Origin: a virus
Direction: 5' to 3' (one strand)
IMG/VR virus record: IMGVR_UViG_3300037102_000029
Coordinates: 1 to 64,000 of that record
Length of the DNA stretch: 64,000 bases
A program made the translations under genes and the position numbers. Under the pieces are notes generated by a model that saw nothing but the letters and a program-made list of their open reading frames with translations, was not told where the DNA came from and made no database searches. Shown here one piece after another: positions 1 to 64,000 of this stretch (position 1 is its first letter; each line of letters opens with the position of its first letter).

Positions 1-1
1 T

Positions 2-364
2 TATAATGCCTACGTCTTACGCGCTCTTTCTATTAGACACCCGATGCATGATAATTGGATGCTTAGAAAACTGACATACACATTGACAGTAAGTCCTGTA
101 CTTACGTTAGGGACTCCGGGACTTTCATTCAGTTATTACTATTATTTAAGTATAGGATCTGCGTGGGGTGGTTTCTATTCAACCTCAGTGGCTGCAGATT
201 TAGCATATCAGACCGCCACGAACGGCCTTTGGGGGCCGGGACTCGGTACGGCGGCGTCGTACGTAGCTACTATTGGAGGGAATAGCACCACGGCGCATCC
301 TGCGTATGGTCAAGACCGACAGATAACCGCGATGTCATATTATCCGGTGATGAAACTACCATGA
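2..364 (+). CDS. Virion surface protein, C-terminal part (5' end outside window)
   Basis: The frame is open from the first bases of the window and stops at 362-364, overlapping the next start as ATGA. The 120 visible residues are rich in Gly, Ser, Thr and Tyr and look like beta-structure; I recognise no family. If the window ends are joined, the frame is continuous with the truncated CDS beginning at 63,810, giving a protein of about 184 residues. Its place between adhesin-like genes and tail completion genes suggests a virion surface or tail accessory role (inference). Confidence 0.6.
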   Translation, partial: YNAYVLRALSIRHPMHDNWMLRKLTYTLTVSPVLTLGTPGLSFSYYYYLSIGSAWGGFYSTSVAADLAYQTATNGLWGPGLGTAASYVATIGGNSTTAHPAYGQDRQITAMSYYPVMKLP

Positions 365-1146
365 CCACAGTTACAGCGCAAGCATACGTCGATAGAGGTT
401 ACGCAGCGAACAGCGCCAACGGAAAAACGTTCGTAAGAGAGGACGGGTCATTCGCATTAAAAACCGGAACGATAGTGATTGACGAATGGGGTCAATTTGG
501 ATTAATTTATAAGGTCGGTATTTCCGCGATGGTTGTTCCTGACGTTAGTGCAGCGAAAGTAGCTCCGACTGTCGATGTAGGCAAAACACAAACCGTTGTT
601 CCCGATATTGCACACTCAGCGGCTAAACCATCAGTAGACATAGGCGTTTCTCCGGTTTCTCCAAATATCTTAGCCCAGACATTACAACCTGCACTTGACA
701 TTGGTTCGATTCAAACAGTTGTCCCAGACGTCCGTTCGCAGACATCAGCCGCGCCGACAATAGGTATCGGGGTTACTCCGACGGTTCCGGATATCAGAGT
801 GCAGAAAGTCTCACCAGCAGTAGACTTAGCGATCACGCAACAAACGGTTCCCGACGTCATTTCGCGAGCGATTCCACCAACTATAGCGTTAGCTATTATC
901 CAACACCTCACGCCGGACATTAGTGCTCAAGCTATCCTCGCACCTACAATCCAAATAGGTATCTCTCAGAACGTAGTACCGGATATTGAACTTGTCACGC
1001 AACTTTCCTTAGCAGTCGTCCTTTATCCAATGTGGCTTGAGGGCTCAGCATTGGATCAATCAAATGTGGAAGGTTCATCGAGCGAAGAAAACGAAATGGA
1101 TGGCTCGTCACTAGACCAGTCAAACTTAGATGGAGATTCACGATGA
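361..1146 (+). CDS. Repetitive fibre-like virion protein (VPDI repeats)
   Basis: 261 residues. After about 50 N-terminal residues, seven or so degenerate units of 23-26 residues follow, each built around V-P-D-[IV] and a second strand P-[TS]-[VI]-[DG]-[IL]-G. The alternation of short hydrophobic strands and turns suggests a beta-solenoid or fibrous shaft. The C-terminus is different: acidic, with two copies of S-x-LDQSN. The start overlaps the previous stop (ATGA). A fibre role is inferred from the repeats and from the neighbouring virion genes; no family is recognised. Confidence 0.7.
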   Translation: MTTVTAQAYVDRGYAANSANGKTFVREDGSFALKTGTIVIDEWGQFGLIYKVGISAMVVPDVSAAKVAPTVDVGKTQTVVPDIAHSAAKPSVDIGVSPVSPNILAQTLQPALDIGSIQTVVPDVRSQTSAAPTIGIGVTPTVPDIRVQKVSPAVDLAITQQTVPDVISRAIPPTIALAIIQHLTPDISAQAILAPTIQIGISQNVVPDIELVTQLSLAVVLYPMWLEGSALDQSNVEGSSSEENEMDGSSLDQSNLDGDSR

Positions 1147-1487
1147 TACGGCATCAGGATATTATCGACCCTCCTATCACCATAGGAGAACTCAAACAGA
1201 TAGCAGGAACGATTTGGACCGACGATACCAAAACGACGATCGAGCCTGACCTGGAGGATGGCATCGTCCAATGGCGGTTGCGGGGTAGTTCTGGCGACGT
1301 TGTTACAAAGAGCAGCGCTGATGGCGCCATAACGATCAATGGCGCTGACGGAACCATCGTCATAACCGTGGTGGAGGATGATACTACAGGTCTATCCCCT
1401 GGAGAATATACCCATATCGCAGAATTTATTATTGGAGGGCATAAACGGGGGCTGTTCAAAGGCATCGCGATTCTTGAGGAGGCTTAG
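1143..1487 (+). CDS. Small beta-sandwich phage structural protein
   Basis: 114 residues. Its pattern (a GTIWTDDTKT strand, a QWRLRGSSGDVV strand, a D-G-T-I-V-I-T strand, then LSPGEYTHIAEF and a final G-x-F-K-G strand) resembles the small Ig-like baseplate or fibre-attachment proteins found beside tail genes in many siphoviruses. The ATG overlaps the stop of the upstream repeat protein. It may join surface fibres to the virion (inference). Confidence 0.65.
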   Translation: MIRHQDIIDPPITIGELKQIAGTIWTDDTKTTIEPDLEDGIVQWRLRGSSGDVVTKSSADGAITINGADGTIVITVVEDDTTGLSPGEYTHIAEFIIGGHKRGLFKGIAILEEA

Positions 1488-1496
1488 AGGGAAACC

Positions 1497-2159
1497 ATGA
1501 GCGAAATAACGGTTCTCACGCGGGATAATCCCGACATCAATATGGATGAACAGTCTTCACCATTCATCCAAGTGATTGCCACAAATCCAGACGGCACACC
1601 GATGGACCTAACAGGTTCCGTAGTGACGTGGGTAGCAAGTCTCAACGGCGTTCAGCAAATCAAAAAAGATACCCTTACTATGCAGGCAATGTTGGACACA
1701 GCGCCGTCAACGACGGTCGCCGATGCAGTAACGCTTCCGTCAAGTGTGCTCACAGTGGCCCAAGTCAGCGGCTTCTCGCCACGACCCAACGATGGCTGGC
1801 CGACGAAGGACTTTGCCGCAGGTGATATCGTCAACATCGTTGATGGCGAAATGATGGAAGTCAATACGATCGCTGATGTTGGTCCTGGCCTGACACTTAC
1901 GATGGTCAATCCGTTAGCAAACGCCTACACTACATCAGCTACGGTGACGAAGATCATCACTATGTTCATGTTTGATCTTCTACCAGGCGACACGATCCTT
2001 CCTGCTACGAAGAGTTACGGAACGCCAATAATCTATCAGCACATGGCTCAGGCGGTTTATCCCGGCGTTATGAGTCCTGAAAATATACGGGCGATCGCGG
2101 CCACATTTGTCCCGATCAAGGGTAGGATGTTCATTAGTCCAATTCTTGATATGAGCTAA
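1497..2159 (+). CDS. Virion structural protein with one beta-module
   Basis: 220 residues, starting after AGAGGGAAACC. Residues about 105-155 hold a module of the form G-D-x-V-x-I-x-D-G-E...E-V-N-T-I-x-x-V...L-T-L-x-N-x-L-A-N-x-Y, which recurs in other virion proteins of this window (genes at 3609, 9426 and 62988). N-terminal strands resemble the preceding small structural protein. Probably a surface or neck accessory protein; exact role unknown. Confidence 0.65.
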   Translation: MSEITVLTRDNPDINMDEQSSPFIQVIATNPDGTPMDLTGSVVTWVASLNGVQQIKKDTLTMQAMLDTAPSTTVADAVTLPSSVLTVAQVSGFSPRPNDGWPTKDFAAGDIVNIVDGEMMEVNTIADVGPGLTLTMVNPLANAYTTSATVTKIITMFMFDLLPGDTILPATKSYGTPIIYQHMAQAVYPGVMSPENIRAIAATFVPIKGRMFISPILDMS

Positions 2160-2176
2160 TTAAATAAGTATAAATC
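2160..2176 (+). promoter_or_regulatory. Possible archaeal TATA element before tail completion gene
   Basis: The short gap after the previous stop is AT-rich, with TAAATAAG and TATAAATC. The second lies 33 bases before the ATG at 2205, so initiation about 25 bases downstream would give a short leader. No transcription data; the call rests on composition and spacing only. Confidence 0.3.
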
Positions 2177-2204
2177 ACGAAAGAACGATACGGAGAGAGA
2201 GATA

Positions 2205-2687
2205 ATGGCATTAGGCGAAGTTTATGTCGAAGACGAGCTTTGTATTGCTGATTTAGAACGCCTTGCCGTTACCGCACCCGCAATGGCCGCTGCCGGAGTA
2301 AATATCGTTCTTGAAGAAGCTGTGGCAAAGGCCGAGGAAGACGTGAAAGTTGACACCGGCGAGACGAAAGGTTCAATCGGGATGACGCCTGCAACTCCTT
2401 CAGAAGTATTCGACGCTGACGTTCACGCCGATGCGCCCTATGCTTCAGTCGTAGAGTGGAATACTGTGCCGCACCGGCCCCCATATCGAGCGTTGCTTGA
2501 CTGGACTTCAAGACACCCAAGTAATATGGGCTTCACCAACGCGCAATTTGCGTACCTTATTGCTAACAAGATCGAACAAGAAGGAACGAAAGGTAAACCG
2601 TTTTTGGCATACCTAGCCGATGAATGGCTTCCTGAGCAACTTGAGATACAAATCACACTTGCATTTGAAGCGTGGGCGTTATTGTGA
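2205..2687 (+). CDS. Tail completion / neck protein, HK97 gp10-like
   Basis: 160 residues. The pattern V-D-T-G-E-T-K-G-S-I, then a strand block, then A-P-Y-A-S-V-V-E-W-N-T and a late F-L-A-Y-L is that of HK97 gp10-like proteins, which bind the head-tail connector and finish the tail attachment site. AGAGAGAGAT precedes the ATG. It overlaps the tail terminator gene by GTGA, the normal gene order in long-tailed viruses. Confidence 0.75.
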   Translation: MALGEVYVEDELCIADLERLAVTAPAMAAAGVNIVLEEAVAKAEEDVKVDTGETKGSIGMTPATPSEVFDADVHADAPYASVVEWNTVPHRPPYRALLDWTSRHPSNMGFTNAQFAYLIANKIEQEGTKGKPFLAYLADEWLPEQLEIQITLAFEAWALL

Positions 2688-3091
2688 CACTTAATTCTGC
2701 AGCATACGCATTGCAGGCGGCCATTTACGCTCGCGTTCATGAGGCGCTTCCCACGTGGGTTATCTCTGAGAAGCCTCAAAAGAACCAGAAGCCGCCGTAC
2801 ATCGAACTATTTGACGTTCAAATTATTTCGACGATCCCGACGAAGACTACGATAGTTGAGAAACTAAGGGTGACGATTAATGTTTTTGATGAAAGCGAAA
2901 ATTCAGATACAGTTAAGGAGTGCATCGATGACATTAGAGCGGCGATAACCAGTACAGATATTGATCTGGGAGATGCAGGATTCTTTAACTACCTTCAAGT
3001 TCACGAACGAACTGATCCAAGCCGGCTTCAACGCGACAATAGAACGTGGAAAGGCACGACTTTGTTTCAGTTCAATATCAGGCAGGCGTGA
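2684..3091 (+). CDS. Tail terminator protein
   Basis: 135 residues from the GTG that overlaps the previous stop; another in-frame GTG lies four codons upstream. N-terminal helix A-L-Q-A-A-I-Y-A-R, then P-P-Y-I-E-L-F-D and a beta strand R-V-T-I-N-V-F, a layout typical of tail terminator proteins (gpU / gp17-like) that cap the tail tube. Position between the gp10-like gene and the tube gene supports the call. Confidence 0.7.
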   Translation: MTLNSAAYALQAAIYARVHEALPTWVISEKPQKNQKPPYIELFDVQIISTIPTKTTIVEKLRVTINVFDESENSDTVKECIDDIRAAITSTDIDLGDAGFFNYLQVHERTDPSRLQRDNRTWKGTTLFQFNIRQA

Positions 3092-3107
3092 AATCCGAAC
3101 AAAAACC

Positions 3108-3123
3108 GTTTCCTAGAGGAAAC
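3108..3123. promoter_or_regulatory. Hairpin GTTTCC-TAGA-GGAAAC before tail tube gene
   Basis: Perfect 6-bp stem with a four-base loop, ending 18 bases before the ATG at 3142. The same stem with a CGTA loop occurs before the large terminase gene (49,679), and a variant at 28,690. Followed by AAAAAGGGGTGAAAGTAA, which holds the ribosome binding site. Could protect, process or terminate mRNA; function unknown. Confidence 0.45.
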
Positions 3124-3141
3124 AAAAAGGGGTGAAAGTAA

Positions 3142-3597
3142 ATGGCAAACGAAATTCCCTTGGTCGGGACCGATGTGCTTCTACAACTTAATATAAACAG
3201 CACGTGGACAACGCTTTTCGGCCAAAGAGGAGTCACGTTGAACCTGAAAATGACCAGTATTACTGTTAATTGGAAAGGTTCAAACAGATGGACATACCGA
3301 ATACCAGGCGACCGAGATTGGAGCATGGACTTCACCGGCATGCATTGGCTTCAGGAAGGCGGCGAACTTTGGGAAGCAACAGTTGACTTCATCAGAGGCG
3401 TCTTTATGGCGGACACACCGAACGGCCAAGAGGGTCGCGTGCAGGTCCAGATGCTATTCCCTGGCGGTTCTATAGCGCAGGGCTTTGGTTACATGGAAAC
3501 TGCAACGATGGACTACCAAGTAGCAACAGAAGCTACCTTAAAAGGAACGTTCTCTGGCGACGGTCCACTTACATTCCCACCTGCAGCGGGCAGCTAG
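3142..3597 (+). CDS. Major tail (tube) protein
   Basis: 151 residues. N-terminal V-G-T-D-V-L-L-Q-L-N, W-T-T-L-F-G-Q-R-G, and a strand-rich body with D-W-S-M-D-F-T-G match tube proteins of long-tailed viruses, which polymerise around the tape measure. GGGGTGA lies before the ATG. It sits directly after the tail terminator, where the tube gene is expected. Family level is confident, exact subfamily not. Confidence 0.7.
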   Translation: MANEIPLVGTDVLLQLNINSTWTTLFGQRGVTLNLKMTSITVNWKGSNRWTYRIPGDRDWSMDFTGMHWLQEGGELWEATVDFIRGVFMADTPNGQEGRVQVQMLFPGGSIAQGFGYMETATMDYQVATEATLKGTFSGDGPLTFPPAAGS

Positions 3598-3608
3598 AGG
3601 TGTAGATC

Positions 3609-4172
3609 ATGGCGACTTTAACGCCTACGTCTATAAACACACTAGGGACCAAGCAGACGTTAGCCGCCGCTACAGCGTGTGGAGATCGGTTCAGGCCTGC
3701 CTCATTTCCTGAATTTCTCAGGATTAAGAACGCGGGGGCAGGCGTGACGGTCACTATACCCACGCAACGCTCAGGTGGCGCTGCGCCAGTCAATTCAGTG
3801 CTTACTGGCAATGCAAGCTCGGGCCAAGCAGTGATTAACGTTACCGCAGGCAACAAGTTCCAGATCGGGAATCAATGCACGCTCGTTGACACTGCAGGAC
3901 GCGAAACCGTCACAGTGCTATCAATCAACGCAAATGCAATCACGGTGGACACGAACTTAGTCAACAGCTATACCACAGCACGTTCAGCGACATTGTGGCT
4001 CGGCGGGGCAGATATCGTCACGCCTGTTGCCGGCGGCGCGGATGTAACCATTGCATTCGACAACTCAGCGCACACAAGCGACTTCATCGACGACGATGGC
4101 TACGTGCAACTTGTGTATAGTAGTGTCACGAGCGTAACGATTGGGCTATTCCAGTTGAAGGCGGCGACTTAA
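3609..4172 (+). CDS. Virion protein with beta-module (tail-associated)
   Basis: 187 residues; GAGGTGTAGATC precedes the ATG. Residues about 75-125 carry the recurring module (F-Q-I-G-N...T-L-V-D-T-A-G-R-E-T-V-T-V...L-V-N-S-Y). The N-terminal segment F-L-R-I-K-N-A-G-A-G-V-T-V-T-I-P is closely similar to part of the next gene, so the two look like diverged duplicates. It may decorate the tail tube (inference from position). Confidence 0.65.
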   Translation: MATLTPTSINTLGTKQTLAAATACGDRFRPASFPEFLRIKNAGAGVTVTIPTQRSGGAAPVNSVLTGNASSGQAVINVTAGNKFQIGNQCTLVDTAGRETVTVLSINANAITVDTNLVNSYTTARSATLWLGGADIVTPVAGGADVTIAFDNSAHTSDFIDDDGYVQLVYSSVTSVTIGLFQLKAAT

Positions 4173-4667
4173 ATGGCAGACCCTAAAATGTCATTCAAAG
4201 CAGACGAAGAGCTTGTAGAACCAAAACCGGATAAAGAAAAAGTAGAAGGGGGAATCATGGCGACGCCATCCGTATTGCCCGTAGTAACCTCATTGACGGC
4301 GATGGGAATCGCACAAGAGGCGTATGTCACAGGTTCCGGAACGGCAGTAGTGACCTATACACCTACCGGCACGAACAACTTCATCACGATTAAGAACGCC
4401 GGTGCGGATGTTACCGTTAGTGCGGTATGTAAAGTTCCATGCAGTATGCCATTGGCATGTGCCAATGCCGCAGGGGTTGACGACGCAGGGCTGCATAACT
4501 TCGTGATGAAAGTTACCAGCGCAGACGCCGAGAAGTCATTCGTTATTCCGTATCTGGATCACTACATTGATTCAGTTGTAGGATCGCCGACGTATGGCAT
4601 GGTGACACTGAACTGCGACGCCAACATGCAGGACCACGGTTTGTTAGGAATCTTCACGGTTCCATGA
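4173..4667 (+). CDS. Virion protein, relative of the preceding gene
   Basis: 164 residues from the ATG that touches the previous stop. Residues about 68-90 (NFITIKNAGADVTVSA) match the upstream neighbour. A second in-frame ATG at 4257 has GGGGG four bases upstream, so a 136-residue form lacking the charged Glu/Lys/Asp/Pro-rich N-terminus is possible. Probably tail decoration or a second tube-related protein (inference). Confidence 0.6.
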   Translation: MADPKMSFKADEELVEPKPDKEKVEGGIMATPSVLPVVTSLTAMGIAQEAYVTGSGTAVVTYTPTGTNNFITIKNAGADVTVSAVCKVPCSMPLACANAAGVDDAGLHNFVMKVTSADAEKSFVIPYLDHYIDSVVGSPTYGMVTLNCDANMQDHGLLGIFTVP

Positions 4668-4675
4668 GGTAAAGT

Positions 4676-5227
4676 ATGGTAGAACGAAAGGCAGGAATTG
4701 GAAACGATGGGCTTAGAAAGACCAAAGGAGGAGCCGTTAAAGGCGATGAATCCGAGGTTCACGACAAGCCCGTGAAAGGATCGAAAGGAGGACGCAATAT
4801 GAACGGGGCAGGATCGGATTCGTCGGTCGAAGTAGTCTTTAAAAACGATGACATTCGGCGAATCGACTTTGTTATGGGAGCAATAGAAGCAATAGAGAAT
4901 CACTATCCGGATAAGAATACAGGGAATCCTACGACGCCTATCTCGATGATCCTTAGATGGCAGAGAGGTGGCTTCGGAATGTCTTGGTCGCAACTCAAGG
5001 TATTTCTTTGGGCCGGTCTTCTGTGGGAAGACAGAGAGATCAAGCTTACAGACCTGGACACTATGATGGACTTAAAGCGTGTCAAGTATTATTCCGAGCA
5101 AGTAGATGAAGCCCTGAAACTCGCATTCGGTATTACTGACGAGGACATAGCTGCAGCTCAAAAGGCTATGGAAGAAGGTAATGCGGAAGCTGCACAAAAA
5201 AATGGAATCTCGATTGGGGAGATTTAA
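4676..5227 (+). CDS. Tail assembly chaperone, G-like
   Basis: 183 residues from the ATG at 4676. An in-frame ATG at 4799 has AGGAGG seven bases upstream and may be the main start, giving 142 residues and dropping a Lys/Gly-rich N-terminus. The C-terminal half is helical (Y-Y-S-E-Q-V-D-E-A-L-K-L-A-F-G-I). Its position before the tape measure and a frameshift site at 5196-5203 identify it as the G-type chaperone that guides tail tube assembly on the tape measure. Confidence 0.7.
   Translation: MVERKAGIGNDGLRKTKGGAVKGDESEVHDKPVKGSKGGRNMNGAGSDSSVEVVFKNDDIRRIDFVMGAIEAIENHYPDKNTGNPTTPISMILRWQRGGFGMSWSQLKVFLWAGLLWEDREIKLTDLDTMMDLKRVKYYSEQVDEALKLAFGITDEDIAAAQKAMEEGNAEAAQKNGISIGEI
5196..5203 (+). promoter_or_regulatory. 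Programmed -1 frameshift site A-AAA-AAT
   Basis: Seven A then T; read in the zero frame the heptamer is A AAA AAT, which fits X-XXY-YYZ. The zero frame stops at 5225-5227. The -1 frame is open from 5182 to 5643 and right after the slip encodes W-x-L-D-W-G-D-L-K-K-G-A-Y-G-F, then L-R-P-R-E-F-W-W, typical of the T part of G-T tail chaperones. Frameshifting here is well established in bacterial tailed phages; its use in this virus is inferred. Confidence 0.75.
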
Positions 5228-5643
5228 AGAAAGGCGCTTACGGGTTTCTTAAATTACGCCCACGAGAATTTTGGTGGGATTATGTGCTGGCAGAGTTAAA
5301 CGAGATGTTGGCGGCTTATAGCTTCGCCGAAGAGCACTTTGCCGACGTTATCGCGTACGGCGTTAACTACGGCATGAGCGGTAAGAAGCCGGGAGTACGT
5401 AGGGCGCCTCGCGACAGAGCGTCAGACATCTCACATCTGCGAAAGATGATGCGCGGCGATGCGCCAGCCGAGCCTGTTCAGCTCACCCCTGAGGTAGTTG
5501 ACACCGTTTTCGGAAGTGCGGCTAAGAATGCCGTGAGAATAAACGTCGAAGCGCCCTCCACGCTGCCTGATGAAGATGTAGCAGCCGATATAGCGTATCT
5601 ACGAAAAGTATCTGACTTAGCGAAGAAAGCTTTGGGTAACTAA
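5203..5643 (+). CDS. Tail assembly chaperone, T part (made by -1 frameshift)
   Basis: Coding in the -1 frame relative to the G-like gene. Residues before the first internal GTG (5284) already look like protein (G-F-L-K-L-R-P-R-E-F-W-W-D-Y), so expression as a G-T fusion is favoured over an independent start. The later part has helices and E-H-F-A-D-V-I-A-Y-G-V-N-Y-G, then basic and linker segments. The fusion product is expected to bind the tape measure and recruit tube subunits. Confidence 0.7.
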   Translation, partial: WNLDWGDLKKGAYGFLKLRPREFWWDYVLAELNEMLAAYSFAEEHFADVIAYGVNYGMSGKKPGVRRAPRDRASDISHLRKMMRGDAPAEPVQLTPEVVDTVFGSAAKNAVRINVEAPSTLPDEDVAADIAYLRKVSDLAKKALGN

Positions 5644-5644
5644 A

Positions 5645-8600
5645 ATGGCTGGTGTAGCGCCGATTGTTGTCCACATTATAGGGGACACTTCTGAGTTATC
5701 AGGCTCGCTTGCGAGCGCAGCCGCACAGCTGGGGACATTCGGCTCCGCGATGACGGCGATGGGGGCAGGCCTCACCGCACTTGTTACAGTCCCTATCGTT
5801 GGTATTGCTGCCGCAGCGCTAGTCAGTGCAAACAACGTCCAGAAAGCATACGCTATCATCATTGCCGGAACTGGCGCTACCGGCTCTAAATTGCAGGGTT
5901 TAGAGTCTCAGTTCGATAACCTTGCATCGACAGTACCTAACTCTTTTACCGACACTGCAACCGTCCTAACGACGGTCAACAACAAACTCTCGCAGGGCGG
6001 CTACAATATCACTCAGATTTCTCAGGACATCCTTAATGTTTCGAGAATGACTGGTGAGAGTGCATCGTCCCTAGCTTCTGATTTTACTGCTTCTATCCAG
6101 CAATGGGGCATCAGTGCTTCGGCCACTGAAGGCTTCATGAGTGAAGTCTACAACACGGCCCAAGCTGCTCGCGTGCCGGTTACAAGCATCCTGACTGACC
6201 TTAATACTTATGGGCCAGTCATACAAGCATCAGGTCTGAGTTTGCAACAGGTCATCCCAATCATAGGTGAGATCGAAAGTAAGGGCGAAGACGTCACCAA
6301 AACATTTCAGGGGATCGCATACGGGTGGGCCAACGTTTCAAAGGCAATGGCCACCGGCAACGGAGCGGTTTTTGATGATGTAACTGCGTCGGCAAAAGCC
6401 GCAGGAATCCAGCTTACGAGCACCGGCTCCGATATGGAAGCGGTATTCTACGGCATAAAATCCGGCATGATTAGCGATGGCGATGAGTCATCAATATTTG
6501 GAGCGCGGTTTGCCGCTAACATCACTCAAATAATCAAAGAAGGAGGGATGACCGCTCAGCAATTTATAGATTTATCGCAAGGGTTAGGAATCAACCTTGC
6601 ACAAACTGGGCAGGCATCAATCACGTTTGCTCAGTCACTCGACATAATGAAGAACGCCCTCGAGATCGCGTTGAACCCTCTTGGTGAGCAACTGATCGCG
6701 GCGTTCACGCAACTTTTCCCACTAATAAAAACTGGAATTGGACTTATTGGTGACATAACTGGTGCATTTGGTGCCTTACCGATGCCGGTTGCTGACGTTG
6801 TATTTGTTATAGCTGCCTTCGCTGCGGCTCTTGGACCGGCCATTATAATTGCAGGCACGTTTATCAACTCGCTCGAAGGGATCGCTAAGGGGCTTTCTGC
6901 AATAGGCAACCTCGCTGCCGGAGGGCTGAACCTCGCCAGTGGAATCCTAAGCACTGGCACTGCATCGACTACAGCGGCTTCAGCGGCAGGTGCGGCAGCT
7001 GCTTCCGCGGCTGAAACGGGAGCTGATGACGATCTTACAGCTGCAGCTGCGGCAGCCGCTACCGCCGTTGAAGGCCTTGGTATTGCTAATGCAGAAGCAG
7101 CTACCGCAGCTGCCGGTGCAAGTGCAGCTGTAATCGCAGAAGCTTCAGGCATAGAAGGTTTAACACCCGCAGCGGTCGCTGGCGCTGTAGGCCTTGATGG
7201 TCTGACATTAGGAGCCGCGTCTTTTGCAGATACTGCACCTGAAGCAGCTGCGGGTGCAACACTTTTATCCGCAGGAGAGGACGAGGTAGCTGCCAGCGCT
7301 GCTGTTGCAGACGCCGTAGTAAGCGGAGGCTTAATCGCAACACTCCTCAGTTTTGGGACTACGCTCTTAGCTATCGCGGTCTTAGCGGCCCCTGTAGTTG
7401 TGGTTCTCGGTGCTCTCGCTGCAGGATTCGCAATAGCATGGGAAACGTCGGCGACACTGCGCGATACTCTTGGTGAGGTTGGAGCGGCCTTCGGAACGTT
7501 CGGCAAAGAAATGGAAGACGGCCTAAGCCTTATAATGAGTGGCAACTATAAGGCCGGCTTTGCAGACTTCCAGCAAGCATTTACAGACTTGTGGAGCCAG
7601 CTTGTAACGATCGACTGGACTGATATCGGGACTCAGATTGATACCGAGATTCAACAAGGGGTTGCCGACCATAAATCTGACATCCTCAATGCCTTTAGCG
7701 GATTTGAAGCTGATGCGATAAAGTTCTTCCAGGGAGTCGATTGGACTAGCGTAGGAACCGTTGTCGGGCAAGGCATTGGTAGTGCTATCGCTATTGGTCT
7801 TACCGGCGCTACTACTGGCCTTTCTGCAGCCCTGAATGCGACAAATCCGACCGAAGCTGGAAAGTCCACCGCACAGCAGAGCGCGGAAGTGACCGGAACT
7901 GGTCCGAATTACGCGCCAGATCAGGAAACCGGCCTTACAAATCTGGAATCCGTTGGGGAAAAAGCAGCCGACTCGTTCACGACTGGTTTCGAGACTGGTC
8001 TGACCACGAGCTTGGGAAAAGTCCCCTGGGGTGACCTCATCTGGGGCGCTATGACTACCAACCTCGCTGGAGGTGGTGGAACCGGCAGTCACATGAAGAT
8101 CGACCTGAATCCTGAAGACTGGTTCACTATCTCGCCGCTCGGTCTGTCTGAAGACGACGCCCTTAACAAACTCGGTATGCCGTGGCTCGGAACGACCTAT
8201 TGGGTGAACTATGATTGGGGCGGTCTCGGAAACGCAATTAAGGTGGGCATCGAGACAGCGTTCGGCATAGCGCTAGGCGGCCTAATGCAAACTCTTCAGC
8301 CTTACCTATCACCACTCGATGTTATCAAAACAGATATTATGGATATCGTAGATATCCCCTCGCACGCTATCAGTCTAGTCCTTGATATCGGAGGGACTGC
8401 GTGGGATATCGTCATGGACGTGTGGAATTTCCTACAGTTCGTGATAGCGCATTTCAGCACTCACGATATCACGCTTAACATAAGTATCCCAGGTTACGCG
8501 TTAGCCGAGAAGCTTTTCGGCGATTTGGAATACATCGTCGCTCACTCGAGTATCGTAACAACATTAAAAACAGAAGCAGATGACCTCATTAGTGCGTGGG

Positions 8601-9421
8601 ACAAGATCGGCATCCACACCGGAATAGGGCCGTTCGAGATTCCACAGGTCGGCGTGGACATTCCAAAATGGGACGTGGGTAGCGTCGGTGTTGATATACC
8701 AAAATGGGACGTCGGCGCTGTTGGTATAAACGTCCCACAATTCCAAGTGCCGTCTGTAGGCCTGGCAGTTCCGCAAGAAACAATTCCGGCAATAAATATC
8801 ACTCTCCCATCAGTGGATATCAATAATCCACTTACAGGTGCGAAATTATACACTTTGGGCGGCGAGAGCCTTAACGCAGGCCCGTGGACATTCGGAGGCC
8901 AATCGTTTAGTGCAGGACCGTGGGGTTTAGGTGGCCAGAACTGGTCAGCTGGACCTTGGGGTTTGGGCGGTCAGAGTTGGTCTGCAGGTCCGTGGGACTT
9001 AGGCGGTCAGAGTTGGTCTGCAGGTCCGTGGGATATCAAGAGGGTGGGCATTGATTGGGATGCTCCACAAATTCCGGAATTAGGAGCCGGCGCTCTTGTA
9101 TCACCAAAGTCCGGCGGCGTTCCAGTTATTCTAGCTGAGGAGGGCAAGCCGGAAGTTGTCGTTCCGTGGGACTTGGTAGGAGCTCCGTGGGATTATGTGC
9201 TCGAGAATATCCCACGACTAGCCGGAGGCGGTATCGTCGGGCCTACACGCACTATGCCTGACTTTTCATCGGCAATCGCTAACAATATTGCGGATGCTCT
9301 CAAGAATATGCGAGGGTCGCCGACATACCAGATAAGCATCGTCACGGATTCTGAAAGCATAAAGCGCGATGTTATGGGCGCAGTTCAACAGCTTGAACAA
9401 TACCATCACTTAGTAGGATAA
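5645..9421 (+). CDS. Tail tape measure protein
   Basis: 1,258 residues. Residues about 50-340 match the TP901-type core (Q-K-A-Y-A-I-I-I-A-G-T-G-A-T, S-R-M-T-G-E-S-A-S-S-L-A, T-K-T-F-Q-G). Hydrophobic stretches (about 365-410 and 565-595) flank an Ala-rich region at 430-560. Near 1000-1060 are V-G-V-D-I-P-K-W-D-V-G repeats, then five 12-residue GGQSWSAGPW repeats, and a final P-x-I-L-A-E-E-G-K-P-E-V-V-V-P segment common at tape measure ends. At about 0.15 nm per residue the tail would be near 190 nm. Confidence 0.9.
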   Translation: MAGVAPIVVHIIGDTSELSGSLASAAAQLGTFGSAMTAMGAGLTALVTVPIVGIAAAALVSANNVQKAYAIIIAGTGATGSKLQGLESQFDNLASTVPNSFTDTATVLTTVNNKLSQGGYNITQISQDILNVSRMTGESASSLASDFTASIQQWGISASATEGFMSEVYNTAQAARVPVTSILTDLNTYGPVIQASGLSLQQVIPIIGEIESKGEDVTKTFQGIAYGWANVSKAMATGNGAVFDDVTASAKAAGIQLTSTGSDMEAVFYGIKSGMISDGDESSIFGARFAANITQIIKEGGMTAQQFIDLSQGLGINLAQTGQASITFAQSLDIMKNALEIALNPLGEQLIAAFTQLFPLIKTGIGLIGDITGAFGALPMPVADVVFVIAAFAAALGPAIIIAGTFINSLEGIAKGLSAIGNLAAGGLNLASGILSTGTASTTAASAAGAAAASAAETGADDDLTAAAAAAATAVEGLGIANAEAATAAAGASAAVIAEASGIEGLTPAAVAGAVGLDGLTLGAASFADTAPEAAAGATLLSAGEDEVAASAAVADAVVSGGLIATLLSFGTTLLAIAVLAAPVVVVLGALAAGFAIAWETSATLRDTLGEVGAAFGTFGKEMEDGLSLIMSGNYKAGFADFQQAFTDLWSQLVTIDWTDIGTQIDTEIQQGVADHKSDILNAFSGFEADAIKFFQGVDWTSVGTVVGQGIGSAIAIGLTGATTGLSAALNATNPTEAGKSTAQQSAEVTGTGPNYAPDQETGLTNLESVGEKAADSFTTGFETGLTTSLGKVPWGDLIWGAMTTNLAGGGGTGSHMKIDLNPEDWFTISPLGLSEDDALNKLGMPWLGTTYWVNYDWGGLGNAIKVGIETAFGIALGGLMQTLQPYLSPLDVIKTDIMDIVDIPSHAISLVLDIGGTAWDIVMDVWNFLQFVIAHFSTHDITLNISIPGYALAEKLFGDLEYIVAHSSIVTTLKTEADDLISAWDKIGIHTGIGPFEIPQVGVDIPKWDVGSVGVDIPKWDVGAVGINVPQFQVPSVGLAVPQETIPAINITLPSVDINNPLTGAKLYTLGGESLNAGPWTFGGQSFSAGPWGLGGQNWSAGPWGLGGQSWSAGPWDLGGQSWSAGPWDIKRVGIDWDAPQIPELGAGALVSPKSGGVPVILAEEGKPEVVVPWDLVGAPWDYVLENIPRLAGGGIVGPTRTMPDFSSAIANNIADALKNMRGSPTYQISIVTDSESIKRDVMGAVQQLEQYHHLVG
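8852..9031 (+). repeat. Five tandem 36-bp repeats inside tape measure gene
   Basis: Five units encode [TGD]-[LF]-G-G-[QE]-S-[WLF]-[SN]-A-G-P-W. The last two units are nearly identical at DNA level, the first two have diverged, so expansion seems recent at the 3' side. The repeats lie near the tape measure C-terminus, which in tailed phages sits towards the tail tip. Confidence 0.85.
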
Positions 9422-9425
9422 GAAC

Positions 9426-12400
9426 ATGACCGAAACTTGGATTCTCAAAACGTCAGATGGCGAGGTTTACAATCTTCAGGTAGCGCCGACCGATGATCCG
9501 ACGTGTTACGATGGTATCTACAATCTTATGGAAGGCGTTACAGGTCATCACGGCATGCCGGTCACGCTTACCTCAGACACCGTTCCGAACATCGCCGGTG
9601 CCGAACTGAGACAAGTGCAGTATGGCATCCGGACGGTTTATCTACCGCTCTTTATCCGAGGCAACTCAGCGGCAGAGTTTCATCACAACTTTGCAAAACT
9701 GCGACAGTCACTTGATCCGAATCAGGACACTCAACTTTGGGTGACGAACGAAGAAGGCGAGACTCGCGTTCTTTACTGCCGATATAGCAAGGGTTTCGAT
9801 AATGCAACGGATGACTCCGCCTCGAAAGGATTGAGTTGGACATTTCTGCCGTTATATATGGACGCACTTGATCCTTTTTGGTACGATCCTCCTGGCGCTG
9901 AGATATCAAACAACTACTCGAGCGACCCGTGGAGCACTGACTTCCTTACATTCACCGTTCCGGTCGGCATCGCGGCTGACGGGATGACCGGCGACACGAC
10001 ACTCACACTCGACAGCACCGACAACCTTGTGGCCGGCATGCCTCTTGAACTTCACGCGGGGCAGACCATCGTATCCGACACGCCATATATCACGGAGAGT
10101 CTGGAAGAGGAAAAAGTAGGCGATAGCATGCAATACGAGTCTTCAGTGTCGGTATCCACTGAAACCTCGACTGTGCAGGTCAATCAGGCTTACCACGTAT
10201 CCGGAACTGTGGTGTCCCAGAATCAAAACCTTTCAAGTTCAGTAGTCACGATCACCGAGACAGACCCGAATGGCGTTACGACGACGCATACTGCTGTCAC
10301 CAACAATTCAGGTAACTATGTTCAAACAATAGTTAGTGATATCAACGGCGTTTACACGTATCAGGTCAACTACAACGGCGATGCAACGCATTTGCCTTCG
10401 ACAGCAGTGACGTCGATTACAGTCGGAACCGTTGTAGCAACCACACTCACACTCACATCATCGAATGCTAACCCTGCGCCAGGCGCGTCATTTAATTTAA
10501 CCGGAACACTGGCCACCACTGGCGGGGGCGTAGCGAGTCAACCGATTAACATTTATAAAAAGACCGCGACGGCCAATGTACTCGTAGGAAGCGCTCACAC
10601 TAATTCGAGTGGTGTGTATTCGTTTCCTCGCAAAGAAACTACATCCGGTTATTGTCACTACTCAGCAACGTATGCCGGCGATGCAATCTCAACCACATCG
10701 GCTAAACAAGACCCGGGCATAATGGGTTGGCTTGAATGGCTATTTGAAAAGATATTTGGGCTGCTGGAAGGGCTCTTTAAGGCCGGGCGTTACTCCGCTT
10801 CTAATGCATCGCTGGTTCTCAAGATAGGCAGTCCCACTTATTCGATTGAATATCAGGCCGCGCTACCTCCGAGCATGATAAACGATGGAGAGATTCAGTA
10901 CTTTGCCGCTCACGGTTTCAATGGCATAATCTGCATTGCAGAGAAGATTGGCGATCCGTATTCGATTGAGAAAGGAGTTATAACTGGCCAGGGCTTGTGG
11001 GCCGCTATTGATATCTCAGTCGTGACGAACAGCGCCGCAAGCATCCAGACTGGCGCAATCGCAACGTGGCTCGCATCACTCTATGCTGCAGGATGGCGCA
11101 CCTTTGCTGGTTTCAATACAACCGGCAGAAGCGGCGATCCGGCATATATCGCTTCTCTTGGTGCAGGTGCGAGATACATAAACTACAGTTCAACGCCGCG
11201 AAAAGGAACTACGACAAACCCTGACATTGACGGGACAGGCGTTTACCAGAACACCTTCCAGTTTTGTAACCCGAACGCGATTCCATCTATCGAAGCATGG
11301 ACACAGGCCGCATTTATCGCGAGCCCTAGCGTCAAGAGCGGTTTAATGGCACAAGTGCTTCCGAACGATGCAAACGGCATTAACCAGATACTCGCCAATG
11401 CAGTAAAGGATGATTGTCCGGATTACACGTGCATCCTCGATTGGAGCGAAGGTAATGCTACAGGAATGACGCACTTCTGTATCTGGTTCCAACCAAAATA
11501 CAACGCGGTTACAGCTCGTGACATAGAGAACGAACAGGTCGTTCTTTACAAGTCCCTCGGCTTCGAGCAGATCGTTACGGAGATGAAGAAATATTATCCC
11601 GCCACCGTCTCTACGTGGTCGCCCCCTACATTGAAGGCCACTGAGTTGACAGTCACGCACGTCGATGGGGTGGAACTGGTAACGTTCTCTGGCCAGCTCA
11701 CGACAATTACCGACGGTGCGGCACTTGTGGGGAAGACGATCACCCTGCAGGAACTCCCACAGTCAAGTATATCGGGAGCCACGACCTTCGCAACTGCGTC
11801 TACTTCATCAAAGAATATCACCGTAGCGACTGGAACTGGGGCTACATTTGTCTCCGGACATGCACAGGCGGTTACAATATCTGATGCGAACAATACAGAA
11901 ACCAACTCAATTACTTCAATCTCAGGCGACGTGATAACGTTAACAAACTACCCCTCACATACCTACACAAATGGGACTATTACTGCGGTGAGCTACCCAT
12001 CTGGGCAACCAACGATAGGTGTAACGTGCGCCGCATCATTCGTAGCGGGGGATGTGGTGACTGTTTCGGATAATACTCCGTATTCTGAGAGTAGGACTGT
12101 ATCAACGGTTAATTACACGGTTAACACCATCACGTTCACGACTAACTTAACTAATACCTACACCATAGCAAAATCGGCTAGTGTATTAGGCACGTGGACT
12201 GACCGCGCAGCCACAGCTACGACAGATGCTAATGGAAAGTATTCAATTCCATACGATCCCACGCCAGCTGGAAAACACGTATTCCGGCTAAAGTATGCAG
12301 GTGACGGCACGCACATGGCAGTTTACGCGCCCACATTAGGGATAACGATCTACGCCGATGTGCTGCTTAATGACGAATCGGTCATGCAGCTTACTTCTAT

Positions 12401-13772
12401 TGTCAGCGTTGACAGTCCTACCGTAATAACCATCGCCGATGCACTTACGAATGATTACCTTGTTTCAGCCGATGCTTACGCTGTAGAGATAGACCCGAAT
12501 GACTGCTTCCTGACTAACACAACGAGTCTCGATGAGGCTCTGACTGCTGATGCGGTTCAGGGGGCATATACTGTAAAGTTAACTGACACTACCGGCTGCA
12601 TTGCAGGGCATCCCGTGACACTTCTCAACAATCCAGCGTCCCCCCGGCTGCCTGGCACGACCGTCACTGAAACAAATGTCATAGCTTCAGTTGATAGTCA
12701 GACACAACTCACCCTTGTAAATGCATTAGCCAACACCTACGCCGTCACGGATAATGCCGAGATAGTAGATACGTTTGCCATCGTGCCACGTGCTCTAAAT
12801 CCTGACTGCGAACTTGTTATCTTCTGGATGCGAGGTTGCCCACCGTGTTATACAGCCAAGAAACAACTCTTAGCGATCAAGGCTGCGATGAACCCAACTG
12901 ACGATCCGACCGGCCTACAGGTCACATTTGTCGAGATTCAGGATCACGTAGGACAGGTAGACGAATTGGGCAACCTGAACGTTGGGATGGATCAGGCAGC
13001 TATCTTGTACCCTGACGCCTACAACTTCGCAGCAAATTGTGGCCCCCCGCCACCGGCGTCGTATGGAGTTATCAATAGTGAAAAGGGCATGATGCCGGCA
13101 GTTATCTCCGTTTATCGGAGTGGATTATGGATTAAGTCGTGGTGTGGTGTGCATACCACCGGAGTTGACCCCATCGCAAGCGACGTGATCGAGGATACAT
13201 GCGGTCCCGCAACCGCGTGGCGACTTGGCACGAGCTCAATCGGCTTTCAGGTCGTTATTCCGAGCGGTGGCGAGGCGATCTCGTATCCAGTCTGGACTAT
13301 CACAGGGCCAGGACAGACACCTACATTCACAAACGTTACCACGGGAGATGTATTTCAACTGAATCACGAGCTAGTCGCAGGTGAGACGGTCATTGTAGAT
13401 GCGACTGAGGAAAGTCATACGGTCGGCAGCACTGCATCAGCGGACTTCGTTGGAAGTGGCTATATGAAAACAGAAACCTGTCCCACTTGTCACGGTACTG
13501 GTGTCGTAGCAGCGTGTGCGACTTGTGGCGGCCAGGAAATTTGCCCTACCTGCCACGGCACCGGCATTATCAGCGTATGGGTAGCATCCTCAACGGGTTC
13601 AACGAACGATGTCGGCAGCATGTATAACCTCCGTTTCCAGATGGACCCGAATGGCAATACGTTCTGGGGATTCGCGCCTACGGCTACCGTCATTCAGGTC
13701 GAAATGGGACTCGTGCAATACGGAAGTAGCATTATCAATATGCAATTAGTGAAGCGTTACGCAGGAATTTAA
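9426..13772 (+). CDS. Giant distal tail protein with inserted Ig, hydrolase-like, thioredoxin-like and DnaJ-type zinc domains
   Basis: 1,448 residues. About 1-165 look like a distal tail (Dit) N-terminus (H-G-M-P-V-T-L-T...R-T-V-Y-L-P-L-F-I-R-G-N). Then two Ig-like repeats (about 240-430, each with Y-x-G-D-A), a TIM-barrel glycosidase-like domain (about 455-720) related to the genes at 15829 and 26260, another Ig-like region with several beta-modules (about 735-1115), a thioredoxin-like domain with CPPC at 1138-1141, and a Dit-like C-terminus interrupted by three CxxC motifs at 1352-1376, two of them CPTCHGTG. Position after the tape measure fits Dit. Confidence 0.8.
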   Translation: MTETWILKTSDGEVYNLQVAPTDDPTCYDGIYNLMEGVTGHHGMPVTLTSDTVPNIAGAELRQVQYGIRTVYLPLFIRGNSAAEFHHNFAKLRQSLDPNQDTQLWVTNEEGETRVLYCRYSKGFDNATDDSASKGLSWTFLPLYMDALDPFWYDPPGAEISNNYSSDPWSTDFLTFTVPVGIAADGMTGDTTLTLDSTDNLVAGMPLELHAGQTIVSDTPYITESLEEEKVGDSMQYESSVSVSTETSTVQVNQAYHVSGTVVSQNQNLSSSVVTITETDPNGVTTTHTAVTNNSGNYVQTIVSDINGVYTYQVNYNGDATHLPSTAVTSITVGTVVATTLTLTSSNANPAPGASFNLTGTLATTGGGVASQPINIYKKTATANVLVGSAHTNSSGVYSFPRKETTSGYCHYSATYAGDAISTTSAKQDPGIMGWLEWLFEKIFGLLEGLFKAGRYSASNASLVLKIGSPTYSIEYQAALPPSMINDGEIQYFAAHGFNGIICIAEKIGDPYSIEKGVITGQGLWAAIDISVVTNSAASIQTGAIATWLASLYAAGWRTFAGFNTTGRSGDPAYIASLGAGARYINYSSTPRKGTTTNPDIDGTGVYQNTFQFCNPNAIPSIEAWTQAAFIASPSVKSGLMAQVLPNDANGINQILANAVKDDCPDYTCILDWSEGNATGMTHFCIWFQPKYNAVTARDIENEQVVLYKSLGFEQIVTEMKKYYPATVSTWSPPTLKATELTVTHVDGVELVTFSGQLTTITDGAALVGKTITLQELPQSSISGATTFATASTSSKNITVATGTGATFVSGHAQAVTISDANNTETNSITSISGDVITLTNYPSHTYTNGTITAVSYPSGQPTIGVTCAASFVAGDVVTVSDNTPYSESRTVSTVNYTVNTITFTTNLTNTYTIAKSASVLGTWTDRAATATTDANGKYSIPYDPTPAGKHVFRLKYAGDGTHMAVYAPTLGITIYADVLLNDESVMQLTSIVSVDSPTVITIADALTNDYLVSADAYAVEIDPNDCFLTNTTSLDEALTADAVQGAYTVKLTDTTGCIAGHPVTLLNNPASPRLPGTTVTETNVIASVDSQTQLTLVNALANTYAVTDNAEIVDTFAIVPRALNPDCELVIFWMRGCPPCYTAKKQLLAIKAAMNPTDDPTGLQVTFVEIQDHVGQVDELGNLNVGMDQAAILYPDAYNFAANCGPPPPASYGVINSEKGMMPAVISVYRSGLWIKSWCGVHTTGVDPIASDVIEDTCGPATAWRLGTSSIGFQVVIPSGGEAISYPVWTITGPGQTPTFTNVTTGDVFQLNHELVAGETVIVDATEESHTVGSTASADFVGSGYMKTETCPTCHGTGVVAACATCGGQEICPTCHGTGIISVWVASSTGSTNDVGSMYNLRFQMDPNGNTFWGFAPTATVIQVEMGLVQYGSSIINMQLVKRYAGI

Positions 13773-15350
13773 ATGCCAGGAAGCCCATTAATAGAAGCAG
13801 AGCACAAGATAATATTGCGCGATGAAACCACGTTTGAGGACATCGGTGAGGTTACACGCTTCACGCAATGGCAACATACGCTGAAGCTCAACGATGTTTC
13901 GTCGTGGCAGCTCGATATGCGAACGCAGGACTTCAACAGTTATGATATAGATGTTACTACGGGGATACAACTCTGGCGTGACGACGTGCTGCTTATTGAT
14001 GGGCCTATATCACCAAAAGGGATCAAGCAAACACTTTCAGCCGGAGTCGAAACCACGACGATAATTGGCGGTTGCGATAACCAGTACCTCACGTCGAGAA
14101 TCTGCTATCCAGTAGTGACCGGGCCGCTATTCGACGTCACGACGCAGAACTGGAAATTCGGAGTGCTACGTTCGGCAGTCGGGATATCCTGCAATATCAC
14201 GAAAGGCGACCTTGGCGGTCAAGAATATGACATTCCATTAGTGGTAGATGACTCTGAGAGCTTTGAGGGTGGCAATACCGTTACGTGGGTGCAGGCAAAC
14301 GGAACCGCGATCTCTAATTGGAACCAACTCGTAGGAACGACAGGCAACCCTCCGATAGCGGCTGCATACGGTTCAGGGCCCATAACAATCTCGGGTGTTG
14401 ACCTGAGCACGAACACGATTACCTTAGCCGTTCACCAGCAATATCCTGCAGTCCTATCGCCTGCTATTCCTACAGGTGGCAAGCTCTACCAGACAAGCGG
14501 GGGCATAGTCGATGATCCCGCGTATCTTGGTTACGATACACGAACTGGCCCAGGTGACAATGTAGCAAAAGAGCTTGTCTATTTCAATGCTGGCGTAGGC
14601 GCGTGCTCCGATCACTTTGGCACACGAGCAATCCCACACCTAGTAGTTGCCCATCCTCTCTCGCAGGGCGCAGTCGTTACATCTAATGCACGTGGCGAAA
14701 GCCTTCTCACGCAGGTTCAGAATGTTTGCCTAAGTGGAAACGTTAACTTCAAAACTACTCAACAAGGGTATGATCTTGTCTTTGAGACATACGTGGGCAA
14801 TGACCTCTCACAGGATGGCAACCTGGTATTCAGCCTTGCGAGTGGCAACCTAAGTGATTATCAATACAATTATGGTAGCCCAACCGCAAACATGGTATGG
14901 GGGTGCGGCCCTGAAACTGGCGTTGATAAGCTGATGCTACCGAGCGGCGACATTCAATCTATCAATGACTACGGACGATGGGAAACGTGGATAAGCTCTG
15001 CTACTGCAAAAGCCGGAGATAGCGCTGCTCTGATAGCCGCGAATATGGTTCAAACTAATAATGCGGCTTTAGCACAGTCAATCGTAAACACGCAGCTAAC
15101 ATTGACTATTCAGGAGACAGATCAGGTCAGGTATCCTCGAGACTTTGGCCTCGGCGATAAGGTCTGTGTGATGATCGGCGATCAGCCAGTCTACGAGATC
15201 GTGACTGCATTTCAGTATTCAATTCCCACTTCGGCTACGGGGGCCGGAGCTGGAACCGCACTCGCGGCGGCGCTCTCTAAACAAGAAACGCAAGCGATGA
15301 AGATAGCAAAGAGCCAACAAGCGCAACTCAGAACGATGGATTTCGCGTAG
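13773..15350 (+). CDS. Tail hub / tail tip protein (ReqiPepy6 Gp37-like)
   Basis: 525 residues, start overlapping the stop region of the distal tail gene (TTTAAATG). N-terminal strands I-I-L-R-D-E-T, I-Q-L-W-R-D-D-V-L-L-I-D-G-P-I, and later Y-P-R-D-F-G-L-G-D-K-V near the C-terminus follow the Gp37-like / gp27-fold hub proteins that form the central tail tip ring. Residues about 285-330 (A-I-P-H-L-V-V-A...R-G-E-S-L-L) also fit. Expected to contact the distal tail protein and carry adhesion modules. Confidence 0.75.
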   Translation: MPGSPLIEAEHKIILRDETTFEDIGEVTRFTQWQHTLKLNDVSSWQLDMRTQDFNSYDIDVTTGIQLWRDDVLLIDGPISPKGIKQTLSAGVETTTIIGGCDNQYLTSRICYPVVTGPLFDVTTQNWKFGVLRSAVGISCNITKGDLGGQEYDIPLVVDDSESFEGGNTVTWVQANGTAISNWNQLVGTTGNPPIAAAYGSGPITISGVDLSTNTITLAVHQQYPAVLSPAIPTGGKLYQTSGGIVDDPAYLGYDTRTGPGDNVAKELVYFNAGVGACSDHFGTRAIPHLVVAHPLSQGAVVTSNARGESLLTQVQNVCLSGNVNFKTTQQGYDLVFETYVGNDLSQDGNLVFSLASGNLSDYQYNYGSPTANMVWGCGPETGVDKLMLPSGDIQSINDYGRWETWISSATAKAGDSAALIAANMVQTNNAALAQSIVNTQLTLTIQETDQVRYPRDFGLGDKVCVMIGDQPVYEIVTAFQYSIPTSATGAGAGTALAAALSKQETQAMKIAKSQQAQLRTMDFA

Positions 15351-15357
15351 GAGAGTT

Positions 15358-15828
15358 ATGTTAAACGCAAGCGATACGGATTATAAAACTGCCGTGGCAC
15401 AGAACCTAATCGACCACAGTGCAAATCTTAGTGCCATCAATGCCACATTGAATAACACGGCAGCGGTGAATGGTTCAAGTGGGGTTCTTGAGACACAAGC
15501 CAACCAACAGAACCAGATTGACGCACTGCCGGGAACTTCGCCAGGGGCGTGCGGCAACGGAACCGGGACTTTTTGGCTTTTTTACACTGGAACGGATAAT
15601 GTAATACGCATGACAAAGAACGTTAACGGCACAGGATGGACATCAGTAGCAAGCATGGGAATAGCCGCATCTAGCGGCCCAACCGTTATCTACGACGCTA
15701 ATGCATCACCCGACGTCATTCGGATATTTGCGCGAGATATGGACGGAGCAGTAGGTTGGATGTGGTATCCAGCATCCGGCACCGGCGCGTGGGGAAGGTG
15801 GACAGTTATTATCGGTGGGGTACTATAA
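15358..15828 (+). CDS. Lectin- or propeller-like tail tip protein
   Basis: 156 residues; GGAGAGTT precedes the ATG. The first 60 residues are helical with Q-A-N-Q-Q-N-Q-I-D-A-L, suggesting a trimeric attachment. Residues 70-155 form two repeats of the type F-W-L-F-Y-x-G-x-D-N-V-I-R...W-T-S-V and I-R-I-F-A-R-D-M-D-G-A-V-G-W-M-W-Y...W-G-R-W, as in beta-propeller lectins and sialidase-like folds. Probably binds cell-surface sugar (inference). Confidence 0.6.
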   Translation: MLNASDTDYKTAVAQNLIDHSANLSAINATLNNTAAVNGSSGVLETQANQQNQIDALPGTSPGACGNGTGTFWLFYTGTDNVIRMTKNVNGTGWTSVASMGIAASSGPTVIYDANASPDVIRIFARDMDGAVGWMWYPASGTGAWGRWTVIIGGVL

Positions 15829-16866
15829 ATGGGAAAACGCTTTTGCGCGCACTTTGGTTCGTTAGATAACCTCAGTTGGTTGGCATCAGTAGGATTTGCG
15901 GAAGCCGGGTTAGTCTGGGACTGGGATGGTAGTACTACGGCTGCTGGTACTGCAAGTGCCATACACAACGCAGGAATCCCTACAGCCACATTCAATGCGT
16001 TCAATGATGGCAGCGCAGCGGTGTGTCAACCAGGCGCTGCCGGTGGTCCGTATGCAGGATACTTCCAAGCTCTTGCGAGCGCCGGTTGGAACTGTATTGC
16101 AGGTGAGGGTTGCGGCGGCTCTGTAGTTTCCACCGTTCAGAACTATTGCACGTATGTTAATTACGGCGGCATTGTTGGAGATAGTCAAGGAGATATGTAC
16201 GCCGACCCGTGGGATCATCCGACAGGTGGCGGAAAAGGCCATTGGGATTACATCGAATCTTACGACAACAGCGACAATTACGTTGACCCGAGCCAATCAA
16301 TCGGCTGGTCCAGATCAGCTGGCGCGGGACACCTCGGAATCCTTATCGGTAACTGGATGCAAGGCGTCGGCGCTCAGACGTATATAAACGTCGTTGATTC
16401 GACTGGATGCGACACGATTTGTTTTTGGGGGGGTTATAGTGCTTCATCATCGAGTATTGTGTCACTAGCGCAACAGTTAATCAGTCATTACGGAGCAACA
16501 AAAACAGGGGCAACTGGTGGAACTGCTGGGGCTACAGCAACAGCGGCGGCAACAACAGCGGCAACGAAAGCAGTCATTCAGTGTCCCTGCAAGCACATTT
16601 CGATTGCATTCGTGGGATCATCAGCTAGTGACGTTTCACAGCACATTGAATTTAAAGTGCAAATCACTGGTCGCGCCGGATGGGTGGATAATAACGAGAA
16701 CTGGATACACGGTAAACCATATACAGGCCAGCTTGAAATTTGGACGAGCAATGCAAAAAAAACGTGGTCGCTTGGAAAGATTTGGCCGGACAAGAACGGT
16801 GATTTCGCATTCTCGGTCGGAAGCGACACGGCTGAGAAAAGAAGTTATAGCGTCTGCTTCGTATGA
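15829..16866 (+). CDS. Glycosidase-like tail protein with Ig-like C-terminus
   Basis: 345 residues, ATG directly after the previous stop. Residues 1-220 look like a TIM-barrel related to DUF1906/GH25-like hydrolases (A-E-A-G-L-V-W-D-W-D, A-S-A-G-W-N-C-I-A-G-E-G, Y-V-N-Y-G-G) and are homologous to domains in the genes at 9426 and 26260. An Ala/Thr-rich linker (226-245) leads to a beta-sandwich. Likely attacks or binds the host surface layer; catalysis is unproven. Confidence 0.65.
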   Translation: MGKRFCAHFGSLDNLSWLASVGFAEAGLVWDWDGSTTAAGTASAIHNAGIPTATFNAFNDGSAAVCQPGAAGGPYAGYFQALASAGWNCIAGEGCGGSVVSTVQNYCTYVNYGGIVGDSQGDMYADPWDHPTGGGKGHWDYIESYDNSDNYVDPSQSIGWSRSAGAGHLGILIGNWMQGVGAQTYINVVDSTGCDTICFWGGYSASSSSIVSLAQQLISHYGATKTGATGGTAGATATAAATTAATKAVIQCPCKHISIAFVGSSASDVSQHIEFKVQITGRAGWVDNNENWIHGKPYTGQLEIWTSNAKKTWSLGKIWPDKNGDFAFSVGSDTAEKRSYSVCFV

Positions 16867-16877
16867 GGTAATTGAAA

Positions 16878-17396
16878 ATGGCACAAGCTTGTACACCTAC
16901 GATAATAACCTTGTCAGGATGTCCTCATTGCGCGAACTTAGAATCAATGCTCAATAACGCCCAAATCAAATACACTGTTGATATGTCCCAGGCCTGCCAG
17001 TGCTATCCCTGCGCGGTGCTTTGCGACGGCTCGCACGTCACGAGTTGCGGCGGCAATGCTGAGAACGATGTCTTCGCAGCGATCCAGAAGTCGATTGCGG
17101 CAACGACAACAAAGACGTCAACAACTGCCCCCCTAAGTACTACTACTACAACCCCCGCCAGCGCCGCCAGCGTCACAACTACTCCGGCTTGGAGGACTAC
17201 CAAATGGTCTAATGCACTGTCAGTCGATTGGGGTGCAAAGAACCCACTGCCTACAATCGCGCAGACTGCAGCAGGGTACGAACCGCCTGACGTCTCGCTC
17301 ACGCCGGTATTGCCAGTACCCGTTCCGCAAGCAGCAGGACTCACAGTCGCATTAAGGGATCATAAGAAGATGCCGATAGCCAGAAAAGTTGCGTAA
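16878..17396 (+). CDS. Glutaredoxin-like virion protein
   Basis: 172 residues from the ATG preceded by GAGGTAATTGAAA. Residues 1-75 form a glutaredoxin-like unit: a strand I-I-T-L-S-G-C-P-H-C-A-N, then I-K-Y-T-V-D and further cysteines (C-Q-C-Y-P-C-A-V-L-C). The rest is a Thr/Ala/Pro-rich linker and a short tail with no recognised fold. Embedded between tail protein genes rather than nucleotide metabolism genes, so a disulphide role in the virion or in infection is more likely than ribonucleotide reductase support. Confidence 0.65.
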   Translation: MAQACTPTIITLSGCPHCANLESMLNNAQIKYTVDMSQACQCYPCAVLCDGSHVTSCGGNAENDVFAAIQKSIAATTTKTSTTAPLSTTTTTPASAASVTTTPAWRTTKWSNALSVDWGAKNPLPTIAQTAAGYEPPDVSLTPVLPVPVPQAAGLTVALRDHKKMPIARKVA

Positions 17397-17411
17397 CAGG
17401 AGAAAACACAA

Positions 17412-18980
17412 ATGGTCGAAACTTCGTATCCGTTCAGAAAGCCAGGAGATACTAACCCTTTCGGTGCCACATTGACCGAGAACCAATGGGCTCAATTCAG
17501 CCGATACTTGATAGGAACCGGCGTTATGTCGGTAAGCTTCAACGATAACCTGGGGGAGTTGGAAGTAACTGCAGGCACGCTGCCATTGACAGTGGATATC
17601 GACACGGGTGCAGCGGCCATCCAGGGGCATTATTATCAAAATAATGCGACGAACACGCTTACGCTTAACGCGAACCTGGCGTCCGGCATTCGCGCTGACC
17701 TAATAGCGCTCGAATGCAAGTGGGGATTAAACGCAGGGATCACCGCGATAGTAGTACAAGGAACTAACGGTCTACAGTATCCATCAACTGACCCGCGATC
17801 CGGCAACCCAATGCCGCCGCAACCAGTTCAAACAGAGGGCGTCAGATGGCAACTCCCCCTCGCTCAGGTCAATATGGTTAACGGACATACGACGATTGTG
17901 GACACGGATATCGTTGACCTACGAAACTTCGTCGGCGTACAGGCGACGCAAAGCAACTCGGTAGTCGTGGCGATGCCTAATGCTCGTTCCACTATGAAGC
18001 AAAATGCCGACTTTCAGATTCCCGCATCTGCAGGATTTATAGATGCAGACGAGATCATAAACGAAGCCTTTTCAGTACTACCGGCATGTGGTGGAACGGT
18101 CATGCTCAGTGAGGGCGACTGCATCATCTCGGACAGTATCAGTCCAGTGATGGGTGCGAACCTCATCGGCTGCGGATCACAAACCACGATCACCTTGTCG
18201 GGCCTCGCTCCAGCAGGAACTCCGATGATAGTAGCTGGTTATGCGGGTGCGACGATCCGCGACATGGCACTCTTTGGTGGTGGTAGTACGTCAAGTATCT
18301 ACACCACAACGCCGGTCACTACCGGACTTGGCAATCAAGGCGTTCTTGTCACGACTGGTAGCGTGCAACTCCTCAACTTAACCATCACCGGGGCGCAGGA
18401 TTACGGCATTGACGTGACAAGTGGCGCAACGAGCAATGTAGTAATCAAGGACTGCACAATAACCTACGCATACGGCGACGGTATCTATTATCAGGGCGCT
18501 CTCGGAATCGTTGCTGACAACAAGATATCATACTGTGGCGACTGCGGGATACACCTTGCTGCGACAGCCACAGGTGGTGCTCAAGCCAACAAGTTTTCAG
18601 GAAACCTCGTAACGTATTGCGGGTTGCACGGTATAATTGTTGACGGGACTGCAGCAGGTGCCATTGTAGGATGGTATAACATGATCAGTAACAACGAGAT
18701 CGGACAATGCGGAATGGCTGCCACTGGTTCTCCGTCGTGTATAAACTTGATAGGTGCAGGTATCAGATCTACGTCTTTAATTGGAAACTATGGGTGGACT
18801 GCTAACGCGCCATACACGAAATATGGAATCGGCATTTCAAGTAACGCAGTGCAAGACACGCGAGCGGTTGGTAACGATATGTATGACGCATCCGGAGGAA
18901 CCGGCTCAAAGGACATTATCCTAAACGGGGCCACTCTTAGCGGCCTTTCGCTAAACCTTTACAACTCGTATCAAGCGTAA
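17412..18980 (+). CDS. Tail spike with right-handed beta-helix
   Basis: 522 residues; AGGAGAAAACACAA precedes the ATG. Residues 1-175 resemble a baseplate-attachment domain (W-A-Q-F-S-R-Y-L...A-D-L-I-A-L-E). From about 205 onwards the turns N-L-I-G-C-G, A-T-I-R-D-M-A-L-F-G, V-I-K-D-C-T-I, G-D-G-I-Y-Y, D-C-G-I-H-L, G-L-H-G-I-I-V follow a pectate-lyase/NosD type parallel beta-helix. Such spikes bind or cleave surface polysaccharide; the active site cannot be assigned. Confidence 0.8.
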   Translation: MVETSYPFRKPGDTNPFGATLTENQWAQFSRYLIGTGVMSVSFNDNLGELEVTAGTLPLTVDIDTGAAAIQGHYYQNNATNTLTLNANLASGIRADLIALECKWGLNAGITAIVVQGTNGLQYPSTDPRSGNPMPPQPVQTEGVRWQLPLAQVNMVNGHTTIVDTDIVDLRNFVGVQATQSNSVVVAMPNARSTMKQNADFQIPASAGFIDADEIINEAFSVLPACGGTVMLSEGDCIISDSISPVMGANLIGCGSQTTITLSGLAPAGTPMIVAGYAGATIRDMALFGGGSTSSIYTTTPVTTGLGNQGVLVTTGSVQLLNLTITGAQDYGIDVTSGATSNVVIKDCTITYAYGDGIYYQGALGIVADNKISYCGDCGIHLAATATGGAQANKFSGNLVTYCGLHGIIVDGTAAGAIVGWYNMISNNEIGQCGMAATGSPSCINLIGAGIRSTSLIGNYGWTANAPYTKYGIGISSNAVQDTRAVGNDMYDASGGTGSKDIILNGATLSGLSLNLYNSYQA

Positions 18981-19005
18981 ACGATGGTTTAGGAGGCGTT
19001 ATAAA

Positions 19006-19278
19006 ATCCCTCGCGGTGTTTATGTTCATAAAAAGGGTATTCGCCATCCTCACGCAGGCAGTCACGCAGCTAGACCCGGTGCTCGAGGAGTACGACCGAA
19101 GGCGCACCACCCCCATAAAAGTTATGTACATCGCCGTGGATATCATATTAAACGAATTGCGCCATATAGAACCGGAATTAAGCATAAAGCTTACGTCCAC
19201 AAGCGCGGATATAAGATCAAAAGGGTCATGCCGTATAGACGCGGATATCACTTAAAACATAAGAGAATTGGCAGGTAA
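19006..19278 (+). CDS. Basic repetitive protein without a standard start codon
   Basis: Open frame of 91 codons with AGGAGG at 18,991 nine bases before ATC at 19,006, the only plausibly placed initiator (no ATG, GTG or TTG nearby). The product is very basic with repeats Y-V-H-[KR]-[KR]-G-[IY], two extended as S-Y-V-H-R-R-G-Y-H-I-K-R and A-Y-V-H-K-R-G-Y-K-I-K-R. The DNA of these two copies differs mainly at third positions in this frame, so selection acts on this frame. It ends just before the next ribosome binding site. Possibly a DNA-condensing or virion protein (inference). Confidence 0.6.
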   Translation: MPRGVYVHKKGIRHPHAGSHAARPGARGVRPKAHHPHKSYVHRRGYHIKRIAPYRTGIKHKAYVHKRGYKIKRVMPYRRGYHLKHKRIGR

Positions 19279-19291
19279 AGGAGGTGAAAAA

Positions 19292-19531
19292 ATGACCGAA
19301 GATAAACTAGAACAGGAACAAGAACACGAAGAAGCTCGAATAAAGGCAGAAGGTTTGATTGAATCTGCTGCAGCGTCGGCGCGAGACTTAATAGATGATG
19401 CAGCTACTCGCGCCATGCTGCTTATTGCGGAAGCAGTCGAGAGAGCGAAAGAGCTGCTTCATGAGGCGGCCGTAGCTGAAGCTGAACGCTTAAAGCTAGA
19501 GAGATCACGAGATGACCCCAACAAAAAGTGA
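19292..19531 (+). CDS. Coiled-coil protein
   Basis: 79 residues, preceded by a strong AAAGGAGGTGAAAAA. Almost wholly Ala/Glu/Lys/Arg helix, predicted coiled coil, no membrane segment. It overlaps the next gene by 20 bases, and both share A-x-E-L-L-x-x-A-x-V-A style heptads, so they may pair. Function unknown. Confidence 0.7.
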   Translation: MTEDKLEQEQEHEEARIKAEGLIESAAASARDLIDDAATRAMLLIAEAVERAKELLHEAAVAEAERLKLERSRDDPNKK

Positions 19532-20021
19532 AACGACGGCAGCCGAGGAACTGCTTGCTGCGGCCAAAGTAGCTAAAGAAGAGATGATTTCAGCTGCCGA
19601 GACTGCGCGAGAGAAGGTTAAGAACGCTTGCGATCAAGCGCTATATGACCTCGACCGGGCGGGTCCTACTGACCGGCGACAGCTGAACGGCAGTTATCGG
19701 TGGGACCGTTCAGAGGGCATTGAAATGCGCACTGGTAAACTGGAAGTTGGCCAAGCTAAAAGGGGAGAGCAGATCATCGGATTGATCGATGACGTTGCCA
19801 CTTTAAAAGACGTAATGACTGAGCAGAGCAACCGAATGACAACGCTGCGAGAACTCATCCTCGAAGTAAAAGACGCATGCACCGTTCGGATTGACGCACT
19901 TAAAGACGATACACGAAAGGACAAGATAAGGAACCAGCAATATGTTATCGGACTCGTGGTTTCATTCGTTGTCACGGTCGCATTATCTATCCTGTTCGGG
20001 TATGCACATTTCGTTAGATAG
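19512..20021 (+). CDS. Coiled-coil protein with C-terminal membrane anchor
   Basis: 169 residues. Long helical region (about 10-135) with heptads, then one membrane segment at about 146-166 (V-I-G-L-V-V-S-F-V-V-T-V) ending in H-F-V-R. Layout resembles tail-anchored haemolysin-XhlA-like proteins that sit next to phage lysis genes, but here it neighbours membrane proteins of other families. Overlaps the previous gene and is followed closely by a DUF1003 gene. Confidence 0.7.
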   Translation: MTPTKSETTAAEELLAAAKVAKEEMISAAETAREKVKNACDQALYDLDRAGPTDRRQLNGSYRWDRSEGIEMRTGKLEVGQAKRGEQIIGLIDDVATLKDVMTEQSNRMTTLRELILEVKDACTVRIDALKDDTRKDKIRNQQYVIGLVVSFVVTVALSILFGYAHFVR

Positions 20022-20029
20022 GGGAACCA

Positions 20030-20464
20030 ATGGCACTTTATAAACATAAACTGCATCCGCACAAACCCGTTAACTCAAATGACCGTTTCACAAGCGAGCA
20101 GATAGGCTTTAACGCGAAATTGGCTGTTTGGCTTACGCAGCACGTAGGTTCTATGTGGACGGCCTACCTGTTCACGGTAATTTGTTTTATCGGTTTAGGT
20201 GCGATACTTGGATGGCTCCCGAACACGTTGTATTGGATCATAATGTGGCTCACATCTTCGTTCCTTTCGCTTACCATCCTGCCGATCATCATGGTCGGTC
20301 AAAACATCCTCGGCCGAAAGTCAGAGATGCAGGCAGACGAACAGTTCAAGACCACGCAGAAGACCTACCATGACATAGAAGAGACTGGCAAGCACTTGTC
20401 CGCGCAGGATGATGAGCTGTTAAAGCAGACGAAACTGTTACTCGAGTTGTGCAAACATGACTGA
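20030..20464 (+). CDS. DUF1003 membrane protein
   Basis: 144 residues. The order N-A-K-L-A-V-W-L-T-Q-H-V-G-S-M-W, two membrane segments, L-P-I-I-M-V-G-Q-N and a following helical E-M-Q-A-D-E-Q-F tail is diagnostic for DUF1003. Cellular members are inner-membrane proteins of unclear function. Overlaps the VIT-like transporter gene (ATGA), so the two are probably co-translated; a joint membrane role is inferred. Confidence 0.85.
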   Translation: MALYKHKLHPHKPVNSNDRFTSEQIGFNAKLAVWLTQHVGSMWTAYLFTVICFIGLGAILGWLPNTLYWIIMWLTSSFLSLTILPIIMVGQNILGRKSEMQADEQFKTTQKTYHDIEETGKHLSAQDDELLKQTKLLLELCKHD

Positions 20465-20954
20465 CACTCGCTATTTAGGCGCGATGACGATGGGTGTTAA
20501 TGACTCCCTCGTTGAGGTTACTGCAGCGATAGCAGGCTTAACTATTGCCCTGCAAAACGCTAGACTTGTAGCCTTAGCAGCACTCATTACAGGCCTAGCT
20601 GGATCGTTGAGCATGGCGGCAAGCGAATACCTCGAAAAAGAGACTGAAGAAGTCTTCGATAAAAACGTTAAAAGTCCTGCAGGCGCATCCATACGAACCG
20701 GCCTCCTGTATTTCGGGATCGCGATGGCCCTTATTATTCCCTTTTTATTGCTGCAGAGCTACGTAGCGGCACTCACCTGCACACTAGCTATTGCGTTTAC
20801 CATCGTCGTCGGATTCACAATATATATCACGAAGCCTGAAGATAGGTATTTTTGGAAAGAGTTTCCGAAGCGAATCACATTATCATTTGGGATTGCCGCA
20901 ATAGCATTTTTGCTTGCATACGGACTGCGGCTAGTCTTAGGAGTTTCAATGTGA
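20457..20954 (+). CDS. VIT1/CCC1-family transporter-like protein
   Basis: 165 residues with about five membrane segments. The motifs G-V-N-D-S-L-V-E-V-T (segment 1) and G-S-L-S-M-A-A-S-E-Y-L (end of segment 2) are those of VIT1/CCC1 iron/manganese transporters. A cytosolic loop follows, shorter than in plant VIT1, with acidic residues E-K-E-T-E-E-V-F that could bind metal. Unusual in a virus; may move Fe or Mn across the host membrane. Confidence 0.85.
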   Translation: MTDTRYLGAMTMGVNDSLVEVTAAIAGLTIALQNARLVALAALITGLAGSLSMAASEYLEKETEEVFDKNVKSPAGASIRTGLLYFGIAMALIIPFLLLQSYVAALTCTLAIAFTIVVGFTIYITKPEDRYFWKEFPKRITLSFGIAAIAFLLAYGLRLVLGVSM

Positions 20955-20976
20955 GATTTAAATGGAGGTGATAAAG

Positions 20977-21165
20977 ATGGTTAGTGAAGAAGCCTTTCGC
21001 GTAGCCTGCAAGACCGCTGGCGCGACACAAGTCTCGGAAGCAGCTGCTAAAGCTGCGATCGAGGTGTTAATCAACAAGCAGGTTGCACTCGCCCAGGCTG
21101 CAGTTGCAGCAATGCAAGCCGCAGGACGCACGCGGGTAGAACCTGAAGATGTACCTACAGCTTAG
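20977..21165 (+). CDS. Archaeal-type histone, helix alpha-3 missing (A)
   Basis: 62 residues; GGAGGTGATAAAG gives the start. Alpha-1 A-F-R-V-A-C-K-T-A-G-A, loop Q-V-S, long alpha-2 ending in Q-A-A-G, loop 2 R-T-R-V-E-P-E-D-V with the R-to-D spacing of HMf histones (R-K-T-I-K-A-E-D). The chain ends three residues after E-D-V, so alpha-3 is absent. Likely binds DNA or bridges it as a dimer; it could act on viral or host chromatin. A second copy is at 27,380. Confidence 0.8.
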   Translation: MVSEEAFRVACKTAGATQVSEAAAKAAIEVLINKQVALAQAAVAAMQAAGRTRVEPEDVPTA

Positions 21166-21187
21166 AGGGGTAACGCCCTTCTTTTTT
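21166..21187 (+). terminator. Hairpin with T-run after histone A
   Basis: AGGG / CCCT stem with a six-base loop, right after the stop, followed by TTCTTTTTT. Could terminate by the T-run alone, as in archaea; the hairpin may protect the 3' end. Confidence 0.6.
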
Positions 21188-21208
21188 ATTTAAATGGAGG
21201 TGATAAAA

Positions 21209-21427
21209 ATGGCAACCAAGACACAGATCGTATTTGATCCAGCTACAGGAATGGGCTGGCTTCCAGCGATAGTCGTAGTTCTGACATTCTTAGTGTTTAC
21301 AGTCAATTCAGTAGGTCAATATTTCGTCTTAACAACGGTGCAAGCTGCGTTCGTTGGCTTTATAGCAACAGTATTGGCAGGACTCGTAACGCTCTTCACG
21401 ACGATGGAAGTGCCAGTAGTAGACTAA
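21209..21427 (+). CDS. Small two-helix membrane protein
   Basis: 72 residues; GGAGGTGATAAAA precedes the ATG, and the 5' leader (TTTAAATGGAGGTGATAAA) is almost the same as that of histone A. Two membrane segments: about 15-36 (L-P-A-I-V-V-V-L-T-F-L-V-F) and 46-65 (A-F-V-G-F-I-A-T-V-L-A-G-L-V). A holin is possible, but the lysis candidates are on the opposite strand; unassigned. Confidence 0.7.
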   Translation: MATKTQIVFDPATGMGWLPAIVVVLTFLVFTVNSVGQYFVLTTVQAAFVGFIATVLAGLVTLFTTMEVPVVD

Positions 21428-21453
21428 AAAATAGTCTACTTTTTTATTTTTTT
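21419..21453 (+). terminator. Strong hairpin terminator
   Basis: GTAGACTA / TAGTCTAC, a perfect 8-bp stem around AAAAA, overlapping the stop codon of the membrane protein, then TTTTTTATTTTTTT. Best terminator-like structure in the window; probably ends most rightward late transcripts. Confidence 0.8.
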
Positions 21454-21455
21454 AG

Positions 21456-21845
21456 GTGACAAAACTAAACAGACCGATGGCTTACAAACCCTGCAAACCC
21501 GTCTCGTCTTGCCCTATAGAAGCAATCAAGTGCTTCAGGATCAATATCAAACTGGCAAGAATCAAGCAAGCGATGGTCGGCCACGAACTAGCTAAGAAAG
21601 TCCAGGAGTGCAGCGAAACCAAGTTCACGTCAGAATACGAGCATCTTCTTTATCATCCTTATAAAGACCATAATCATCAGTTGGTTATTACAATCGTGGA
21701 CGATCTCGCTGAGATCAGTCCAAGAATAGACGACGTGTATCACGCTCGCCCGCGCAACTGCCTACGCAGGCGTTATCAGAGCATCAAGGATGTTCTCTGT
21801 GAAGATTGGCGAGCGCAGTCTTATTATGCTAAAGTGAAACGTTAA
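21456..21845 (+). CDS. Unknown small basic protein after late terminator
   Basis: 129 residues from GTG at 21,456; an in-frame ATG at 21,477 is the alternative, with AGGTGA 17 bases upstream. Contains a helical region (I-N-I-K-L-A-R-I-K-Q-A), H-N-H-Q-L-V-I-T-I-V-D-D and basic C-terminus R-N-C-L-R-R-R-Y-Q. No family recognised. It is the last rightward gene and converges with the leftward block. Confidence 0.5.
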   Translation: MTKLNRPMAYKPCKPVSSCPIEAIKCFRINIKLARIKQAMVGHELAKKVQECSETKFTSEYEHLLYHPYKDHNHQLVITIVDDLAEISPRIDDVYHARPRNCLRRRYQSIKDVLCEDWRAQSYYAKVKR

Positions 21846-21867
21846 CGCAGTGCAACAGAGACAGCAG

Positions 21868-22254
21868 TCATCGAGGAGGACACGGTTTCCATTTTGGGTT
21901 TAACAAATCCCACCACGGAAACGCCTTGTCTTCTTCACTCTCTTTTCTGAAATGCTTACCGCATGCTTCTCCGTTATTACCGTAAGGTTTCCAGAGGGCG
22001 CACCCTTCAGGCTTAACAGCGTGTATTCCGCATCTTCCTTGAGTCCAAAACCTGCAAGGTTTTCCTTGTTTGAAGGTCCACGGCTTCGCTTCAGACATCT
22101 CAACATTCACAACATAAAGTTCCTTGAAGACATCCAGGGGAATCTCTAGGTATTCTGCGATCCGTGCTACCTCATCGGTTCCTAACGCGCAGGGCGTTGA
22201 GAAACCGGCACAACAGACACCGAAGCAATTTTCACAAGCGGAGTATTCTACCAT
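21868..22254 (-). CDS. YkgJ-family cysteine cluster protein
   Basis: 128 residues with the YkgJ pattern: C-E-N-C-F-G-V-C-C near the N-terminus, then C-R-F-W-T-Q-G-R-C-G-I-H and P-E-G-C-A-L-W, a putative zinc- or iron-binding cluster. Last gene of the leftward block. Cellular relatives are mostly uncharacterised; some are thought to bind Fe-S clusters. Role in the virus unknown. Confidence 0.8.
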   Translation of the reverse strand: MVEYSACENCFGVCCAGFSTPCALGTDEVARIAEYLEIPLDVFKELYVVNVEMSEAKPWTFKQGKPCRFWTQGRCGIHAVKPEGCALWKPYGNNGEACGKHFRKESEEDKAFPWWDLLNPKWKPCPPR

Positions 22255-22255
22255 A

Positions 22256-22286
22256 ATAAAAAGAAAGGGAACGCAAACGGGCTCCC
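22256..22286 (-). terminator. Hairpin with T-run after papain-like gene
   Basis: On the minus strand a 6-bp stem (GGGAGC pairing with GTTCCC and one G-T) is followed by TTTCTTTTTATTATGG. It lies between the protease gene and the YkgJ gene. Confidence 0.45.
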
Positions 22287-22306
22287 GACCGCTCGCGCCT
22301 TTTAAA

Positions 22307-23449
22307 CTACTTGGTTATTTCACTGCATACGCAGATCGGTAACGCTGAACTAACTGATGCCGCGTAACTAGCATTGCCTGCAAACGAAGCATAGTAGGTG
22401 CGAATCCCTGGCGACGTGAAGGACGTTTGGTACGTCAGCGTTGAATACGCTGCTTTGTCCTGATACGTTGCACCTCCAAGAGTGTGGTAAATCTTTATAG
22501 GCTCCGCAATAGGCGCAGCAGTCCCACTTTTTAATGTGGCAATAAACGTCGCCGGTTTATTGACCCCGTAACACGACTTGTCAGCGGTTATGGTAATCTG
22601 GGTCGCTTTCTTAGTCGGTGTAGGTGGTGTGGGGGTGGGTGTCGGCCCAAGCTGACTCTCCATCGCGATAGTCCAACTGTCGCTCGCGTATTGCCGGATG
22701 TACGGTCGCGGGATCAAACCGAAGCCGCCACTGAATTTGGCGTATCCTTTGCCCCATCCTGTCCCCCAAGAGTTGAGGGTGATGTAGTAGTCGGCGTCAG
22801 TAAAGCCAGTTACGCCAAACAACGCATTGCAGTGACCGCCGATTGATGCGCCGCTTGGCATATCAATGATCCCATCGCTGCCGACGTCTTCGTATTGCTG
22901 GTAGACTGGCATCCCGTAAACCACTGGAAGCTTCGTCACGCAGAGGCAGTTGTCTATGTTCGCAATCATCTGAGTTGTTGAGGTGCCGTCAAGCAAGTAG
23001 TAGCTCGTAGACTCGGCTTTCACTGCGTCGCTGACTGCTTTCGCTGGCGGTGCGGTATCGAACTGGCTTATATCATAAGCCCAATCAGTTTCAGGTGCTA
23101 CGCCATCCTGAACAGTTGCGTGAATACCATCTCTGATATTACAGCCATTATCTCCAGGATAATCGCCGCCAATAATCCTCGCATCGCGATAGACCAGTAG
23201 CCTGCAGCCTAGAACTGCCTCGATTCCTGCCTTAATCTGACACGCCTCAAAGGCTGACGTGGTTCCGTGTGCTACGCACGCGCCTAGTTGTCCTTGATTC
23301 TTGACTGTGCTGACTAAATTGGTTATGTCCGTTGGCACCAACGTTTCAGGTGCCATCAACTTCACGCGATCTTCGTATCTGTAATCTAAATGTGACGGCA
23401 TCTGAGGTTTCCACCCCAGGCCGTGACCTTTCTTAGTAACGGTTATCAT
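22307..23449 (-). CDS. Papain-like (C1) protease with C-terminal Ig-like domain, lysin candidate
   Basis: 380 residues. The catalytic set is visible: Q52 in N-Q-G-Q-L-G-A-C58, H206 in G-G-H-C-N-A-L, N226 in T-L-N-S-W-G-T-G-W-G. A Thr/Pro linker (about 275-285) leads to an Ig-like domain ending in L-P-I-C-V-C-S-E, shared with the gene at 26,260. No signal peptide. Could cleave host surface (S-layer) protein or cell-wall peptide at release; the lysis role is inferred from the neighbouring small membrane protein and glycosidase-like gene. Confidence 0.8.
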   Translation of the reverse strand: MITVTKKGHGLGWKPQMPSHLDYRYEDRVKLMAPETLVPTDITNLVSTVKNQGQLGACVAHGTTSAFEACQIKAGIEAVLGCRLLVYRDARIIGGDYPGDNGCNIRDGIHATVQDGVAPETDWAYDISQFDTAPPAKAVSDAVKAESTSYYLLDGTSTTQMIANIDNCLCVTKLPVVYGMPVYQQYEDVGSDGIIDMPSGASIGGHCNALFGVTGFTDADYYITLNSWGTGWGKGYAKFSGGFGLIPRPYIRQYASDSWTIAMESQLGPTPTPTPPTPTKKATQITITADKSCYGVNKPATFIATLKSGTAAPIAEPIKIYHTLGGATYQDKAAYSTLTYQTSFTSPGIRTYYASFAGNASYAASVSSALPICVCSEITK

Positions 23450-23465
23450 CTATCTATCATCCTCC

Positions 23466-23771
23466 TTACCAGAATCGATAAACAAACTGCTTTGAAAAAT
23501 CGACTTGGGCCTCCCCGTGAAATGGCCCGTGGAACACACTGCTAAATGTTGATATCTTTGGTTCCGGTGCGGGTGCGGCGCCCTCTGCGTCTTTCACCAT
23601 CCGGTCAACGCGCTCTCTTTGCAGATGTAGTTCAGCGCAGACGATTTTTAACCGTATGCGTGTGCGCGTCGGATCAATCCCATTATGCAAATCCACCAGG
23701 ACTGATTCAAGTTCATCCGCTAGTTTTTCAAATGCGAAACATTCTGTATTCAATTCATCCTTGAGACTCAT
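23466..23771 (-). CDS. Unknown helical protein
   Basis: 101 residues, ATG overlapping the upstream stop (ATGA). Residues 1-65 are helical with A-F-E-K-L-A-D-E-L-E-S-V-L, residues 66-101 are Pro/Phe-rich and basic-aromatic. No family recognised. Placed directly upstream of the protease. Confidence 0.6.
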   Translation of the reverse strand: MSLKDELNTECFAFEKLADELESVLVDLHNGIDPTRTRIRLKIVCAELHLQRERVDRMVKDAEGAAPAPEPKISTFSSVFHGPFHGEAQVDFSKQFVYRFW

Positions 23772-23944
23772 TTCTTTGTGGTTCCTCCTTTCTTTTTGGA
23801 CATTCCTTTCTCCTTAACACCAGCCGCCTCGAGCGCCTTCATCGCTGCACAAATCGGCTGATGTTCACAATCGCTCGGAGAGGCACAATCGCACGCCAAC
23901 ATCTCATCTATTAAGTGTCCTTGCACACAACAGGTTGCTTTCAT
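23768..23944 (-). CDS. Small cysteine-rich protein
   Basis: 58 residues. Cysteines at K-A-T-C-C-V-Q-G-H, A-C-D-C, D-C-E-H and P-I-C suggest a metal site; the C-terminus is Lys-rich. Start ATG at 23,944 and stop overlapping the next ATG. Unknown function. Confidence 0.55.
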   Translation of the reverse strand: MKATCCVQGHLIDEMLACDCASPSDCEHQPICAAMKALEAAGVKEKGMSKKKGGTTKK

Positions 23945-23961
23945 TTCTTCTTTTTACCCCT

Positions 23962-24159
23962 TCATCCCACTAAATGCCACGCAACGACGGCCATCACTAC
24001 GATTATCAGGCCGACAAGTGTGCGTATCCAACGTTCGCCATCGAATACGACATTATGATACTGGCCGCCCTGGATCAACACACTTCCAATGCCATCAGCG
24101 ATCACGTAGACGCCGCAAAGGCCGAGCACTAATAGTACCACATCAATCTGTGTCATCAT
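23962..24159 (-). CDS. Two-helix membrane protein, holin candidate
   Basis: 65 residues. Membrane segments at about 5-28 (V-V-L-L-V-L-G-L-C-G-V-Y-V-I-A) and 46-64 (L-V-G-L-I-I-V-V-M-A-V-V-A-W), with a short polar loop. Its size and closeness to the papain-like gene fit a holin, but no holin family is recognised. Overlaps the resolvase gene end. Confidence 0.6.
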   Translation of the reverse strand: MMTQIDVVLLVLGLCGVYVIADGIGSVLIQGGQYHNVVFDGERWIRTLVGLIIVVMAVVAWHLVG

Positions 24160-24650
24160 AAGACTTCATTCCAATTTTGTAATCCGTCCCCATTCTCAAC
24201 CAGCTCACGTGCGCCAACCTCATCCTTATTCACTGGTCTGGGCAGCTCCGATGGATCGAACATTCTAAACGAGGGCTGTCCGCGAGCATAAAGTTCATCC
24301 AGATCATGCCACTTTATTACATAGACCTTATTTTTAGGCCGCTTGTGGACTTGGATTGCCAAAAAACCACGTCGTCCGGAGAGCTGTAGATACTCATTAA
24401 TACGCTCGAACTGATTATGTGGAAACATCTTCGCGAAGTTGTATCGTTTCGCAGGCACCCGACTCTTACACTCTATCGCTATATGCCAACTTGGATACGG
24501 TGAGTCAACGGTGATATCACAGCCGATAAAATTGGGGATGTTCTGATACTCGCGTCGCACGTACGCGGGAATACGATATTCCACACAGTAGTCAATCAGC
24601 GATGTGCGGATAAAACTTTCAAAAGATGATCCTTTCCTTGCCACGCGCAC
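24156..24650 (-). CDS. Holliday junction resolvase, archaeal Hjc type
   Basis: 164 residues. R-K-G-S-S-F-E at the N-terminus, G-C-D-I-T-V-D-S and I-E-C-K-S reproduce the E...D...ExK nuclease core of Hjc/Hje resolvases. They cleave four-way junctions during recombination and before packaging. The C-terminal 55 residues are an extension relative to typical Hjc (about 130-140 residues). Overlaps the wHTH gene by 55 bases. Confidence 0.85.
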   Translation of the reverse strand: MRVARKGSSFESFIRTSLIDYCVEYRIPAYVRREYQNIPNFIGCDITVDSPYPSWHIAIECKSRVPAKRYNFAKMFPHNQFERINEYLQLSGRRGFLAIQVHKRPKNKVYVIKWHDLDELYARGQPSFRMFDPSELPRPVNKDEVGARELVENGDGLQNWNEVL

Positions 24651-24877
24651 CCCATTGCATTATCGTTCGGCATTCGACTTCCGTAGAAGTAATAAACGTA
24701 CCGCACGTTCGTCACTTCATCAAAACGATACATGCGGCTAACTTCGTGCCGTCGCCAGAGGGTATTGACGTTGCGTAGGACTGTCGTTTTTGCGAGTCCC
24801 GTCATTCGCGCCAACTCTTCGAGCGACATTCCCCTGCCAGTCTCTTTCAGCACGTTCCGAACATCTTCCTGTCCCAT
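24596..24877 (-). CDS. Winged-helix transcription regulator
   Basis: 93 residues. N-terminal HTH G-M-S-L-E-E-L-A-R-M-T-G-L-A-K-T-T-V-L-R-N is clear, followed by a wing (V-S-R-M-Y-R-F-D...V-R-Y-V-Y-Y-F-Y-G). Similar to IclR/MarR-like small archaeal regulators. Probably controls the lysis or replication genes around it. Confidence 0.75.
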   Translation of the reverse strand: MGQEDVRNVLKETGRGMSLEELARMTGLAKTTVLRNVNTLWRRHEVSRMYRFDEVTNVRYVYYFYGSRMPNDNAMGCAWQGKDHLLKVLSAHR

Positions 24878-25077
24878 TTTGTTTTTCTTGTTTTACACCC
24901 TGCACGCCGCACAACCGAGCCATAACGGGGCTGAAGCCATAATCGCTAGAATAGCGACCGTGGCGCTGCAGTAAATTCCCGTGAAGGCGTGGTCAAGCCG
25001 TGTTGCTTTGAAATTTTGCCACGGATGGCGCCATTCCAATTTGCGGGGTGGTATCCACGAAAGCCTTGTAACACCTC
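24878..25077. other. Gap without a convincing gene
   Basis: On the minus strand AGGAGGTG at 25,072-25,079 is a good ribosome binding site, but only very short frames follow (a GTG at 25,058 opens 21 codons). It may be the remains of a small gene or a leader peptide. Nothing else seen. Confidence 0.3.
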
Positions 25078-25389
25078 CTATTTTTTTGATAACTTTAAAA
25101 TACCTTTGCCGTTGTCTTCAACCTTAATTTTCTTAGCCTTGCGGTCCGCCTCTTCTTTTGCATCAACGATACGCACAAGTGGCGGCTCGCATCCCTCGCG
25201 TCTGCCAATCTCCTCCGCTGCATCGAGCTGCTCTTGTAGCTCTTCATCAACAAGGGTGAGTGTGTGACACGCTTCGCACCGCACAAGCTTCTTGCCGAAA
25301 AACTCTTCCCTAATCTCCTCGTCAGGTTCCTGTTCAGTAATTATAACTATTGGCGCTTCAGCACCACATATACAAATTACGTTAGTCAT
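25078..25389 (-). CDS. Zinc-ribbon-like acidic protein
   Basis: 103 residues. C-I-C-G-A near the N-terminus and R-C-E-A-C-H around 37-42 could form one zinc site. The rest is acidic helix and a Lys-rich tail. Overlaps the next upstream gene by ATGA. Unknown function. Confidence 0.6.
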   Translation of the reverse strand: MTNVICICGAEAPIVIITEQEPDEEIREEFFGKKLVRCEACHTLTLVDEELQEQLDAAEEIGRREGCEPPLVRIVDAKEEADRKAKKIKVEDNGKGILKLSKK

Positions 25390-25598
25390 TTTTGACCTCT
25401 GACGTCCTTGATAGTCGCCACAAGTTTAAGGTCGTTAATCCATTCGTTCATGTGGATAAAGAACGCATTATGAAAGGCTTGATCGACTTGAACTTGTGCA
25501 ACACCCTCCCCCTGATATACGATTACGAGGTAATCGTTCAGATGTTCCTTCACCCACGCTTCCGCCTCAACTTTTACAGCCGGTATTTCGATTTCCAT
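25386..25598 (-). CDS. Unknown small protein
   Basis: 70 residues with strands L-V-I-V-Y-Q-G-E-G-V and a helical middle; no family. GGAGGCAGGAA lies before the ATG. Confidence 0.55.
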   Translation of the reverse strand: MEIEIPAVKVEAEAWVKEHLNDYLVIVYQGEGVAQVQVDQAFHNAFFIHMNEWINDLKLVATIKDVRGQK

Positions 25599-25613
25599 TT
25601 CCTGCCTCCGTCA

Positions 25614-25892
25614 TTAATTTTGACCTAGAACTGCATCCTTGTTCTGTGCCGCTGCGTCCGCATCGACCATCCTAATCTTCGTCTGCGGCGGCACTTGAGC
25701 AAGTTCCATTATTGGTAGCTTATCTACAAGTTTCTTTTCCCAACGCCAGCGCCTCATAAACTCCCCGAGATTAATCTGATATATTACCATCGCAAGCGCT
25801 TTGAACTGCTGCTCGTTTTGCGGCTGAGGGAGGTTGAGCGTTATTGGTTTATATACTGCGGGAATCTCGTCATTATGCTTTTTTGACGCCAT
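25614..25892 (-). CDS. Unknown small protein
   Basis: 92 residues. E-Q-Q-F-K-A-L-A-M-V-I-Y-Q-I-N and W-R-W-E-K-K-L helices, no recognised family. Start ATG overlaps the end of a short upstream frame. Confidence 0.55.
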   Translation of the reverse strand: MASKKHNDEIPAVYKPITLNLPQPQNEQQFKALAMVIYQINLGEFMRRWRWEKKLVDKLPIMELAQVPPQTKIRMVDADAAAQNKDAVLGQN

Positions 25893-26022
25893 CGTGACAC
25901 TCCTCTCCTATCCGGTCAGGATCGTTGATTAATCCTAAATGGTTCACGTATTTTTCAAGCGATGTGAGCGCACCCTTCAGTTCTCGGACTTCACCTTCAA
26001 CCTCTCTCAAACGCTTATTCAC
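25873..26022 (-). CDS. Short coiled-coil protein (GTG start)
   Basis: 49 residues from GTG at 26,022: N-K-R-L-R-E-V-E-G, L-T-S-L-E-K-Y-V-N-H-L-G-L are good heptads. The frame stays open 17 codons further upstream without a start codon. It overlaps the next gene by 20 bases. Tentative. Confidence 0.4.
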   Translation of the reverse strand: MNKRLREVEGEVRELKGALTSLEKYVNHLGLINDPDRIGEECHDGVKKA

Positions 26023-26150
26023 TAACTCTTCAAGCGTGGGTGCTTTCTTTCTCTGATACGAATCTTCTTCTCGCGTTTAATCTCCCCCTAGGTTCCATAC
26101 ACCTAACAGCGGATTTGTTTGCTTATGTATTATGTCTTGCTTTGTAATAC

Positions 26151-26183
26151 AAAAAGTACAGAGGAGACTTGGGTTGTCTCCTC
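26151..26183 (-). terminator. Hairpin terminator after glycosidase-like gene
   Basis: Perfect 8-bp stem GAGGAGAC / GTCTCCTC with a seven-base loop; on the minus strand it is followed by TGTACTTTTTGTATT. It lies 77 bases after the stop of the leftward gene at 26,260. Confidence 0.65.
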
Positions 26184-26259
26184 CGAGCGAACTATGCACT
26201 AGAAGCATTGGCCGTCCACAGTTCCGACACGGTATCGGAGTGGTCACGACTAGAGAACC

Positions 26260-27375
26260 CTACTGAATCTCCGAACAAACGCAGATCGGCAATACCGCAC
26301 TTGTCGATCCCAGATAGTTCTCATCACCGGCAAACGAGGCATAGTAGTAGCGAATCCCGGGAGACGTGAACGACACTGGCACCGTCAGCGTCGAGAATGC
26401 AGTCTTATCGTTGTACCGAACGCCGTTCAGTGTGTGGTAGAATGTCACTTCTCTCGGGATTGGCGTGTTGCCGTCCTTCAATGTTACGGTGAATGTGACG
26501 GGCTTGTTAACACCTACACATCTTTTGTCTGAAGTGACACCTATCGTCGTTGGTTTCTTTGTTACCGGGGATGGTGGTGCTGGTCCAATGCCGTTAGGGG
26601 GGTGGTTCTTCTGCAAGTTAGCGACGATTGAATCGAAGCCACAGGCCTGATTCTGCGCTCTGCTTGACGCTGTTCCACCCCAAACGTCGAACCGCGTTAC
26701 TGAGCATCCCAATGCTACCAATGAGTCAATGATCGACTCGTAGCTAGGCTGCGCTCCGTTGATGCTGTTCTGAAGGATGTCGTTGTCGCCCTTGAACTTC
26801 TTGTTCGGCGCATTTGCGTAATTCGGCGCGTCTTTCGAGTAGTAGCATTTTGAATGTTCCGCTGCATCGCGCCAAGCACCGGCTAAAACGCCGTTCGCTT
26901 TGCCTTTAGTCGCGCTGGCCCCATCGGTGATGTATCCAACCTCGGAAGGATAGTAACACTCCCAGAGATTCATCACGGTTCCAACATCGGAATAGATGTT
27001 CTGCCATAAGCCACACTGGTCGCAGTTGTAGTTGATGTAGCCGAGTCCTAGCCCCTTAATGAAGCTCGGATCACCGGCTCTGCCACCTTCTGAGCTGAGT
27101 GTCGGCCAGCCGGCCGCCTTGCAGGATTGCAGGAAGCTCGTAAAGTTGCCAATAGGCGATTGAATCTGACCGCCTGCCCAGATATCCATCTCGATATCGA
27201 GCACCGGCTTGACTCCAAGACCCTTGAGATACGCGAGCTGACTCGCGTAATTGTTACCTGCACCGCCGGTTGAAACCAACTCGACGGTATTTATGTGCCA
27301 GTCGCGTATATAGGCCGGGACTTCCCCGATGCTTCCTGCCGTTACTGAGACACTATAGTCTAAACTGACTCCCAT
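26260..27375 (-). CDS. Glycosidase-like lysin candidate with C-terminal Ig-like domain
   Basis: 371 residues. N-terminal TIM-barrel-like domain (1-260): V-E-L-V-S-T-G-G-A-G, L-D-I-E-M-D, C-K-A-A-G-W and S-F-I-K-G-L-G-L-G-Y-I-N-Y are shared with domains in the tail genes at 9426 and 15829. The C-terminal 95 residues are an Ig-like domain about two-thirds identical to that of the papain-like protease. Asp/Glu of D-I-E-M-D are possible catalytic acids. No signal peptide. Acts probably on surface glycans. Confidence 0.65.
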   Translation of the reverse strand: MGVSLDYSVSVTAGSIGEVPAYIRDWHINTVELVSTGGAGNNYASQLAYLKGLGVKPVLDIEMDIWAGGQIQSPIGNFTSFLQSCKAAGWPTLSSEGGRAGDPSFIKGLGLGYINYNCDQCGLWQNIYSDVGTVMNLWECYYPSEVGYITDGASATKGKANGVLAGAWRDAAEHSKCYYSKDAPNYANAPNKKFKGDNDILQNSINGAQPSYESIIDSLVALGCSVTRFDVWGGTASSRAQNQACGFDSIVANLQKNHPPNGIGPAPPSPVTKKPTTIGVTSDKRCVGVNKPVTFTVTLKDGNTPIPREVTFYHTLNGVRYNDKTAFSTLTVPVSFTSPGIRYYYASFAGDENYLGSTSAVLPICVCSEIQ

Positions 27376-27379
27376 TGGA

Positions 27380-27565
27380 TCACTCTCCTATGTCGTCTGC
27401 TAGAACTGTTACTCGCCTTCCAGCGGTCATTCTGGCGACGGCTTTCGTTGCTTCGTCGTTCATTAGCGTTAGCATCCACGCCTGAAATTTCGTGAGGGCT
27501 GCTTTGCTAACCTTGTGTGCGCCTGCGTCTTTTAGCGCACTTCTAAACATAGCTTCCGATATCAT
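27380..27565 (-). CDS. Archaeal-type histone, helix alpha-3 missing (B)
   Basis: 61 residues from the ATG preceded by GGAGGTGAGATCAAAG. M-F-R-S-A-L-K-D-A-G-A-H-K-V-S, a long alpha-2 ending in R-M-T-A-G, and R-R-V-T-V-L-A-D-D-I match HMf-type histones, with the conserved R-to-D spacing. Only G-E follow, so alpha-3 is absent, as in copy A. It lies on the opposite strand from copy A and may be expressed at a different time. Confidence 0.78.
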   Translation of the reverse strand: MISEAMFRSALKDAGAHKVSKAALTKFQAWMLTLMNDEATKAVARMTAGRRVTVLADDIGE

Positions 27566-27776
27566 CTTTGATCTCACCTCCTTTATTTGCTAATTCAATA
27601 CCATAAGACATTCCTTTTCTCGACAGAGCACGACAAGAATCGCAAAGTGTTCTAGGGCGCCCTCGGTGATTGTTCCGGTACGCCCCGGCCCCATGCGTCC
27701 AGTTTGTGCGAACAAACATTTGCCCACACGGACACCGAACCAGTTCCGTCTCTTGCGGATGTGTGCGTCCCGTCAT
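27543..27776 (-). CDS. Zinc-finger protein
   Basis: 77 residues. R-C-P-C-G-Q-M-F and L-C-D-S-C form a CxC...CxxC zinc finger within a basic segment (N-N-H-R-G-R-P-R-T). The 3' end overlaps the histone B gene start. Possibly DNA-binding. Confidence 0.65.
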   Translation of the reverse strand: MTGRTHPQETELVRCPCGQMFVRTNWTHGAGAYRNNHRGRPRTLCDSCRALSRKGMSYGIELANKGGEIKDDIGSYV

Positions 27777-27778
27777 AC

Positions 27779-28018
27779 CTACTCCGTATGCACCCTGTAT
27801 TCCTGGCCGTCAAGGAAGAAGCTTAGTTCAATCCTCCCGACGCTCGCGTTGATGTCCACTGCTTTTTCTTTGAACTCCATTACGAGCCCCTCCGCGAGCA
27901 TCCGCATAAGCGCCGGTGTGCGTTCCTTTTCTGGCAGTTCCCTTGCGAAATGAAAGACGCCTTTGTCGTCAGCCACTACGGCGTTGTCTAAGGGTGAGTT
28001 ATAAATGGAATACATCAC
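27779..28018 (-). CDS. Unknown small protein
   Basis: 79 residues: strands V-V-A-D-D-K-G-V-F-H-F and I-E-L-S-F-F-L-D-G-Q-E-Y-R-V around a central helix. No family recognised; start overlaps the next upstream stop. Confidence 0.55.
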   Translation of the reverse strand: MMYSIYNSPLDNAVVADDKGVFHFARELPEKERTPALMRMLAEGLVMEFKEKAVDINASVGRIELSFFLDGQEYRVHTE

Positions 28019-28668
28019 TTACCTGCCGGTTCAAACTGTCGCGAGCTACGCAACCAGTCTTTGACTGTTGGATATTCATTTCCAGTAGTAGCACTGACTT
28101 TGTTCTTGACAACGATCTGCAGGTGCCTCCCAACTAAATCATCACTTTCGATGTCCAGTGGAGGGTTCGCACCAAAGATCGCCGACAGTAATGCCGTCAA
28201 CTGGCTCTTCTTATGGCGGCTCATTGAAGTCCTGCCTTCAAGAGCTGCGCCGCCTTCAGTGACATAGAGAACGTGCATGAAGCACGCTTGCATCGGCTCG
28301 CCAGTTGCAGGGTCCGAATGGAAGTTGTCAGGTTCTATAGCCTGCCACGCCCTGTCGATCTTCACCTCATACATACCCTCTTCCCAGAACGACTTGCGAG
28401 GTACTGGCTTTAGGCTGAATGTCTGATGCTCAGGAAAACCCTCTTCGTCAGCCTCCATTCGCTGCGCGGGTGTTGCCTGCGCCGGCTGCGATCGTACAAC
28501 CGTTTCGTTGCGGTAAGGTTTCTGGACTGGCGCTTCTGCGCGAATCTCTTCGGGCTTTATCACGCGCTTGTCTGGCTGTGGCTTGCCGTGAGATATTTTG
28601 AAGCCGTTCGTTGTTGCTTCGCGTTCTTCGTCTTCAGATGGAACAAACTCTTCGTTTACTTTTGCCAT
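28015..28668 (-). CDS. Possible ssDNA-binding or recombination accessory protein
   Basis: 217 residues. First 85 residues charged and disordered. The rest (G-M-Y-E-V-K-I-D-R-A-W, P-M-Q-A-C-F-M-H-V-L-Y-V-T-E-G, L-L-S-A-I-F-G-A, L-Q-I-V-V-K-N-K) follows the layout of phage DUF669-like proteins, which sit with recombinases and bind DNA or partner proteins. The match is by pattern only. Confidence 0.5.
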   Translation of the reverse strand: MAKVNEEFVPSEDEEREATTNGFKISHGKPQPDKRVIKPEEIRAEAPVQKPYRNETVVRSQPAQATPAQRMEADEEGFPEHQTFSLKPVPRKSFWEEGMYEVKIDRAWQAIEPDNFHSDPATGEPMQACFMHVLYVTEGGAALEGRTSMSRHKKSQLTALLSAIFGANPPLDIESDDLVGRHLQIVVKNKVSATTGNEYPTVKDWLRSSRQFEPAGK

Positions 28669-28802
28669 TTTCTTCTATTCCTTCATTTTGTTTCCCGTAG
28701 GAAATAGCAGAGTGAAAGGTTATGGCGACGGCCTCGAACCTTTGGAGATGATTCGTGAGGTAAGTTACCTGCTAGGGAATAACTAACCGTCGTTTCCATC
28801 CC
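28669..28802. other. Noncoding gap with stem-loops
   Basis: Contains GTTTCC-CGTA-GGAAAT at 28,690-28,705 (third member of the hairpin set at 3108 and 49,679), an AAAGGTT/AACCTTT inverted repeat near 28,714-28,742, and a palindrome AGGTAAGTTACCT near 28,758. On the minus strand it forms the leader of the gene at 28,015. Confidence 0.4.
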
Positions 28803-29291
28803 TCACTCTACCAACGAGTGCTTCCAAGTGCGTTCTCTTACTATTAAAGAAATCGTAGAGATTGACACTTCGTATTCTTCCGCTATTTCTGTTTGAGTTG
28901 CGCCCATATCATAGAAGAACCGGATGTGGTTCACTTCTCTTTGGGTTAGCTTTGCGGTTCCGCTTTGTTCGGCGGTCGGGCCTTTGGCATTGAAGCGGCC
29001 CTTCTTGATGCAATCCTGCATGTTATCTTTTTGTGTTCCCACAAATAGATGATCCGGATTCACGCAAGCCGGCGTATCGCAGCGATGCAAAACAAACAAG
29101 CCGTTCGGAATCTCACCGTTAACTAGCTTATACATAATTCGATGCACCCGTTCCTCGTGGCCATTCCGGCTCATTTTTCCGTAGCCATGGTCATCCTTAA
29201 CGCCGTTCCAAAGCCAGCAAGACCCCCTATGGCCGCTTACTTCGATCTGTGAGAAAAGTCTTGGCTCTAATGGTTGGATCGCTCCCATCAT
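28803..29291 (-). CDS. HNH endonuclease with C-terminal HTH
   Basis: 162 residues. V-H-R-I-M-Y-K...V-L-H-R-C-D-T-P-A-C-V-N-P-D-H-L-F is an HNH_3 motif; residues 115-155 (A-T-Q-T-E-I-A-E-E-Y-E-V-S-I-S-T-I) form an HTH. A homing or resident phage endonuclease. Starts within the upstream gene (65-base overlap). Confidence 0.8.
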   Translation of the reverse strand: MMGAIQPLEPRLFSQIEVSGHRGSCWLWNGVKDDHGYGKMSRNGHEERVHRIMYKLVNGEIPNGLFVLHRCDTPACVNPDHLFVGTQKDNMQDCIKKGRFNAKGPTAEQSGTAKLTQREVNHIRFFYDMGATQTEIAEEYEVSISTISLIVRERTWKHSLVE

Positions 29292-29709
29292 GAATCACCG
29301 CCGTCAACGCTTCAAACTTCTTTTGTTCCTGTAGATATACCCTTCTAACAGCGGGCTTACCCTTCACCCGAACGGTGTAGATATGGCCCATTGCTTCCAG
29401 TGAGTTGATCCGATACCGTATGAACTGTTCATTACAGACTATGCCAAGCACATTTCCCTCTGCTTCAAGATTAACACAGCGGTAGACATCCATCATTGAC
29501 AGCCCTTCGCTCTGTTTGACACATCGGAGTATCCACTTATCAACAGCATCAAGCTTGCGCCGGAGACCTTTAAGCACCTGGCCATTAACTATCAGACTGA
29601 TTGTCTTCTGGGAAACGCCATACTCGCGTCCAAGCGCCGGCTGATTCTTTTCATGCTCTCGATACTTCCGCTGTATCTCTTCTCTTTGGAACTTTGTAAG
29701 CTTGGCCAT
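29227..29709 (-). CDS. HTH DNA-binding protein
   Basis: 160 residues. Residues 15-45 (P-A-L-G-R-E-Y-G-V-S-Q-K-T-I-S-L-I) are an HTH like that of the neighbouring HNH protein; a second winged-helix-like part follows (Q-F-I-R-Y-R-I-N-S-L-E-A-M-G-H-I-Y). Likely transcription regulator. Confidence 0.65.
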   Translation of the reverse strand: MAKLTKFQREEIQRKYREHEKNQPALGREYGVSQKTISLIVNGQVLKGLRRKLDAVDKWILRCVKQSEGLSMMDVYRCVNLEAEGNVLGIVCNEQFIRYRINSLEAMGHIYTVRVKGKPAVRRVYLQEQKKFEALTAVIHDGSDPTIRAKTFLTDRSKRP

Positions 29710-29736
29710 AGTTGGGTCTATACTTCCTCTGTTACT

Positions 29737-30018
29737 TTACTCCATCGGCAACCGGATCAGGACTTCCGGGGCTGCATAGTGCGCGTATATCGCGTAGACT
29801 ATCGGGATTAACCAACTGATCCCCAACGTGAAGACTGTCAGGATTGCAGCTAGGACTATCGACACGATAATACCTGCCCCTGATCCCCACGACTTTTTCT
29901 TCAGCAACGCTGACCGCTCTCCCGATTCCTTGACCGTGTAGCCCTGAGTCATAAAGTCGTCGATAACACGGGCCATTTCCTTCTCATCTGCTACTTCTCT
30001 TATGCGTGGACTTACCAT
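29737..30018 (-). CDS. Small membrane protein
   Basis: 93 residues. N-terminal 45 residues cytosolic (M-A-R-V-I-D-D-F-M-T-Q-G-Y), then two membrane segments at about 47-65 and 67-85 and a short tail. The first part resembles the archaeal membrane proteins with an M-x-Q-G-Y-x-V motif; function unknown. Confidence 0.65.
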   Translation of the reverse strand: MVSPRIREVADEKEMARVIDDFMTQGYTVKESGERSALLKKKSWGSGAGIIVSIVLAAILTVFTLGISWLIPIVYAIYAHYAAPEVLIRLPME

Positions 30019-30178
30019 TCAATTCACCTCCTAACACGTGCATTCGCTTTGTTTTATCTCTCACCGCTTTTGGCGAAACTCTCCCGAGGAAGAGAAACAC
30101 CGCTGCTGCAGTGAGGATAACCAGCACAACTACATTCGTCACATATCGCTTCACTTTCATTCTTCGCTTCATCTTCAT
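29984..30178 (-). CDS. Single-span basic membrane protein
   Basis: 64 residues: basic N-terminus M-K-M-K-R-R-M-K-V-K-R, one membrane segment at 15-33, basic C-terminus. Overlaps its downstream neighbour by 35 bases and follows the upstream gene by a TGA/ATG overlap. Confidence 0.55.
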   Translation of the reverse strand: MKMKRRMKVKRYVTNVVVLVILTAAAVFLFLGRVSPKAVRDKTKRMHVLGGELNGKSTHKRSSR

Positions 30179-30315
30179 GAGCTCACTCCTATCAATTCCT
30201 TCTTTGCTTCAATGGCCTGGATACAACCTTCGACCTCGCAGATCGCACAGTCGCGACGGGTGTATTTAACGTCTAAGATTAGACAGTTGTCTGTGTCCAG
30301 AATCTCTTCGTTCAT
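30175..30315 (-). CDS. Very small cysteine-rich protein
   Basis: 46 residues with D-C-A-I-C-E-V-E-G-C, likely a metal or Fe-S site. Start and stop both overlap neighbours by four bases (ATGA style), which supports translation. Confidence 0.5.
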   Translation of the reverse strand: MNEEILDTDNCLILDVKYTRRDCAICEVEGCIQAIEAKKELIGVSS

Positions 30316-30896
30316 ACACGGCGGCCTCCAAGTTTCAAAGTAAACTCTTCATCGGTTAAATTGCCTTTAGCCAAGTTGCACTTGGAACAAGCTAAAGCGA
30401 TGTTTTCTATGTCGCTACTACCGCCTTTGGAGACGGGGATTTTGTGCTCTACGTGAAACTCTGAGTCAAAGCTTTGGTACAACAGCTCGCCACAATATGC
30501 ACAGAATCCTTCTTGCTGAGCGAATAAGTCATTCAATTCGCGGATGGTGAATGAACCGCCGTTTGCTCGTTTACGAGCTCGACGAATCTGCTCATATAAG
30601 GCTCGTTTCTGATGGTTTTCTTTGGCCCATCGCCGCACTGCTTCATGCGCTTTTTCTGGATGTTCCGTACGGTAGTGTCTTGACTTTTCCTGCAACGCCC
30701 CTTGGTGAGCCAGATAGTATTTTTGGGCTATCTGTAAAAAAAGTTCGCGATTTTCCTGATAGCGGCGCCGAGCATATTCACGCCTTTCTTGTCGATGTTC
30801 CTGATTATATTGTCGATAGTATGCCAACAAATGCTCTTGGTTTCTCAGACGCCACTCTCGCGTATATTCATAAGCCTCTTCGCGCGTCTGGCTCAT
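30312..30896 (-). CDS. HNH endonuclease
   Basis: 194 residues. The first 120 are an Arg/Glu/Tyr-rich helix (R-N-Q-E-H-L-L-A-Y-Y-R-Q-Y). The HNH core is C-A-Y-C-G-E, V-E-H-K-I-P-V-S-K-G-G-S, N-I-A-L-A-C-S-K-C-N. Zinc-stabilised HNH nuclease, common in phages; may cut host or rival DNA. Confidence 0.85.
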   Translation of the reverse strand: MSQTREEAYEYTREWRLRNQEHLLAYYRQYNQEHRQERREYARRRYQENRELFLQIAQKYYLAHQGALQEKSRHYRTEHPEKAHEAVRRWAKENHQKRALYEQIRRARKRANGGSFTIRELNDLFAQQEGFCAYCGELLYQSFDSEFHVEHKIPVSKGGSSDIENIALACSKCNLAKGNLTDEEFTLKLGGRRV

Positions 30897-31312
30897 ACAT
30901 CACCGAAGGCATTAATGACGGCACTGTTAGGTGATGCAGTCATAGCAGCAACTATCATATCTACTTCGGCGAGTAGAATCCGCCACTCGCCAGCATTAAA
31001 CTCGAGCATTCGCTTATTCGTTTGTAGGTCATCGTCAAGCTTTTCAGCCAGCTTTCGCGCTTCTTGGTAATACGGGTCCTTAGTCACGATCACGCTAACA
31101 GCTGCGTCTCGGAGCGTATCATTGGTATTGATCCGCTTCCCACCCTCACCTACTTCGTTTTTCGCCTGAGTCATTGCTTGCGCTTCGATCCCTGCTATCG
31201 TGCCGACTACTATTTCTCGAGCCAGCCGGTCATCCTGGATAGTCTTGCGAATCTTGTCGTTTGCTTCGTTAAGTTTTCGCAGCTCCTTCAGCACTTCATC
31301 ACTTCGATTCAT
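30893..31312 (-). CDS. Unknown helical protein
   Basis: 139 residues from the ATG at 31,312, which overlaps the upstream stop. Mostly helix (V-L-K-E-L-R-K-L-N-E-A-N-D-K-I). The length and helical start recall phage Gp157-type proteins, but I cannot confirm that. Confidence 0.6.
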   Translation of the reverse strand: MNRSDEVLKELRKLNEANDKIRKTIQDDRLAREIVVGTIAGIEAQAMTQAKNEVGEGGKRINTNDTLRDAAVSVIVTKDPYYQEARKLAEKLDDDLQTNKRMLEFNAGEWRILLAEVDMIVAAMTASPNSAVINAFGDV

Positions 31313-31494
31313 AAAATCAACCACACCCCTACCAACAACGTAGCGAGCCACGCGATACTCACGCAGACCACCGCGAATTTCATATCCTTTATGTCAGTTA
31401 TGTAGCCATCCTTGTCTACGCTAGTGAACATGCCGATCCACGACGTCACGGCTGCAAGTCCAGCTAGCACAGCTACCAATTCCACACCATCCAT
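31309..31494 (-). CDS. Two-helix membrane protein
   Basis: 61 residues with segments at about 4-23 and 40-60 and an acidic loop D-K-D-G-Y-I-T-D-I. GGAGGTGAAAT precedes the ATG. Another possible holin-like or host-membrane protein; unassigned. Confidence 0.65.
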   Translation of the reverse strand: MDGVELVAVLAGLAAVTSWIGMFTSVDKDGYITDIKDMKFAVVCVSIAWLATLLVGVWLIL

Positions 31495-31553
31495 ATTTCA
31501 CCTCCATTGTTCGTTACTTATCCTTCCTTTTAATACTATAAAGCATTGGTCAT

Positions 31554-31844
31554 TTACGTGAGCGGTCTGATCGTTACCTCAACGTGCCGTTTGCCTCTTG
31601 TATTGCGGCCTCGGATCAAGGTTATGCCCAGGTCTAGCTCAATAGCCCGAAGCGCCCTGCTGAAATCACGGATTGTTACACCGTCAATCAGCGCCCAAGC
31701 AGCGTCGTATCGCTTCACCCATCCTCTATAAGAACTAAAGACTGCCTGCATCGTAGACGGCGTTTCATTAGTGGGTATTATCGCGCACTGATACCTGATG
31801 TAATAAGCAAGGGAGTTGACCAACTGTTCACCCGTCGCTATCAT
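31554..31844 (-). CDS. Unknown small protein
   Basis: 96 residues: helices Q-L-V-N-S-L-A-Y-Y-I-R-Y and F-S-R-A-L-R-A-I-E-L-D-L-G-I-T-L, basic strand R-G-K-R-H-V-E-V-T-I. May be a small winged-helix protein; partner of the ribbon-helix-helix gene it overlaps. Confidence 0.55.
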   Translation of the reverse strand: MIATGEQLVNSLAYYIRYQCAIIPTNETPSTMQAVFSSYRGWVKRYDAAWALIDGVTIRDFSRALRAIELDLGITLIRGRNTRGKRHVEVTIRPLT

Positions 31845-32053
31845 TTTTCACCTAACAACGCTTCTCGCAATACTACCTCAACTGCAGTCGAGAACGGCAA
31901 CATTTTGTCGGTAGCGATCTTTCTAATCGGCTCACTCAGCTCCGGTTCAAGCCACATATTTACGTTAATGCAACCCGCATCGCGCTTGCTTTGTTTCCAC
32001 TGGCGTCTTGCCTTGGTATTCGATACATTGCTATACTTATTCGTGGCTTGCAT
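31841..32053 (-). CDS. Ribbon-helix-helix DNA-binding protein
   Basis: 70 residues: strand I-N-V-N-M-W-L, helix L-S-E-P-I-R-K-I-A-T-D, helix T-A-V-E-V-V-L-R-E-A-L, the order of MetJ/Arc-type regulators, after a basic N-terminus. Overlaps the downstream gene by ATGA. Confidence 0.7.
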   Translation of the reverse strand: MQATNKYSNVSNTKARRQWKQSKRDAGCINVNMWLEPELSEPIRKIATDKMLPFSTAVEVVLREALLGEK

Positions 32054-32192
32054 TCTTTTCTTCCTCGTCTTCTAGTTCCGCTGCGGCAAGCAGTTCCGCG
32101 TCGTGCTGCTTATAACCATACATGATATAGCGGTCGGTCTTTGCCGCTAAGTCCCTAGCTCTGAGTCGATCAACCTTTTTTTCTGTAGACAT
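32037..32192 (-). CDS. Small helical protein
   Basis: 51 residues with basic first half (V-D-R-L-R-A-R-D-L) and acidic C-terminus (L-E-D-E-E-E-K-N). ATG at 32,192, GGGGATC upstream. Unknown. Confidence 0.5.
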   Translation of the reverse strand: MSTEKKVDRLRARDLAAKTDRYIMYGYKQHDAELLAAAELEDEEEKNASHE

Positions 32193-32391
32193 GATCCCCC
32201 AACCAATCAACGATATCGGCTATCAAAAACAAGTAGACAAAGACCGGCGTTAGCAGGATCGCACATACAAACTGGCAGCCGCATTGGAACCTCGTCTCGC
32301 CTCTTGGTGCTGCCGGCATGCAATGTTCACATTCGGCACTCCCTCGCATGCTGCAGCCCTGGCACGCTCTAACCATTTCAGTTTCAATCAT
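32170..32391 (-). CDS. Cysteine-rich protein with membrane anchor
   Basis: 73 residues from the ATG at 32,391, which sits in GGTGATCTAATG (ribosome site, upstream stop and start combined). C-Q-G-C-S-M-R...C-E-H-C and C-G-C-Q-F-V-C clusters, then a membrane segment (A-I-L-L-T-P-V-F-V-Y-L-F-L-I). Possibly a membrane-bound metal site. Confidence 0.6.
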   Translation of the reverse strand: MIETEMVRACQGCSMRGSAECEHCMPAAPRGETRFQCGCQFVCAILLTPVFVYLFLIADIVDWLGDHVYRKKG

Positions 32392-32552
32392 TAGATCACC
32401 TTTACCTCCATCAGACAAAAGAAAACAATTAGCAGCACCAGCGCCGCGATCGCAAGCCATCCTACCCACACCGGCGTAGGATGTTCTATTCGCTCCTCGG
32501 GAACGCCGGTCCCGATCCGATCCACAATCCAATCGTAGTCTTTGTCAGTCAT
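32391..32552 (-). CDS. Single-span membrane protein
   Basis: 53 residues: soluble N-terminus W-I-V-D-R-I-G-T-G-V-P-E-E-R, membrane segment about 28-48. Stop TAA shares a base with the next ATG. Confidence 0.55.
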   Translation of the reverse strand: MTDKDYDWIVDRIGTGVPEERIEHPTPVWVGWLAIAALVLLIVFFCLMEVKVI

Positions 32553-32674
32553 TCGTCACCCCCTACGAACTCAGCTAGACACTCTGGATGCACCTCATAC
32601 TCTTTGCCATCAAGAATCCCACAGTAGTATGGTTCGCGCATTTTTATCTTCTTGCCGCATTGACTACAGATCAT
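32549..32674 (-). CDS. Mini zinc-finger protein
   Basis: 41 residues: C-S-Q-C-G-K-K, Y-Y-C-G, V-H-P-E-C spacing resembles one treble-clef or LIM-like zinc site. Four-base overlaps at both ends. Confidence 0.55.
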   Translation of the reverse strand: MICSQCGKKIKMREPYYCGILDGKEYEVHPECLAEFVGGDE

Positions 32675-32811
32675 TTCTTTTTCCCGAGAAACAGCCAATC
32701 CGCAAGGAGTTTCATCTGTTTTCGTTCTTCGTCTGTGATGTTCGCGAAGTTAACGATGTATGTCGTTACCTCGCCGTCAGGGGACGTATCCTCTTTCATA
32801 CTGATTATCAT
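32671..32811 (-). CDS. Unknown microprotein
   Basis: 46 residues: strand T-T-Y-I-V-N-F-A-N-I, helix E-R-K-Q-M-K-L-L-A-D-W. Overlaps the zinc-finger gene. Confidence 0.5.
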   Translation of the reverse strand: MIISMKEDTSPDGEVTTYIVNFANITDEERKQMKLLADWLFLGKKK

Positions 32812-32964
32812 TTAGTCCTCGGGCCAGCCGTGTTTGTCGTAGTATTGTATCAGATACGCCCCGGATTTAATGACGGCTGCTGCTTTTTCTTGCGTGTCCT
32901 GATCGCCGTTCTCGCCCACGTGTTTTACATCTTCCAGAAAATCCACAAGCTCCATTCTGTTCAT
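32812..32964 (-). CDS. Unknown helical microprotein
   Basis: 50 residues, start overlapping the upstream stop. Helices L-V-D-F-L-E-D-V-K-H and A-A-V-I-K-S-G-A-Y-L. No family. Confidence 0.5.
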   Translation of the reverse strand: MNRMELVDFLEDVKHVGENGDQDTQEKAAAVIKSGAYLIQYYDKHGWPED

Positions 32965-33575
32965 TCAAGTATCACGCTCACTAACTGGCTTAACAATTCA
33001 GGCTGCGCTTCTTTAGTGGTCCCCATAAAGTTGACCTTGCCGCCTGGATATTTCTCTCTCTGCGCTGGATCGTCTGCTATACAGAAAAGGCGCTTGAGAT
33101 ATTCCGCGTTGAACTTCATCGGCGTTCCGGAGCTTTCATAGTCATTTTTTTCTCCGGCAAAAACATTTTTGAACTTGCGAATGTTCCGCTTAAACTCTGG
33201 CGTCTTCTTTATCATAAAGAAATGGATCACTCGTTGTTCGCCGTTCGTGAGCCCTACAAATATCTTGAAGGCTGCCATTTGCTTATACAGCGCACGACCT
33301 AACAACCCTCGCCACATAGGAGCATCATCAATCGGCGCCATTAGTAGTACCCATCCCTCCTTATGCAACTCCATCACGCGATCTTTAAGCATCTGTTCTC
33401 CAAGTTCTTTTTGATACGGTTCCATCGCCATTATCGCTTCAAAATCCTTTTGCGTGGCATCGTCTATGACTACTACGCGACCGCCAAACTGCTTATTCAG
33501 ATACTCAACGTCCTCGGGGAAATAATTCTGTTCGTGAAATATCCCCGCTTCCATTTCAGTTTCAGTTTCACTCAT
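32961..33575 (-). CDS. Unknown protein, 204 residues
   Basis: Start ATG at 33,575 overlaps the upstream stop. Globular alpha/beta look: R-V-V-V-I-D-D-A-T-Q, G-W-V-L-L-M-A-P-I-D-D-A-P, F-K-I-F-V-G-L-T-N-G-E-Q-R-V-I-H-F-F-M. No family recognised. Largest gene in this stretch of microgenes. Confidence 0.65.
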   Translation of the reverse strand: MSETETEMEAGIFHEQNYFPEDVEYLNKQFGGRVVVIDDATQKDFEAIMAMEPYQKELGEQMLKDRVMELHKEGWVLLMAPIDDAPMWRGLLGRALYKQMAAFKIFVGLTNGEQRVIHFFMIKKTPEFKRNIRKFKNVFAGEKNDYESSGTPMKFNAEYLKRLFCIADDPAQREKYPGGKVNFMGTTKEAQPELLSQLVSVILE

Positions 33576-33739
33576 TCTTCCACCTCCAACACGATAATTA
33601 CACCATTCGCCTTGCGTTGAACCTGCCAATCAATCCTAAGTTCAGGATCATACGCAAGTGACTCAGCATCGCCCGCTTGCATTGCGAGGATTCTGCAGAT
33701 TTGCTCGGAGCTTAGCTTTAAAGCGTAAGACTTCTGCAT
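33572..33739 (-). CDS. Unknown small protein
   Basis: 55 residues from ATG at 33,739 in GGTGATCTAATG, the same start arrangement as at 32,391. Helix E-Q-I-C-R-I-L-A-M-Q-A-G-D-A, then strands I-D-W-Q-V-Q and V-I-I-V-L-E-V. Confidence 0.55.
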   Translation of the reverse strand: MQKSYALKLSSEQICRILAMQAGDAESLAYDPELRIDWQVQRKANGVIIVLEVEE

Positions 33740-33831
33740 TAGATCACCAAGAAAACCCATATCAGCCACGCCCAACCCTGGCCGAGCAACCAGCCAACTA
33801 AAGGCCATGGAACCAACTGAGGATAAACCAT
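33739..33831 (-). CDS. Trp-rich membrane micropeptide
   Basis: 30 residues, one hydrophobic helix with five tryptophans (G-W-L-L-G-Q-G-W-A-W-L-I-W). TAA shares its last base with the next ATG. Placement between coupled genes supports translation. Confidence 0.45.
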   Translation of the reverse strand: MVYPQLVPWPLVGWLLGQGWAWLIWVFLVI

Positions 33832-33832
33832 G

Positions 33833-33910
33833 TCAATACCGCCCTTTCATTGCTTCGATTATCTCGTCAAACGCATCCCAATCAGCGACAGTCACGGTGA
33901 TCGTTGGCAT
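33833..33910 (-). CDS. Micropeptide
   Basis: 25 residues, M-P-T-I-T-V-T-V-A-D-W-D-A-F-D-E then a basic end. GTAGG lies just before the ATG. Tentative. Confidence 0.35.
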   Translation of the reverse strand: MPTITVTVADWDAFDEIIEAMKGRY

Positions 33911-33998
33911 TTCCTACATACATATTGAACGATCTGACGGTCCCGATAATCTTCCCGTTACGTTCGACAGTTACACCCGCCGGAACATCCATCTCCAT
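33882..33998 (-). CDS. Micropeptide with good ribosome site
   Basis: 38 residues: V-T-V-E-R-N-G-K-I-I-G-T-V-R-S strands. AAGGAGGCC precedes the ATG at 33,998. Overlaps both neighbours. Confidence 0.45.
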   Translation of the reverse strand: MEMDVPAGVTVERNGKIIGTVRSFNMYVGNANDHRDCR

Positions 33999-34371
33999 CT
34001 TTGGCCTCCTTGATATCAAACGTAGTTATTACATACAGTAGTTTATCGTCACGGTCGCGCACCTCGAGCTGAACATCGTTTTCCAGAAGCTCAAGTTTCA
34101 TCTGATCTGGCACGCTCAGCTCGAAGATCAGCTTTGCTACCTTTGAGGTGATCTGAGCAGTATGCAACTCATCGCGCACAATCTCTCGGATCACCTTTTC
34201 CGCATCCCACGCGCGCTGTGCCAGCTCGCGCTTCATCGACCGCGCCGGCCCGCTATGCTCACTGATGTACGCTATGATCTCCGCGAGTGGTCGCGTAAAA
34301 ACTGGCTCACTCCTCGCTGCCAGATTAAGAATCATCTCTCTGACCTGTTCCAAAATCTCCGTATCGTTCAT
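33958..34371 (-). CDS. Unknown helical protein with Cys tail
   Basis: 137 residues: helical (E-Q-V-R-E-M-I-L-N-L-A, V-I-R-E-I-V-R-D-E-L), then strands and a tail D-G-C-S-G-G-C-N-C that could bind metal. ATGA overlap with the upstream regulator. Confidence 0.6.
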   Translation of the reverse strand: MNDTEILEQVREMILNLAARSEPVFTRPLAEIIAYISEHSGPARSMKRELAQRAWDAEKVIREIVRDELHTAQITSKVAKLIFELSVPDQMKLELLENDVQLEVRDRDDKLLYVITTFDIKEAKDGDGCSGGCNCRT

Positions 34372-34568
34372 AAACTCCTCCCTCGTTCGTTTAAACTAAA
34401 CCGATGGCCCTTGCCGTATTTCGTCGTGATAATAACACCCCGCATCTTGAGACCATGCATAAACTTGTAGATTGAGCTTGTGTTGTAGCCTAACTCCGTC
34501 GCGATCTCAGGAACCGTCACAGGTTCCGTCTTTGTCCGCAGCAAATCCCACACCTCGACCTGGCTCAT
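34368..34568 (-). CDS. Winged-helix regulator
   Basis: 66 residues: V-T-V-P-E-I-A-T-E-L-G-Y-N-T-S-S-I-Y-K-F is an HTH; I-T-T-K-Y-G-K-G-H-R-F-S is the wing. Small archaeal-type regulator. Confidence 0.75.
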   Translation of the reverse strand: MSQVEVWDLLRTKTEPVTVPEIATELGYNTSSIYKFMHGLKMRGVIITTKYGKGHRFSLNERGRSL

Positions 34569-35362
34569 TCTTCTAGCCCCAACTCTTTAGCCATTAGCCC
34601 GAGCATCAGTCGCGCCATCCTCCACGAGGCTGCGTCCTTGATCTTGAAGGGAGATTTACAATACTTGGGGAACAGCACGCAGCCAACAGTATGCGCGTCT
34701 GGAAAGGGCATATACTCCCGCCTTCGTTCTGCGACGCTCTCGGTTATGCTGAAATCAGGCGCCACTGGAATGAACTGGCTTGGCCCCTCCTTCGCCTGCA
34801 CTTCAATCGTCGGCACTTCGTCCGGATAACTTGGGGGACTGTTCTTCTTTGCCTTATAATGTCGCTGCCTCAGATCCGGATACTTTCGGATCACAGCCGA
34901 GTTTATCTGTGCCGGAAAAAGCTTGCCCTCGAATTTGATATTAACTAGCTCGGCCACTTCCTGCCATTGCTTGCCTTGACGTCGTAGGTCAGCCGAAAAA
35001 TCAAGTATCTCGTCACTAATCACCCATTTATCTTTCTTAACTCCTGCCATATTCTTCACCTCCTTACTAATCGTCACTTTCACATGATCGCCTGGTTCAC
35101 AATCATCTTCTATTTCAATTTCAATCATCGGATCGTATGTTTTAGAAACCCAAAATTGACAATACTTAATCTTCTTTTCTATAGATGCAGTGATGTGCTT
35201 ATGGGCACATTCGCTCGGATCGTTCAGGCAGCTTTCACACGTTGGGGCTGCGGTTGCTTCCCAAACTCGTTCGGTGCTGATGTTGCAGAATGAATGGAAT
35301 CTCTTCAGCATGAACTGTGAACAACTAGGACATTGGTATATCTTGCTCAAAATCGCCTCCAT
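34565..35362 (-). CDS. Zinc plus HTH-like protein with internal start
   Basis: 265 residues. N-terminal part has C-P-S-C, C-E-S-C and E-C-A-H zinc ligands. An in-frame ATG at 35,050 is preceded by a strong GGAGGTGAAGAAT, so a shorter 161-residue product starting M-A-G-V-K-K is likely. The latter has D-L-R-R-Q-G-K-Q-W-Q-E-V-A-E-L-V-N, a Myb/SANT- or HTH-like segment. One gene with two products, or two genes fused, cannot be told. Confidence 0.6.
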   Translation of the reverse strand: MEAILSKIYQCPSCSQFMLKRFHSFCNISTERVWEATAAPTCESCLNDPSECAHKHITASIEKKIKYCQFWVSKTYDPMIEIEIEDDCEPGDHVKVTISKEVKNMAGVKKDKWVISDEILDFSADLRRQGKQWQEVAELVNIKFEGKLFPAQINSAVIRKYPDLRQRHYKAKKNSPPSYPDEVPTIEVQAKEGPSQFIPVAPDFSITESVAERRREYMPFPDAHTVGCVLFPKYCKSPFKIKDAASWRMARLMLGLMAKELGLEE

Positions 35363-35676
35363 ATTGGACGATTTTTTATTTTCTCACGCCAGACTTTCGC
35401 GTCTTCAACTACGTCTGGATTCCAGCTTTTAAAGTCCATTAAATGCCCAAGGAACAAATGGTGATTCGCCGGCTTCGTGCAGAGCGTAATTAGATTGCTC
35501 GGATCAAGTGTCAGCTCCTTATACCATTGCGTTGGTCGGATGTGATGGGCCTCGAGGTTCCTTCGTGTATCGCACGCAGCACATCGGTTATGTTCTTTCA
35601 GGTGTTTGCGCCTCAGCTTCTCCCACTTCGGATTCGGAACGGCTATTGACGCAAGGAGAAGCTCATCCGCTTTCAC
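35347..35676 (-). CDS. HNH endonuclease
   Basis: 109 residues: C-A-A-C-D-T-R, L-E-A-H-H-I-R-P-T, S-N-L-I-T-L-C...H-H form a standard HNH core as in terminase-associated HNH proteins, though here it lies in the early block. Confidence 0.8.
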   Translation of the reverse strand: MKADELLLASIAVPNPKWEKLRRKHLKEHNRCAACDTRRNLEAHHIRPTQWYKELTLDPSNLITLCTKPANHHLFLGHLMDFKSWNPDVVEDAKVWREKIKNRPIWRRF

Positions 35677-35942
35677 TCGTCATCTCCTTCCTCCCACGGC
35701 CTCGCTTTGCCATCGTGAATTGCTTCCATAATGTTGACAGGATAACAACAGCGGCTCAAAATATCAGTGTAGTCGCAATCGAAGCACCCCTCTACGACCT
35801 CACGATTCAACGGACACCGAACCTCGTCAGCGAAGTGGTGCGAAATCCCTATCTTGCTATCGTGAATCTCATGCACTCGTCGCGAGACGTAGCACTCTTT
35901 TTGACATTCGATTATCTCTTGGCTATCTCTAAACTCGCTCAT
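35673..35942 (-). CDS. Cysteine-rich protein
   Basis: 89 residues from ATG at 35,942. Cysteines in I-I-E-C-Q-K-E-C, E-V-R-C-P, G-C-F-D-C-D-Y and S-R-C-C-Y-P suggest a metal cluster similar in style to YkgJ-like proteins. Unknown function. Confidence 0.6.
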   Translation of the reverse strand: MSEFRDSQEIIECQKECYVSRRVHEIHDSKIGISHHFADEVRCPLNREVVEGCFDCDYTDILSRCCYPVNIMEAIHDGKARPWEEGDDE

Positions 35943-36340
35943 GGTTTCCACCCATACCAATTCTCTGCCTCTTCCTGATACAAAATCCCTCTTTTAATCT
36001 GTCCGGCAATCTCTCGGTAAGCTTCGGCTTCCCATCCGCGCACTCGCATATGTGCGGGATTGACACAGTTCGGCTTTCCGCAGATCATTCTAATTTGTTT
36101 TGACGGTAAGAACTCATACTCCATGAGATAAAGCAACCGCTTAACCAAAACTAGACGCGGTTTCCCGTCTTCCGTTTCTCCTGGGGCAAGTCGAATGAAC
36201 CTGTTGGTGTTAATCGGTTCCCGCAGCATCCAGTCATTCGGTGTGTAGCATCCGACGGTTCTACTTTTCACTTTGCGAAGAATCCCTTTCCGATGCTCAG
36301 GTGATAATGCTGTCTCGGATAGCTCAAATAGCTTAGTCAT
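35939..36340 (-). CDS. HNH_3-like endonuclease, leaderless gene
   Basis: 133 residues. M-I-C-G-K-P-N-C-V-N-P-A-H-M-R-V is an HNH_3 zinc/active-site half; the first histidine is less clear, so activity is uncertain. Start ATG at 36,340 lies 26-27 bases after the centre of TTTAAATA, so transcription probably begins at the start codon. First gene of a leftward operon. Confidence 0.7.
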   Translation of the reverse strand: MTKLFELSETALSPEHRKGILRKVKSRTVGCYTPNDWMLREPINTNRFIRLAPGETEDGKPRLVLVKRLLYLMEYEFLPSKQIRMICGKPNCVNPAHMRVRGWEAEAYREIAGQIKRGILYQEEAENWYGWKP

Positions 36341-36362
36341 CAAAGGATAGAAGGCGCGAGAA

Positions 36363-36370
36363 TATTTAAA
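36363..36370 (-). promoter_or_regulatory. Archaeal TATA box for the 36,340 operon
   Basis: Minus-strand TTTAAATA, centred 26.5 bases before the A of the ATG; no ribosome site lies between. This is the standard layout for an archaeal leaderless transcript and one of the reasons to assign an archaeal host. Confidence 0.65.
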
Positions 36371-36387
36371 AGTATCGAAATTATTGC

Positions 36388-36491
36388 TAATATATAATCC
36401 AGTCTAGATGAAGTGCCGAGGTAGGAGGAAGCATACTTCCGTCGATACCTTTACGTTAATGAGAGACAATGTAGGCAGGAGAACTATTTTT
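36388..36491 (+). ncRNA. Possible small RNA driven by a TATA box
   Basis: AATATATAATC at 36,389-36,399 predicts a start near 36,419. From there GGTA...TACC (36,420/36,446) encloses GGAAG-CATA-CTTCC, and a T-run (TTTTTT, about 36,486-36,492) could end it. It points away from the leftward promoter and towards the 3' end of the gene at 36,698. No expression evidence. Confidence 0.25.
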
Positions 36492-36697
36492 TAAAATTAA
36501 GTTATAATATCATCCTAGCCGAGCATCCGCACAAATGCACCAAATATATTAGCGAAACTTCTAACACTTTTAAAACTTTTACAAGTTGAACCTTACACTC
36601 ACAAAGAAGAACTGCCAAAGATCAAGAACTTAAAGAGTTGCGTTCAATGCTCGAGGAGCTCATGCTACCTTTTCCTGCTTCGTTCGCATAGAGACGC
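36492..36697. other. AT-rich gap
   Basis: AT-rich stretches near 36,490-36,570 and no frame of useful length. I see nothing more specific. Confidence 0.3.
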
Positions 36698-37372
36698 CTA
36701 CGTTGACCCTACGAGATGTCTAAGTTCTGTGAAGGAGCGCAAGAGCCGGTCTATGATTTCGTCTTGTTTTGCCGAGAAGGCGGTAACTATTTCGGGGATT
36801 TTCAGCGAAAACGAGAGATAGTTATTCCGCGTAGCAGCCACGCCTTGCTCTCCAAGTTGACCATGCCAGAAGAAACGATCCCCCGGCATCACATCGAACC
36901 CGAAAGCCGCACCTTTGAATCGGTGATCTGTCGGTTCCAGGTCCGGATCATCCTTCGGATCGCCATACACAAGGACCTTACGAGTCTCGATGTAGCTCGT
37001 CCACTCTTCAACTTTTAGAACACCAACGCCTTTGACCTTTACACTCATCCCTGCGTCTGCATCCTTCGCAATCATGTTGGCAATATCATTTACCAGCCAG
37101 ACAAGGTGACGATCAAGGCGCACCCTTTCGTTGACCTTGCGATCATAGAACGCCATCTTTTCTGCATCCATCACGCCAGTTGTCTCAAGAATAGCCTGCA
37201 CTTCTTTAAGGTTGCCCGCTTTGCAGGCCGCCGCTAAAGCAAAGCAGTCATTCTCACACAGCGTAACGTTTCCTTCCCGCCTCTGGCGCCTGTAGATACT
37301 TAGGTAAGCATTGAGGTGCTTCTTATTCCGGCGCTGCCATCTCTTGAGGACTTCCGGATTCTTTGACGGCAT
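36698..37372 (-). CDS. Unknown protein, basic N-terminus
   Basis: 224 residues from ATG at 37,372 (GAGGAG ten bases upstream; a GTG three codons earlier is possible). The N-terminus W-Q-R-R-N-K-K-H-L-N-A-Y-L-S-I-Y-R resembles the helical N-terminus of the HNH protein at 30,312. Middle helical, C-terminal strand-rich with G-D-R-F-F-W-H-G. No family. Confidence 0.6.
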   Translation of the reverse strand: MPSKNPEVLKRWQRRNKKHLNAYLSIYRRQRREGNVTLCENDCFALAAACKAGNLKEVQAILETTGVMDAEKMAFYDRKVNERVRLDRHLVWLVNDIANMIAKDADAGMSVKVKGVGVLKVEEWTSYIETRKVLVYGDPKDDPDLEPTDHRFKGAAFGFDVMPGDRFFWHGQLGEQGVAATRNNYLSFSLKIPEIVTAFSAKQDEIIDRLLRSFTELRHLVGST

Positions 37373-37808
37373 GTATTCCACGCTCCTCGTCGGTCTTTAG
37401 GATTTTCCATAAAGCCTCATCGTTTTTGCACTTAGGGCATCTTAGATAAGCCCACTGGCGATATTTAAAACCATCCAACACGTAGCCAGCCTTTGAATCA
37501 CCGTAGTCGTAGGTTTCAAGGTCGCACCCTTCGTACAGCATCCCACAGAAACAACGATCCCGCTTGAGATGCAACATCACATACTCCCGCAGCTCAAGCA
37601 AAGCCACGGCAGCTTTCTTCGGATCGACGATCGTTCGCGGTAAGGATTCTTGCCGTTCCTGTTCTTGATCTGCCTGAATCTTAGCCCAACAGATAGGGCC
37701 AAAACCTCGGATCACACTCTCTGGAACCTTCAGCGCTCGGTGACAACGGCCACAAATCCCCTGCATCATCGGCTGTCCATCGAGTGCAACTTGTCTAATC
37801 GGTATCAT
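37323..37808 (-). CDS. Zinc-binding protein, DUF6011-like start
   Basis: 161 residues. G-I-C-G-R-C-H-R-A-L and G-F-G-P-I-C-W-A-K follow the short zinc finger found near phage replication genes; later C-F-C-G and L-R-C-P-K-C-K-N give a second site. Overlaps the downstream gene by 50 bases. Confidence 0.6.
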   Translation of the reverse strand: MIPIRQVALDGQPMMQGICGRCHRALKVPESVIRGFGPICWAKIQADQEQERQESLPRTIVDPKKAAVALLELREYVMLHLKRDRCFCGMLYEGCDLETYDYGDSKAGYVLDGFKYRQWAYLRCPKCKNDEALWKILKTDEERGIHAVKESGSPQEMAAPE

Positions 37809-38029
37809 TCATTCGCTCCCGCAACGTCTTCATTTTTCGACCTCCGTTTCATTTCGGCGGCTTCCCACGTTTGCATCGCCAGCACCTCAGCAAAGTCATA
37901 CGCTTCAGGTGTAAAATGATCTGGCCACCCCAAGATATGGAACAATGTGCGCCACGCATCGGCAGGTGCGCCTATGTATTCATAGTCGCGTTCAAGTCGA
38001 GCCAGTTGGCCCAATGTAAAGCCTTTCAT
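37805..38029 (-). CDS. Small helical protein
   Basis: 74 residues from ATG at 38,029 (GGGAGGAAAA upstream; an earlier in-frame ATG is four codons away). T-L-G-Q-L-A-R-L-E-R-D-Y-E-Y-I-G-A-P looks HTH-like but is not conclusive. Confidence 0.55.
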   Translation of the reverse strand: MKGFTLGQLARLERDYEYIGAPADAWRTLFHILGWPDHFTPEAYDFAEVLAMQTWEAAEMKRRSKNEDVAGANE

Positions 38030-38145
38030 TTTTCCTCCCATTCATCGCGCCGTTCTTTAAGCCGTTCTTGTATGTCTATCCGTCCGTTTTTCACCGGAGG
38101 CTTCAGAGCATTCAACAGCTCAGACAGTTTAGGAAACATAATCAT
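38026..38145 (-). CDS. Microprotein
   Basis: 39 residues: L-S-E-L-L-N-A-L-K-P-P-V-K then a charged helix. AGGGGATC upstream; four-base overlap with the next gene. Unknown. Confidence 0.45.
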   Translation of the reverse strand: MIMFPKLSELLNALKPPVKNGRIDIQERLKERRDEWEEK

Positions 38146-38321
38146 GATCCCCTCTTGTGTTTCTCATACCAACCGTCACCATAAGCGCCGTCATAAATCT
38201 CCTTTGGACTCTTTGCTTCGCAGCGATGGTTGCACGTTCCGTCGCAGCACTCGCTATAGAAAACCCAATGATGCAGTTTAGTACACCACGTATCGCCGTC
38301 CGGAGCGGGAAGACTGTTCAT
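38142..38321 (-). CDS. Small Cys/His-rich protein
   Basis: 59 residues: W-C-T-K-L-H-H-W, S-E-C-C-D-G-T-C-N-H-R-C are good metal ligands. Overlaps both neighbours by four bases. Confidence 0.55.
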   Translation of the reverse strand: MNSLPAPDGDTWCTKLHHWVFYSECCDGTCNHRCEAKSPKEIYDGAYGDGWYEKHKRGS

Positions 38322-38431
38322 CGTCGCCTCCTTGCCATTCGCTCAGCTAGAATCAAACTCCATCTCGCCTTACGATTAGGAACGGCGCGGTATCTAGCTA
38401 CCGATTTCGCCGCTCTTTTTAGAAAACTCAT
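38318..38431 (-). CDS. Basic microprotein
   Basis: 37 residues, very basic (L-K-R-A-A-K-S-V-A-R-Y-R, ending R-M-A-R-R-R-R), overlapping the next start. Possibly nucleic-acid binding. Confidence 0.45.
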   Translation of the reverse strand: MSFLKRAAKSVARYRAVPNRKARWSLILAERMARRRR

Positions 38432-38435
38432 ACGT

Positions 38436-39011
38436 TCACCCCGTTACTGTGTGCGTAACCTTGTGGCTGACTGTTCCTTTTGCGGTCGTCGTGTCAGTTG
38501 TCGTTGTCTTCGTCGTCACGCCGCCAGACTTCACGCTATCAGTGTGCGTTTGCGTAACGGTGCCTTTGGCGGTCACGCTTGTTCGATCTGAACTCGTTGT
38601 TGTAGTCTTGCTCGCCGCTGGCGTAGAAGTTGAAGTTGAAGTTGAAGTTGAAGACGCAGCCGGAGTCGTCGTTGTTGCTGCGGCCGTTGCTGGCGTTGTA
38701 GTCGTATCTGACTGGTTTCCTTGTGGCCCATAAATAGGTGCGCTAGCCTCAAATGCGGCAGCACTATCAGGTGCTACCGTCGCGTTCGTCACATTCTTTA
38801 TGTTCGGTGTGTTTAGGTTCGGCGGCACGACAGAAGCAGGCGCAGCACCGGCAACATACACCATCGTAGTCGCAGGCGTTCCGTCAGGAATCTGAGCTTG
38901 TGAACTCGCAATCAAATTGCCTAGGATCACAGCGCACGCAAGCAAAGAAAGAAGCGCAAGCAGCGTGAGCTTGCGCCTATCTCGCGGAGTAAGTTCTATC
39001 TGAACTTTCAT
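38436..39011 (-). CDS. Secreted or anchored Thr/Ser-rich protein
   Basis: 191 residues. Basic start R-R-K-L-T, one hydrophobic segment at 15-36, then an extracellular region of low complexity rich in Thr, Ser, Ala (T-S-T-S-T-S-T-S-T-P), a typical target for O-glycosylation. Could alter the host surface, for example to block superinfection (inference). Confidence 0.6.
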   Translation of the reverse strand: MKVQIELTPRDRRKLTLLALLSLLACAVILGNLIASSQAQIPDGTPATTMVYVAGAAPASVVPPNLNTPNIKNVTNATVAPDSAAAFEASAPIYGPQGNQSDTTTTPATAAATTTTPAASSTSTSTSTSTPAASKTTTTSSDRTSVTAKGTVTQTHTDSVKSGGVTTKTTTTDTTTAKGTVSHKVTHTVTG

Positions 39012-39160
39012 TATCGAAGCACCTCGCGGAACTCACCAATACAAACAAGCAGCTCTTTGCCGCCCTCAGTCTCTTTAACCTTAGCCATATCGCAGCTTTC
39101 GCACAAGTCTTCAAGCTCGTAGAACTCAATATTGTCTCGCTTACAAAGATATGTTGTCAT
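39011..39160 (-). CDS. Small zinc-ribbon-like protein
   Basis: 49 residues: L-C-K-R, D-L-C-E-S-C-D-M, L-V-C-I-G. TAATG overlap with the next gene. Unknown. Confidence 0.5.
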   Translation of the reverse strand: MTTYLCKRDNIEFYELEDLCESCDMAKVKETEGGKELLVCIGEFREVLR

Positions 39161-40405
39161 TTAACATCCTCCATCCATCGGGTCTAGCGGCTCGATCCAT
39201 TGGCCGCCGAGACAAAGTTGTTCGCACTCGAAGCCACTCAAATACCAGCCTTCGAGAACATCCTGCATTTCAATCCGGCAATATCCTCTCTGGAATTGCC
39301 GAAGCGCAGCGCCGCACTCTATCAACGCATATAACTGTTTGAACTGGCTTGGGGAATACCCTTTGCGATCTAACAGCACATTCATATCTGAGATCACAGC
39401 GGTTACGTCAGTCTTTGGTGCTTCAAACCGAGGCTCGGCAGAAAACAGAAGATCAAAACCGGCCCGGCATATCAGCTTACGCGGATCATCACCGAGAGAT
39501 GTTTGAGACGTCAATGTGTCAGTTATGATCCTCACCCTCGCCTCGCGCCTCTCGCGATTATCTTCATCAATCGTCGAGTGGATAAACCGCCTGTTTGCTT
39601 GGTCGTCTTTGATCCCCAACACGCTCGAAACCCAAACGGCTCTCGGCCCTTTGACGGTCAGGTTCATAGACTTCTGGCCGCTTGTAGCCTTATGCGTGTA
39701 AGAGCTAAACTCATTCAGTTCAGCAAACGCTTTCAGCGCCGTGAAGGCTTTTGAATCGGCGATCTCAGTGATACAAATTATGCAGTTCTTGAAGTGGTCA
39801 GGGTTCATAGTCCAGCCGTTCTTAACTCCCGGCACCGGAACGCGCATCTCATAATACAAAACCTGCGGCGTGACGGACGAATAAAGAACCACGTTCTTAA
39901 CTGGCAAAATCTTAGCTACGTTCTCAATGAGATCATTCTTGCCGCTGCCTGTCTTGCCGGTCATCGCGAAGTGCAAGAGCGCTGACTTAGAACTGAAGCT
40001 CGCTCGCAATGCTCCGCGAAGCAAAAGTTGTCGCAAGTTACAATCTCCGGCGTGATATTCACCGATGATCTTTGAACAATACTGATGGAATGAACCATTC
40101 ATCAGCATACGGTAAGCCTCGGCATAGATGATCGTTCTATTTCGATCAAGTGATGTGCCGACTAACCGTTCAACTTCGCGGATCGCATACTGTTTGCGCT
40201 GGTCAACGGTTCGCTTTTGCAGCTGCACTTTCTTGAACGGCTCAAAAGCAGCAATCTCGCGGATCAAAGGGTCGGACATCGGTTTCATTGGTTTCGCAAC
40301 CGGCTCAACTATTGGCTTAATTGGTTCGGGCTCAGGCTCATACGGCCCAAAGACTAGCTCTTCCCAAATCTCGCCGTTAATTACTTTCTGTATCGTTTCC
40401 AACAT
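39161..40405 (-). CDS. AAA+ ATPase, possible replication initiator or MCM-like helicase
   Basis: 414 residues from ATG at 40,405 (AGGTGAGGTCA upstream). Walker A T-G-K-T-G-S-G-K-N near residue 150, Walker B-like C-I-I-C-I-T-E-I-A-D near 215, then A-F-A-E-L-N-E-F-S-S-Y-T and a sensor/arginine region N-R-R-F-I-H-S-T. The order recalls MCM-like or phage replication ATPases; no polymerase or primase is visible in the window. Function inferred. Confidence 0.6.
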   Translation of the reverse strand: MLETIQKVINGEIWEELVFGPYEPEPEPIKPIVEPVAKPMKPMSDPLIREIAAFEPFKKVQLQKRTVDQRKQYAIREVERLVGTSLDRNRTIIYAEAYRMLMNGSFHQYCSKIIGEYHAGDCNLRQLLLRGALRASFSSKSALLHFAMTGKTGSGKNDLIENVAKILPVKNVVLYSSVTPQVLYYEMRVPVPGVKNGWTMNPDHFKNCIICITEIADSKAFTALKAFAELNEFSSYTHKATSGQKSMNLTVKGPRAVWVSSVLGIKDDQANRRFIHSTIDEDNRERREARVRIITDTLTSQTSLGDDPRKLICRAGFDLLFSAEPRFEAPKTDVTAVISDMNVLLDRKGYSPSQFKQLYALIECGAALRQFQRGYCRIEMQDVLEGWYLSGFECEQLCLGGQWIEPLDPMDGGC

Positions 40406-40628
40406 TGACCTCACCTTTCATTTTCTCTTTCGCCTGATTCGTTTTGGTAGCTATCGACGCTTGGTATTCAGCGTTTAATTCAGGGTGAACTGGGAGTCCC
40501 GGATTGTTCGCAACCACGCACCGCTCGCAATGCTTTGTGCAAAGGCAGTAATGTTCTCTGTCCTTCCAGTATCCAAGCTTGCAGTTCTTAACTTGTTCTT
40601 GGCTATACAAACTATTGCACTTTTTCAT
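40377..40628 (-). CDS. Cysteine-rich protein
   Basis: 83 residues: V-K-N-C-K-L-G-Y-W, H-Y-C-L-C-T-K-H-C-E-R-C, likely one or two zinc sites, then a Lys-rich helix. Overlaps the ATPase start by 29 bases. Confidence 0.6.
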   Translation of the reverse strand: MKKCNSLYSQEQVKNCKLGYWKDREHYCLCTKHCERCVVANNPGLPVHPELNAEYQASIATKTNQAKEKMKGEVNVGNDTESN

Positions 40629-40645
40629 ACAGCAAAACCTCCATT

Positions 40646-40924
40646 TTAGAATTTCAAACCCGCCAGTGCTTCCAATGCCGAACCGCTGCTAATCATGTCA
40701 GAGTTACGGTCATCTTTTACCCTCGTCGCTGTCAAGTCAGCAGTCCAACCTATATTTTCGACCGAGCCGAGTAGAATCTTCACCAGTTTTCGTCTCTCTT
40801 TGAATTGATAGAGACAAATTCCTGACAAAAGTTCTTCATTGCCTACCTCGCAAGCCGAGACGAAACAAAAATAATGCTTCAGGTCTTTACTCGGCTTACC
40901 TTTCGGTGCTTTGTAATATGTCAT
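40646..40924 (-). CDS. Unknown small protein
   Basis: 92 residues: Y-Y-K-A-P-K-G-K-P-S-K-D-L-K-H-Y-F-C-F, R-R-K-L-V-K-I-L-L-G-S. Unknown. Start lies inside the end of the upstream gene. Confidence 0.5.
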   Translation of the reverse strand: MTYYKAPKGKPSKDLKHYFCFVSACEVGNEELLSGICLYQFKERRKLVKILLGSVENIGWTADLTATRVKDDRNSDMISSGSALEALAGLKF

Positions 40925-41045
40925 GCTTTGCTTCCAGATTCACAAGTCCTTCCACCAACTTACTCAGTGACGAAGCCGAACCATATTTTCTCTGAATGTG
41001 AGTTACAAAATTCTCGGATTCGCTTTTTTGTGAAAAATTTTCCAT
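40896..41045 (-). CDS. Small helical protein
   Basis: 49 residues: E-N-F-V-T-H-I-Q-R-K-Y-G, S-L-S-K-L-V-E-G-L-V-N-L. GAAAATCC before the ATG. Tentative but overlaps its neighbour in the common style. Confidence 0.45.
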   Translation of the reverse strand: MENFSQKSESENFVTHIQRKYGSASSLSKLVEGLVNLEAKHDILQSTER

Positions 41046-41055
41046 AGGATTTTCC

Positions 41056-41202
41056 TCACTTTCTGGCCCATCGCATGATTATTTTTTGAATCCTGATTAT
41101 TTCTCTGAGCGTTTTGTTTTCATTGTATTGTTCTTTATACGCATTTGAGAACAGTTCAGCTCTTCCGTATTCTCGCCAATATGACTCTTCTGAAACTTTC
41201 AT
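41056..41202 (-). CDS. Small helical protein
   Basis: 48 residues from ATG at 41,202 with GGGAGGTTAAA upstream. Charged helix Y-N-E-N-K-T-L-R-E-I-I-R-I-Q-K. Unknown. Confidence 0.5.
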   Translation of the reverse strand: MKVSEESYWREYGRAELFSNAYKEQYNENKTLREIIRIQKIIMRWARK

Positions 41203-41240
41203 TTTAACCTCCCTTTGGCCGCTTCGCCCTATCGGAGCCG

Positions 41241-41269
41241 ACATACAAAGAAAGTGAGGCTTACGCCTC
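41241..41269 (-). terminator. Hairpin at gene end
   Basis: GAGGC-GTAA-GCCTC on the minus strand; the loop contains the stop codon of the gene at 41,261. A weak T-run (CACTTTCTTTG) follows, then ATGTCGGC as after the 44,137 hairpin. Confidence 0.45.
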
Positions 41270-41494
41270 TAAACTTCCATCTTGAAATTTGAACAAAACG
41301 CCTTTTAGGAATTTTGCATCGTTCTCTATTGCCTTTACCAGTCTAGCACATTCCACAGCGGCTTCTTCAACACCCAACCAATAATCATCAACATTCGGAT
41401 CGGGGTACTGTTCATAAAGCAAATTTATATCGTAGACCGTTTGCTGTAACGAATCGCGGGATTCGCGTAGTTTCGCACCAAAAGACTGCCACAT
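41261..41494 (-). CDS. Helical protein
   Basis: 77 residues from ATG at 41,494 (GGAGGCTTGAAA upstream). Heptads in L-R-E-S-R-D-S-L-Q-Q-T-V and A-A-V-E-C-A-R-L-V-K-A-I. Unknown. Confidence 0.55.
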   Translation of the reverse strand: MWQSFGAKLRESRDSLQQTVYDINLLYEQYPDPNVDDYWLGVEEAAVECARLVKAIENDAKFLKGVLFKFQDGSLEA

Positions 41495-41496
41495 TT

Positions 41497-41793
41497 TCAA
41501 GCCTCCGATTTTGCTTCGCCGCACACTTCCAATGCTCTCGCTTCGCCGTAACTGAATACCCAAAACTCACGGCAACGCGGACAGCATTCCGGCTGTTCTA
41601 GCATAGCATCGCACTCGCCAGCATTGCACATCGAATCGCAATCGGTTATAATTCCGTGCTGGTCAACTATCGAGCATTCTTGCGCTTTAAACAACGCTTC
41701 ATCGTCGGATACACAATACTTGACAAAGACCGAGCGGCCAGTGGCGGCTCGGATTCGCCCTTGTAAAACTTCAATCTCAGTTTTTATCTTCAT
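41497..41793 (-). CDS. Cysteine-rich protein
   Basis: 98 residues: D-C-D-S-M-C-N-A-G-E-C-D and P-E-C-C-P-R-C-R-E-F suggest a zinc cluster. First 35 residues helix-strand. Unknown. Confidence 0.55.
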   Translation of the reverse strand: MKIKTEIEVLQGRIRAATGRSVFVKYCVSDDEALFKAQECSIVDQHGIITDCDSMCNAGECDAMLEQPECCPRCREFWVFSYGEARALEVCGEAKSEA

Positions 41794-41989
41794 CTTCCTT
41801 TGTCACCTCGTATTTTAGAAGCGGATCGCCTGTCGGCCTATCTTCCGGTTCAACTTCAAGTTCTAAACTTGCTTGCTTCGTCGTATCTAAGACTGGCGCA
41901 ACCCAATCTCTCTCGCTTTTCCGGCTCTTCAAGTGATAACCGCCTTGATAAGCCGACCGTTTCTTACGCAGTTCTAATGCCATCTTCAA
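41777..41989 (-). CDS. Small charged protein
   Basis: 70 residues, basic first half (R-K-K-R-S-A-Y-Q-G-G-Y) and acidic second half. Overlaps both neighbours. Unknown. Confidence 0.5.
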   Translation of the reverse strand: MKMALELRKKRSAYQGGYHLKSRKSERDWVAPVLDTTKQASLELEVEPEDRPTGDPLLKYEVTKEDEDKN

Positions 41990-42176
41990 TTATCCCCCAT
42001 TTGTCGGAGCCCTCTATTTGATATTCAGGGCATCGAATCTCGCCATCATAAACAGCGGCTTCACAGCGATTCGCGCACAGGTCGCACTCATCGGATTCGC
42101 AATTCTGGCATTTACAACAGCGATCAAGCAGCTCATTCCAGAACTTACAATTTCTCAAGCATTTAGGCATACTCAT
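41964..42176 (-). CDS. Cysteine-cluster protein
   Basis: 70 residues with ten cysteines within about 45 residues (C-C-K-C-Q-N-C, D-E-C-D-L-C-A-N-R-C). Ferredoxin-like density but not the classical 4Fe-4S spacing. Metal binding is likely, role unknown. Confidence 0.6.
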   Translation of the reverse strand: MSMPKCLRNCKFWNELLDRCCKCQNCESDECDLCANRCEAAVYDGEIRCPEYQIEGSDKWGIIEDGIRTA

Positions 42177-42297
42177 AATGAATCGACTCCTTAGCGGCTC
42201 GGATTCGCTCTTTTAGCTCTTCTGAATCCGGTTCAAGTGTAGTCCAGCTATCTTCATTTGAGTGATAGCATACTATCTCGTTTTGTATTTCAAGCAT
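42163..42297 (-). CDS. Microprotein
   Basis: 44 residues: strand N-E-I-V-C-Y-H-S then charged helix E-E-L-K-E-R-I-R-A-A-K. GAGGTTTTGAAA precedes the ATG. Confidence 0.45.
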   Translation of the reverse strand: MLEIQNEIVCYHSNEDSWTTLEPDSEELKERIRAAKESIHYEYA

Positions 42298-42351
42298 TTT
42301 CAAAACCTCTTTTGGCCTCACGCTCCACTAAGGAAGCGGTCATCGTTTACG

Positions 42352-42374
42352 AAAAAAGGAAGGATTGAACCTTC
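42352..42374 (-). terminator. Hairpin terminator
   Basis: On the minus strand GAAGG-TTCAAT-CCTTC followed by CTTTTTTC, 27 bases after the stop of the gene at 42,401. Confidence 0.6.
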
Positions 42375-42400
42375 TATTTCTCTTGTGATCTTGCTATTAT

Positions 42401-42538
42401 CTATAGCAAGAAACATAGCGCCGAAAACGGCCAGCCAATAATCGGGATGCAGAAAAAGAAAATGGCCATAATTAAAACGACCGTTGACTTCCGCATCATA
42501 TTACCGGCAAAGATTGTATAGTCGCCATCGTCTTTCAT
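42401..42538 (-). CDS. Single-span membrane microprotein
   Basis: 45 residues with one hydrophobic segment (V-V-L-I-M-A-I-F-F-F-C-I-P-I-I-G-W). AAGGAGGTCAAA precedes the ATG. Confidence 0.55.
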   Translation of the reverse strand: MKDDGDYTIFAGNMMRKSTVVLIMAIFFFCIPIIGWPFSALCFLL

Positions 42539-42548
42539 TTTGACCTCC

Positions 42549-42794
42549 TTAAGGGTCGCGCGTGACGTGAACTATCTTGTCTGTTTTCGCGTCAATGTAG
42601 AATTTTTGATACTTAATCTTGCCGAGTGCAAGCCAGTAAGCTTCATATTTCACGCACCCGTCTAGTTCACAGTCCGTGTATTCTCGGATCGAAAGATACG
42701 CCACTACCGCAGGCCGCGTATCATGGTTCGTCGTGCCGTCCCTCACCCATTTCGCAATCGCGGCAATATGCTTCGCGTTCGTTGCCTTTAACAT
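42549..42794 (-). CDS. Unknown small protein
   Basis: 81 residues from ATG at 42,794 (GGAGGAGCTGAA upstream). H-I-A-A-I-A-K-W-V-R-D-G, then strands Y-W-L-A-L-G-K-I-K-Y and I-D-A-K-T-D-K-I-V-H-V. Looks like a compact alpha/beta domain. Confidence 0.55.
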   Translation of the reverse strand: MLKATNAKHIAAIAKWVRDGTTNHDTRPAVVAYLSIREYTDCELDGCVKYEAYWLALGKIKYQKFYIDAKTDKIVHVTRDP

Positions 42795-43006
42795 TTCAGC
42801 TCCTCCACTACATACTTGACTTCTAATTTTAGAAGTCCCTTTGCTTCGGCTTTCTCTCGGTAAATCTCGTTTATCATAATTGCGTCCCAAATCTTGTTTG
42901 ACAAACGGCCTCCATTGATAGAACCGATTGTCAGCGACGCGGCTAGATCATCAAGCCCCTGTAAAGTGGCTTTGATTTCTTTGAATATCTCTTCGTTTGT
43001 TTTCAT
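42788..43006 (-). CDS. Helical protein
   Basis: 72 residues: I-F-K-E-I-K-A-T-L-Q-G-L-D-D-L-A-A and I-W-D-A-I-M-I-N-E-I-Y-R. Stop overlaps the next start. Unknown. Confidence 0.55.
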   Translation of the reverse strand: MKTNEEIFKEIKATLQGLDDLAASLTIGSINGGRLSNKIWDAIMINEIYREKAEAKGLLKLEVKYVVEELKC

Positions 43007-43012
43007 TTCGGA

Positions 43013-43282
43013 TCACCACGGAGTAGGACGGTCAAGTTGCTCACGTTCCAGCTCGTTTCGAGCCTCTTCAAGTGCAAGCTCAAGTCTCTCGCACCGTTTA
43101 AACAGATCAAGATTCTCACCGGATAGACGGCTTACTTCTTTTGACAAAGCAAGCCTCACGGTAGCGTTCTCAAGTTCTAAGTCTTCAACTTGACCTGATA
43201 GTTCATCAACTGTGCTGCAATCATCGGCGCAGCTTCCGCCGCAATTAATTTCTTGATATTTTAACATCACATCTTCATTCAT
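43013..43282 (-). CDS. Coiled-coil protein
   Basis: 89 residues: Cys-containing N-terminus (N-C-G-G-S-C-A-D-D-C), then 55 residues of coiled coil (L-S-G-Q-V-E-D-L-E-L-E-N). Directly downstream of Ku by three bases, so perhaps co-expressed with it. Confidence 0.6.
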   Translation of the reverse strand: MNEDVMLKYQEINCGGSCADDCSTVDELSGQVEDLELENATVRLALSKEVSRLSGENLDLFKRCERLELALEEARNELEREQLDRPTPW

Positions 43283-43285
43283 AAT

Positions 43286-44077
43286 TTAGGCCTCCGATTT
43301 CTCAGCTTGCCAGTTTATAGTAGTCAGGCTCGCCTCAAGTGCTTCTTTGAGTGTAGACTTAGGAGCTTCTAAATGCTCGGATTCAACGCTGAAAGTCTCG
43401 CCAGCAGCTTTAGTTGCGATTAATGCTTCCATATCAGCTTTGAACGTGTCAGTGAACTTCGACATATCAAGTTCATCGACCGAACCCTGATCTATAATCA
43501 TCCTTGCGAGCTTCAGTTCATCCTCGGATACTTCCGGCTCAGTCACGGCTAGCTCTTCAATATCTCTAAGTTCATCGAGATAATTCAAAGAAGTTAGCAA
43601 TAGGCCTGACTTGTAAGCCTCAATCGCGCACGTATATTCTTTTTCGCGCATCGTGAACGTTCCAATAGCGATTTTACCACATTCGCGCAGCGCATTTCTC
43701 AATAGGAAAAACGCTTTGTTATCTTGCTTTTTGTCGACCCCCAAGAAATAATGCGAACCAAAATACAACGAGTCTATTTCAAACCTCGGAACAAACTCCT
43801 TAATCTTGATTGCGCTCGACTTTTCCGGTCGGATCATCTTAATCTCGTCAGGCGTAACGGTCACGATCTGACCGCCTTGCGTGACGCCTTTAACAATATC
43901 CTCTTTTGCTACTTCCTGATCGCAAACCTCGCACCATTTCTTTTGACGGATTCGACCGCCATCGGCTGAATGATGCATGTGCATTTCAAACTTCTTTGCT
44001 TCAGTGGCTGCATACAATTTAACCGGCACACTCACCAAACCGAAGCTTATCGTAGCACTTTTTATAGCTCTCGGCAT
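43286..44077 (-). CDS. ku: Ku-family DNA end-binding protein
   Basis: 263 residues, normal length for prokaryotic Ku. P-R-A-I-K-S-A-T-I-S-F-G-L-V-S-V-P-V-K-L-Y at the N-terminus, G-G-R-I-R-Q-K-K-W-C-E-V-C, E-D-I-V-K-G, A-L-R-E-C-G-K-I-A-I-G and D-E-L-K-L-A-R-M-I-I-D match the Ku ring core. AAAAGGAGATGATTCAAA precedes the ATG. Homodimeric Ku encircles DNA ends. No LigD-type ligase is in the window, so it may protect or circularise genome ends with host or unseen ligase. Confidence 0.9.
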   Translation of the reverse strand: MPRAIKSATISFGLVSVPVKLYAATEAKKFEMHMHHSADGGRIRQKKWCEVCDQEVAKEDIVKGVTQGGQIVTVTPDEIKMIRPEKSSAIKIKEFVPRFEIDSLYFGSHYFLGVDKKQDNKAFFLLRNALRECGKIAIGTFTMREKEYTCAIEAYKSGLLLTSLNYLDELRDIEELAVTEPEVSEDELKLARMIIDQGSVDELDMSKFTDTFKADMEALIATKAAGETFSVESEHLEAPKSTLKEALEASLTTINWQAEKSEA

Positions 44078-44107
44078 TTTGAATCATCTCCTTTTATTCA
44101 AGCCAGC

Positions 44108-44311
44108 TCAAGTTTTGAACCTTGTTAAGCCGACATAAAAAAAGAGAGGATTTTTGTCCTCAATTAACCCATCAGTACATATCAATCGCCGATAATTGTT
44201 CAGCGACCGAAGTTTTCTCAGCCTCATTTTGTAAGCCTCCGGCATTTTCAGCGTCGGGGCTCGCAGCTCTTTAGCTTTCTCACATAGTATAGCTGTATCG
44301 TTCATTGTCAT
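44108..44311 (-). CDS. Small basic protein (3' part overlaps a terminator)
   Basis: 67 residues: E-A-Y-K-M-R-L-R-K-L-R-S-L-N-N-Y. A hairpin plus T-run (44,137-44,161) lies inside the last 17 codons, so part of the transcripts may end before the stop codon. Two ATG starts (44,311 and 44,305) are possible. Unknown function. Confidence 0.45.
   Translation of the reverse strand: MTMNDTAILCEKAKELRAPTLKMPEAYKMRLRKLRSLNNYRRLICTDGLIEDKNPLFFYVGLTRFKT
44137..44161 (-). terminator. Hairpin terminator upstream of Ku
   Basis: Minus-strand GAGGA-CAAAAA-TCCTC followed by TCTTTTTTT, then ATGTCGGC. Placed about 60 bases before the Ku start, it could attenuate Ku expression. Confidence 0.6.
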
Positions 44312-44331
44312 TTTTCAAGACTCCCAAAAGT

Positions 44332-44493
44332 TTACTCATCTCCATAAGTCCCAAAATAGGCCTCATACTCATCTTTTTCGTCTTCGGCGAGTCGTGCGTT
44401 GTTCGTTTCAATCTGTGCGCATAACTCCGTGTTTTCGAGGACTAAAACGTCCCTCCAAGTAGGATTTTTAAAACATTCTGAGTAACAACTCAT
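44332..44493 (-). CDS. Microprotein
   Basis: 53 residues from ATG at 44,493 with GGAGAGAAACT upstream. Cys near the start (S-C-Y-S-E-C-F), then acidic helix. Unknown. Confidence 0.5.
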   Translation of the reverse strand: MSCYSECFKNPTWRDVLVLENTELCAQIETNNARLAEDEKDEYEAYFGTYGDE

Positions 44494-44521
44494 AGTTTCT
44501 CTCCAAAAGTTCAACGTCTCC

Positions 44522-44554
44522 CAAGTTTTGAAACTTGAAACGGTCAAAAGACCG
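44522..44554. promoter_or_regulatory. Two adjacent palindromes
   Basis: CAAGTTT-TG-AAACTTG (44,522-44,537) and CGGTC-AAAA-GACCG (44,541-44,554), both perfect. A variant of the first, CAAGTTTTGAACCTTG, is at 44,109-44,124. Possible operator or RNA element; a T-rich stretch (44,569-44,585, minus strand) precedes them in the leftward direction. Confidence 0.45.
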
Positions 44555-44613
44555 CATAAGAGACGATTAAAAAAGAGAGAAAAAGCCCCAGAAATGCCAA
44601 TAAATGAGACTTT

Positions 44614-44751
44614 TTACTTTCGAGCACTGCAAGGTTCACGACGTCGGTTATTCACTCTCATACTTGGCGACACCGACTTAAAGCCACTCTTCTTAATGCC
44701 GGTCAACTTCCTACTTGAAAGACCGCACTTTCCAAGACTTGAAAGCCGCAT
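44614..44751 (-). CDS. Small basic protein
   Basis: 45 residues rich in Ser, Lys and Arg (L-S-S-R-K-L-T-G-I-K-K-S-G), GGAGGAATAGATT upstream of ATG. Tentative. Confidence 0.4.
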   Translation of the reverse strand: MRLSSLGKCGLSSRKLTGIKKSGFKSVSPSMRVNNRRREPCSARK

Positions 44752-44754
44752 AAT

Positions 44755-44847
44755 CTATTCCTCCAAAAAGTCACAATCAATAAAATCGTTTTTCTCATAC
44801 TCTTCGTACTCTTCAATTAAGCGCACAATTTCCTGTTTGTAGCTCAT
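44755..44847 (-). CDS. Acidic micropeptide
   Basis: 30 residues of charged helix (V-R-L-I-E-E-Y-E-E-Y-E-K-N-D). AGGTGCGTAAT precedes the ATG, which follows the upstream stop by one base. Confidence 0.45.
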   Translation of the reverse strand: MSYKQEIVRLIEEYEEYEKNDFIDCDFLEE

Positions 44848-44848
44848 A

Positions 44849-44992
44849 TTACGCACCTACGATCAAACTTAGAATATTAACCGCGCCTTGTGGCGTAAGT
44901 CCGCTAATGCCGATATTGTGCAGCAGTGCGTAGTTAATCACATACAACAATACAACATTCAAAAGACCACTAAACATAGTTCCATTATACAT
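44849..44992 (-). CDS. Hydrophobic microprotein
   Basis: 47 residues with one or two weak membrane segments (L-L-N-V-V-L-L-Y-V-I-N-Y-A-L-L). GGAGTTGAATCAAT upstream. First gene of the leftward block. Confidence 0.5.
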   Translation of the reverse strand: MYNGTMFSGLLNVVLLYVINYALLHNIGISGLTPQGAVNILSLIVGA

Positions 44993-45008
44993 ATTGATTC
45001 AACTCCGA

Positions 45009-45047
45009 GCCTTAAAGCATTTGAAGCTTTCAAAGGCCCATAAAAAA
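45009..45047 (-). promoter_or_regulatory. Leader stem-loop of the leftward block
   Basis: GCCTT...AAGGC (45,009/45,033) encloses AAAGC...GCTTT around ATTTGAA. On the minus strand a T6 run (45,042-45,047) comes just before it. TATA-like AGTATAT lies upstream near 45,053. Could be an attenuator or 5' protection element. Confidence 0.35.
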
Positions 45048-45062
45048 GTAGGGATATACTAA

Positions 45063-45760
45063 AGTCAGATCATCCCAAAGATCGTATATGAACTTCCTCG
45101 ATACTTGATAAGGTCGTTTCCCATATCTGCTAACAGTTATCGCTTATCGTGTTAGCACATCAAGCAAGTCTATTTCCTACGTGCTCTCTAGCAGCCATTG
45201 CCCCATTGCTCCCCTCGCGCGCCTTAATTAAGGTTATCGCGCTACCCTACTCACATACTGATTCAATACGACTCAATGCCGCGTTTACTGGTGAGCGTTT
45301 CCGCTTTGGTTCTATTCAATGGCCCCTAAACTTCAGAGTCGAGCTTTCAACTCGCACCCATAGATTCGACCAGATCAGATTCGCTTCTGGTATTGGTATC
45401 GTCCGAGTGTTTGACTCTTGCATTAACATACCATACTATGATTTGATACTATATAAAGCTAGTATATATGACGTGATTGATAGATCGATCAGAGCAAGCA
45501 ACGAGCATTGAATGATGATAACTGATATAATCCTAAGTTGTAGATAGAAGCCATATTTACCCTTTTTGGCAAATCAAAACGTCAACTCCCCGTACGATTT
45601 CTATTTCGGCATTTAAAGACCGTCCTGCCAATCTCTCATATCGTGACTCTTATCATCTTAGAGTTATATCGTAAATTGTGTCGTATTGTAGAATCAAATC
45701 TAAACTTACGAGTGATGAACTTGCATTGATTAGCACAAAAAGGTTAATATGAAGCAAGCC
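45063..45760. other. Noncoding region between divergent blocks
   Basis: About 700 bases without a gene I can support; the longest rightward frame (45,149-45,511) has no ribosome site and unprotein-like composition. Several AT-rich boxes (TATATAAAG near 45,450, TATATATG near 45,461). Candidate for divergent promoters and perhaps the replication origin. Confidence 0.35.
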
Positions 45761-45773
45761 TATATAAAGAACA

Positions 45774-46145
45774 ATGACTAAGCGCGAGCCTTTCGATCTT
45801 CAACGAGTGAATCTATGTAAGAACTGCGGCATCAACGAAAGAGAAGAACCTTATGGTTGGTGTTCTTCTTGTTTAGACCAACCAAGAAAACCATTTGACA
45901 ACGAGCAACCAAAGCGCAAGATAAAGAGTGATAGGGCCAAATCTCGACAAGTGTGGAGAATTGCCAACAACAAAACAATCCCTAAAGGTTGGCATATTCA
46001 CCATATAGATGGCAATGCAATGAATAACGAACCATCTAATCTAGTATGCATCACTCTAGAGAACCACATCAAGATACATCAAGATAAAGGAGATACTGCC
46101 GCAGTCATCCTATTAAAGAAGAATAACACAACCCGACTAGACTAA
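45774..46145 (+). CDS. HNH endonuclease with zinc ribbon
   Basis: 123 residues. C-K-N-C-G-I...W-C-S-S-C at the N-terminus is a zinc ribbon; W-H-I-H-H-I-D-G-N-A-M-N-N-E-P-S-N-L is a complete HNH core, then a basic end. The TATATAAA box (45,761-45,768) is only 10 bases before the ATG, so transcripts from it would favour a GTG at 45,807. Looks like a free-standing homing endonuclease. Confidence 0.8.
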   Translation: MTKREPFDLQRVNLCKNCGINEREEPYGWCSSCLDQPRKPFDNEQPKRKIKSDRAKSRQVWRIANNKTIPKGWHIHHIDGNAMNNEPSNLVCITLENHIKIHQDKGDTAAVILLKKNNTTRLD

Positions 46146-46195
46146 TGGTGTTCTTGCCTACTTGTACAATACATTAACACAAGCCGACTAGACTA
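46124..46195 (+). repeat. 21-bp direct repeat, 51 bases apart
   Basis: TAACACAA-[C/G]-CCGACTAGACTA occurs at 46,124-46,144 (end of the HNH gene) and 46,175-46,195 (running into TATATAAA). One mismatch. May mark insertion of the endonuclease gene or a protein-binding iteron. Confidence 0.55.
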
Positions 46196-46360
46196 TATAA
46201 ATAGATATGAACTGATTCACTATTTGCGAAGCAGTTAATCCAATGAGAATAGATCGAGCCTTCACGATGGCTCACTAGCTACTGGTCGCTAGGTAGTCAT
46301 TTTTACTGAACCTACCTAGACTTTGCGAAGCAGTCAAAGGTGAGCCTTCGCAAAATGCCG
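46194..46360 (+). ncRNA. Structured RNA candidate with competing stems
   Basis: TATATAAA at 46,194-46,201 predicts a start near 46,224. The following 130 bases hold GAGCC/GGCTC (46,256/46,269), CTAGGTAG/CTACCTAG (46,289/46,312) and TTTGCGAAG/CTTCGCAAA (46,322/46,346). An upstream copy of TTTGCGAAGCAGT at 46,223 could compete for the last stem, and CTAGC/GCTAG (46,275/46,288) competes with the second. No protein frame fits here. Confidence 0.45.
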
Positions 46361-46667
46361 CCAGCCATTCCGAGAATCAACAAAAGTCTGGAATTATGGG
46401 CAACTCGAAAATTTCTATAGGAGTGGGAATAGATGTGCTCCAATCTCTTTTTCCACCAATCTCCTAATATATAAAGATACCTACGGCTAAAGCTATTTTT
46501 GAACCTTAATTACCAAAAGAGGGCCGTCAGTTAGATAGTCCAGATTTTTTTCGAGGCTTTTTTCCCCGATTCTGGTTCCAATCATTCATCAAAGACGTCT
46601 GGATTAATCTAGCCCTGTTGATCTTTTTTGAAAATGAAACTGAAAACATAACCATCAGAAGGAAGGA
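46361..46667. other. Noncoding region with further TATA box and T-runs
   Basis: TATATAAA at 46,468-46,475, then T7 at 46,545 and T7 near 46,557. A short RNA of about 50 bases (46,497-46,551) is possible. No gene supported. Confidence 0.3.
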
Positions 46668-46744
46668 AGAGCCGAACACAAGAAAAGGTGAGGCCAGCGT
46701 GTTCGGCTCTCTTAGGATTGCCCTCCTCAACAAAGCGCAATCCT
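46668..46744 (+). other. Two strong inverted repeats before the small terminase gene
   Basis: AGAGCCGAACAC/GTGTTCGGCTCT (46,668-46,679 / 46,699-46,710), a perfect 12-bp stem, directly followed by AGGATTG/CAATCCT (46,714/46,738), and GTGCT-GCTGA-AGCAC near 46,771. Could be a packaging (pac) site, origin element or RNA; position next to the terminase favours the first. Confidence 0.5.
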
Positions 46745-46954
46745 TAGGTGTGGTCTTCCGCTAGTTGCGAGTGCTGCTGAAGCACGTAACGCATTCTTGT
46801 CTAGGTATTTAATACTTTTTAAAATTAGTGCCACACCGTTCATCTACGAGCCTCAAGGAACGCATCACGGTTGGTTGCGACGAAAACATTTGCCACCATG
46901 GGACTTCTAATGCCCTCGTCGCTGATAGTAAATCAACGCTCAGATTCTTATAGG

Positions 46955-46962
46955 TTTTTATA
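46955..46962 (+). promoter_or_regulatory. Late promoter TATA element
   Basis: TTTTTATA centred 31 bases before the ATG of the small terminase gene. Expected start of the rightward late operon; no BRE clearly seen. Confidence 0.4.
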
Positions 46963-46989
46963 CAACTCCGGTGCCTACGTCAAGTGTAG

Positions 46990-47484
46990 ATGACAGAAGA
47001 GTCTAAAGAGCTTAATGATCCTTGGGATCGTCGAGATGACGAACCTACGAAGGCGTATGAATTATTTTGTTTTTTCCGTGATTATGGCCCCACAAGGACC
47101 TATACGGCTGTCCAGAAGAAATACTCAGGAGTCGAGTTTGACCTTCAACCCTCCACATTAAGATCATACGGCAAGAAACACGATTGGATTCGCCGGGCGG
47201 AAGCGTATGACGATCATATAATGAAGATGGAGCAGGTCCAAAACGAGAAACTAATCAAGAAATACAAGGCGAAGGCAATCAAGCGAGCTCAGAAACAGTT
47301 GGATAAATATTCGGATATGATGGATAATGAAGATGAACTGAATCTAAGCGCTCGAGAGAAGCGTGAGAGATACAAGATGGCGCAGGATACGTTTAATGAT
47401 ATCTTCCAACTCAAGAAGGAGAACAAAACCGAAGTCACTGGAAGCGTGACGATTGTGTTCGGGGATGAGGTTAAGGATGTTTAA
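46990..47484 (+). CDS. Terminase small subunit
   Basis: 164 residues. N-terminal HTH-like region (A-Y-E-L-F-C-F-F-R-D-Y-G-P-T-R-T, L-R-S-Y-G-K-K-H-D-W-I-R-R-A-E-A-Y-D), central long helix (K-Y-K-A-K-A-I-K-R-A-Q-K-Q-L), C-terminal G-S-V-T-I-V-F. This is the P27/putative TerS layout: DNA recognition, oligomerisation helices, and a strand contacting TerL. Confidence 0.75.
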   Translation: MTEESKELNDPWDRRDDEPTKAYELFCFFRDYGPTRTYTAVQKKYSGVEFDLQPSTLRSYGKKHDWIRRAEAYDDHIMKMEQVQNEKLIKKYKAKAIKRAQKQLDKYSDMMDNEDELNLSAREKRERYKMAQDTFNDIFQLKKENKTEVTGSVTIVFGDEVKDV

Positions 47485-47611
47485 AAAGATCGAGGTAAAG
47501 GGAAACGTCATTGATTATGTTCAGGAAGGAAATCGATGGGTCCAGCATTGGCCTGCGAACCGCCTTGACGAGATCACTTTAAGTTATGATATGGTTCTCG
47601 ATCATGTCTGA
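47477..47611 (+). CDS. Microprotein after small terminase
   Basis: 44 residues: F-K-K-I-E-V-K-G-N-V-I-D-Y-V-Q-E-G. AGGTTAAGG precedes the ATG, which overlaps the terminase stop region. Unknown. Confidence 0.5.
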   Translation: MFKKIEVKGNVIDYVQEGNRWVQHWPANRLDEITLSYDMVLDHV

Positions 47612-47717
47612 AACCGATGTAGATCACGGTGATCCACCAACGGACGACGATGACCGGTGGGCAACGATATTCCGGTATTGGATGCACCACACGGAAGAAG
47701 AGGTTAAGGACGTATGA
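47604..47717 (+). CDS. Acidic microprotein
   Basis: 37 residues: D-V-D-H-G-D-P-P-T-D-D-D-D-R-W. Overlaps both neighbours; the last codons (E-E-V-K-D-V) resemble the terminase end. Unknown. Confidence 0.45.
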   Translation: MSETDVDHGDPPTDDDDRWATIFRYWMHHTEEEVKDV

Positions 47718-47920
47718 GCCCTCCGAAAGGCGAGACTCCGGCGTCAACGTATTACAAGAAATGGGTTGCAGATAGAAAGAAGATTTTCGTTTCAAGTGAA
47801 GATCACAATTGGATGATGAAACGGGCTGGAATGTTGCAGGCCGTGGATGGTAAAAGTAAGTCTATGGAAGACGTTGTAGCGTGGATGGTGCAATACATTC
47901 AGAGGCGTGAAGATGTTTGA
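47714..47920 (+). CDS. Small helical protein
   Basis: 68 residues, ATGA overlap. T-Y-Y-K-K-W-V-A-D-R-K-K-I and M-E-D-V-V-A-W-M-V-Q-Y-I. Could be a DNA-binding or packaging accessory; unknown. Confidence 0.55.
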   Translation: MSPPKGETPASTYYKKWVADRKKIFVSSEDHNWMMKRAGMLQAVDGKSKSMEDVVAWMVQYIQRREDV

Positions 47921-48041
47921 ATCTGACTTGGAAGCACTTAGAGACGATTTGGTGGAAGCATTAGACCCGTTATTTCGCTCGATAGAAGTTGTAGAAAGAG
48001 CAATAGGTGAACTAAAATGGAAGTATCGTATCTTAATGTAG
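47913..48041 (+). CDS. Helical microprotein
   Basis: 42 residues, amphipathic helix L-E-A-L-R-D-D-L-V-E-A-L then I-E-V-V-E-R-A-I. Overlaps both neighbours. Confidence 0.45.
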   Translation: MFESDLEALRDDLVEALDPLFRSIEVVERAIGELKWKYRILM

Positions 48042-48094
48042 TGGTGACAATCATTTTGATTGTTGAGATATTGATCTGGTTAGGGATCAGGTGA
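48017..48094 (+). CDS. Single-span membrane micropeptide
   Basis: 25 residues, nearly all one hydrophobic helix (V-V-V-T-I-I-L-I-V-E-I-L-I-W-L). GGTGAACTAAA precedes the ATG. Its place within a coupled gene string supports it. Confidence 0.45.
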   Translation: MEVSYLNVVVTIILIVEILIWLGIR

Positions 48095-48100
48095 AAACAA

Positions 48101-48211
48101 ATGGCAAAGAAAGCAGCTAAGGTTCCGGCGAAGCCTGCAAAGGCAAATAGCAAAGCAAACTTCGGTGCGCGGATGGCCGCAGCGCGAGCGGCTAAGAAAA
48201 AGGGGAAGTGA
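48101..48211 (+). CDS. Lys/Ala-rich basic microprotein
   Basis: 36 residues (K-K-A-A-K-V-P-A-K-P-A-K, ending A-A-R-A-A-K-K-K-G-K). Histone-H1-like composition; may bind DNA or be a decoration peptide. CAGGTGAAAACAA upstream. Confidence 0.5.
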   Translation: MAKKAAKVPAKPAKANSKANFGARMAAARAAKKKGK

Positions 48212-48218
48212 ATTAACG

Positions 48219-48677
48219 ATGGCACGTGGAAAAGTAACGGTTGGAAAGAAGCAGACTGTTAGACAAGGCAATGCAGCGGTTCCTGGTTATTCAGCAGCAG
48301 TCGCATCGGGATCAGCTGCGTCGGACGCCGGTTTCCAGAAACCCGTTAGCGCCAGTCCGGCAGCGGTCGCAACGGGTGCGAATGTAAGCAGCGCACCAAT
48401 CGTCGGAGCTGCAGGCGCAGGAACGCCGTCAATGAAAACCGGCACGCGCACAAAGCCAGTGCAAGGACCTGTGCCAAACATCGGCGCGAGGACTAAGGTC
48501 AAAGGCGGTAAGGTTCCGAACACCGGAAGCATCAATCGTCCGAAACAAGGCCCAGGGCCAAACGTAGGAACTCGAAACCCCGCGAGAGCCGTTGGGACGC
48601 CGCCAAACGTAGGAACGCGCACAAAGCCAGTAACGAAGACTCAGCCGAATGTAGGAACGCGGACCAGACCTAAGTAA
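48219..48677 (+). CDS. Low-complexity basic repeat protein
   Basis: 152 residues from ATG at 48,219. The second half is made of repeats P-N-[VI]-G-[TA]-R-[TN]-[KR]-P separated by short linkers, six to seven copies. Basic and Gly/Pro-rich, probably disordered. Possibly internal head protein or DNA-binding; unknown. Confidence 0.6.
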   Translation: MARGKVTVGKKQTVRQGNAAVPGYSAAVASGSAASDAGFQKPVSASPAAVATGANVSSAPIVGAAGAGTPSMKTGTRTKPVQGPVPNIGARTKVKGGKVPNTGSINRPKQGPGPNVGTRNPARAVGTPPNVGTRTKPVTKTQPNVGTRTRPK

Positions 48678-48865
48678 TGTCATTCAAACATTCGATGGGA
48701 CGCAACAACAAGGCGCGATGCAAGGACGGCAGTCACTTGGAGTATGAAATCATCAATGTAGACAAAGGCAGTAAAGACTCATATATGGCGTCCAACGAGT
48801 CGTACCACGGTGGATCAAATGATTCAGACTCCGGAACGGCTCACGTATTCTTTCGATTATCGTAA
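48677..48865 (+). CDS. Small polar protein
   Basis: 62 residues, ATG shares a base with the previous TAA. Basic start, then Ser/Asp/Gly-rich (N-E-S-Y-H-G-G-S-N-D-S-D-S-G). Unknown. Confidence 0.45.
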   Translation: MSFKHSMGRNNKARCKDGSHLEYEIINVDKGSKDSYMASNESYHGGSNDSDSGTAHVFFRLS

Positions 48866-48935
48866 GGAACGAACCGAACCCGAACTGAAAGATGAATCTG
48901 TTCCGTTGAAACCCGTAAGTCAACCGTGGATGTAA
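48819..48935 (+). CDS. Microprotein
   Basis: 38 residues: L-T-Y-S-F-D-Y-R-K-E-R-T-E-P-E-L-K. GGTGGATCAA upstream; next gene starts right after its stop. Confidence 0.45.
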   Translation: MIQTPERLTYSFDYRKERTEPELKDESVPLKPVSQPWM

Positions 48936-49097
48936 ATGTTTGAACACGAAGGCGAAGGTTGTGACCTGCGATGCCACCAAACGGCAGAACAGATTGCTCG
49001 TCGCTATATGGATAACTTACAGAATCTAATGCGTAATGCGGAAGGGATCACGTTGAAAGTCTATTACGAGGCTGCGTTCGCGCAGGAGGACAGATGA
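48936..49097 (+). CDS. Small helical protein
   Basis: 53 residues: C-H-Q-T-A-E-Q-I-A-R-R-Y-M-D-N-L-Q and T-L-K-V-Y-Y-E-A-A-F. ATGA overlap with the next gene. Confidence 0.5.
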   Translation: MFEHEGEGCDLRCHQTAEQIARRYMDNLQNLMRNAEGITLKVYYEAAFAQEDR

Positions 49098-49264
49098 CTG
49101 CAGACAAAGACGACCTCGAGAACGAAGACCGGCATATCCTGACGCTTGAAAACGAACTCGAAGCAACCGATGGCGGTCAGGACGAAGACGAGACCAACGA
49201 AGACGAGCCTCGAGACGAGGAAGCCTCAGAACAAGAGGATCAAAACGACGAAGGGGAGGGTTGA
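49094..49264 (+). CDS. Highly acidic protein
   Basis: 56 residues, almost half Glu or Asp (E-D-E-T-N-E-D-E-P-R-D-E). GGAGGACAG before the ATG. DNA mimic or chaperone-like roles are conceivable but unproven. Confidence 0.55.
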   Translation: MTADKDDLENEDRHILTLENELEATDGGQDEDETNEDEPRDEEASEQEDQNDEGEG

Positions 49265-49266
49265 TA

Positions 49267-49428
49267 ATGCCAATTCAAAAGAAAGGTAAAGGTAAAGGAC
49301 TGAAGAAGAAAGGCGCGAAGGGTGGTTACACTCTTACGAGTCCTAAGACTGGCAAGGTTCTTGCACAAGGATCGAAGGCAGCCGTTACCAAGAGAGCAAA
49401 ACAGATCGCATTCTTTAGAAAGCAATAA
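49267..49428 (+). CDS. Small basic protein
   Basis: 53 residues: K-K-G-K-G-K-G-L-K-K-K-G then T-S-P-K-T-G-K-V-L, A-A-V-T-K-R-A-K-Q-I. GGGGAGGG upstream. Pairs in charge with the acidic neighbour; unknown. Confidence 0.55.
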   Translation: MPIQKKGKGKGLKKKGAKGGYTLTSPKTGKVLAQGSKAAVTKRAKQIAFFRKQ

Positions 49429-49442
49429 CGAGGTGAGCTTCT

Positions 49443-49676
49443 TTGGACAACTCTTCCGGATGTTCTTTCTCCGTTGACGAAAATAAGCTCGTATTAAGGG
49501 TTTCCAGAAGCGATTTTGGAATAATTAAGCAACATTTAGCGGATAATCAAGCGCGAGGCAAGAGATTAACGATAATTCGCATCGAAATCACACCGGAAAA
49601 CGTCAAATTAAAGACCGTCCAGAAGGCCGTTGAACAACTTACTGGCAGTGTATTGCTCCGATTGGAATCTGATTAA
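49443..49676 (+). CDS. Unknown small protein (TTG start)
   Basis: 77 residues from TTG with GAGGTGA six bases upstream. Strand-helix-strand: L-V-L-R-V-S-R-S-D-F-G-I-I-K, R-L-T-I-I-R-I-E-I-T, V-L-L-R-L-E. Directly upstream of the large terminase. Confidence 0.55.
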   Translation: MDNSSGCSFSVDENKLVLRVSRSDFGIIKQHLADNQARGKRLTIIRIEITPENVKLKTVQKAVEQLTGSVLLRLESD

Positions 49677-49678
49677 TC

Positions 49679-49694
49679 GTTTCCCGTAGGAAAC
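49679..49694. promoter_or_regulatory. Hairpin GTTTCC-CGTA-GGAAAC before large terminase
   Basis: Perfect 6-bp stem whose end is five bases before the ATG at 49,700, where a ribosome site would be expected; no other clear ribosome site is present. It could hide or replace the site. Same motif at 3108 and 28,690. Confidence 0.5.
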
Positions 49695-49699
49695 ACGTA

Positions 49700-51178
49700 A
49701 TGGCAACAGCGAAAGGTCGGCGAATTAAATCGCCGTGGAAGAGAGATGAACGTGTAGATGGCGATATCGACCACATCGACCTTGACCTTGGCGATGACGA
49801 CATTCCCTTTCAACCCGAATCACACGATATCGAGGCTCTGAAGTTAGGCGCAGAACCTCCTGAATACGGCCCCGAGATCATTGGCCGTGAAGTAAGGCCT
49901 CGTGCTTTTCCCCAAAAGAGTTTTCTTCCATTTTTCTTAGAGAAGCGACGCTATCTAGTGGCCGAAGGCGGTGCAGGTGCTGGCAAGTCAGTCGCCGCGG
50001 CGCAGAAAGTCATAATGAAGTCGCTCAAGTATCCTAATTCAATGACGATCGTAATGCGAGCGTGGTCGCCACGGTTGCGCGTTACGGCTTACCGAATGCT
50101 CATTCAGATTTTGAATGAGAATCTGATCCCGTATCATCCCAACAACACCACTATGAAGATCACGTTCGAGAACGGATCAGTCATACAAGGAATGGCGATC
50201 GTGGATTCTCAAGGCGGTGAGGTTGCAGCCTCAATCAAGTCCCTTACCGATATCTCAGGGATGTGGATTGAGGAGCCGACAGAGCTTTCACTTGAAGAAT
50301 TTGAGATGATCCGGATGCGCCTTCGTGGCCGTGAACTTCCCGAAGGACAATCCCGACAACTTATCTTAACATTCAATCCTATCGACCGGAACCATTGGTT
50401 GCACGAACTGTTCTTTGACGCACAGGATCAACCATTGGAAGATGAAGACACAAGCGTTCGCCACTACACCTATAAAGACAACGAGTTTATTGATGAGGCT
50501 TACAAGAAATCCCTTGAGAATATCAAGGACAAGAACCGATTCAAGGTGTACACGCTCGGACTCTGGGGTGAACTCGGAGCGATGGTCTATGAGAACTGGG
50601 AGCCGTGGGGCTTCGAGCCGAGAGAGACGAAGTTCGATACGATCATCGGAGGTGCTGACTTCGGTTACTCGCACCCTTCAGCCTTCTGCGTGATGGGCAT
50701 TGACGATGAGAACCACGACCTCTACGTCATTGACGAGGTGTATCAGCGCGAGGAGCTTAACCGAGACTTCATTGATTCAATCAAGTCCAAATTGAACGCG
50801 AATGGCATAGCCGAAAACATCCCTATTTATTGTGACTCGGCGAATCCTGCGAGCATCAAAGAGATGCAGATTGGCGGATTAAACGCGCAGCCAGCGCAGA
50901 AGAATGTCCTCGACGGCATTGGCGCCGTTAGGCAATATAGTATCAAGATTCATACTCAATGCGACCACTTCCTTTCTGAAATCGGCGGCTACCAACGAGC
51001 GAAGGATCAGGCGGGTAGAGTTATGGAACTGCCGAACAAGAAAGCAGGCTTCGATGATCTTATGGACGCTATGAGATACGGCGTCTACACTTTTTCCCTG
51101 ACACGCCGGCTTTACAAAAGCATTATGCCAGGAGTCAGCTACGGGCGCGGACCCTACGAATACATTGACCAGTTGTGA
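49700..51178 (+). CDS. Terminase large subunit
   Basis: 492 residues. Walker A G-G-A-G-A-G-K-S (90-97), Walker B M-W-I-E-E (188-192), and nuclease motif G-G-A-D-F-G-Y-S-H-P-S-A-F (D320 acid) with later D-D-L-M-D-A-M-R-Y-G. It is the ATP-driven packaging motor and nuclease, similar to phage terminase_6/PBSX types. Confidence 0.95.
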   Translation: MATAKGRRIKSPWKRDERVDGDIDHIDLDLGDDDIPFQPESHDIEALKLGAEPPEYGPEIIGREVRPRAFPQKSFLPFFLEKRRYLVAEGGAGAGKSVAAAQKVIMKSLKYPNSMTIVMRAWSPRLRVTAYRMLIQILNENLIPYHPNNTTMKITFENGSVIQGMAIVDSQGGEVAASIKSLTDISGMWIEEPTELSLEEFEMIRMRLRGRELPEGQSRQLILTFNPIDRNHWLHELFFDAQDQPLEDEDTSVRHYTYKDNEFIDEAYKKSLENIKDKNRFKVYTLGLWGELGAMVYENWEPWGFEPRETKFDTIIGGADFGYSHPSAFCVMGIDDENHDLYVIDEVYQREELNRDFIDSIKSKLNANGIAENIPIYCDSANPASIKEMQIGGLNAQPAQKNVLDGIGAVRQYSIKIHTQCDHFLSEIGGYQRAKDQAGRVMELPNKKAGFDDLMDAMRYGVYTFSLTRRLYKSIMPGVSYGRGPYEYIDQL

Positions 51179-51184
51179 TTAACA

Positions 51185-52753
51185 ATGGCACCTACTAAAA
51201 AAGCTACAGGCAAGAAGACTCCGGCGAAACGCCGAGCGCCAGGAGCCGGACGGCCTGCCGGTTCAATGGCTGAGATCGGTAAGCCAGGACTGCGAGAAGC
51301 TTATGGGTTCATCTTAGAAGAGTGGCTTCCTAAGTTACAGAACCGCAAGCAACGGCTTCGCACCTATAAGACTATGATGGGGACCGACGCCACGGTTGCG
51401 GCTGTCGGCAACGCTACGAAGATGGCTATCCATCAGGTCGAGTTTTTCATACAACCTGCCGGAACGCTTAGCGGCGACAAGGCCTTCGCAGACTTTGCTA
51501 CTGATTGTATTTTCAATTCACTCGATATGTCGTGGCAGGAGAAGTTGAATGAGATCCTAACCTATCCTGATATGGGCTTCGGTTTGTTTGAGATGGTTTG
51601 GATGCGCCGCCCTGACGGCCACATAGGCTGGAAGAAGTGGGGATTCAGGCCACAAGAAACCGTTTACCAGTGGACATTCGACCCGACGACGCAGGAGCTC
51701 ACAGGCTTCAAACAGCAAGTGCTTATTCCTGCATCAGAATTTATCGCTATCCCGATAGAGAAGTGCATTCACTTCCGCCACAACAGCACCAAGAACAACC
51801 CTGAAGGTGAAAGTTGGTGGCGCGGTGTCTATATGGCTTGGTACGCGAAACACAAACTCGAGCTTATCGAGCTTATCGGCATTGAGCGAAACGTAGCGGG
51901 ACTGCCAGAAGTGCGAATCCCGTCCGAGAACTGGCTTTCTAAGAACAGAAAAGTGCTCAAGAAGTATCAGGACATTGCCGATAACGTTCGCAGAAATGAA
52001 GACGCTAACTTTGTTATCCCTTCAGATGTGTGGCCAGCAACCAGCGTCCCGATGTATGCGATAGGTCTTACCGGCGGCCAGCAACTTACCACACGTCAAA
52101 CAGGACTTCCTACAATCCAGCCTATCCAAAGATACCAGGCAGAGATCGCTCGAGGACTGCAGGCTGACTTTATGCTGCTTCCAACAGGCGGTCCAGGTTC
52201 CTACGCACTCTCGAGCAATAAATCGAGTTTCTTTGTTATGTTTATCGAATCAATCTGCGATGCTATCTGCGAAACAATAAACAAGCAGGCGATGACGCAG
52301 TTGGCCGAATACAACGACTTCGGCGCAGTTTCAGGCATTCCGAAACTGGTTCACGGCAACGTCGCTAAGACTGAGGTTGATGACCTCGGCAAGTTGATGG
52401 CGAACCTCGTCAAGGCGAGCGCAGCGATTTTCCCCAACGACGACCTCTTGAATGCAATACTCGACGAGGCGGGACTGCCACACGTGGACACAACTGCGAA
52501 CAACGAGATTGCCAACCACATTAAAGAAGCGATGGCAGCAGCAGCAGCAGCCACACCACAGCAGGCAGCGTGGGTAGAAGGGCCGACAACTAACGAGACG
52601 TCAGCGGACCTCGCAGGCACAACAGTCACAGCGGCAGAACCACAGGCACGCGCCGCTGCAGCGCCTCCGCCGTTGGCCAAGCCGACGCAGGCGCCTACTA
52701 AACCTAAACCCAAAAAGAAGGTAACAGCACGAACTAAGACGAGGAGGGCATAA
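51185..52753 (+). CDS. Portal protein
   Basis: 522 residues. P-D-M-G-F-G-L-F-E-M-V-W, G-F-R-P-Q-E-T-V-Y-Q-W, R-G-V-Y-M-A-W-Y-A-K-H-K and the A/P-rich C-terminus are as in gp29-like (DUF935-type) portals. Twelve copies form the ring through which DNA enters. Basic N-terminal 30 residues and Ala/Pro/Lys-rich tail (440-522) are likely disordered. Follows terminase by six bases. Confidence 0.85.
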   Translation: MAPTKKATGKKTPAKRRAPGAGRPAGSMAEIGKPGLREAYGFILEEWLPKLQNRKQRLRTYKTMMGTDATVAAVGNATKMAIHQVEFFIQPAGTLSGDKAFADFATDCIFNSLDMSWQEKLNEILTYPDMGFGLFEMVWMRRPDGHIGWKKWGFRPQETVYQWTFDPTTQELTGFKQQVLIPASEFIAIPIEKCIHFRHNSTKNNPEGESWWRGVYMAWYAKHKLELIELIGIERNVAGLPEVRIPSENWLSKNRKVLKKYQDIADNVRRNEDANFVIPSDVWPATSVPMYAIGLTGGQQLTTRQTGLPTIQPIQRYQAEIARGLQADFMLLPTGGPGSYALSSNKSSFFVMFIESICDAICETINKQAMTQLAEYNDFGAVSGIPKLVHGNVAKTEVDDLGKLMANLVKASAAIFPNDDLLNAILDEAGLPHVDTTANNEIANHIKEAMAAAAAATPQQAAWVEGPTTNETSADLAGTTVTAAEPQARAAAAPPPLAKPTQAPTKPKPKKKVTARTKTRRA

Positions 52754-52756
52754 GAT

Positions 52757-54808
52757 ATGTCGATTTCAGAACAAGAATTAGAGAAGGGCGCCCTGGATCA
52801 ATCGCTCATTGCTTCAGTGAGCGTCACACCAGCCGTCCTCGGTAAGTTTTCGGACGCACAACTCGCTAAGGCGTGGGGAGCCTATAACGAATGGTTCGGC
52901 GACGCAATCCGAATGGATCAGCCAGCGCACGCATTCGTCACGCCAGGCGAGAACATTTACAACGAAATGAAAAAGCGTGGCTTGCGGATCAGCAACCGTA
53001 TGCCGCTTTCTCCAATGTTCACCAATCCAAAAGAGGTGAATCTGCCGTTAGCCAAAGCAGGTATGCCAATGGCCTCGGCAGGAACTACGTGGGATGAGGG
53101 TGCCGCAAGAGCCGCACTTCGGAAATGGGCTACAAAACCAGATGGAACAGTTGATACGGCCAAGTACGGACAGGGCTTCTTGTTTCACGGCACCCCGTCA
53201 ACTTTACTGACGTCATACAAATTCCCCATAGCGACAGTTATAAACGGGACACTTACTGCGGTGCCGAATGCGATTCGAGCGGCAAAAGGGCGCTTGCTTG
53301 GAAGCAGTATTCCTGCCGCTGCTAAAGCTCGAATCGCCTCAGTCCTGGCAGGTTATTCAAAGCGGCTCGGCTGGAACGATATGCACAAGAGCGCCGTGGA
53401 ACCGCAAATACCAGTCCTAAAAGAAGGACAGCCACTCATAGCATTCGTTGAAGGTTCGCCGGATGAGACTGAGCTAAAACGCGGCAAACCAATGGTAGGC
53501 GTCGCGGGAGCGATGTTCGATACGAATTACCTCGCGCCGCTAGGATTGAAGCGGTCTGACGTAGCAATCCTGCATCAGGTTCCGGATATGCTGAGGGGCA
53601 AAGACGGCCACGCTCGCGGACCTAAACCTAATGAAGTCCTTGAATGGCAAGACAACCTCGCACAAGAACTTGACAACCTTGATCCGGACCTCACGATAGC
53701 GCTCGGCCAGGGCGTAGGCGACACTATCATGGCAGACTTTGTGCTGCCACATCCGAAAGTCCTCACGAAGATGGCTAAGTCTGGCTCTGTAAACCTCGCC
53801 GCTTCGGAGCTCGTTCGTAAGATTAAGGTAATAAAAGGAGTTTTAGCTGGTGGGATCGAGCCTCAGTTCGTGGCAATCGACATGGCGAAAGCCGCAGCGT
53901 TACCACTAGCGCACGAAGATATTGGCTGGAACGAAGGACAGGCACGCAAAACACTCAAAGCGTGGGCTAAGAAGCCTGACGGAACGATTGACACGGGCAA
54001 ATATGGGCGAGCCTTCCTATATGATCCAGGGACCGGAAAAACAAGCGACATGAAATTCCCGATCGCTACGGTCATTGATGGTGTATTATTTGCTATTCCT
54101 GACGCCATTCGCGCAGCGAAAGAAAGGTTTGATCAGGCGCAGGGAATACCGGCTGCAGACAAAGCAAAGATAGCCGGACAATTAGCTGCTTACTCGAAGA
54201 AATTGGGCTGGCCGACCGGAACATCCGGTGATACAAATAGCACAAGTTCAAATATGAGTAAGTCCGCTACGTTATCTGATAACGAGCATCAATTCGGGCT
54301 GTTTATGGCCGATGCCCCTGACAAAAGGAACGTGGTGCAAGGGGTTGTTTATGCGCCGAACCAGCTGGATGACCAAAACCATTGGGCGCCCCCGGAAGTT
54401 TTGACAGACGCGGCACATTGGTATATGGAGCATTCGCAGCTGGCGGATACCGAGCACCAGAAACTGGCCGACGCACGAGTTGTTGAGAGTTACATCACGA
54501 GCCAACCTGAAAAGCTTGGAGATCGTGACATACCTGTTGGCAGTTGGCGTGTAGCACACAGCGTTTCAGACGACCTGAAAAAGGAAATCGACGCTGGAAC
54601 CTACAAGGGTCAGAGCATGTTCGGGAGATTAGAAGGCCTCTACGGCGAAGCTCCGCCTGGATATATGGCGAAGAACACCGGAGATGTCGATACGATCCTG
54701 AAACTGACAAAGATACGACCGGCAACGGTCGGGTTCGTTGCACAAGCAGCGAACAAAATGCACACGATAGTAGCGACCTGTGAAGGCGCAGACTGCCCAT
54801 TGAATTAA
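52757..54808 (+). CDS. Capsid maturation protease fused to UDG-like domain
   Basis: 683 residues. Two copies of a domain with W-x-E-G-x-A-R-x-x-L...K-P-D-G-T...K-Y-G and Y-S-K-x-L-G-W (about 110-215 and 389-487, DUF6582-like) flank residues 221-345, which look like a family 4/5 uracil-DNA glycosylase: V-E-G-S-P-D-E, G-K-P-M-V-G-V-A-G-A-M-F-D, P-D-L-T-I-A-L-G, L-P-H-P. Residues 505-660 match the XkdF-like serine protease (V-V-E-S-Y-I-T-S, P-V-G-S-W-R-V-A-H). Position between portal and scaffold fits the protease. Confidence 0.75.
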   Translation: MSISEQELEKGALDQSLIASVSVTPAVLGKFSDAQLAKAWGAYNEWFGDAIRMDQPAHAFVTPGENIYNEMKKRGLRISNRMPLSPMFTNPKEVNLPLAKAGMPMASAGTTWDEGAARAALRKWATKPDGTVDTAKYGQGFLFHGTPSTLLTSYKFPIATVINGTLTAVPNAIRAAKGRLLGSSIPAAAKARIASVLAGYSKRLGWNDMHKSAVEPQIPVLKEGQPLIAFVEGSPDETELKRGKPMVGVAGAMFDTNYLAPLGLKRSDVAILHQVPDMLRGKDGHARGPKPNEVLEWQDNLAQELDNLDPDLTIALGQGVGDTIMADFVLPHPKVLTKMAKSGSVNLAASELVRKIKVIKGVLAGGIEPQFVAIDMAKAAALPLAHEDIGWNEGQARKTLKAWAKKPDGTIDTGKYGRAFLYDPGTGKTSDMKFPIATVIDGVLFAIPDAIRAAKERFDQAQGIPAADKAKIAGQLAAYSKKLGWPTGTSGDTNSTSSNMSKSATLSDNEHQFGLFMADAPDKRNVVQGVVYAPNQLDDQNHWAPPEVLTDAAHWYMEHSQLADTEHQKLADARVVESYITSQPEKLGDRDIPVGSWRVAHSVSDDLKKEIDAGTYKGQSMFGRLEGLYGEAPPGYMAKNTGDVDTILKLTKIRPATVGFVAQAANKMHTIVATCEGADCPLN

Positions 54809-54824
54809 AAAATAGGAGAACATC

Positions 54825-55556
54825 ATGGAAGACAATTTCATGGAGACTCTTCCAGAGTTGGACGCAACAGTTGACGCAAAGCTTACTGAACTCTTTGAAA
54901 AAGAAGGGACGAGTGAGCAGGTCCAGGAATATACACGCCTCGGCGTGCGTTCACTGGCACTTGGCGCTGACGAATTAAAGGGCGTCGTAGGCTCGCTGCC
55001 TCAACTACTTGGCGGCGAAAAACCTGCAGAGACTCCGGAAGTAAAGACAGGGATGGCAAAGAGCGGAAGCGAACTGCCTGATCTGGCAAACGTCCCGAAG
55101 GAAGCGAAGCCTTACGTCGAAATGCTTCTCAAAAAGAGCGCAGAGAATGAGAAGATCGCTAAAGAGGCGATGGCGAAGGCCGCTAAATACGAAGAAGAAA
55201 GACAAGTCGAAGTCTTCGGAAACAAGGCGAAGGATTTTGAGAACCTTGCGATTCCGGACCTCGCCAACATCCTGCGCGAAGTCGCGACCAAAGCGCCAGA
55301 CGTCTACAAAGGTCTGGAAGACGGTCTTACCGGCACAAGCAAGCTGATGGCGAAGAGCATGACAGCAAGCAAGTCTTTCGAGGAACTTGGCAAAGGCTAC
55401 ACTCCTGACTCGCCGCAAGGCAAAGTTGATGCTATCGTAAAGCAAGCAATGGAGAAAGCCGGCGGCAAGGTCAAGAAAACAGCTCTGCTTCGTGAAGCCT
55501 ACAATACTTCAGGCGCTTACGAAGACGAGATTGAGACGCGAAGGGGTCGAGCGTAA
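54825..55556 (+). CDS. Scaffold protein
   Basis: 243 residues, AATAGGAGAACATC upstream. Acidic N-terminus, predicted coiled coil about 105-140 (L-L-K-K-S-A-E-N-E-K-I-A-K-E-A-M), helical C-terminus. Lies between protease and capsid genes, where scaffolds are found. Overlaps the next ATG. Confidence 0.75.
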   Translation: MEDNFMETLPELDATVDAKLTELFEKEGTSEQVQEYTRLGVRSLALGADELKGVVGSLPQLLGGEKPAETPEVKTGMAKSGSELPDLANVPKEAKPYVEMLLKKSAENEKIAKEAMAKAAKYEEERQVEVFGNKAKDFENLAIPDLANILREVATKAPDVYKGLEDGLTGTSKLMAKSMTASKSFEELGKGYTPDSPQGKVDAIVKQAMEKAGGKVKKTALLREAYNTSGAYEDEIETRRGRA

Positions 55557-56350
55557 TGGCAACTGAACAAATGGGCAATGTATATTCGATGCATGCAGAT
55601 ACGAGCATCTGCACTGCCGACATTACGAACCCAACAGGCCTCATTTACTCAGTCGTTCAGATCGACAGCAACGGACGAGCCGCTATCGGAGCTACAGCCG
55701 CGCCTTCAATGGGCATACTTCAAACCAACCCGCGAAACTTGGATGACATTTGCATGGTTATGACAACCGGCAAATCGTTCTACCTTGTGGGAGTTGGCGG
55801 AGCAATCCCAGGGTGGGCTATGGAAGCCTCGAACGATGGATCAGGAACCCTCATTCACGCAACTGGATCAAACCCAATCGTCGGTGTAGCGATGACTCAG
55901 CAAGCCGCTGGCGACATAGGCGAAGTTCTACTCGACAACAAGGGTCCAAGCCTCGGCGTATCCGCAGGCGCACCAGTGATTCAACCAGTGAGAATACCAC
56001 TCGCTACACTTCTGAGTGACGGGAATATCGTCACAGGCATTCCGGTTCCTGCAACGGGGACTATCAAGTCAATGTATGCGGTGATTGATACACCTTGCAG
56101 TGTAGCAGGCAAGAGCGGTTCGCTAACGTTGACCTCGACTGCAGGCGTAGTAACCGGCGGTGTGCTATCGCTCACGTCGGCGAATTGTGGTCAGGCAGGT
56201 GCAACAGCGGCTATCCAAGCTTCCGCAATCGGCGGCGCAGGTGCATCAGTAACAGCAGCAACGACACTCGGTTTAGCCTACGCGCACAGCACGACCTTTA
56301 CGAATGCGGACACCGGAGCAATTTGGGTGTTCTTTGTGACTTCGACATAA
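55556..56350 (+). CDS. Capsid decoration protein, DUF2190-like
   Basis: 264 residues. Residues 1-140 follow the small beta-barrel decoration pattern (Y-S-V-V-Q-I-D-S-N-G-R-A, M-G-I-L-Q-T-N, Y-L-V-G-V-G-G-A-I-P-G-W). Residues 145-264 are an extra beta domain (P-V-R-I-P-L-A-T-L-L, A-G-A-S-V-T-A-A-T) that may project from the capsid. Confidence 0.7.
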   Translation: MATEQMGNVYSMHADTSICTADITNPTGLIYSVVQIDSNGRAAIGATAAPSMGILQTNPRNLDDICMVMTTGKSFYLVGVGGAIPGWAMEASNDGSGTLIHATGSNPIVGVAMTQQAAGDIGEVLLDNKGPSLGVSAGAPVIQPVRIPLATLLSDGNIVTGIPVPATGTIKSMYAVIDTPCSVAGKSGSLTLTSTAGVVTGGVLSLTSANCGQAGATAAIQASAIGGAGASVTAATTLGLAYAHSTTFTNADTGAIWVFFVTST

Positions 56351-56364
56351 GGAGGTGAAGAAAA

Positions 56365-57363
56365 ATGGAACCAACCTATGACATGATGCACATCAGCAGG
56401 GCGCTCACTAATTACAGTGAGGAATACACCCAAGCCGATGATGCGTTCGTAGCAAGTTTAGTGTGTCCCAACCTCCCCGTCGAGGACAAAGCAGGTCAGT
56501 ATTGGAAGTACAACCAAGAAGACTTCATGAGGGATGAGGTTCAGGAACGCGCTGCAGGGACTCCATCGGTCGCGACAGAATACGGCCTAACCAAAGGCAC
56601 GTATGCAGTCAAGCGATGGGCCTTGAAGAAAATCCTCACAGACGAGGACTTTAAGATCGCGGACTCAATCTTCGATCTACACGCCGACGCGACGGAACTG
56701 TTGACCGACAAGATGCTTCTCAAAAGAGAAAGTGACCTTATCGCAACCGCGATGACCGCAAACTCTTGGGATTCTGGCAACCAGTTTACCGGAGAAGCGC
56801 AGACGGCAAACCCGACCGGGGTATCCGGAGGTTCAACGTTCTGCTACTGGTCTGACCGGACCAACAGCTCCCCTGTTGACGACATTCTGAACGCAGCGAC
56901 GGACCAGCAAGAACTTACCGGCAAGTATCCGAACACACTGATTATTGGGCCTCGGGTTTTCTTAGCATTAAAGATGCACCCCGATATTAAAGACCAATAC
57001 CAGTATGTCAGTGCCGACTCGATCACGGTCGAGATGCTCGCACGTGTTCTCGAAATCGACAACATCTACGTACCGAAGGTAGTCACCAACACCGCAAAGC
57101 GTGGACAGACCCCCGTATTCAAGTTTAGTTACGGGAAAGACGCGCTTCTGTGCTACACAGCACCCAACATTGGGCCTAAGACAGCGACCTCAATGGTCAC
57201 GCTGACTTGGAGCAATGCGCCGGGGGCTGCGGCTGGCGGTCAGGCTATCTCGGAATGGGTCGACCCCGAGACGAAGACAAACAAACTAGAGATCGAAGCT
57301 TTCTGGGCCTCAAAGGTAGTCGCTACTCGCATGGGCAGCTACTTCACCGGCGCAGTGGCTTAA
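56365..57363 (+). CDS. Major capsid protein, HK97 fold
   Basis: 332 residues, ATAAGGAGGTGAAGAAAA upstream. Early F-V-A-S-L-V-C-P-N-L-P-V, E-Y-G-L-T-K-G-T-Y-A-V-K, a P-domain-like helix A-D-A-T-E-L-L-T-D-K-M-L-L-K-R, then P-N-T-L-I-I-G-P-R-V-F-L-A-L and a C-terminal R-M-G-S-Y-F. No long delta domain at the N-terminus, consistent with a separate scaffold. Confidence 0.85.
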   Translation: MEPTYDMMHISRALTNYSEEYTQADDAFVASLVCPNLPVEDKAGQYWKYNQEDFMRDEVQERAAGTPSVATEYGLTKGTYAVKRWALKKILTDEDFKIADSIFDLHADATELLTDKMLLKRESDLIATAMTANSWDSGNQFTGEAQTANPTGVSGGSTFCYWSDRTNSSPVDDILNAATDQQELTGKYPNTLIIGPRVFLALKMHPDIKDQYQYVSADSITVEMLARVLEIDNIYVPKVVTNTAKRGQTPVFKFSYGKDALLCYTAPNIGPKTATSMVTLTWSNAPGAAAGGQAISEWVDPETKTNKLEIEAFWASKVVATRMGSYFTGAVA

Positions 57364-57389
57364 ACGAACGACGTATCAAAGGTGAGAAA

Positions 57390-57803
57390 ATGCACTTCAC
57401 GTACGGAGCTGTTCTTACAGACGTAGCAAACGTGGCAGATTGCCCTCTTGATTGGGTGCGTTTTCTCATCGGAGATACCGACGTTGATGATCCACAGAAC
57501 CAGTTACTCGCCGACGAAGAAGTTCTAGCGCTTATTGGACTCATAGTTGACAAGGATGACCTTCACGCGCCGGCTGCGGATTGCGCGGAAGCCGTCGCAA
57601 CCAAATATAGGAAGTATCCGCCTGAACGCACCGGCGCTTTATCGAACTCTGATCCGCGCTACATCGTTCAGCAATACGAAGAGCTGTCTGAGATTCTTAG
57701 AAGTCACGTATCCGGTGAGCCAATGGTCTATGCTGGCGGCCTTAATAGACAAAAGTATCCGCGAGCATTCGTTCAGGATATATGGGAGGATACGAGATAT
57801 TGA
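57390..57803 (+). CDS. Head-tail adaptor (connector) protein
   Basis: 137 residues from ATG at 57,390 (AAAGGTGAGAAA). D-W-V-R-F-L-I-G-D-T-D, L-L-A-D-E-E-V-L-A-L-I and A-A-D-C-A-E-A-V-A-T-K-Y are typical of gp6/gp15-like adaptors that bind the portal. Confidence 0.8.
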   Translation: MHFTYGAVLTDVANVADCPLDWVRFLIGDTDVDDPQNQLLADEEVLALIGLIVDKDDLHAPAADCAEAVATKYRKYPPERTGALSNSDPRYIVQQYEELSEILRSHVSGEPMVYAGGLNRQKYPRAFVQDIWEDTRY

Positions 57804-58144
57804 GACTCCCGCGTTTCATTTATTTTGGTGATACGATCGACATAGAAAGCAAGCCAGACGAACAAACTGCAGGCTCCGGCTGGCTCGACGAGTGGCCTAC
57901 GTTCTTATCGAATGTTCCAGCAAAGGTAATCCCGACAAATGCAGAAGAGATTATCGTTGGTGACAGACCTCAAGCTGAAATCGTTTATTCTATTATTTTA
58001 AAGTCAGATGTAAGGGGACTTGAATCTTCAATGCGTGTGATCTGGAAAAACCGAGAGTTATATATCACGGCAATCATGCCAGAAGTAGATAACAACGGCC
58101 TTCAGATTATAACGGCGCGAGAGCGCCAATATGACCTTACATAG
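57782..58144 (+). CDS. Head closure protein
   Basis: 120 residues from ATG at 57,782. A TTG at 57,800 with GGGAGG ten bases upstream is a better placed start (114 residues). Small beta-barrel (D-T-I-D-I-E-S-K, A-K-V-I-P-T-N-A-E-E, V-I-W-K-N-R-E-L-Y-I) as in SPP1 gp16-like stoppers. Confidence 0.7.
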   Translation: MGGYEILRLPRFIYFGDTIDIESKPDEQTAGSGWLDEWPTFLSNVPAKVIPTNAEEIIVGDRPQAEIVYSIILKSDVRGLESSMRVIWKNRELYITAIMPEVDNNGLQIITARERQYDLT

Positions 58145-58156
58145 GAGGTGATAACG

Positions 58157-58375
58157 GTGACGAAAAAGAAAGCAACGGAAAATGATAAAGTTCTGCGATC
58201 CGCAAACACAGCGACAGACCTTGCAGCGGCCGCAGTTGCGGTTCAACTCGTAGGAACCGATATTGGAAGTCCTAACGCTACCGGCAAAGCATATAAAAGC
58301 CTGCGTGCGACTCGTATGGAGCGCGATATGGTTAAGAAACTGAATCGTGCGGCAGGACGGTTGCACAGGTTATAA
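58157..58375 (+). CDS. Small helical protein
   Basis: 72 residues from GTG at 58,157 with AGGAGGTGAT upstream. Ala-rich helix (A-T-D-L-A-A-A-A-V-A-V-Q-L-V-G), basic C-terminus. Unknown; lies between connectors and surface proteins. Confidence 0.6.
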   Translation: MTKKKATENDKVLRSANTATDLAAAAVAVQLVGTDIGSPNATGKAYKSLRATRMERDMVKKLNRAAGRLHRL

Positions 58376-58416
58376 TTGAAAAATATCATTAGAATGGCGG
58401 TAGGTGGAAAAAACTA

Positions 58417-59124
58417 ATGACAACCAAAACAGTTTATGTTTTAGATCGACGTCGCAACCTTATCGAATGCGACATGATCGTTTATGAGTCCGATACGGGG
58501 GTATTCACTCTCGCGGACGGCACCGTTGTCGCTGCGGAAGTAGCAGCTAATTCGATAACGGAAGCTCAGATCGCGCTAGGAGCGCTTACAACTGCTTCTT
58601 TGAACCCTGCGGCAGGCATAACTTCAGGGCAACTTGCGGGAAGTATAGCGCAGTCGAAACTTGCAGGTGGCATTTTATCAACGCAACTAGCCGCAGGCGT
58701 GGCTAAGGTTCTTTCTGGAACCGTCACGTATAACGACGGCAAGAGTGCAAACCCAATTATCACAATACCTGCGAATGCACTTGTAACCGACGTGATCGCT
58801 GTTTGCACAACCGCATTTAACGGAACCGCAGTCACGATTGACCTCGGCGATGACAGCAATGCCAGTAACTTCATAGGCAATGCAAACGTGGGGCTCACGC
58901 TTAACGCGGTTTCGGGTCAGAAATGCTCCGATAGAGGATCAAACCTTTGGCTTACCGGCACACAAAGCGCCACGACCCCATTTGGCGTATCGGTATGGCC
59001 TACGCCGTTGCGAAAGTTTTACGCAGCTACGAACCACTTGAACTCGACACTCGGTTACACGGGGACGTCTAAAGGAACCGCCGGCGCGATGACCGTGTAT
59101 CTCGCGTATATAGCTCTCGCGTGA
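58417..59124 (+). CDS. Virion surface or fibre protein
   Basis: 235 residues. Residues 30-90 have an Ala/Ile-rich pattern (A-A-N-S-I-T-E-A-Q-I-A-L-G-A, G-I-T-S-G-Q-L-A-G-S-I-A-Q-S-K) common in fibre shafts; 95-235 form a beta-sandwich-like head. Confidence 0.65.
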   Translation: MTTKTVYVLDRRRNLIECDMIVYESDTGVFTLADGTVVAAEVAANSITEAQIALGALTTASLNPAAGITSGQLAGSIAQSKLAGGILSTQLAAGVAKVLSGTVTYNDGKSANPIITIPANALVTDVIAVCTTAFNGTAVTIDLGDDSNASNFIGNANVGLTLNAVSGQKCSDRGSNLWLTGTQSATTPFGVSVWPTPLRKFYAATNHLNSTLGYTGTSKGTAGAMTVYLAYIALA

Positions 59125-59133
59125 GGTGAAAAG

Positions 59134-59787
59134 ATGCAACCAGTAAGGATTTTCATTGGGGTCGACAACGATACGGGTACTTTTATTCCTCTAAATGTTG
59201 ATGCAAACGGAAACATGGGCGTCAACATGGAAGGCGAACTGGCAGTTGGTGAACTCCAACTCGCGGCAACCGATCCGGGACTACTTGCACTCGCCACGGC
59301 ACTCGCGGGCGTTTCGCCTAAGACACTCGCGGACATCTACACGCTTGCTTCATCCGGCGCAGGTCTGAAAGTGACCGGAGCTGTAACCACGTCGGGAACC
59401 GCAACAGTTAGTGGAACTGTCGCCGTTTCAACTCTGCCTGATGCAGCGAACGCGGTGCTTACGGCGGTTAAAGACCAGCTCACCGATTACCTCGCAACGC
59501 GAGAAGCACCATCAACATCAATCGTCAGCGGTCAAAACGCTTCAATACCGGCGAACGCATCGACGGCAGTCGTGCTCACAACAAGTCAGGCGTGCGCAGA
59601 AGTGACTATCCAAGCACCGGCGGCAAATAACGTATCAATCCTGTTCGGCTCAGGAACCGGAACGTGCTATATGGAACTTGCACCCGGAAGAGACTTCACA
59701 CTTCCCGTGTCGAATGTCAATCTGATTTATGTAAAGAGCTCAACATCAGACACATCTCCTAAAGTGAATTGGATTGCGAGGGCGTAA
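59134..59787 (+). CDS. Virion structural protein
   Basis: 217 residues, GAGGTGAAAAG upstream. Beta-rich with T-T-S-G-T-A-T-V-S-G-T-V-A-V-S and a final domain N-A-S-T-A-V-V-L-T...V-S-I-L-F-G-S-G-T-G-T-C-Y-M-E-L similar to small carbohydrate-binding-like folds. Role inferred from position. Confidence 0.6.
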   Translation: MQPVRIFIGVDNDTGTFIPLNVDANGNMGVNMEGELAVGELQLAATDPGLLALATALAGVSPKTLADIYTLASSGAGLKVTGAVTTSGTATVSGTVAVSTLPDAANAVLTAVKDQLTDYLATREAPSTSIVSGQNASIPANASTAVVLTTSQACAEVTIQAPAANNVSILFGSGTGTCYMELAPGRDFTLPVSNVNLIYVKSSTSDTSPKVNWIARA

Positions 59788-59789
59788 TT

Positions 59790-60554
59790 ATGCGGCGGCA
59801 CGGCTTTGGGGATACCGGCACCCCAATACGAGCTAATCTACCGTATGAGGCAAACTGCGTTATTAAGTATGCCGATTGGCCCGTCAGCGGAACAACCATC
59901 GTTAATGAAGGTACAGGCGGTGCGACTTACAACGCAACCGCCGTGCAGAACGATATAGTCACACTTCCTAGTAAAGCGACCGCGTGGCAGTTCAGCACAA
60001 CCGCATTAACCGATGTTCTCTCATTATCTACCGCGCCTGTGACTGATAACGTCGGCGCTCATACGATGGAGTTTCTTTACAAGTATGGAGGGGCTGCCAA
60101 TAGCGAACTGTTCTATAAAGGAAAAGGTGACTGGACGCCTTCATACACGATAGGAGTTACTAATTGGTCTGGTTATAATTTTGTACATATTGCTAGGGAT
60201 GATACAACCGCATCGTGGGGTGCCCCGTATCTCCACTGGATTGCAACAAGTACTCCGTTACTATCAGGGAATTGGTATGATATTCAAATCACTGCGGATT
60301 GGAGTAACCTCACAAATACCCCTACAATAACCATAAACGGAGTAGTGGAAGCGATTTATTCTGAATCAATAGGGGTAGTCACTGCATACATGAATGATGC
60401 CGGTGGCCCTATGTGGTTGGGGAATTATGTCAATCAGTACAACAATTTTGGAACTCTCGCTCAGTATCGGTTTCATACGGGCATACTCACCCCCGCACGG
60501 CTTCAACAGAACCTCCTTGCGGATATGTGGAGAGTAGGAGCGTTAGGACCGTGA
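59790..60554 (+). CDS. LamG/concanavalin-like virion protein
   Basis: 254 residues from ATG at 59,790. G-A-H-T-M-E-F-L-Y-K-Y-G, G-N-W-Y-D-I-Q-I-T-A-D-W, P-T-I-T-I-N-G-V-V-E-A and W-L-G-N-Y-V form the jelly-roll strand order of LamG-type sugar-binding domains. Stop overlaps the next GTG. Confidence 0.7.
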   Translation: MRRHGFGDTGTPIRANLPYEANCVIKYADWPVSGTTIVNEGTGGATYNATAVQNDIVTLPSKATAWQFSTTALTDVLSLSTAPVTDNVGAHTMEFLYKYGGAANSELFYKGKGDWTPSYTIGVTNWSGYNFVHIARDDTTASWGAPYLHWIATSTPLLSGNWYDIQITADWSNLTNTPTITINGVVEAIYSESIGVVTAYMNDAGGPMWLGNYVNQYNNFGTLAQYRFHTGILTPARLQQNLLADMWRVGALGP

Positions 60555-61852
60555 GTGATACAATCGGTTTAGCATGGCAGCGTCGCGCCGATGCTTATGC
60601 ACGCCTTGAGAACTTAGATGGGCTCTCTAATCCAGAAGTGATAGCGCACTGCAACAATATTGCACCCTATAAAGGGATGGGTCGTGTGAACATGACCGAC
60701 AACGGTGCGATTGGCCCCGTTCAGAACGCAAACGGAACCGGCTGCGGTTATGATGACTCGATAGACGGTGTAGCCGCGAACGGTCAGGCAATGTGGATAT
60801 TTCCCCCTTATTACTACTGGACGCTACACACGCCCTCTATAGATGACACTTACCGCTGGTTCATCTCGCCAACAGGCTCACCCTCCGACACAGTAAGTAG
60901 CTCAAGTTATGCAGGTTTACCAGATTACACGCCACCTGACCCGATACCGTGGAAGTTGAACCCCACATTCATACGAGGTGGCATAAAGGTTCCGTGGATC
61001 GCACTTGGGGCGTTTGAAGGCTTTGTCAATGGTCCATTGTTAGAATCCAAAGTTGGCGTCATTCCGACAACGGGACTCACTGTTGACCAGTTCCGCACGG
61101 CAGCGCAGAACCGAGGTGCAGGGTGGGGAATGCAGGATTTCTACACCACAAACGCAATGCAACTTGCGTTCCTCATCTGGAACGGCGGCTTTAATTCGTG
61201 GGGGTGGCAGCCGCAGGGTACTGAAATCTCCCTAGGACCCGGCGTCACGACTATTCAGAATGAACCTAATCGAGTTAGCGGCGTTCGTACCGGCTGGACC
61301 TCACAACTAGCAGCCGACAACGGTGGTGTAAACTTAGGCAACACAACCGGGCAGGGAGTTCCGTTCACGACAAGCGCGGCAGACGGCCTCGTTTCGCCAG
61401 ATACTCCAACAATTGGAGTGCAGCAAATATCATGGTACGGTCTGGAAGGACCATACGGCAACATTCAAAAGTTTATAGACGGGATTAATATAGCCCCATC
61501 AGGCGAGGTATGGGTTGCCAAGCGCGGATTCGCCGAAGATACATTCGTAGCGCCGTATGTTGATACGTCATTGGCAGTTCCAGAAGGTGGTGGTGCTGTT
61601 TGGTCTGCGGATATTGTGCAAAACACAATGTATGATTGGAGCTTGTTACCGGCGGATACATCAGGGGGTGCACCGGAAAAATACCTGTGTGGGATGACTA
61701 ATAGAGGGGATGGTATGATGAACATCCCTTTATTGGGTGGTTCATGGGACTCGTATTGGGTTTCATCACTGTTCACATGGTACTTACCGTTTCATTCGGT
61801 GGGCACATGGGACAATATTGGGGCGCGGTTAATGTATATCCCCCAGGGGTAA
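60551..61852 (+). CDS. C-type-lectin-fold adhesin
   Basis: 433 residues from GTG at 60,551. I-A-L-G-A-F-E-G-F, G-V-I-P-T-T-G-L-T-V-D-Q-F-R-T-A-A-Q-N-R-G, G-A-G-W-G-M-Q-D-F, and C-terminal L-L-G-G-S-W-D-S, W-D-N-I-G-A-R-L-M-Y are characteristic of CLec-fold variable proteins of phages, many of which are targets of diversity-generating retroelements. No reverse transcriptase is seen in the window. Receptor binding is likely. Confidence 0.75.
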   Translation: MSDTIGLAWQRRADAYARLENLDGLSNPEVIAHCNNIAPYKGMGRVNMTDNGAIGPVQNANGTGCGYDDSIDGVAANGQAMWIFPPYYYWTLHTPSIDDTYRWFISPTGSPSDTVSSSSYAGLPDYTPPDPIPWKLNPTFIRGGIKVPWIALGAFEGFVNGPLLESKVGVIPTTGLTVDQFRTAAQNRGAGWGMQDFYTTNAMQLAFLIWNGGFNSWGWQPQGTEISLGPGVTTIQNEPNRVSGVRTGWTSQLAADNGGVNLGNTTGQGVPFTTSAADGLVSPDTPTIGVQQISWYGLEGPYGNIQKFIDGINIAPSGEVWVAKRGFAEDTFVAPYVDTSLAVPEGGGAVWSADIVQNTMYDWSLLPADTSGGAPEKYLCGMTNRGDGMMNIPLLGGSWDSYWVSSLFTWYLPFHSVGTWDNIGARLMYIPQG

Positions 61853-61857
61853 CAACG

Positions 61858-62991
61858 ATGACAACAACGAGCCGACTTCAGATGCTTGGAAACTATAATT
61901 GTTACAGTGGGTATTACCCGATTGCGCCGTGGATAAACCCCCTTATGGTCGAGGCGCTACAAGAGAATAACTACGATGCGGTTATCTCTCCTAATGCATG
62001 GGAACTAATCGGTAGGAACCCTACCACTCACGCTATTGATGAAGATTTTATCGCCGCGTCACACAGGGCAACAGAAGTACTCATTGATGCGGGAATAAAC
62101 GTGTGGATGGACTTAACGACGATTCCGTATTCCAGCACTGATTTCTATAATCCACCAATCGGCAATCTGCCGACACAGTATCAGGCACACGTTGCGGATG
62201 GAGAAGATAAGTACGAGTCCCTTTACGGTGACCAGCTTGATTGGTGGCAGTCACTTCCACAGTTTAAGGGCTACGGATACGAGTGTATGGAAGATAACGG
62301 TGCCGCGTGGCTCAGGGAACGAACATCATTAGAAATTATGATACATATCTTTGGCTCAGACCCGCGATGGGATTGGATTGTCGGCTCATGGATACCGAAC
62401 GGCAACCCTGCGGCATATACGCGGAACGTGGACGGCTCAGAAACCCTAAAGTGGTCCGCCGTTGACACGCGAATGTCGCAGGTGGATGCGGTATCCTTCC
62501 AATTCTTTGATGCATACCAGCTCTACAGACCAACAATCACCAGCGTTATGAATTATATATTTGAGAATTACCCTTCGAAGTCGTTTGGCTGTATGATGGG
62601 CTACCAACCAAGCCCCAATCAGGTTATATGGTGCAATAATATGTGGTGGAGCGATCTTTGTTGGGGTGACGGAAACCCCCCGAACTATGCTCCTGCGCCT
62701 GAATTTTGGAACATCAGCGAGCAGAAGCGTAGGTGTTCGATAATCTGTAATATGTATAAGGCACGATTATCCAAGAAAGCGTGCGATTGGATTGCACCGT
62801 ATATTGACCCTTTGTATGAGTTGCCCGGTTCAGGGTATGATTATGTTGGGGAATACATGGCTTTCTTCAGCTCACTCCAGCTCACTACTCCGTTTGGTGG
62901 CGCACAAAAGAACACCACCGCAACAGCACAGAACATGAATCTTGAGGCAACAGTTCCTATGAGATGGGATTTAAGGGCGGATTTAACATGA
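61858..62991 (+). CDS. TIM-barrel glycosidase-like virion protein
   Basis: 377 residues from ATG at 61,858. G-I-N-V-W-M-D-L-T-T-I-P-Y, Y-G-Y-E-C-M-E-D-N-G-A-A-W-L, W-D-W-I-V-G-S-W-I-P-N-G and A-V-S-F-Q-F-F-D-A-Y follow a TIM-barrel with plausible acids (E in Y-E-C-M-E-D, D in F-F-D-A). Not obviously the same family as the 15829 group. Confidence 0.6.
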   Translation: MTTTSRLQMLGNYNCYSGYYPIAPWINPLMVEALQENNYDAVISPNAWELIGRNPTTHAIDEDFIAASHRATEVLIDAGINVWMDLTTIPYSSTDFYNPPIGNLPTQYQAHVADGEDKYESLYGDQLDWWQSLPQFKGYGYECMEDNGAAWLRERTSLEIMIHIFGSDPRWDWIVGSWIPNGNPAAYTRNVDGSETLKWSAVDTRMSQVDAVSFQFFDAYQLYRPTITSVMNYIFENYPSKSFGCMMGYQPSPNQVIWCNNMWWSDLCWGDGNPPNYAPAPEFWNISEQKRRCSIICNMYKARLSKKACDWIAPYIDPLYELPGSGYDYVGEYMAFFSSLQLTTPFGGAQKNTTATAQNMNLEATVPMRWDLRADLT

Positions 62992-63803
62992 CTAATCTAC
63001 AAGCACATATGTACCCTTACGGTGCGTCGCTGCTGTGGGGCGCAACGGCGAACGATGATGCACTTGACATCACGAATGATCCGATCTACGTGCTCCTTGT
63101 CGGCGTGCATAGCAACGTGCCGTTCTCGCAGAATATAGCACACCACTACGTCCATGATATAATCTCGTATGAAATATCGAATCAAAGCGGCTACGGCGCT
63201 CTTGCAGGCTACACCGATGGCGTTGGGGTCCCGCTGACCACGATTGCCCCCATCGTAGACACGTCAGCCGACCCGTTAATATATTCAGAGTTCTTTGCGA
63301 GCAGTGATACAGAAGGCAACAATGCTGTGCCGAATCCTACGACAGGAATAAACGGATTCTTATGCACCGGCATGTCGTTTATTGGGATGCAAGGCTGGGT
63401 GATGTACCGCAAGACCGCCGGCACGACAAACACTGGCTGGCCGCTACTTGGATATGGTGATTTATGTGGGGGCTCAGTTCAGCAAGCACTCATAGGGGGT
63501 TCGCCGTTCAACACATCAGGACAAAACACGATAGGCGTCGATGACGCGGACGGGTTCGTTACCTACACTTTAGGCGTTCCCGGCGGTCAGGTGTATATTG
63601 GAGACACGGCAGGTCACATGGAAGCCAATACGATCGCATCAATTAGCGGAACGGCAAGTCCGTTTACGCTGACAATGACGAATCCGCTGGCGCACACGTA
63701 TGGGGCCGGCGCTATCGTGCTCCACGCTAATAATGCAGCAGATGACAAGTGTGAGATAGCACTTGGCGGCGCGACGGGCGTATTCAAACTGCAAGTACCG
63801 TGA
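62988..63803 (+). CDS. Virion protein with beta-module
   Basis: 271 residues, ATGA overlap. Residues about 200-255 carry the recurring module (G-Q-V-Y-I-G-D-T-A-G-H-M-E-A-N-T-I-A-S-I...M-T-N-P-L-A-H-T-Y). The rest is beta-rich with Gly/Ser turns. Surface role inferred. Confidence 0.6.
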   Translation: MTNLQAHMYPYGASLLWGATANDDALDITNDPIYVLLVGVHSNVPFSQNIAHHYVHDIISYEISNQSGYGALAGYTDGVGVPLTTIAPIVDTSADPLIYSEFFASSDTEGNNAVPNPTTGINGFLCTGMSFIGMQGWVMYRKTAGTTNTGWPLLGYGDLCGGSVQQALIGGSPFNTSGQNTIGVDDADGFVTYTLGVPGGQVYIGDTAGHMEANTIASISGTASPFTLTMTNPLAHTYGAGAIVLHANNAADDKCEIALGGATGVFKLQVP

Positions 63804-63809
63804 GAGAGA

Positions 63810-64000
63810 ATGACAACATGGACATACACCGCGACAGTAGGGCAGATTGTAGGCGCCGGTTCGTGCTCATATCAGCTAAGCGGACTTTTTACGTACCAAG
63901 CGAGCGGCGGTTCCATCGTGGCTGCCGGAGGGTGCTCACGTTTGCCCAGCAGCGTAAGAGTATTCTACGCCGCTCCCGGCTACACAGTCACACAGGGGTC
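63810..64000 (+). CDS. Virion surface protein, N-terminal part (runs off window)
   Basis: 63 complete codons from ATG at 63,810, then the window ends inside a codon (TC). Joining to base 1 gives TCT and continues in frame 2 to the stop at 364. Gly/Ser/Tyr-rich strands; family unknown. Confidence 0.6.
   Translation, partial: MTTWTYTATVGQIVGAGSCSYQLSGLFTYQASGGSIVAAGGCSRLPSSVRVFYAAPGYTVTQG

Follow-up and report, generated by a model that had tools for sequence, protein, structure and literature searches.

A fusion gene between portal and scaffold

The window, by which we mean the whole 64,000-nucleotide stretch analysed here (positions 1 to 64,000 of the IMG/VR virus record IMGVR_UViG_3300037102_000029, a 67.9-kb viral contig), carries on its plus strand at 52757..54808 a single open reading frame with an ATG start and no internal stop. 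The encoded 683-residue protein, P0001, consists of an N-terminal helical region, a first W..KPDGT domain, a domain resembling uracil-DNA glycosylases (UDGs), a second W..KPDGT domain, and an XkdF protease. The opposite strand of the same interval held nothing notable. Full-length open copies of P0001 are present in six other viral contigs, where they are 100% or, in two of them, 93-95% identical, one further copy is truncated, and the architecture is kept in L002-L007. Upstream lie the Terminase_3 large subunit (TerL, 49700-51178) and then, directly before the fusion, a Mu-type portal gene (51185..52753, plus strand; PF06074, E 2.4e-26). Directly downstream is a gene for a 243-residue protein that appears scaffold-like from its position and composition (54825..55556, plus strand), and further on a probable, capsid-E-like major capsid protein (56365..57363, plus strand), whose match to PF03864 (E 5.5e-4, 19.5 bits) is below the cut-off of 22.9. 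Profile searches thus place P0001 within the gene order portal, protease, capsid, with the capsid match weak, in agreement with its earlier assignment to a head operon. In L019, L059, L070, and L073, the genes around the fusion, assigned from their position and resemblance in sequence, run portal, fusion, scaffold-like, decoration-like, capsid as far as each contig shows them. Elsewhere in the window, on the strand opposite the structural genes (22307-23449, minus strand), we note a cysteine peptidase of the papain type that also has a weak match to bacterial Ig-like domains.

The C-terminal part of P0001, residues 500-683 (54254..54805, plus strand), is an XkdF-type (Peptidase_S78_2) capsid maturation protease, as had been proposed before. 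The Pfam model PF14550 matches residues 521-624 with E 9e-16 and 58.4 bits against a cut-off of 24, and the PHROG "head maturation protease" family matches with E 1e-19. Sequence comparison shows His567 and Ser620 to be invariant, which makes them candidate catalytic residues; no solved structure similar to the domain by sequence was found. We also note that the XkdF proteases of Lactococcus phages 50901, 62501, and others (PHROG 1530) are labelled "DNA methyltransferase", which is probably a propagated misannotation.

Residues 1-105 (52757..53071, plus strand) have no Pfam match, and a stretch like this region (..AQAWxxxNEW..) was recognised by eye in L019, L046, L070, and L073. The two W..KPDGT domains at residues 106-208 (53072..53380, plus strand) and 385-487 (53909..54217, plus strand) are 61% identical over 97 columns (E 4e-37), consistent with the two repeats described in the earlier note as flanking the UDG-like segment. 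The second copy is missing from L046, L070, and L073, and no Pfam model covers the domain. The first copy is 34% identical to a stand-alone 125-residue protein of Moorella phage MTATph1 (L044:7977-8354), whose gene lies near a Holliday junction resolvase gene, and in Saccharomonospora phage PIS 136 the W..KPDGT domain comes after a MuF domain.

A UDG-superfamily domain with an altered active site

Between the repeats, PF03167, AlphaFold, Foldseek, and hhalign identify a UDG-like domain at residues 216-363 (53402..53845, plus strand), and the UDG landmarks reported for it earlier are in place (EGSPD at 232, KPMVG at 244, PHPK at 331). PF03167 matches residues 228-340 with 29.3 bits in the whole protein and 32.8 bits in the domain alone (Pfam cut-off 24.3), and the corresponding domain of L059 reaches 52 bits. 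The NCBIfam models for family-4 UDG, archaeal UDG, and UdgX match P0001 at E 1e-9 to 5e-7, with scores far below their own cut-offs (38.6 bits vs 125.3 for the family-4 subfamily). A profile of three sequences of the domain matches the Sulfolobus UDG in the PDB with E 1.7e-7, and a nine-member profile of the fusions matches PDB UDGs with E 1.5e-11. When compared by hhalign with free phage UDGs, the domain aligns across 136 columns with E 7.6e-19, and an unrelated profile, used as a negative control, gave a probability of 0.1%. AlphaFold, given an alignment with 20 relatives that included free UDGs, predicts the domain with a pLDDT of 90.1 and a pTM of 0.85, and the best 36 PDB matches of this model in Foldseek are all family-4 UDG/UdgX (prob 1.00, TMq about 0.7 to UdgX/Tth UDG). 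The predicted fold is that of a UDG and not an unrelated one. With only the five fusion sequences, the pLDDT was 44 and the model unusable; because the successful alignment held free UDGs, the model supports the homology and is not independent of it.

The segment is a genuine member of the UDG superfamily, nearest to family 4/UdgX. The earlier assignment to "UDG family 4/5" stands as regards the superfamily and family 4; family 5 was dropped. We ruled out chance similarity or an assembly artefact, an explanation of negligible probability for which we found no supporting point, because the same fusion recurs in independent contigs of several lineages and because of the PDB and hhalign profile statistics given above. 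When eight fused domains were placed in a tree with 16 free phage domains, the fused ones formed one group apart from the free UDGs, with support of 100/100.

The active site was compared in an alignment of five fusion proteins with 16 free phage UDGs, with residue roles taken from the literature (PMC10359453, PMC10776899). In P0001, motif 1 reads EGSPD (53450..53464, plus strand) in place of GE(A/G)PG; Gly occupies the catalytic-Glu position in all five fusions, compared with Glu in 16/16 free phage UDGs, and the last Gly of the motif is Asp in the aligned fusions. None of the four Fe-S cysteines is left in any of the five, and all four are present in the 16 free UDGs. The uracil-stacking Phe is Met in 5/5, the equivalent of Tth N89 is Ala or Val, and at the position of the uracil-recognising Asn the three fusions of the window type have His and the other two (L019, L059) Asn. 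The stretch from strand 3 to motif 2 measures 14-16 residues in the fusions vs 26-53 in free phage UDGs. The hallmarks of UdgX are likewise lacking in the fusions, which have xGSPD for GEQPG and no KRRIH-type loop with the cross-linking His109. What is retained is the His-Pro of motif 2 (LPHPK, 53750..53755, plus strand), which together with the preceding LP is unchanged across the nine aligned fusion proteins, including two that are otherwise strongly decayed, and the SP of motif 1, which is also invariant in the nine.

Judged by these residues, the domain is not a canonical UDG, and the glycosylase catalysis that the earlier note had raised as an inference is not supported for a domain lacking the motif-1 Glu, the stacking Phe, the N89 equivalent, and the Fe-S cysteines, and with His for the recognising Asn in the window type. 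We consider it improbable that virions carry the domain as a working DNA glycosylase that removes uracil or some other base and so repairs or polices DNA. Such an enzyme would suit the UDG fold, the His-Pro kept throughout, and the Asn kept in L019 and L059, and the ligase, phosphoesterase, and nucleotidyltransferase that accompany the domain in L019 (see below) would complete a base-excision set, but the substitutions in motif 1, at the stacking Phe, and at N89, the absent cluster, and the shortened loop before motif 2 all argue against it, as do published UdgX mutants: E52A is weaker by one to two orders of magnitude, and no activity is left in E52A-H109A (PMC10776899). The invariance of LPHP in nine fusion proteins, despite the decay of other motifs, suggests that the pocket is still selected, and because the catalytic set is lost, binding is likelier than excision. 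We read the UDG-like part as most likely a DNA- or base-binding module.

Comparison of the window with L006 points to exchange by recombination between close phages of a stretch comprising residues about 198-372 (53348..53872, plus strand), which differs at 8-15 positions per 60 nt vs 0-6 per 60 nt in the flanks. The dS of this pair is 1.19 in the UDG-like part and about 0.07-0.12 elsewhere. In L007, the second W..KPDGT copy and linker have been exchanged separately. From the boundaries of these swaps, it follows that the domain boundaries of the protein are recombination boundaries too. The omega for the window and L006 is 0.058 in the UDG-like domain and 0.207 in the protease, and across comparisons the values are 0.06-0.08 for the UDG-like and 0.15-0.28 for the XkdF domain. 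The UDG-like domain is under strong purifying selection and is kept functional. A captured UDG that persists as a functionless spacer is therefore very improbable: the loss of the catalytic motifs would suit such a relic, and the degenerate copy in L077 and the ligase remnant in L059 show that modules do decay, but an omega of about 0.06, with dS near saturation, is among the strongest constraints in the protein, and LPHP and the SP of motif 1 do not vary in nine proteins. Since both its pocket motif and its sequence are conserved, the domain has some role.

Other modules fused to the same protease

The relatives were gathered with UDG-like and XkdF queries, which biases the frequency of the UDG-like domain upwards. 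In the shorter forms, L046 (576 residues), L070/L071 (571 residues), and L073 (569 residues), one W..KPDGT copy is followed by the UDG-like domain and the protease. L059/L060 (578 residues) have a different N-terminus and a stretch resembling a ligase remnant before the UDG-like domain and protease; the remnant reads GETQSDGFR vs GEVKYDGFR in L019, and its catalytic Lys is gone. L019 (1252 residues) contains, in order, a nucleotidyltransferase-like stretch, an ATP-dependent ligase, an OB-like stretch, the UDG-like domain, a phosphoesterase, and the protease, with profile matches for the ligase (PF01068, E 1.6e-24), UDG (E 3e-10), and XkdF (E 1e-22). The nearest model to its ligase is the NHEJ ligase TIGR02779 (E 2e-21), and its nucleotidyltransferase-like stretch, GSSVTGHQPNDLDILF, was assigned by motif and by alignment with the ANMV-1 copy (weak PF01909 match). 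L077 (1059 residues) has a ligase, a strongly decayed UDG-like domain, and the protease; L078 (1021 residues) has a decayed ligase, a shortened UDG-like domain, a phosphoesterase, and the protease; and L079 (1050 residues) has a nucleotidyltransferase-like stretch, a methyltransferase, a ligase, a phosphoesterase, and the protease, without a UDG-like domain. The extra domain of L019, L078, and L079 is, by profile comparison, a homologue of the LigD 3'-phosphoesterase: a six-sequence profile finds PDB 3p4h (2.2e-5) and 3p43 (6e-4), with 3n9b and 2lj6 weaker. Against Pfam LigD_N the copies of L078 and L079 score 14.5-16.1 bits, below the cut-off of 31.1, and that of L019 taken alone has no Pfam match. 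In L079:1225-4377, L080:3373-4474, and L082:8614-10074, the nucleotidyltransferase-like stretch is followed by a SAM methyltransferase-like domain, which lies before the ligase where the latter is visible; the domain was recognised by Pfam matches in L079 and L080 and by eye in L082. Scans of GTDB genomes for the UDG-like and XkdF parts returned no relative and hence no prophage host, and 50,697 annotated phages contained no relative of the UDG-like domain at E 1e-5.

These architectures bear on the possibility that the UDG-like domain is a structural or control part, which would sense packaged DNA and time proteolysis, or anchor the protease to DNA or the portal, and be degraded later. Its place immediately beside the protease in L046, L059, L070, and L073, which are the shortest forms, its occurrence in nearly all members recovered, and the loss of its catalytic residues would all be expected of such a part. 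We nevertheless regard this as rather unlikely. L079 keeps the protease and other cargo without a UDG-like domain, which makes that domain dispensable for the protease; the second repeat in the window, or the phosphoesterase in L019, separates the two; the UDG-like domain has been swapped as a separate cassette; and its frequency is inflated by the choice of queries.

The window also encodes a full-length bacterial-type Ku (43286-44077, minus strand; TIGR02772, 240.7 bits), which is present in the near copies G001 and G003 as well. No DNA ligase match was found in the window's own virus record, and a search for Ku in the other fusion contigs, which are incomplete, found none. Among the annotated phages, nearly every match to this Ku comes from a mycobacteriophage, at about 36% identity, and the Ku relatives compared indicate no host. 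A link between Ku and the ligase fusion is a suggestion.

A proposed role for the cassette and comparison with known systems

To the explanation that we favor we would give about an even chance: P0001 would be a polyprotein in which DNA-repair or DNA-end cargo is anchored to a capsid maturation protease by way of an N-terminal DNA-handling cassette, and we infer its packaging, cleavage, DNA binding, and timing. The XkdF protease would take its place in the prohead between the portal and the scaffold and would carry the N-terminal domains in with it. As the protease matures the head, these domains would probably be cut free, to stay with the packaged DNA and be delivered together with it. The likely job of the whole cassette would be to repair, heal, or join viral genome DNA around packaging or on entry, because the cassette of the sister viruses includes a nucleotidyltransferase, an ATP-dependent ligase, and a LigD-type 3'-phosphoesterase. 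A DNA-directed role is likely for the UDG-like domain too, since in the relatives its neighbours act on DNA (ligase, 3'-end healing, nucleotidyltransferase). For the window's virus, a repair role rests on the relatives, as its own record holds no ligase. The shared plan may be described as cargo plus XkdF, in which modules vary, swap, decay, and are replaced while the protease remains. Repair cargo on a capsid protease fits the ligase, nucleotidyltransferase, and phosphoesterase of the relatives better than it fitted the UDG-like domain alone. Counted against it are the frequent loss of modules, as with the decayed UDG-like domain of L077 and the ligase remnant of L059, and the position of the UDG-like domain beside the protease in the majority of forms, an arrangement that would also suit a structural or regulatory part.

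A broader form of the cargo reading, which we put forward tentatively and with less than even confidence, is that a family of tailed viruses makes its protease as a polyprotein with a swappable repair kit that the same protease frees, that each virion carries, and that is used at packaging or entry. In this joint proposal, the kit would comprise the nucleotidyltransferase, the ligase, the LigD-type phosphoesterase, the UDG-like domain as a base or damage sensor, and the methyltransferase, and would serve both break and base repair.

Capsid proteases are known to act on scaffold and capsid proteins. If such a protease is also the carrier of ligase, phosphoesterase, nucleotidyltransferase, and UDG-like modules, the maturation of the capsid and the repair of DNA would be linked, and repair by virion-borne enzymes could be tested directly; the sequences suggest virion-loaded DNA-repair parts in these viruses. 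Such a protein would also show a branch of the UDG superfamily without Fe-S cluster and catalytic acid that is still strongly selected, a route to new base- or DNA-binding function. The cassette layout provides a search handle for packaged enzymes, namely, anything encoded between the portal gene and the XkdF domain. The parts belong to known superfamilies, and we did not find their combination elsewhere: the open literature, to which the search was confined, yielded no description of a head protease joined to a UDG or a ligase, and the combination is absent among the 50,697 annotated phages.

Several known systems share features with the fusion. Multidomain phage proteins that include a peptidase domain and enter the virion have precedents in DdrB of P1, which is processed before packaging, and in the virion RNA polymerase of N4, which is packaged unprocessed (PMC5512222). 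The polyvalent proteins of phages and conjugative elements described there are large and multidomain, are encoded beside virion genes, combine peptidases with DNA-acting enzymes, and are packaged and delivered, as known for some and predicted for others, whereas we infer packaging for P0001. The P0001 family likewise combines a peptidase with DNA-acting domains beside virion genes, a DNA-acting role that homology would predict for P0001 itself. A text search of PMC5512222 returned no mention of XkdF, and the passages found contain no comparable UDG or DNA-ligase fusion.

Family 4 UDGs and UdgX (PF03167; TIGR00758, NF040953, TIGR03914) share with the UDG-like domain an alpha/beta/alpha fold with a common order of strands and helices, the GxPxVGxAG segment, and the motif-2 His-Pro; the UDG-like domain differs in lacking the Fe-S cysteines, in its xGSPD motif 1, in Met for the stacking Phe, in a shorter loop before motif 2, and in being fused to a capsid protease. 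The UDG fold is also a fused module in the N-terminal domains of phage family-A DNA polymerases (for example, PDB 9qhs; L023, L026, L030), but those aligned retain GEAPG, the Fe-S cysteines, Phe, and Asn and form a tree group separate from the capsid-protease fusions. The nucleotidyltransferase, ligase, and phosphoesterase modules of L019, L078 (where the ligase is decayed), and L079 recur in AJP62006 of ANMV-1 virus (L049:3200-5800), which, unlike L019, has no UDG or XkdF match. We note that AJP62006, whose annotation reads "ATP-dependent DNA ligase", has a nucleotidyltransferase-ligase-OB-phosphoesterase-like makeup and shares homology with the cargo of L019, and that a viral protein of 1503 residues (L084:7072-11583) joins a metallo-beta-lactamase fold, a nucleotidyltransferase-like stretch, a ligase, and two phosphoesterase-like stretches, with no XkdF match. 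The bacterial and archaeal LigD/NHEJ ligase-phosphoesterase set is a further system close to these relatives, but LigD proteins are not capsid proteases. Finally, the XkdF proteases of PBSX, Lactococcus 28201 (gp33), Methanothermobacter psiM100 (ORF12), and a Halorubrum tailed virus have the same protease domain and likewise sit between portal and capsid genes; the annotated XkdF proteases that we inspected are about 255-540 residues long and carry no identified repair domain, whereas the protease of P0001 is preceded by ∼500 residues of cargo.
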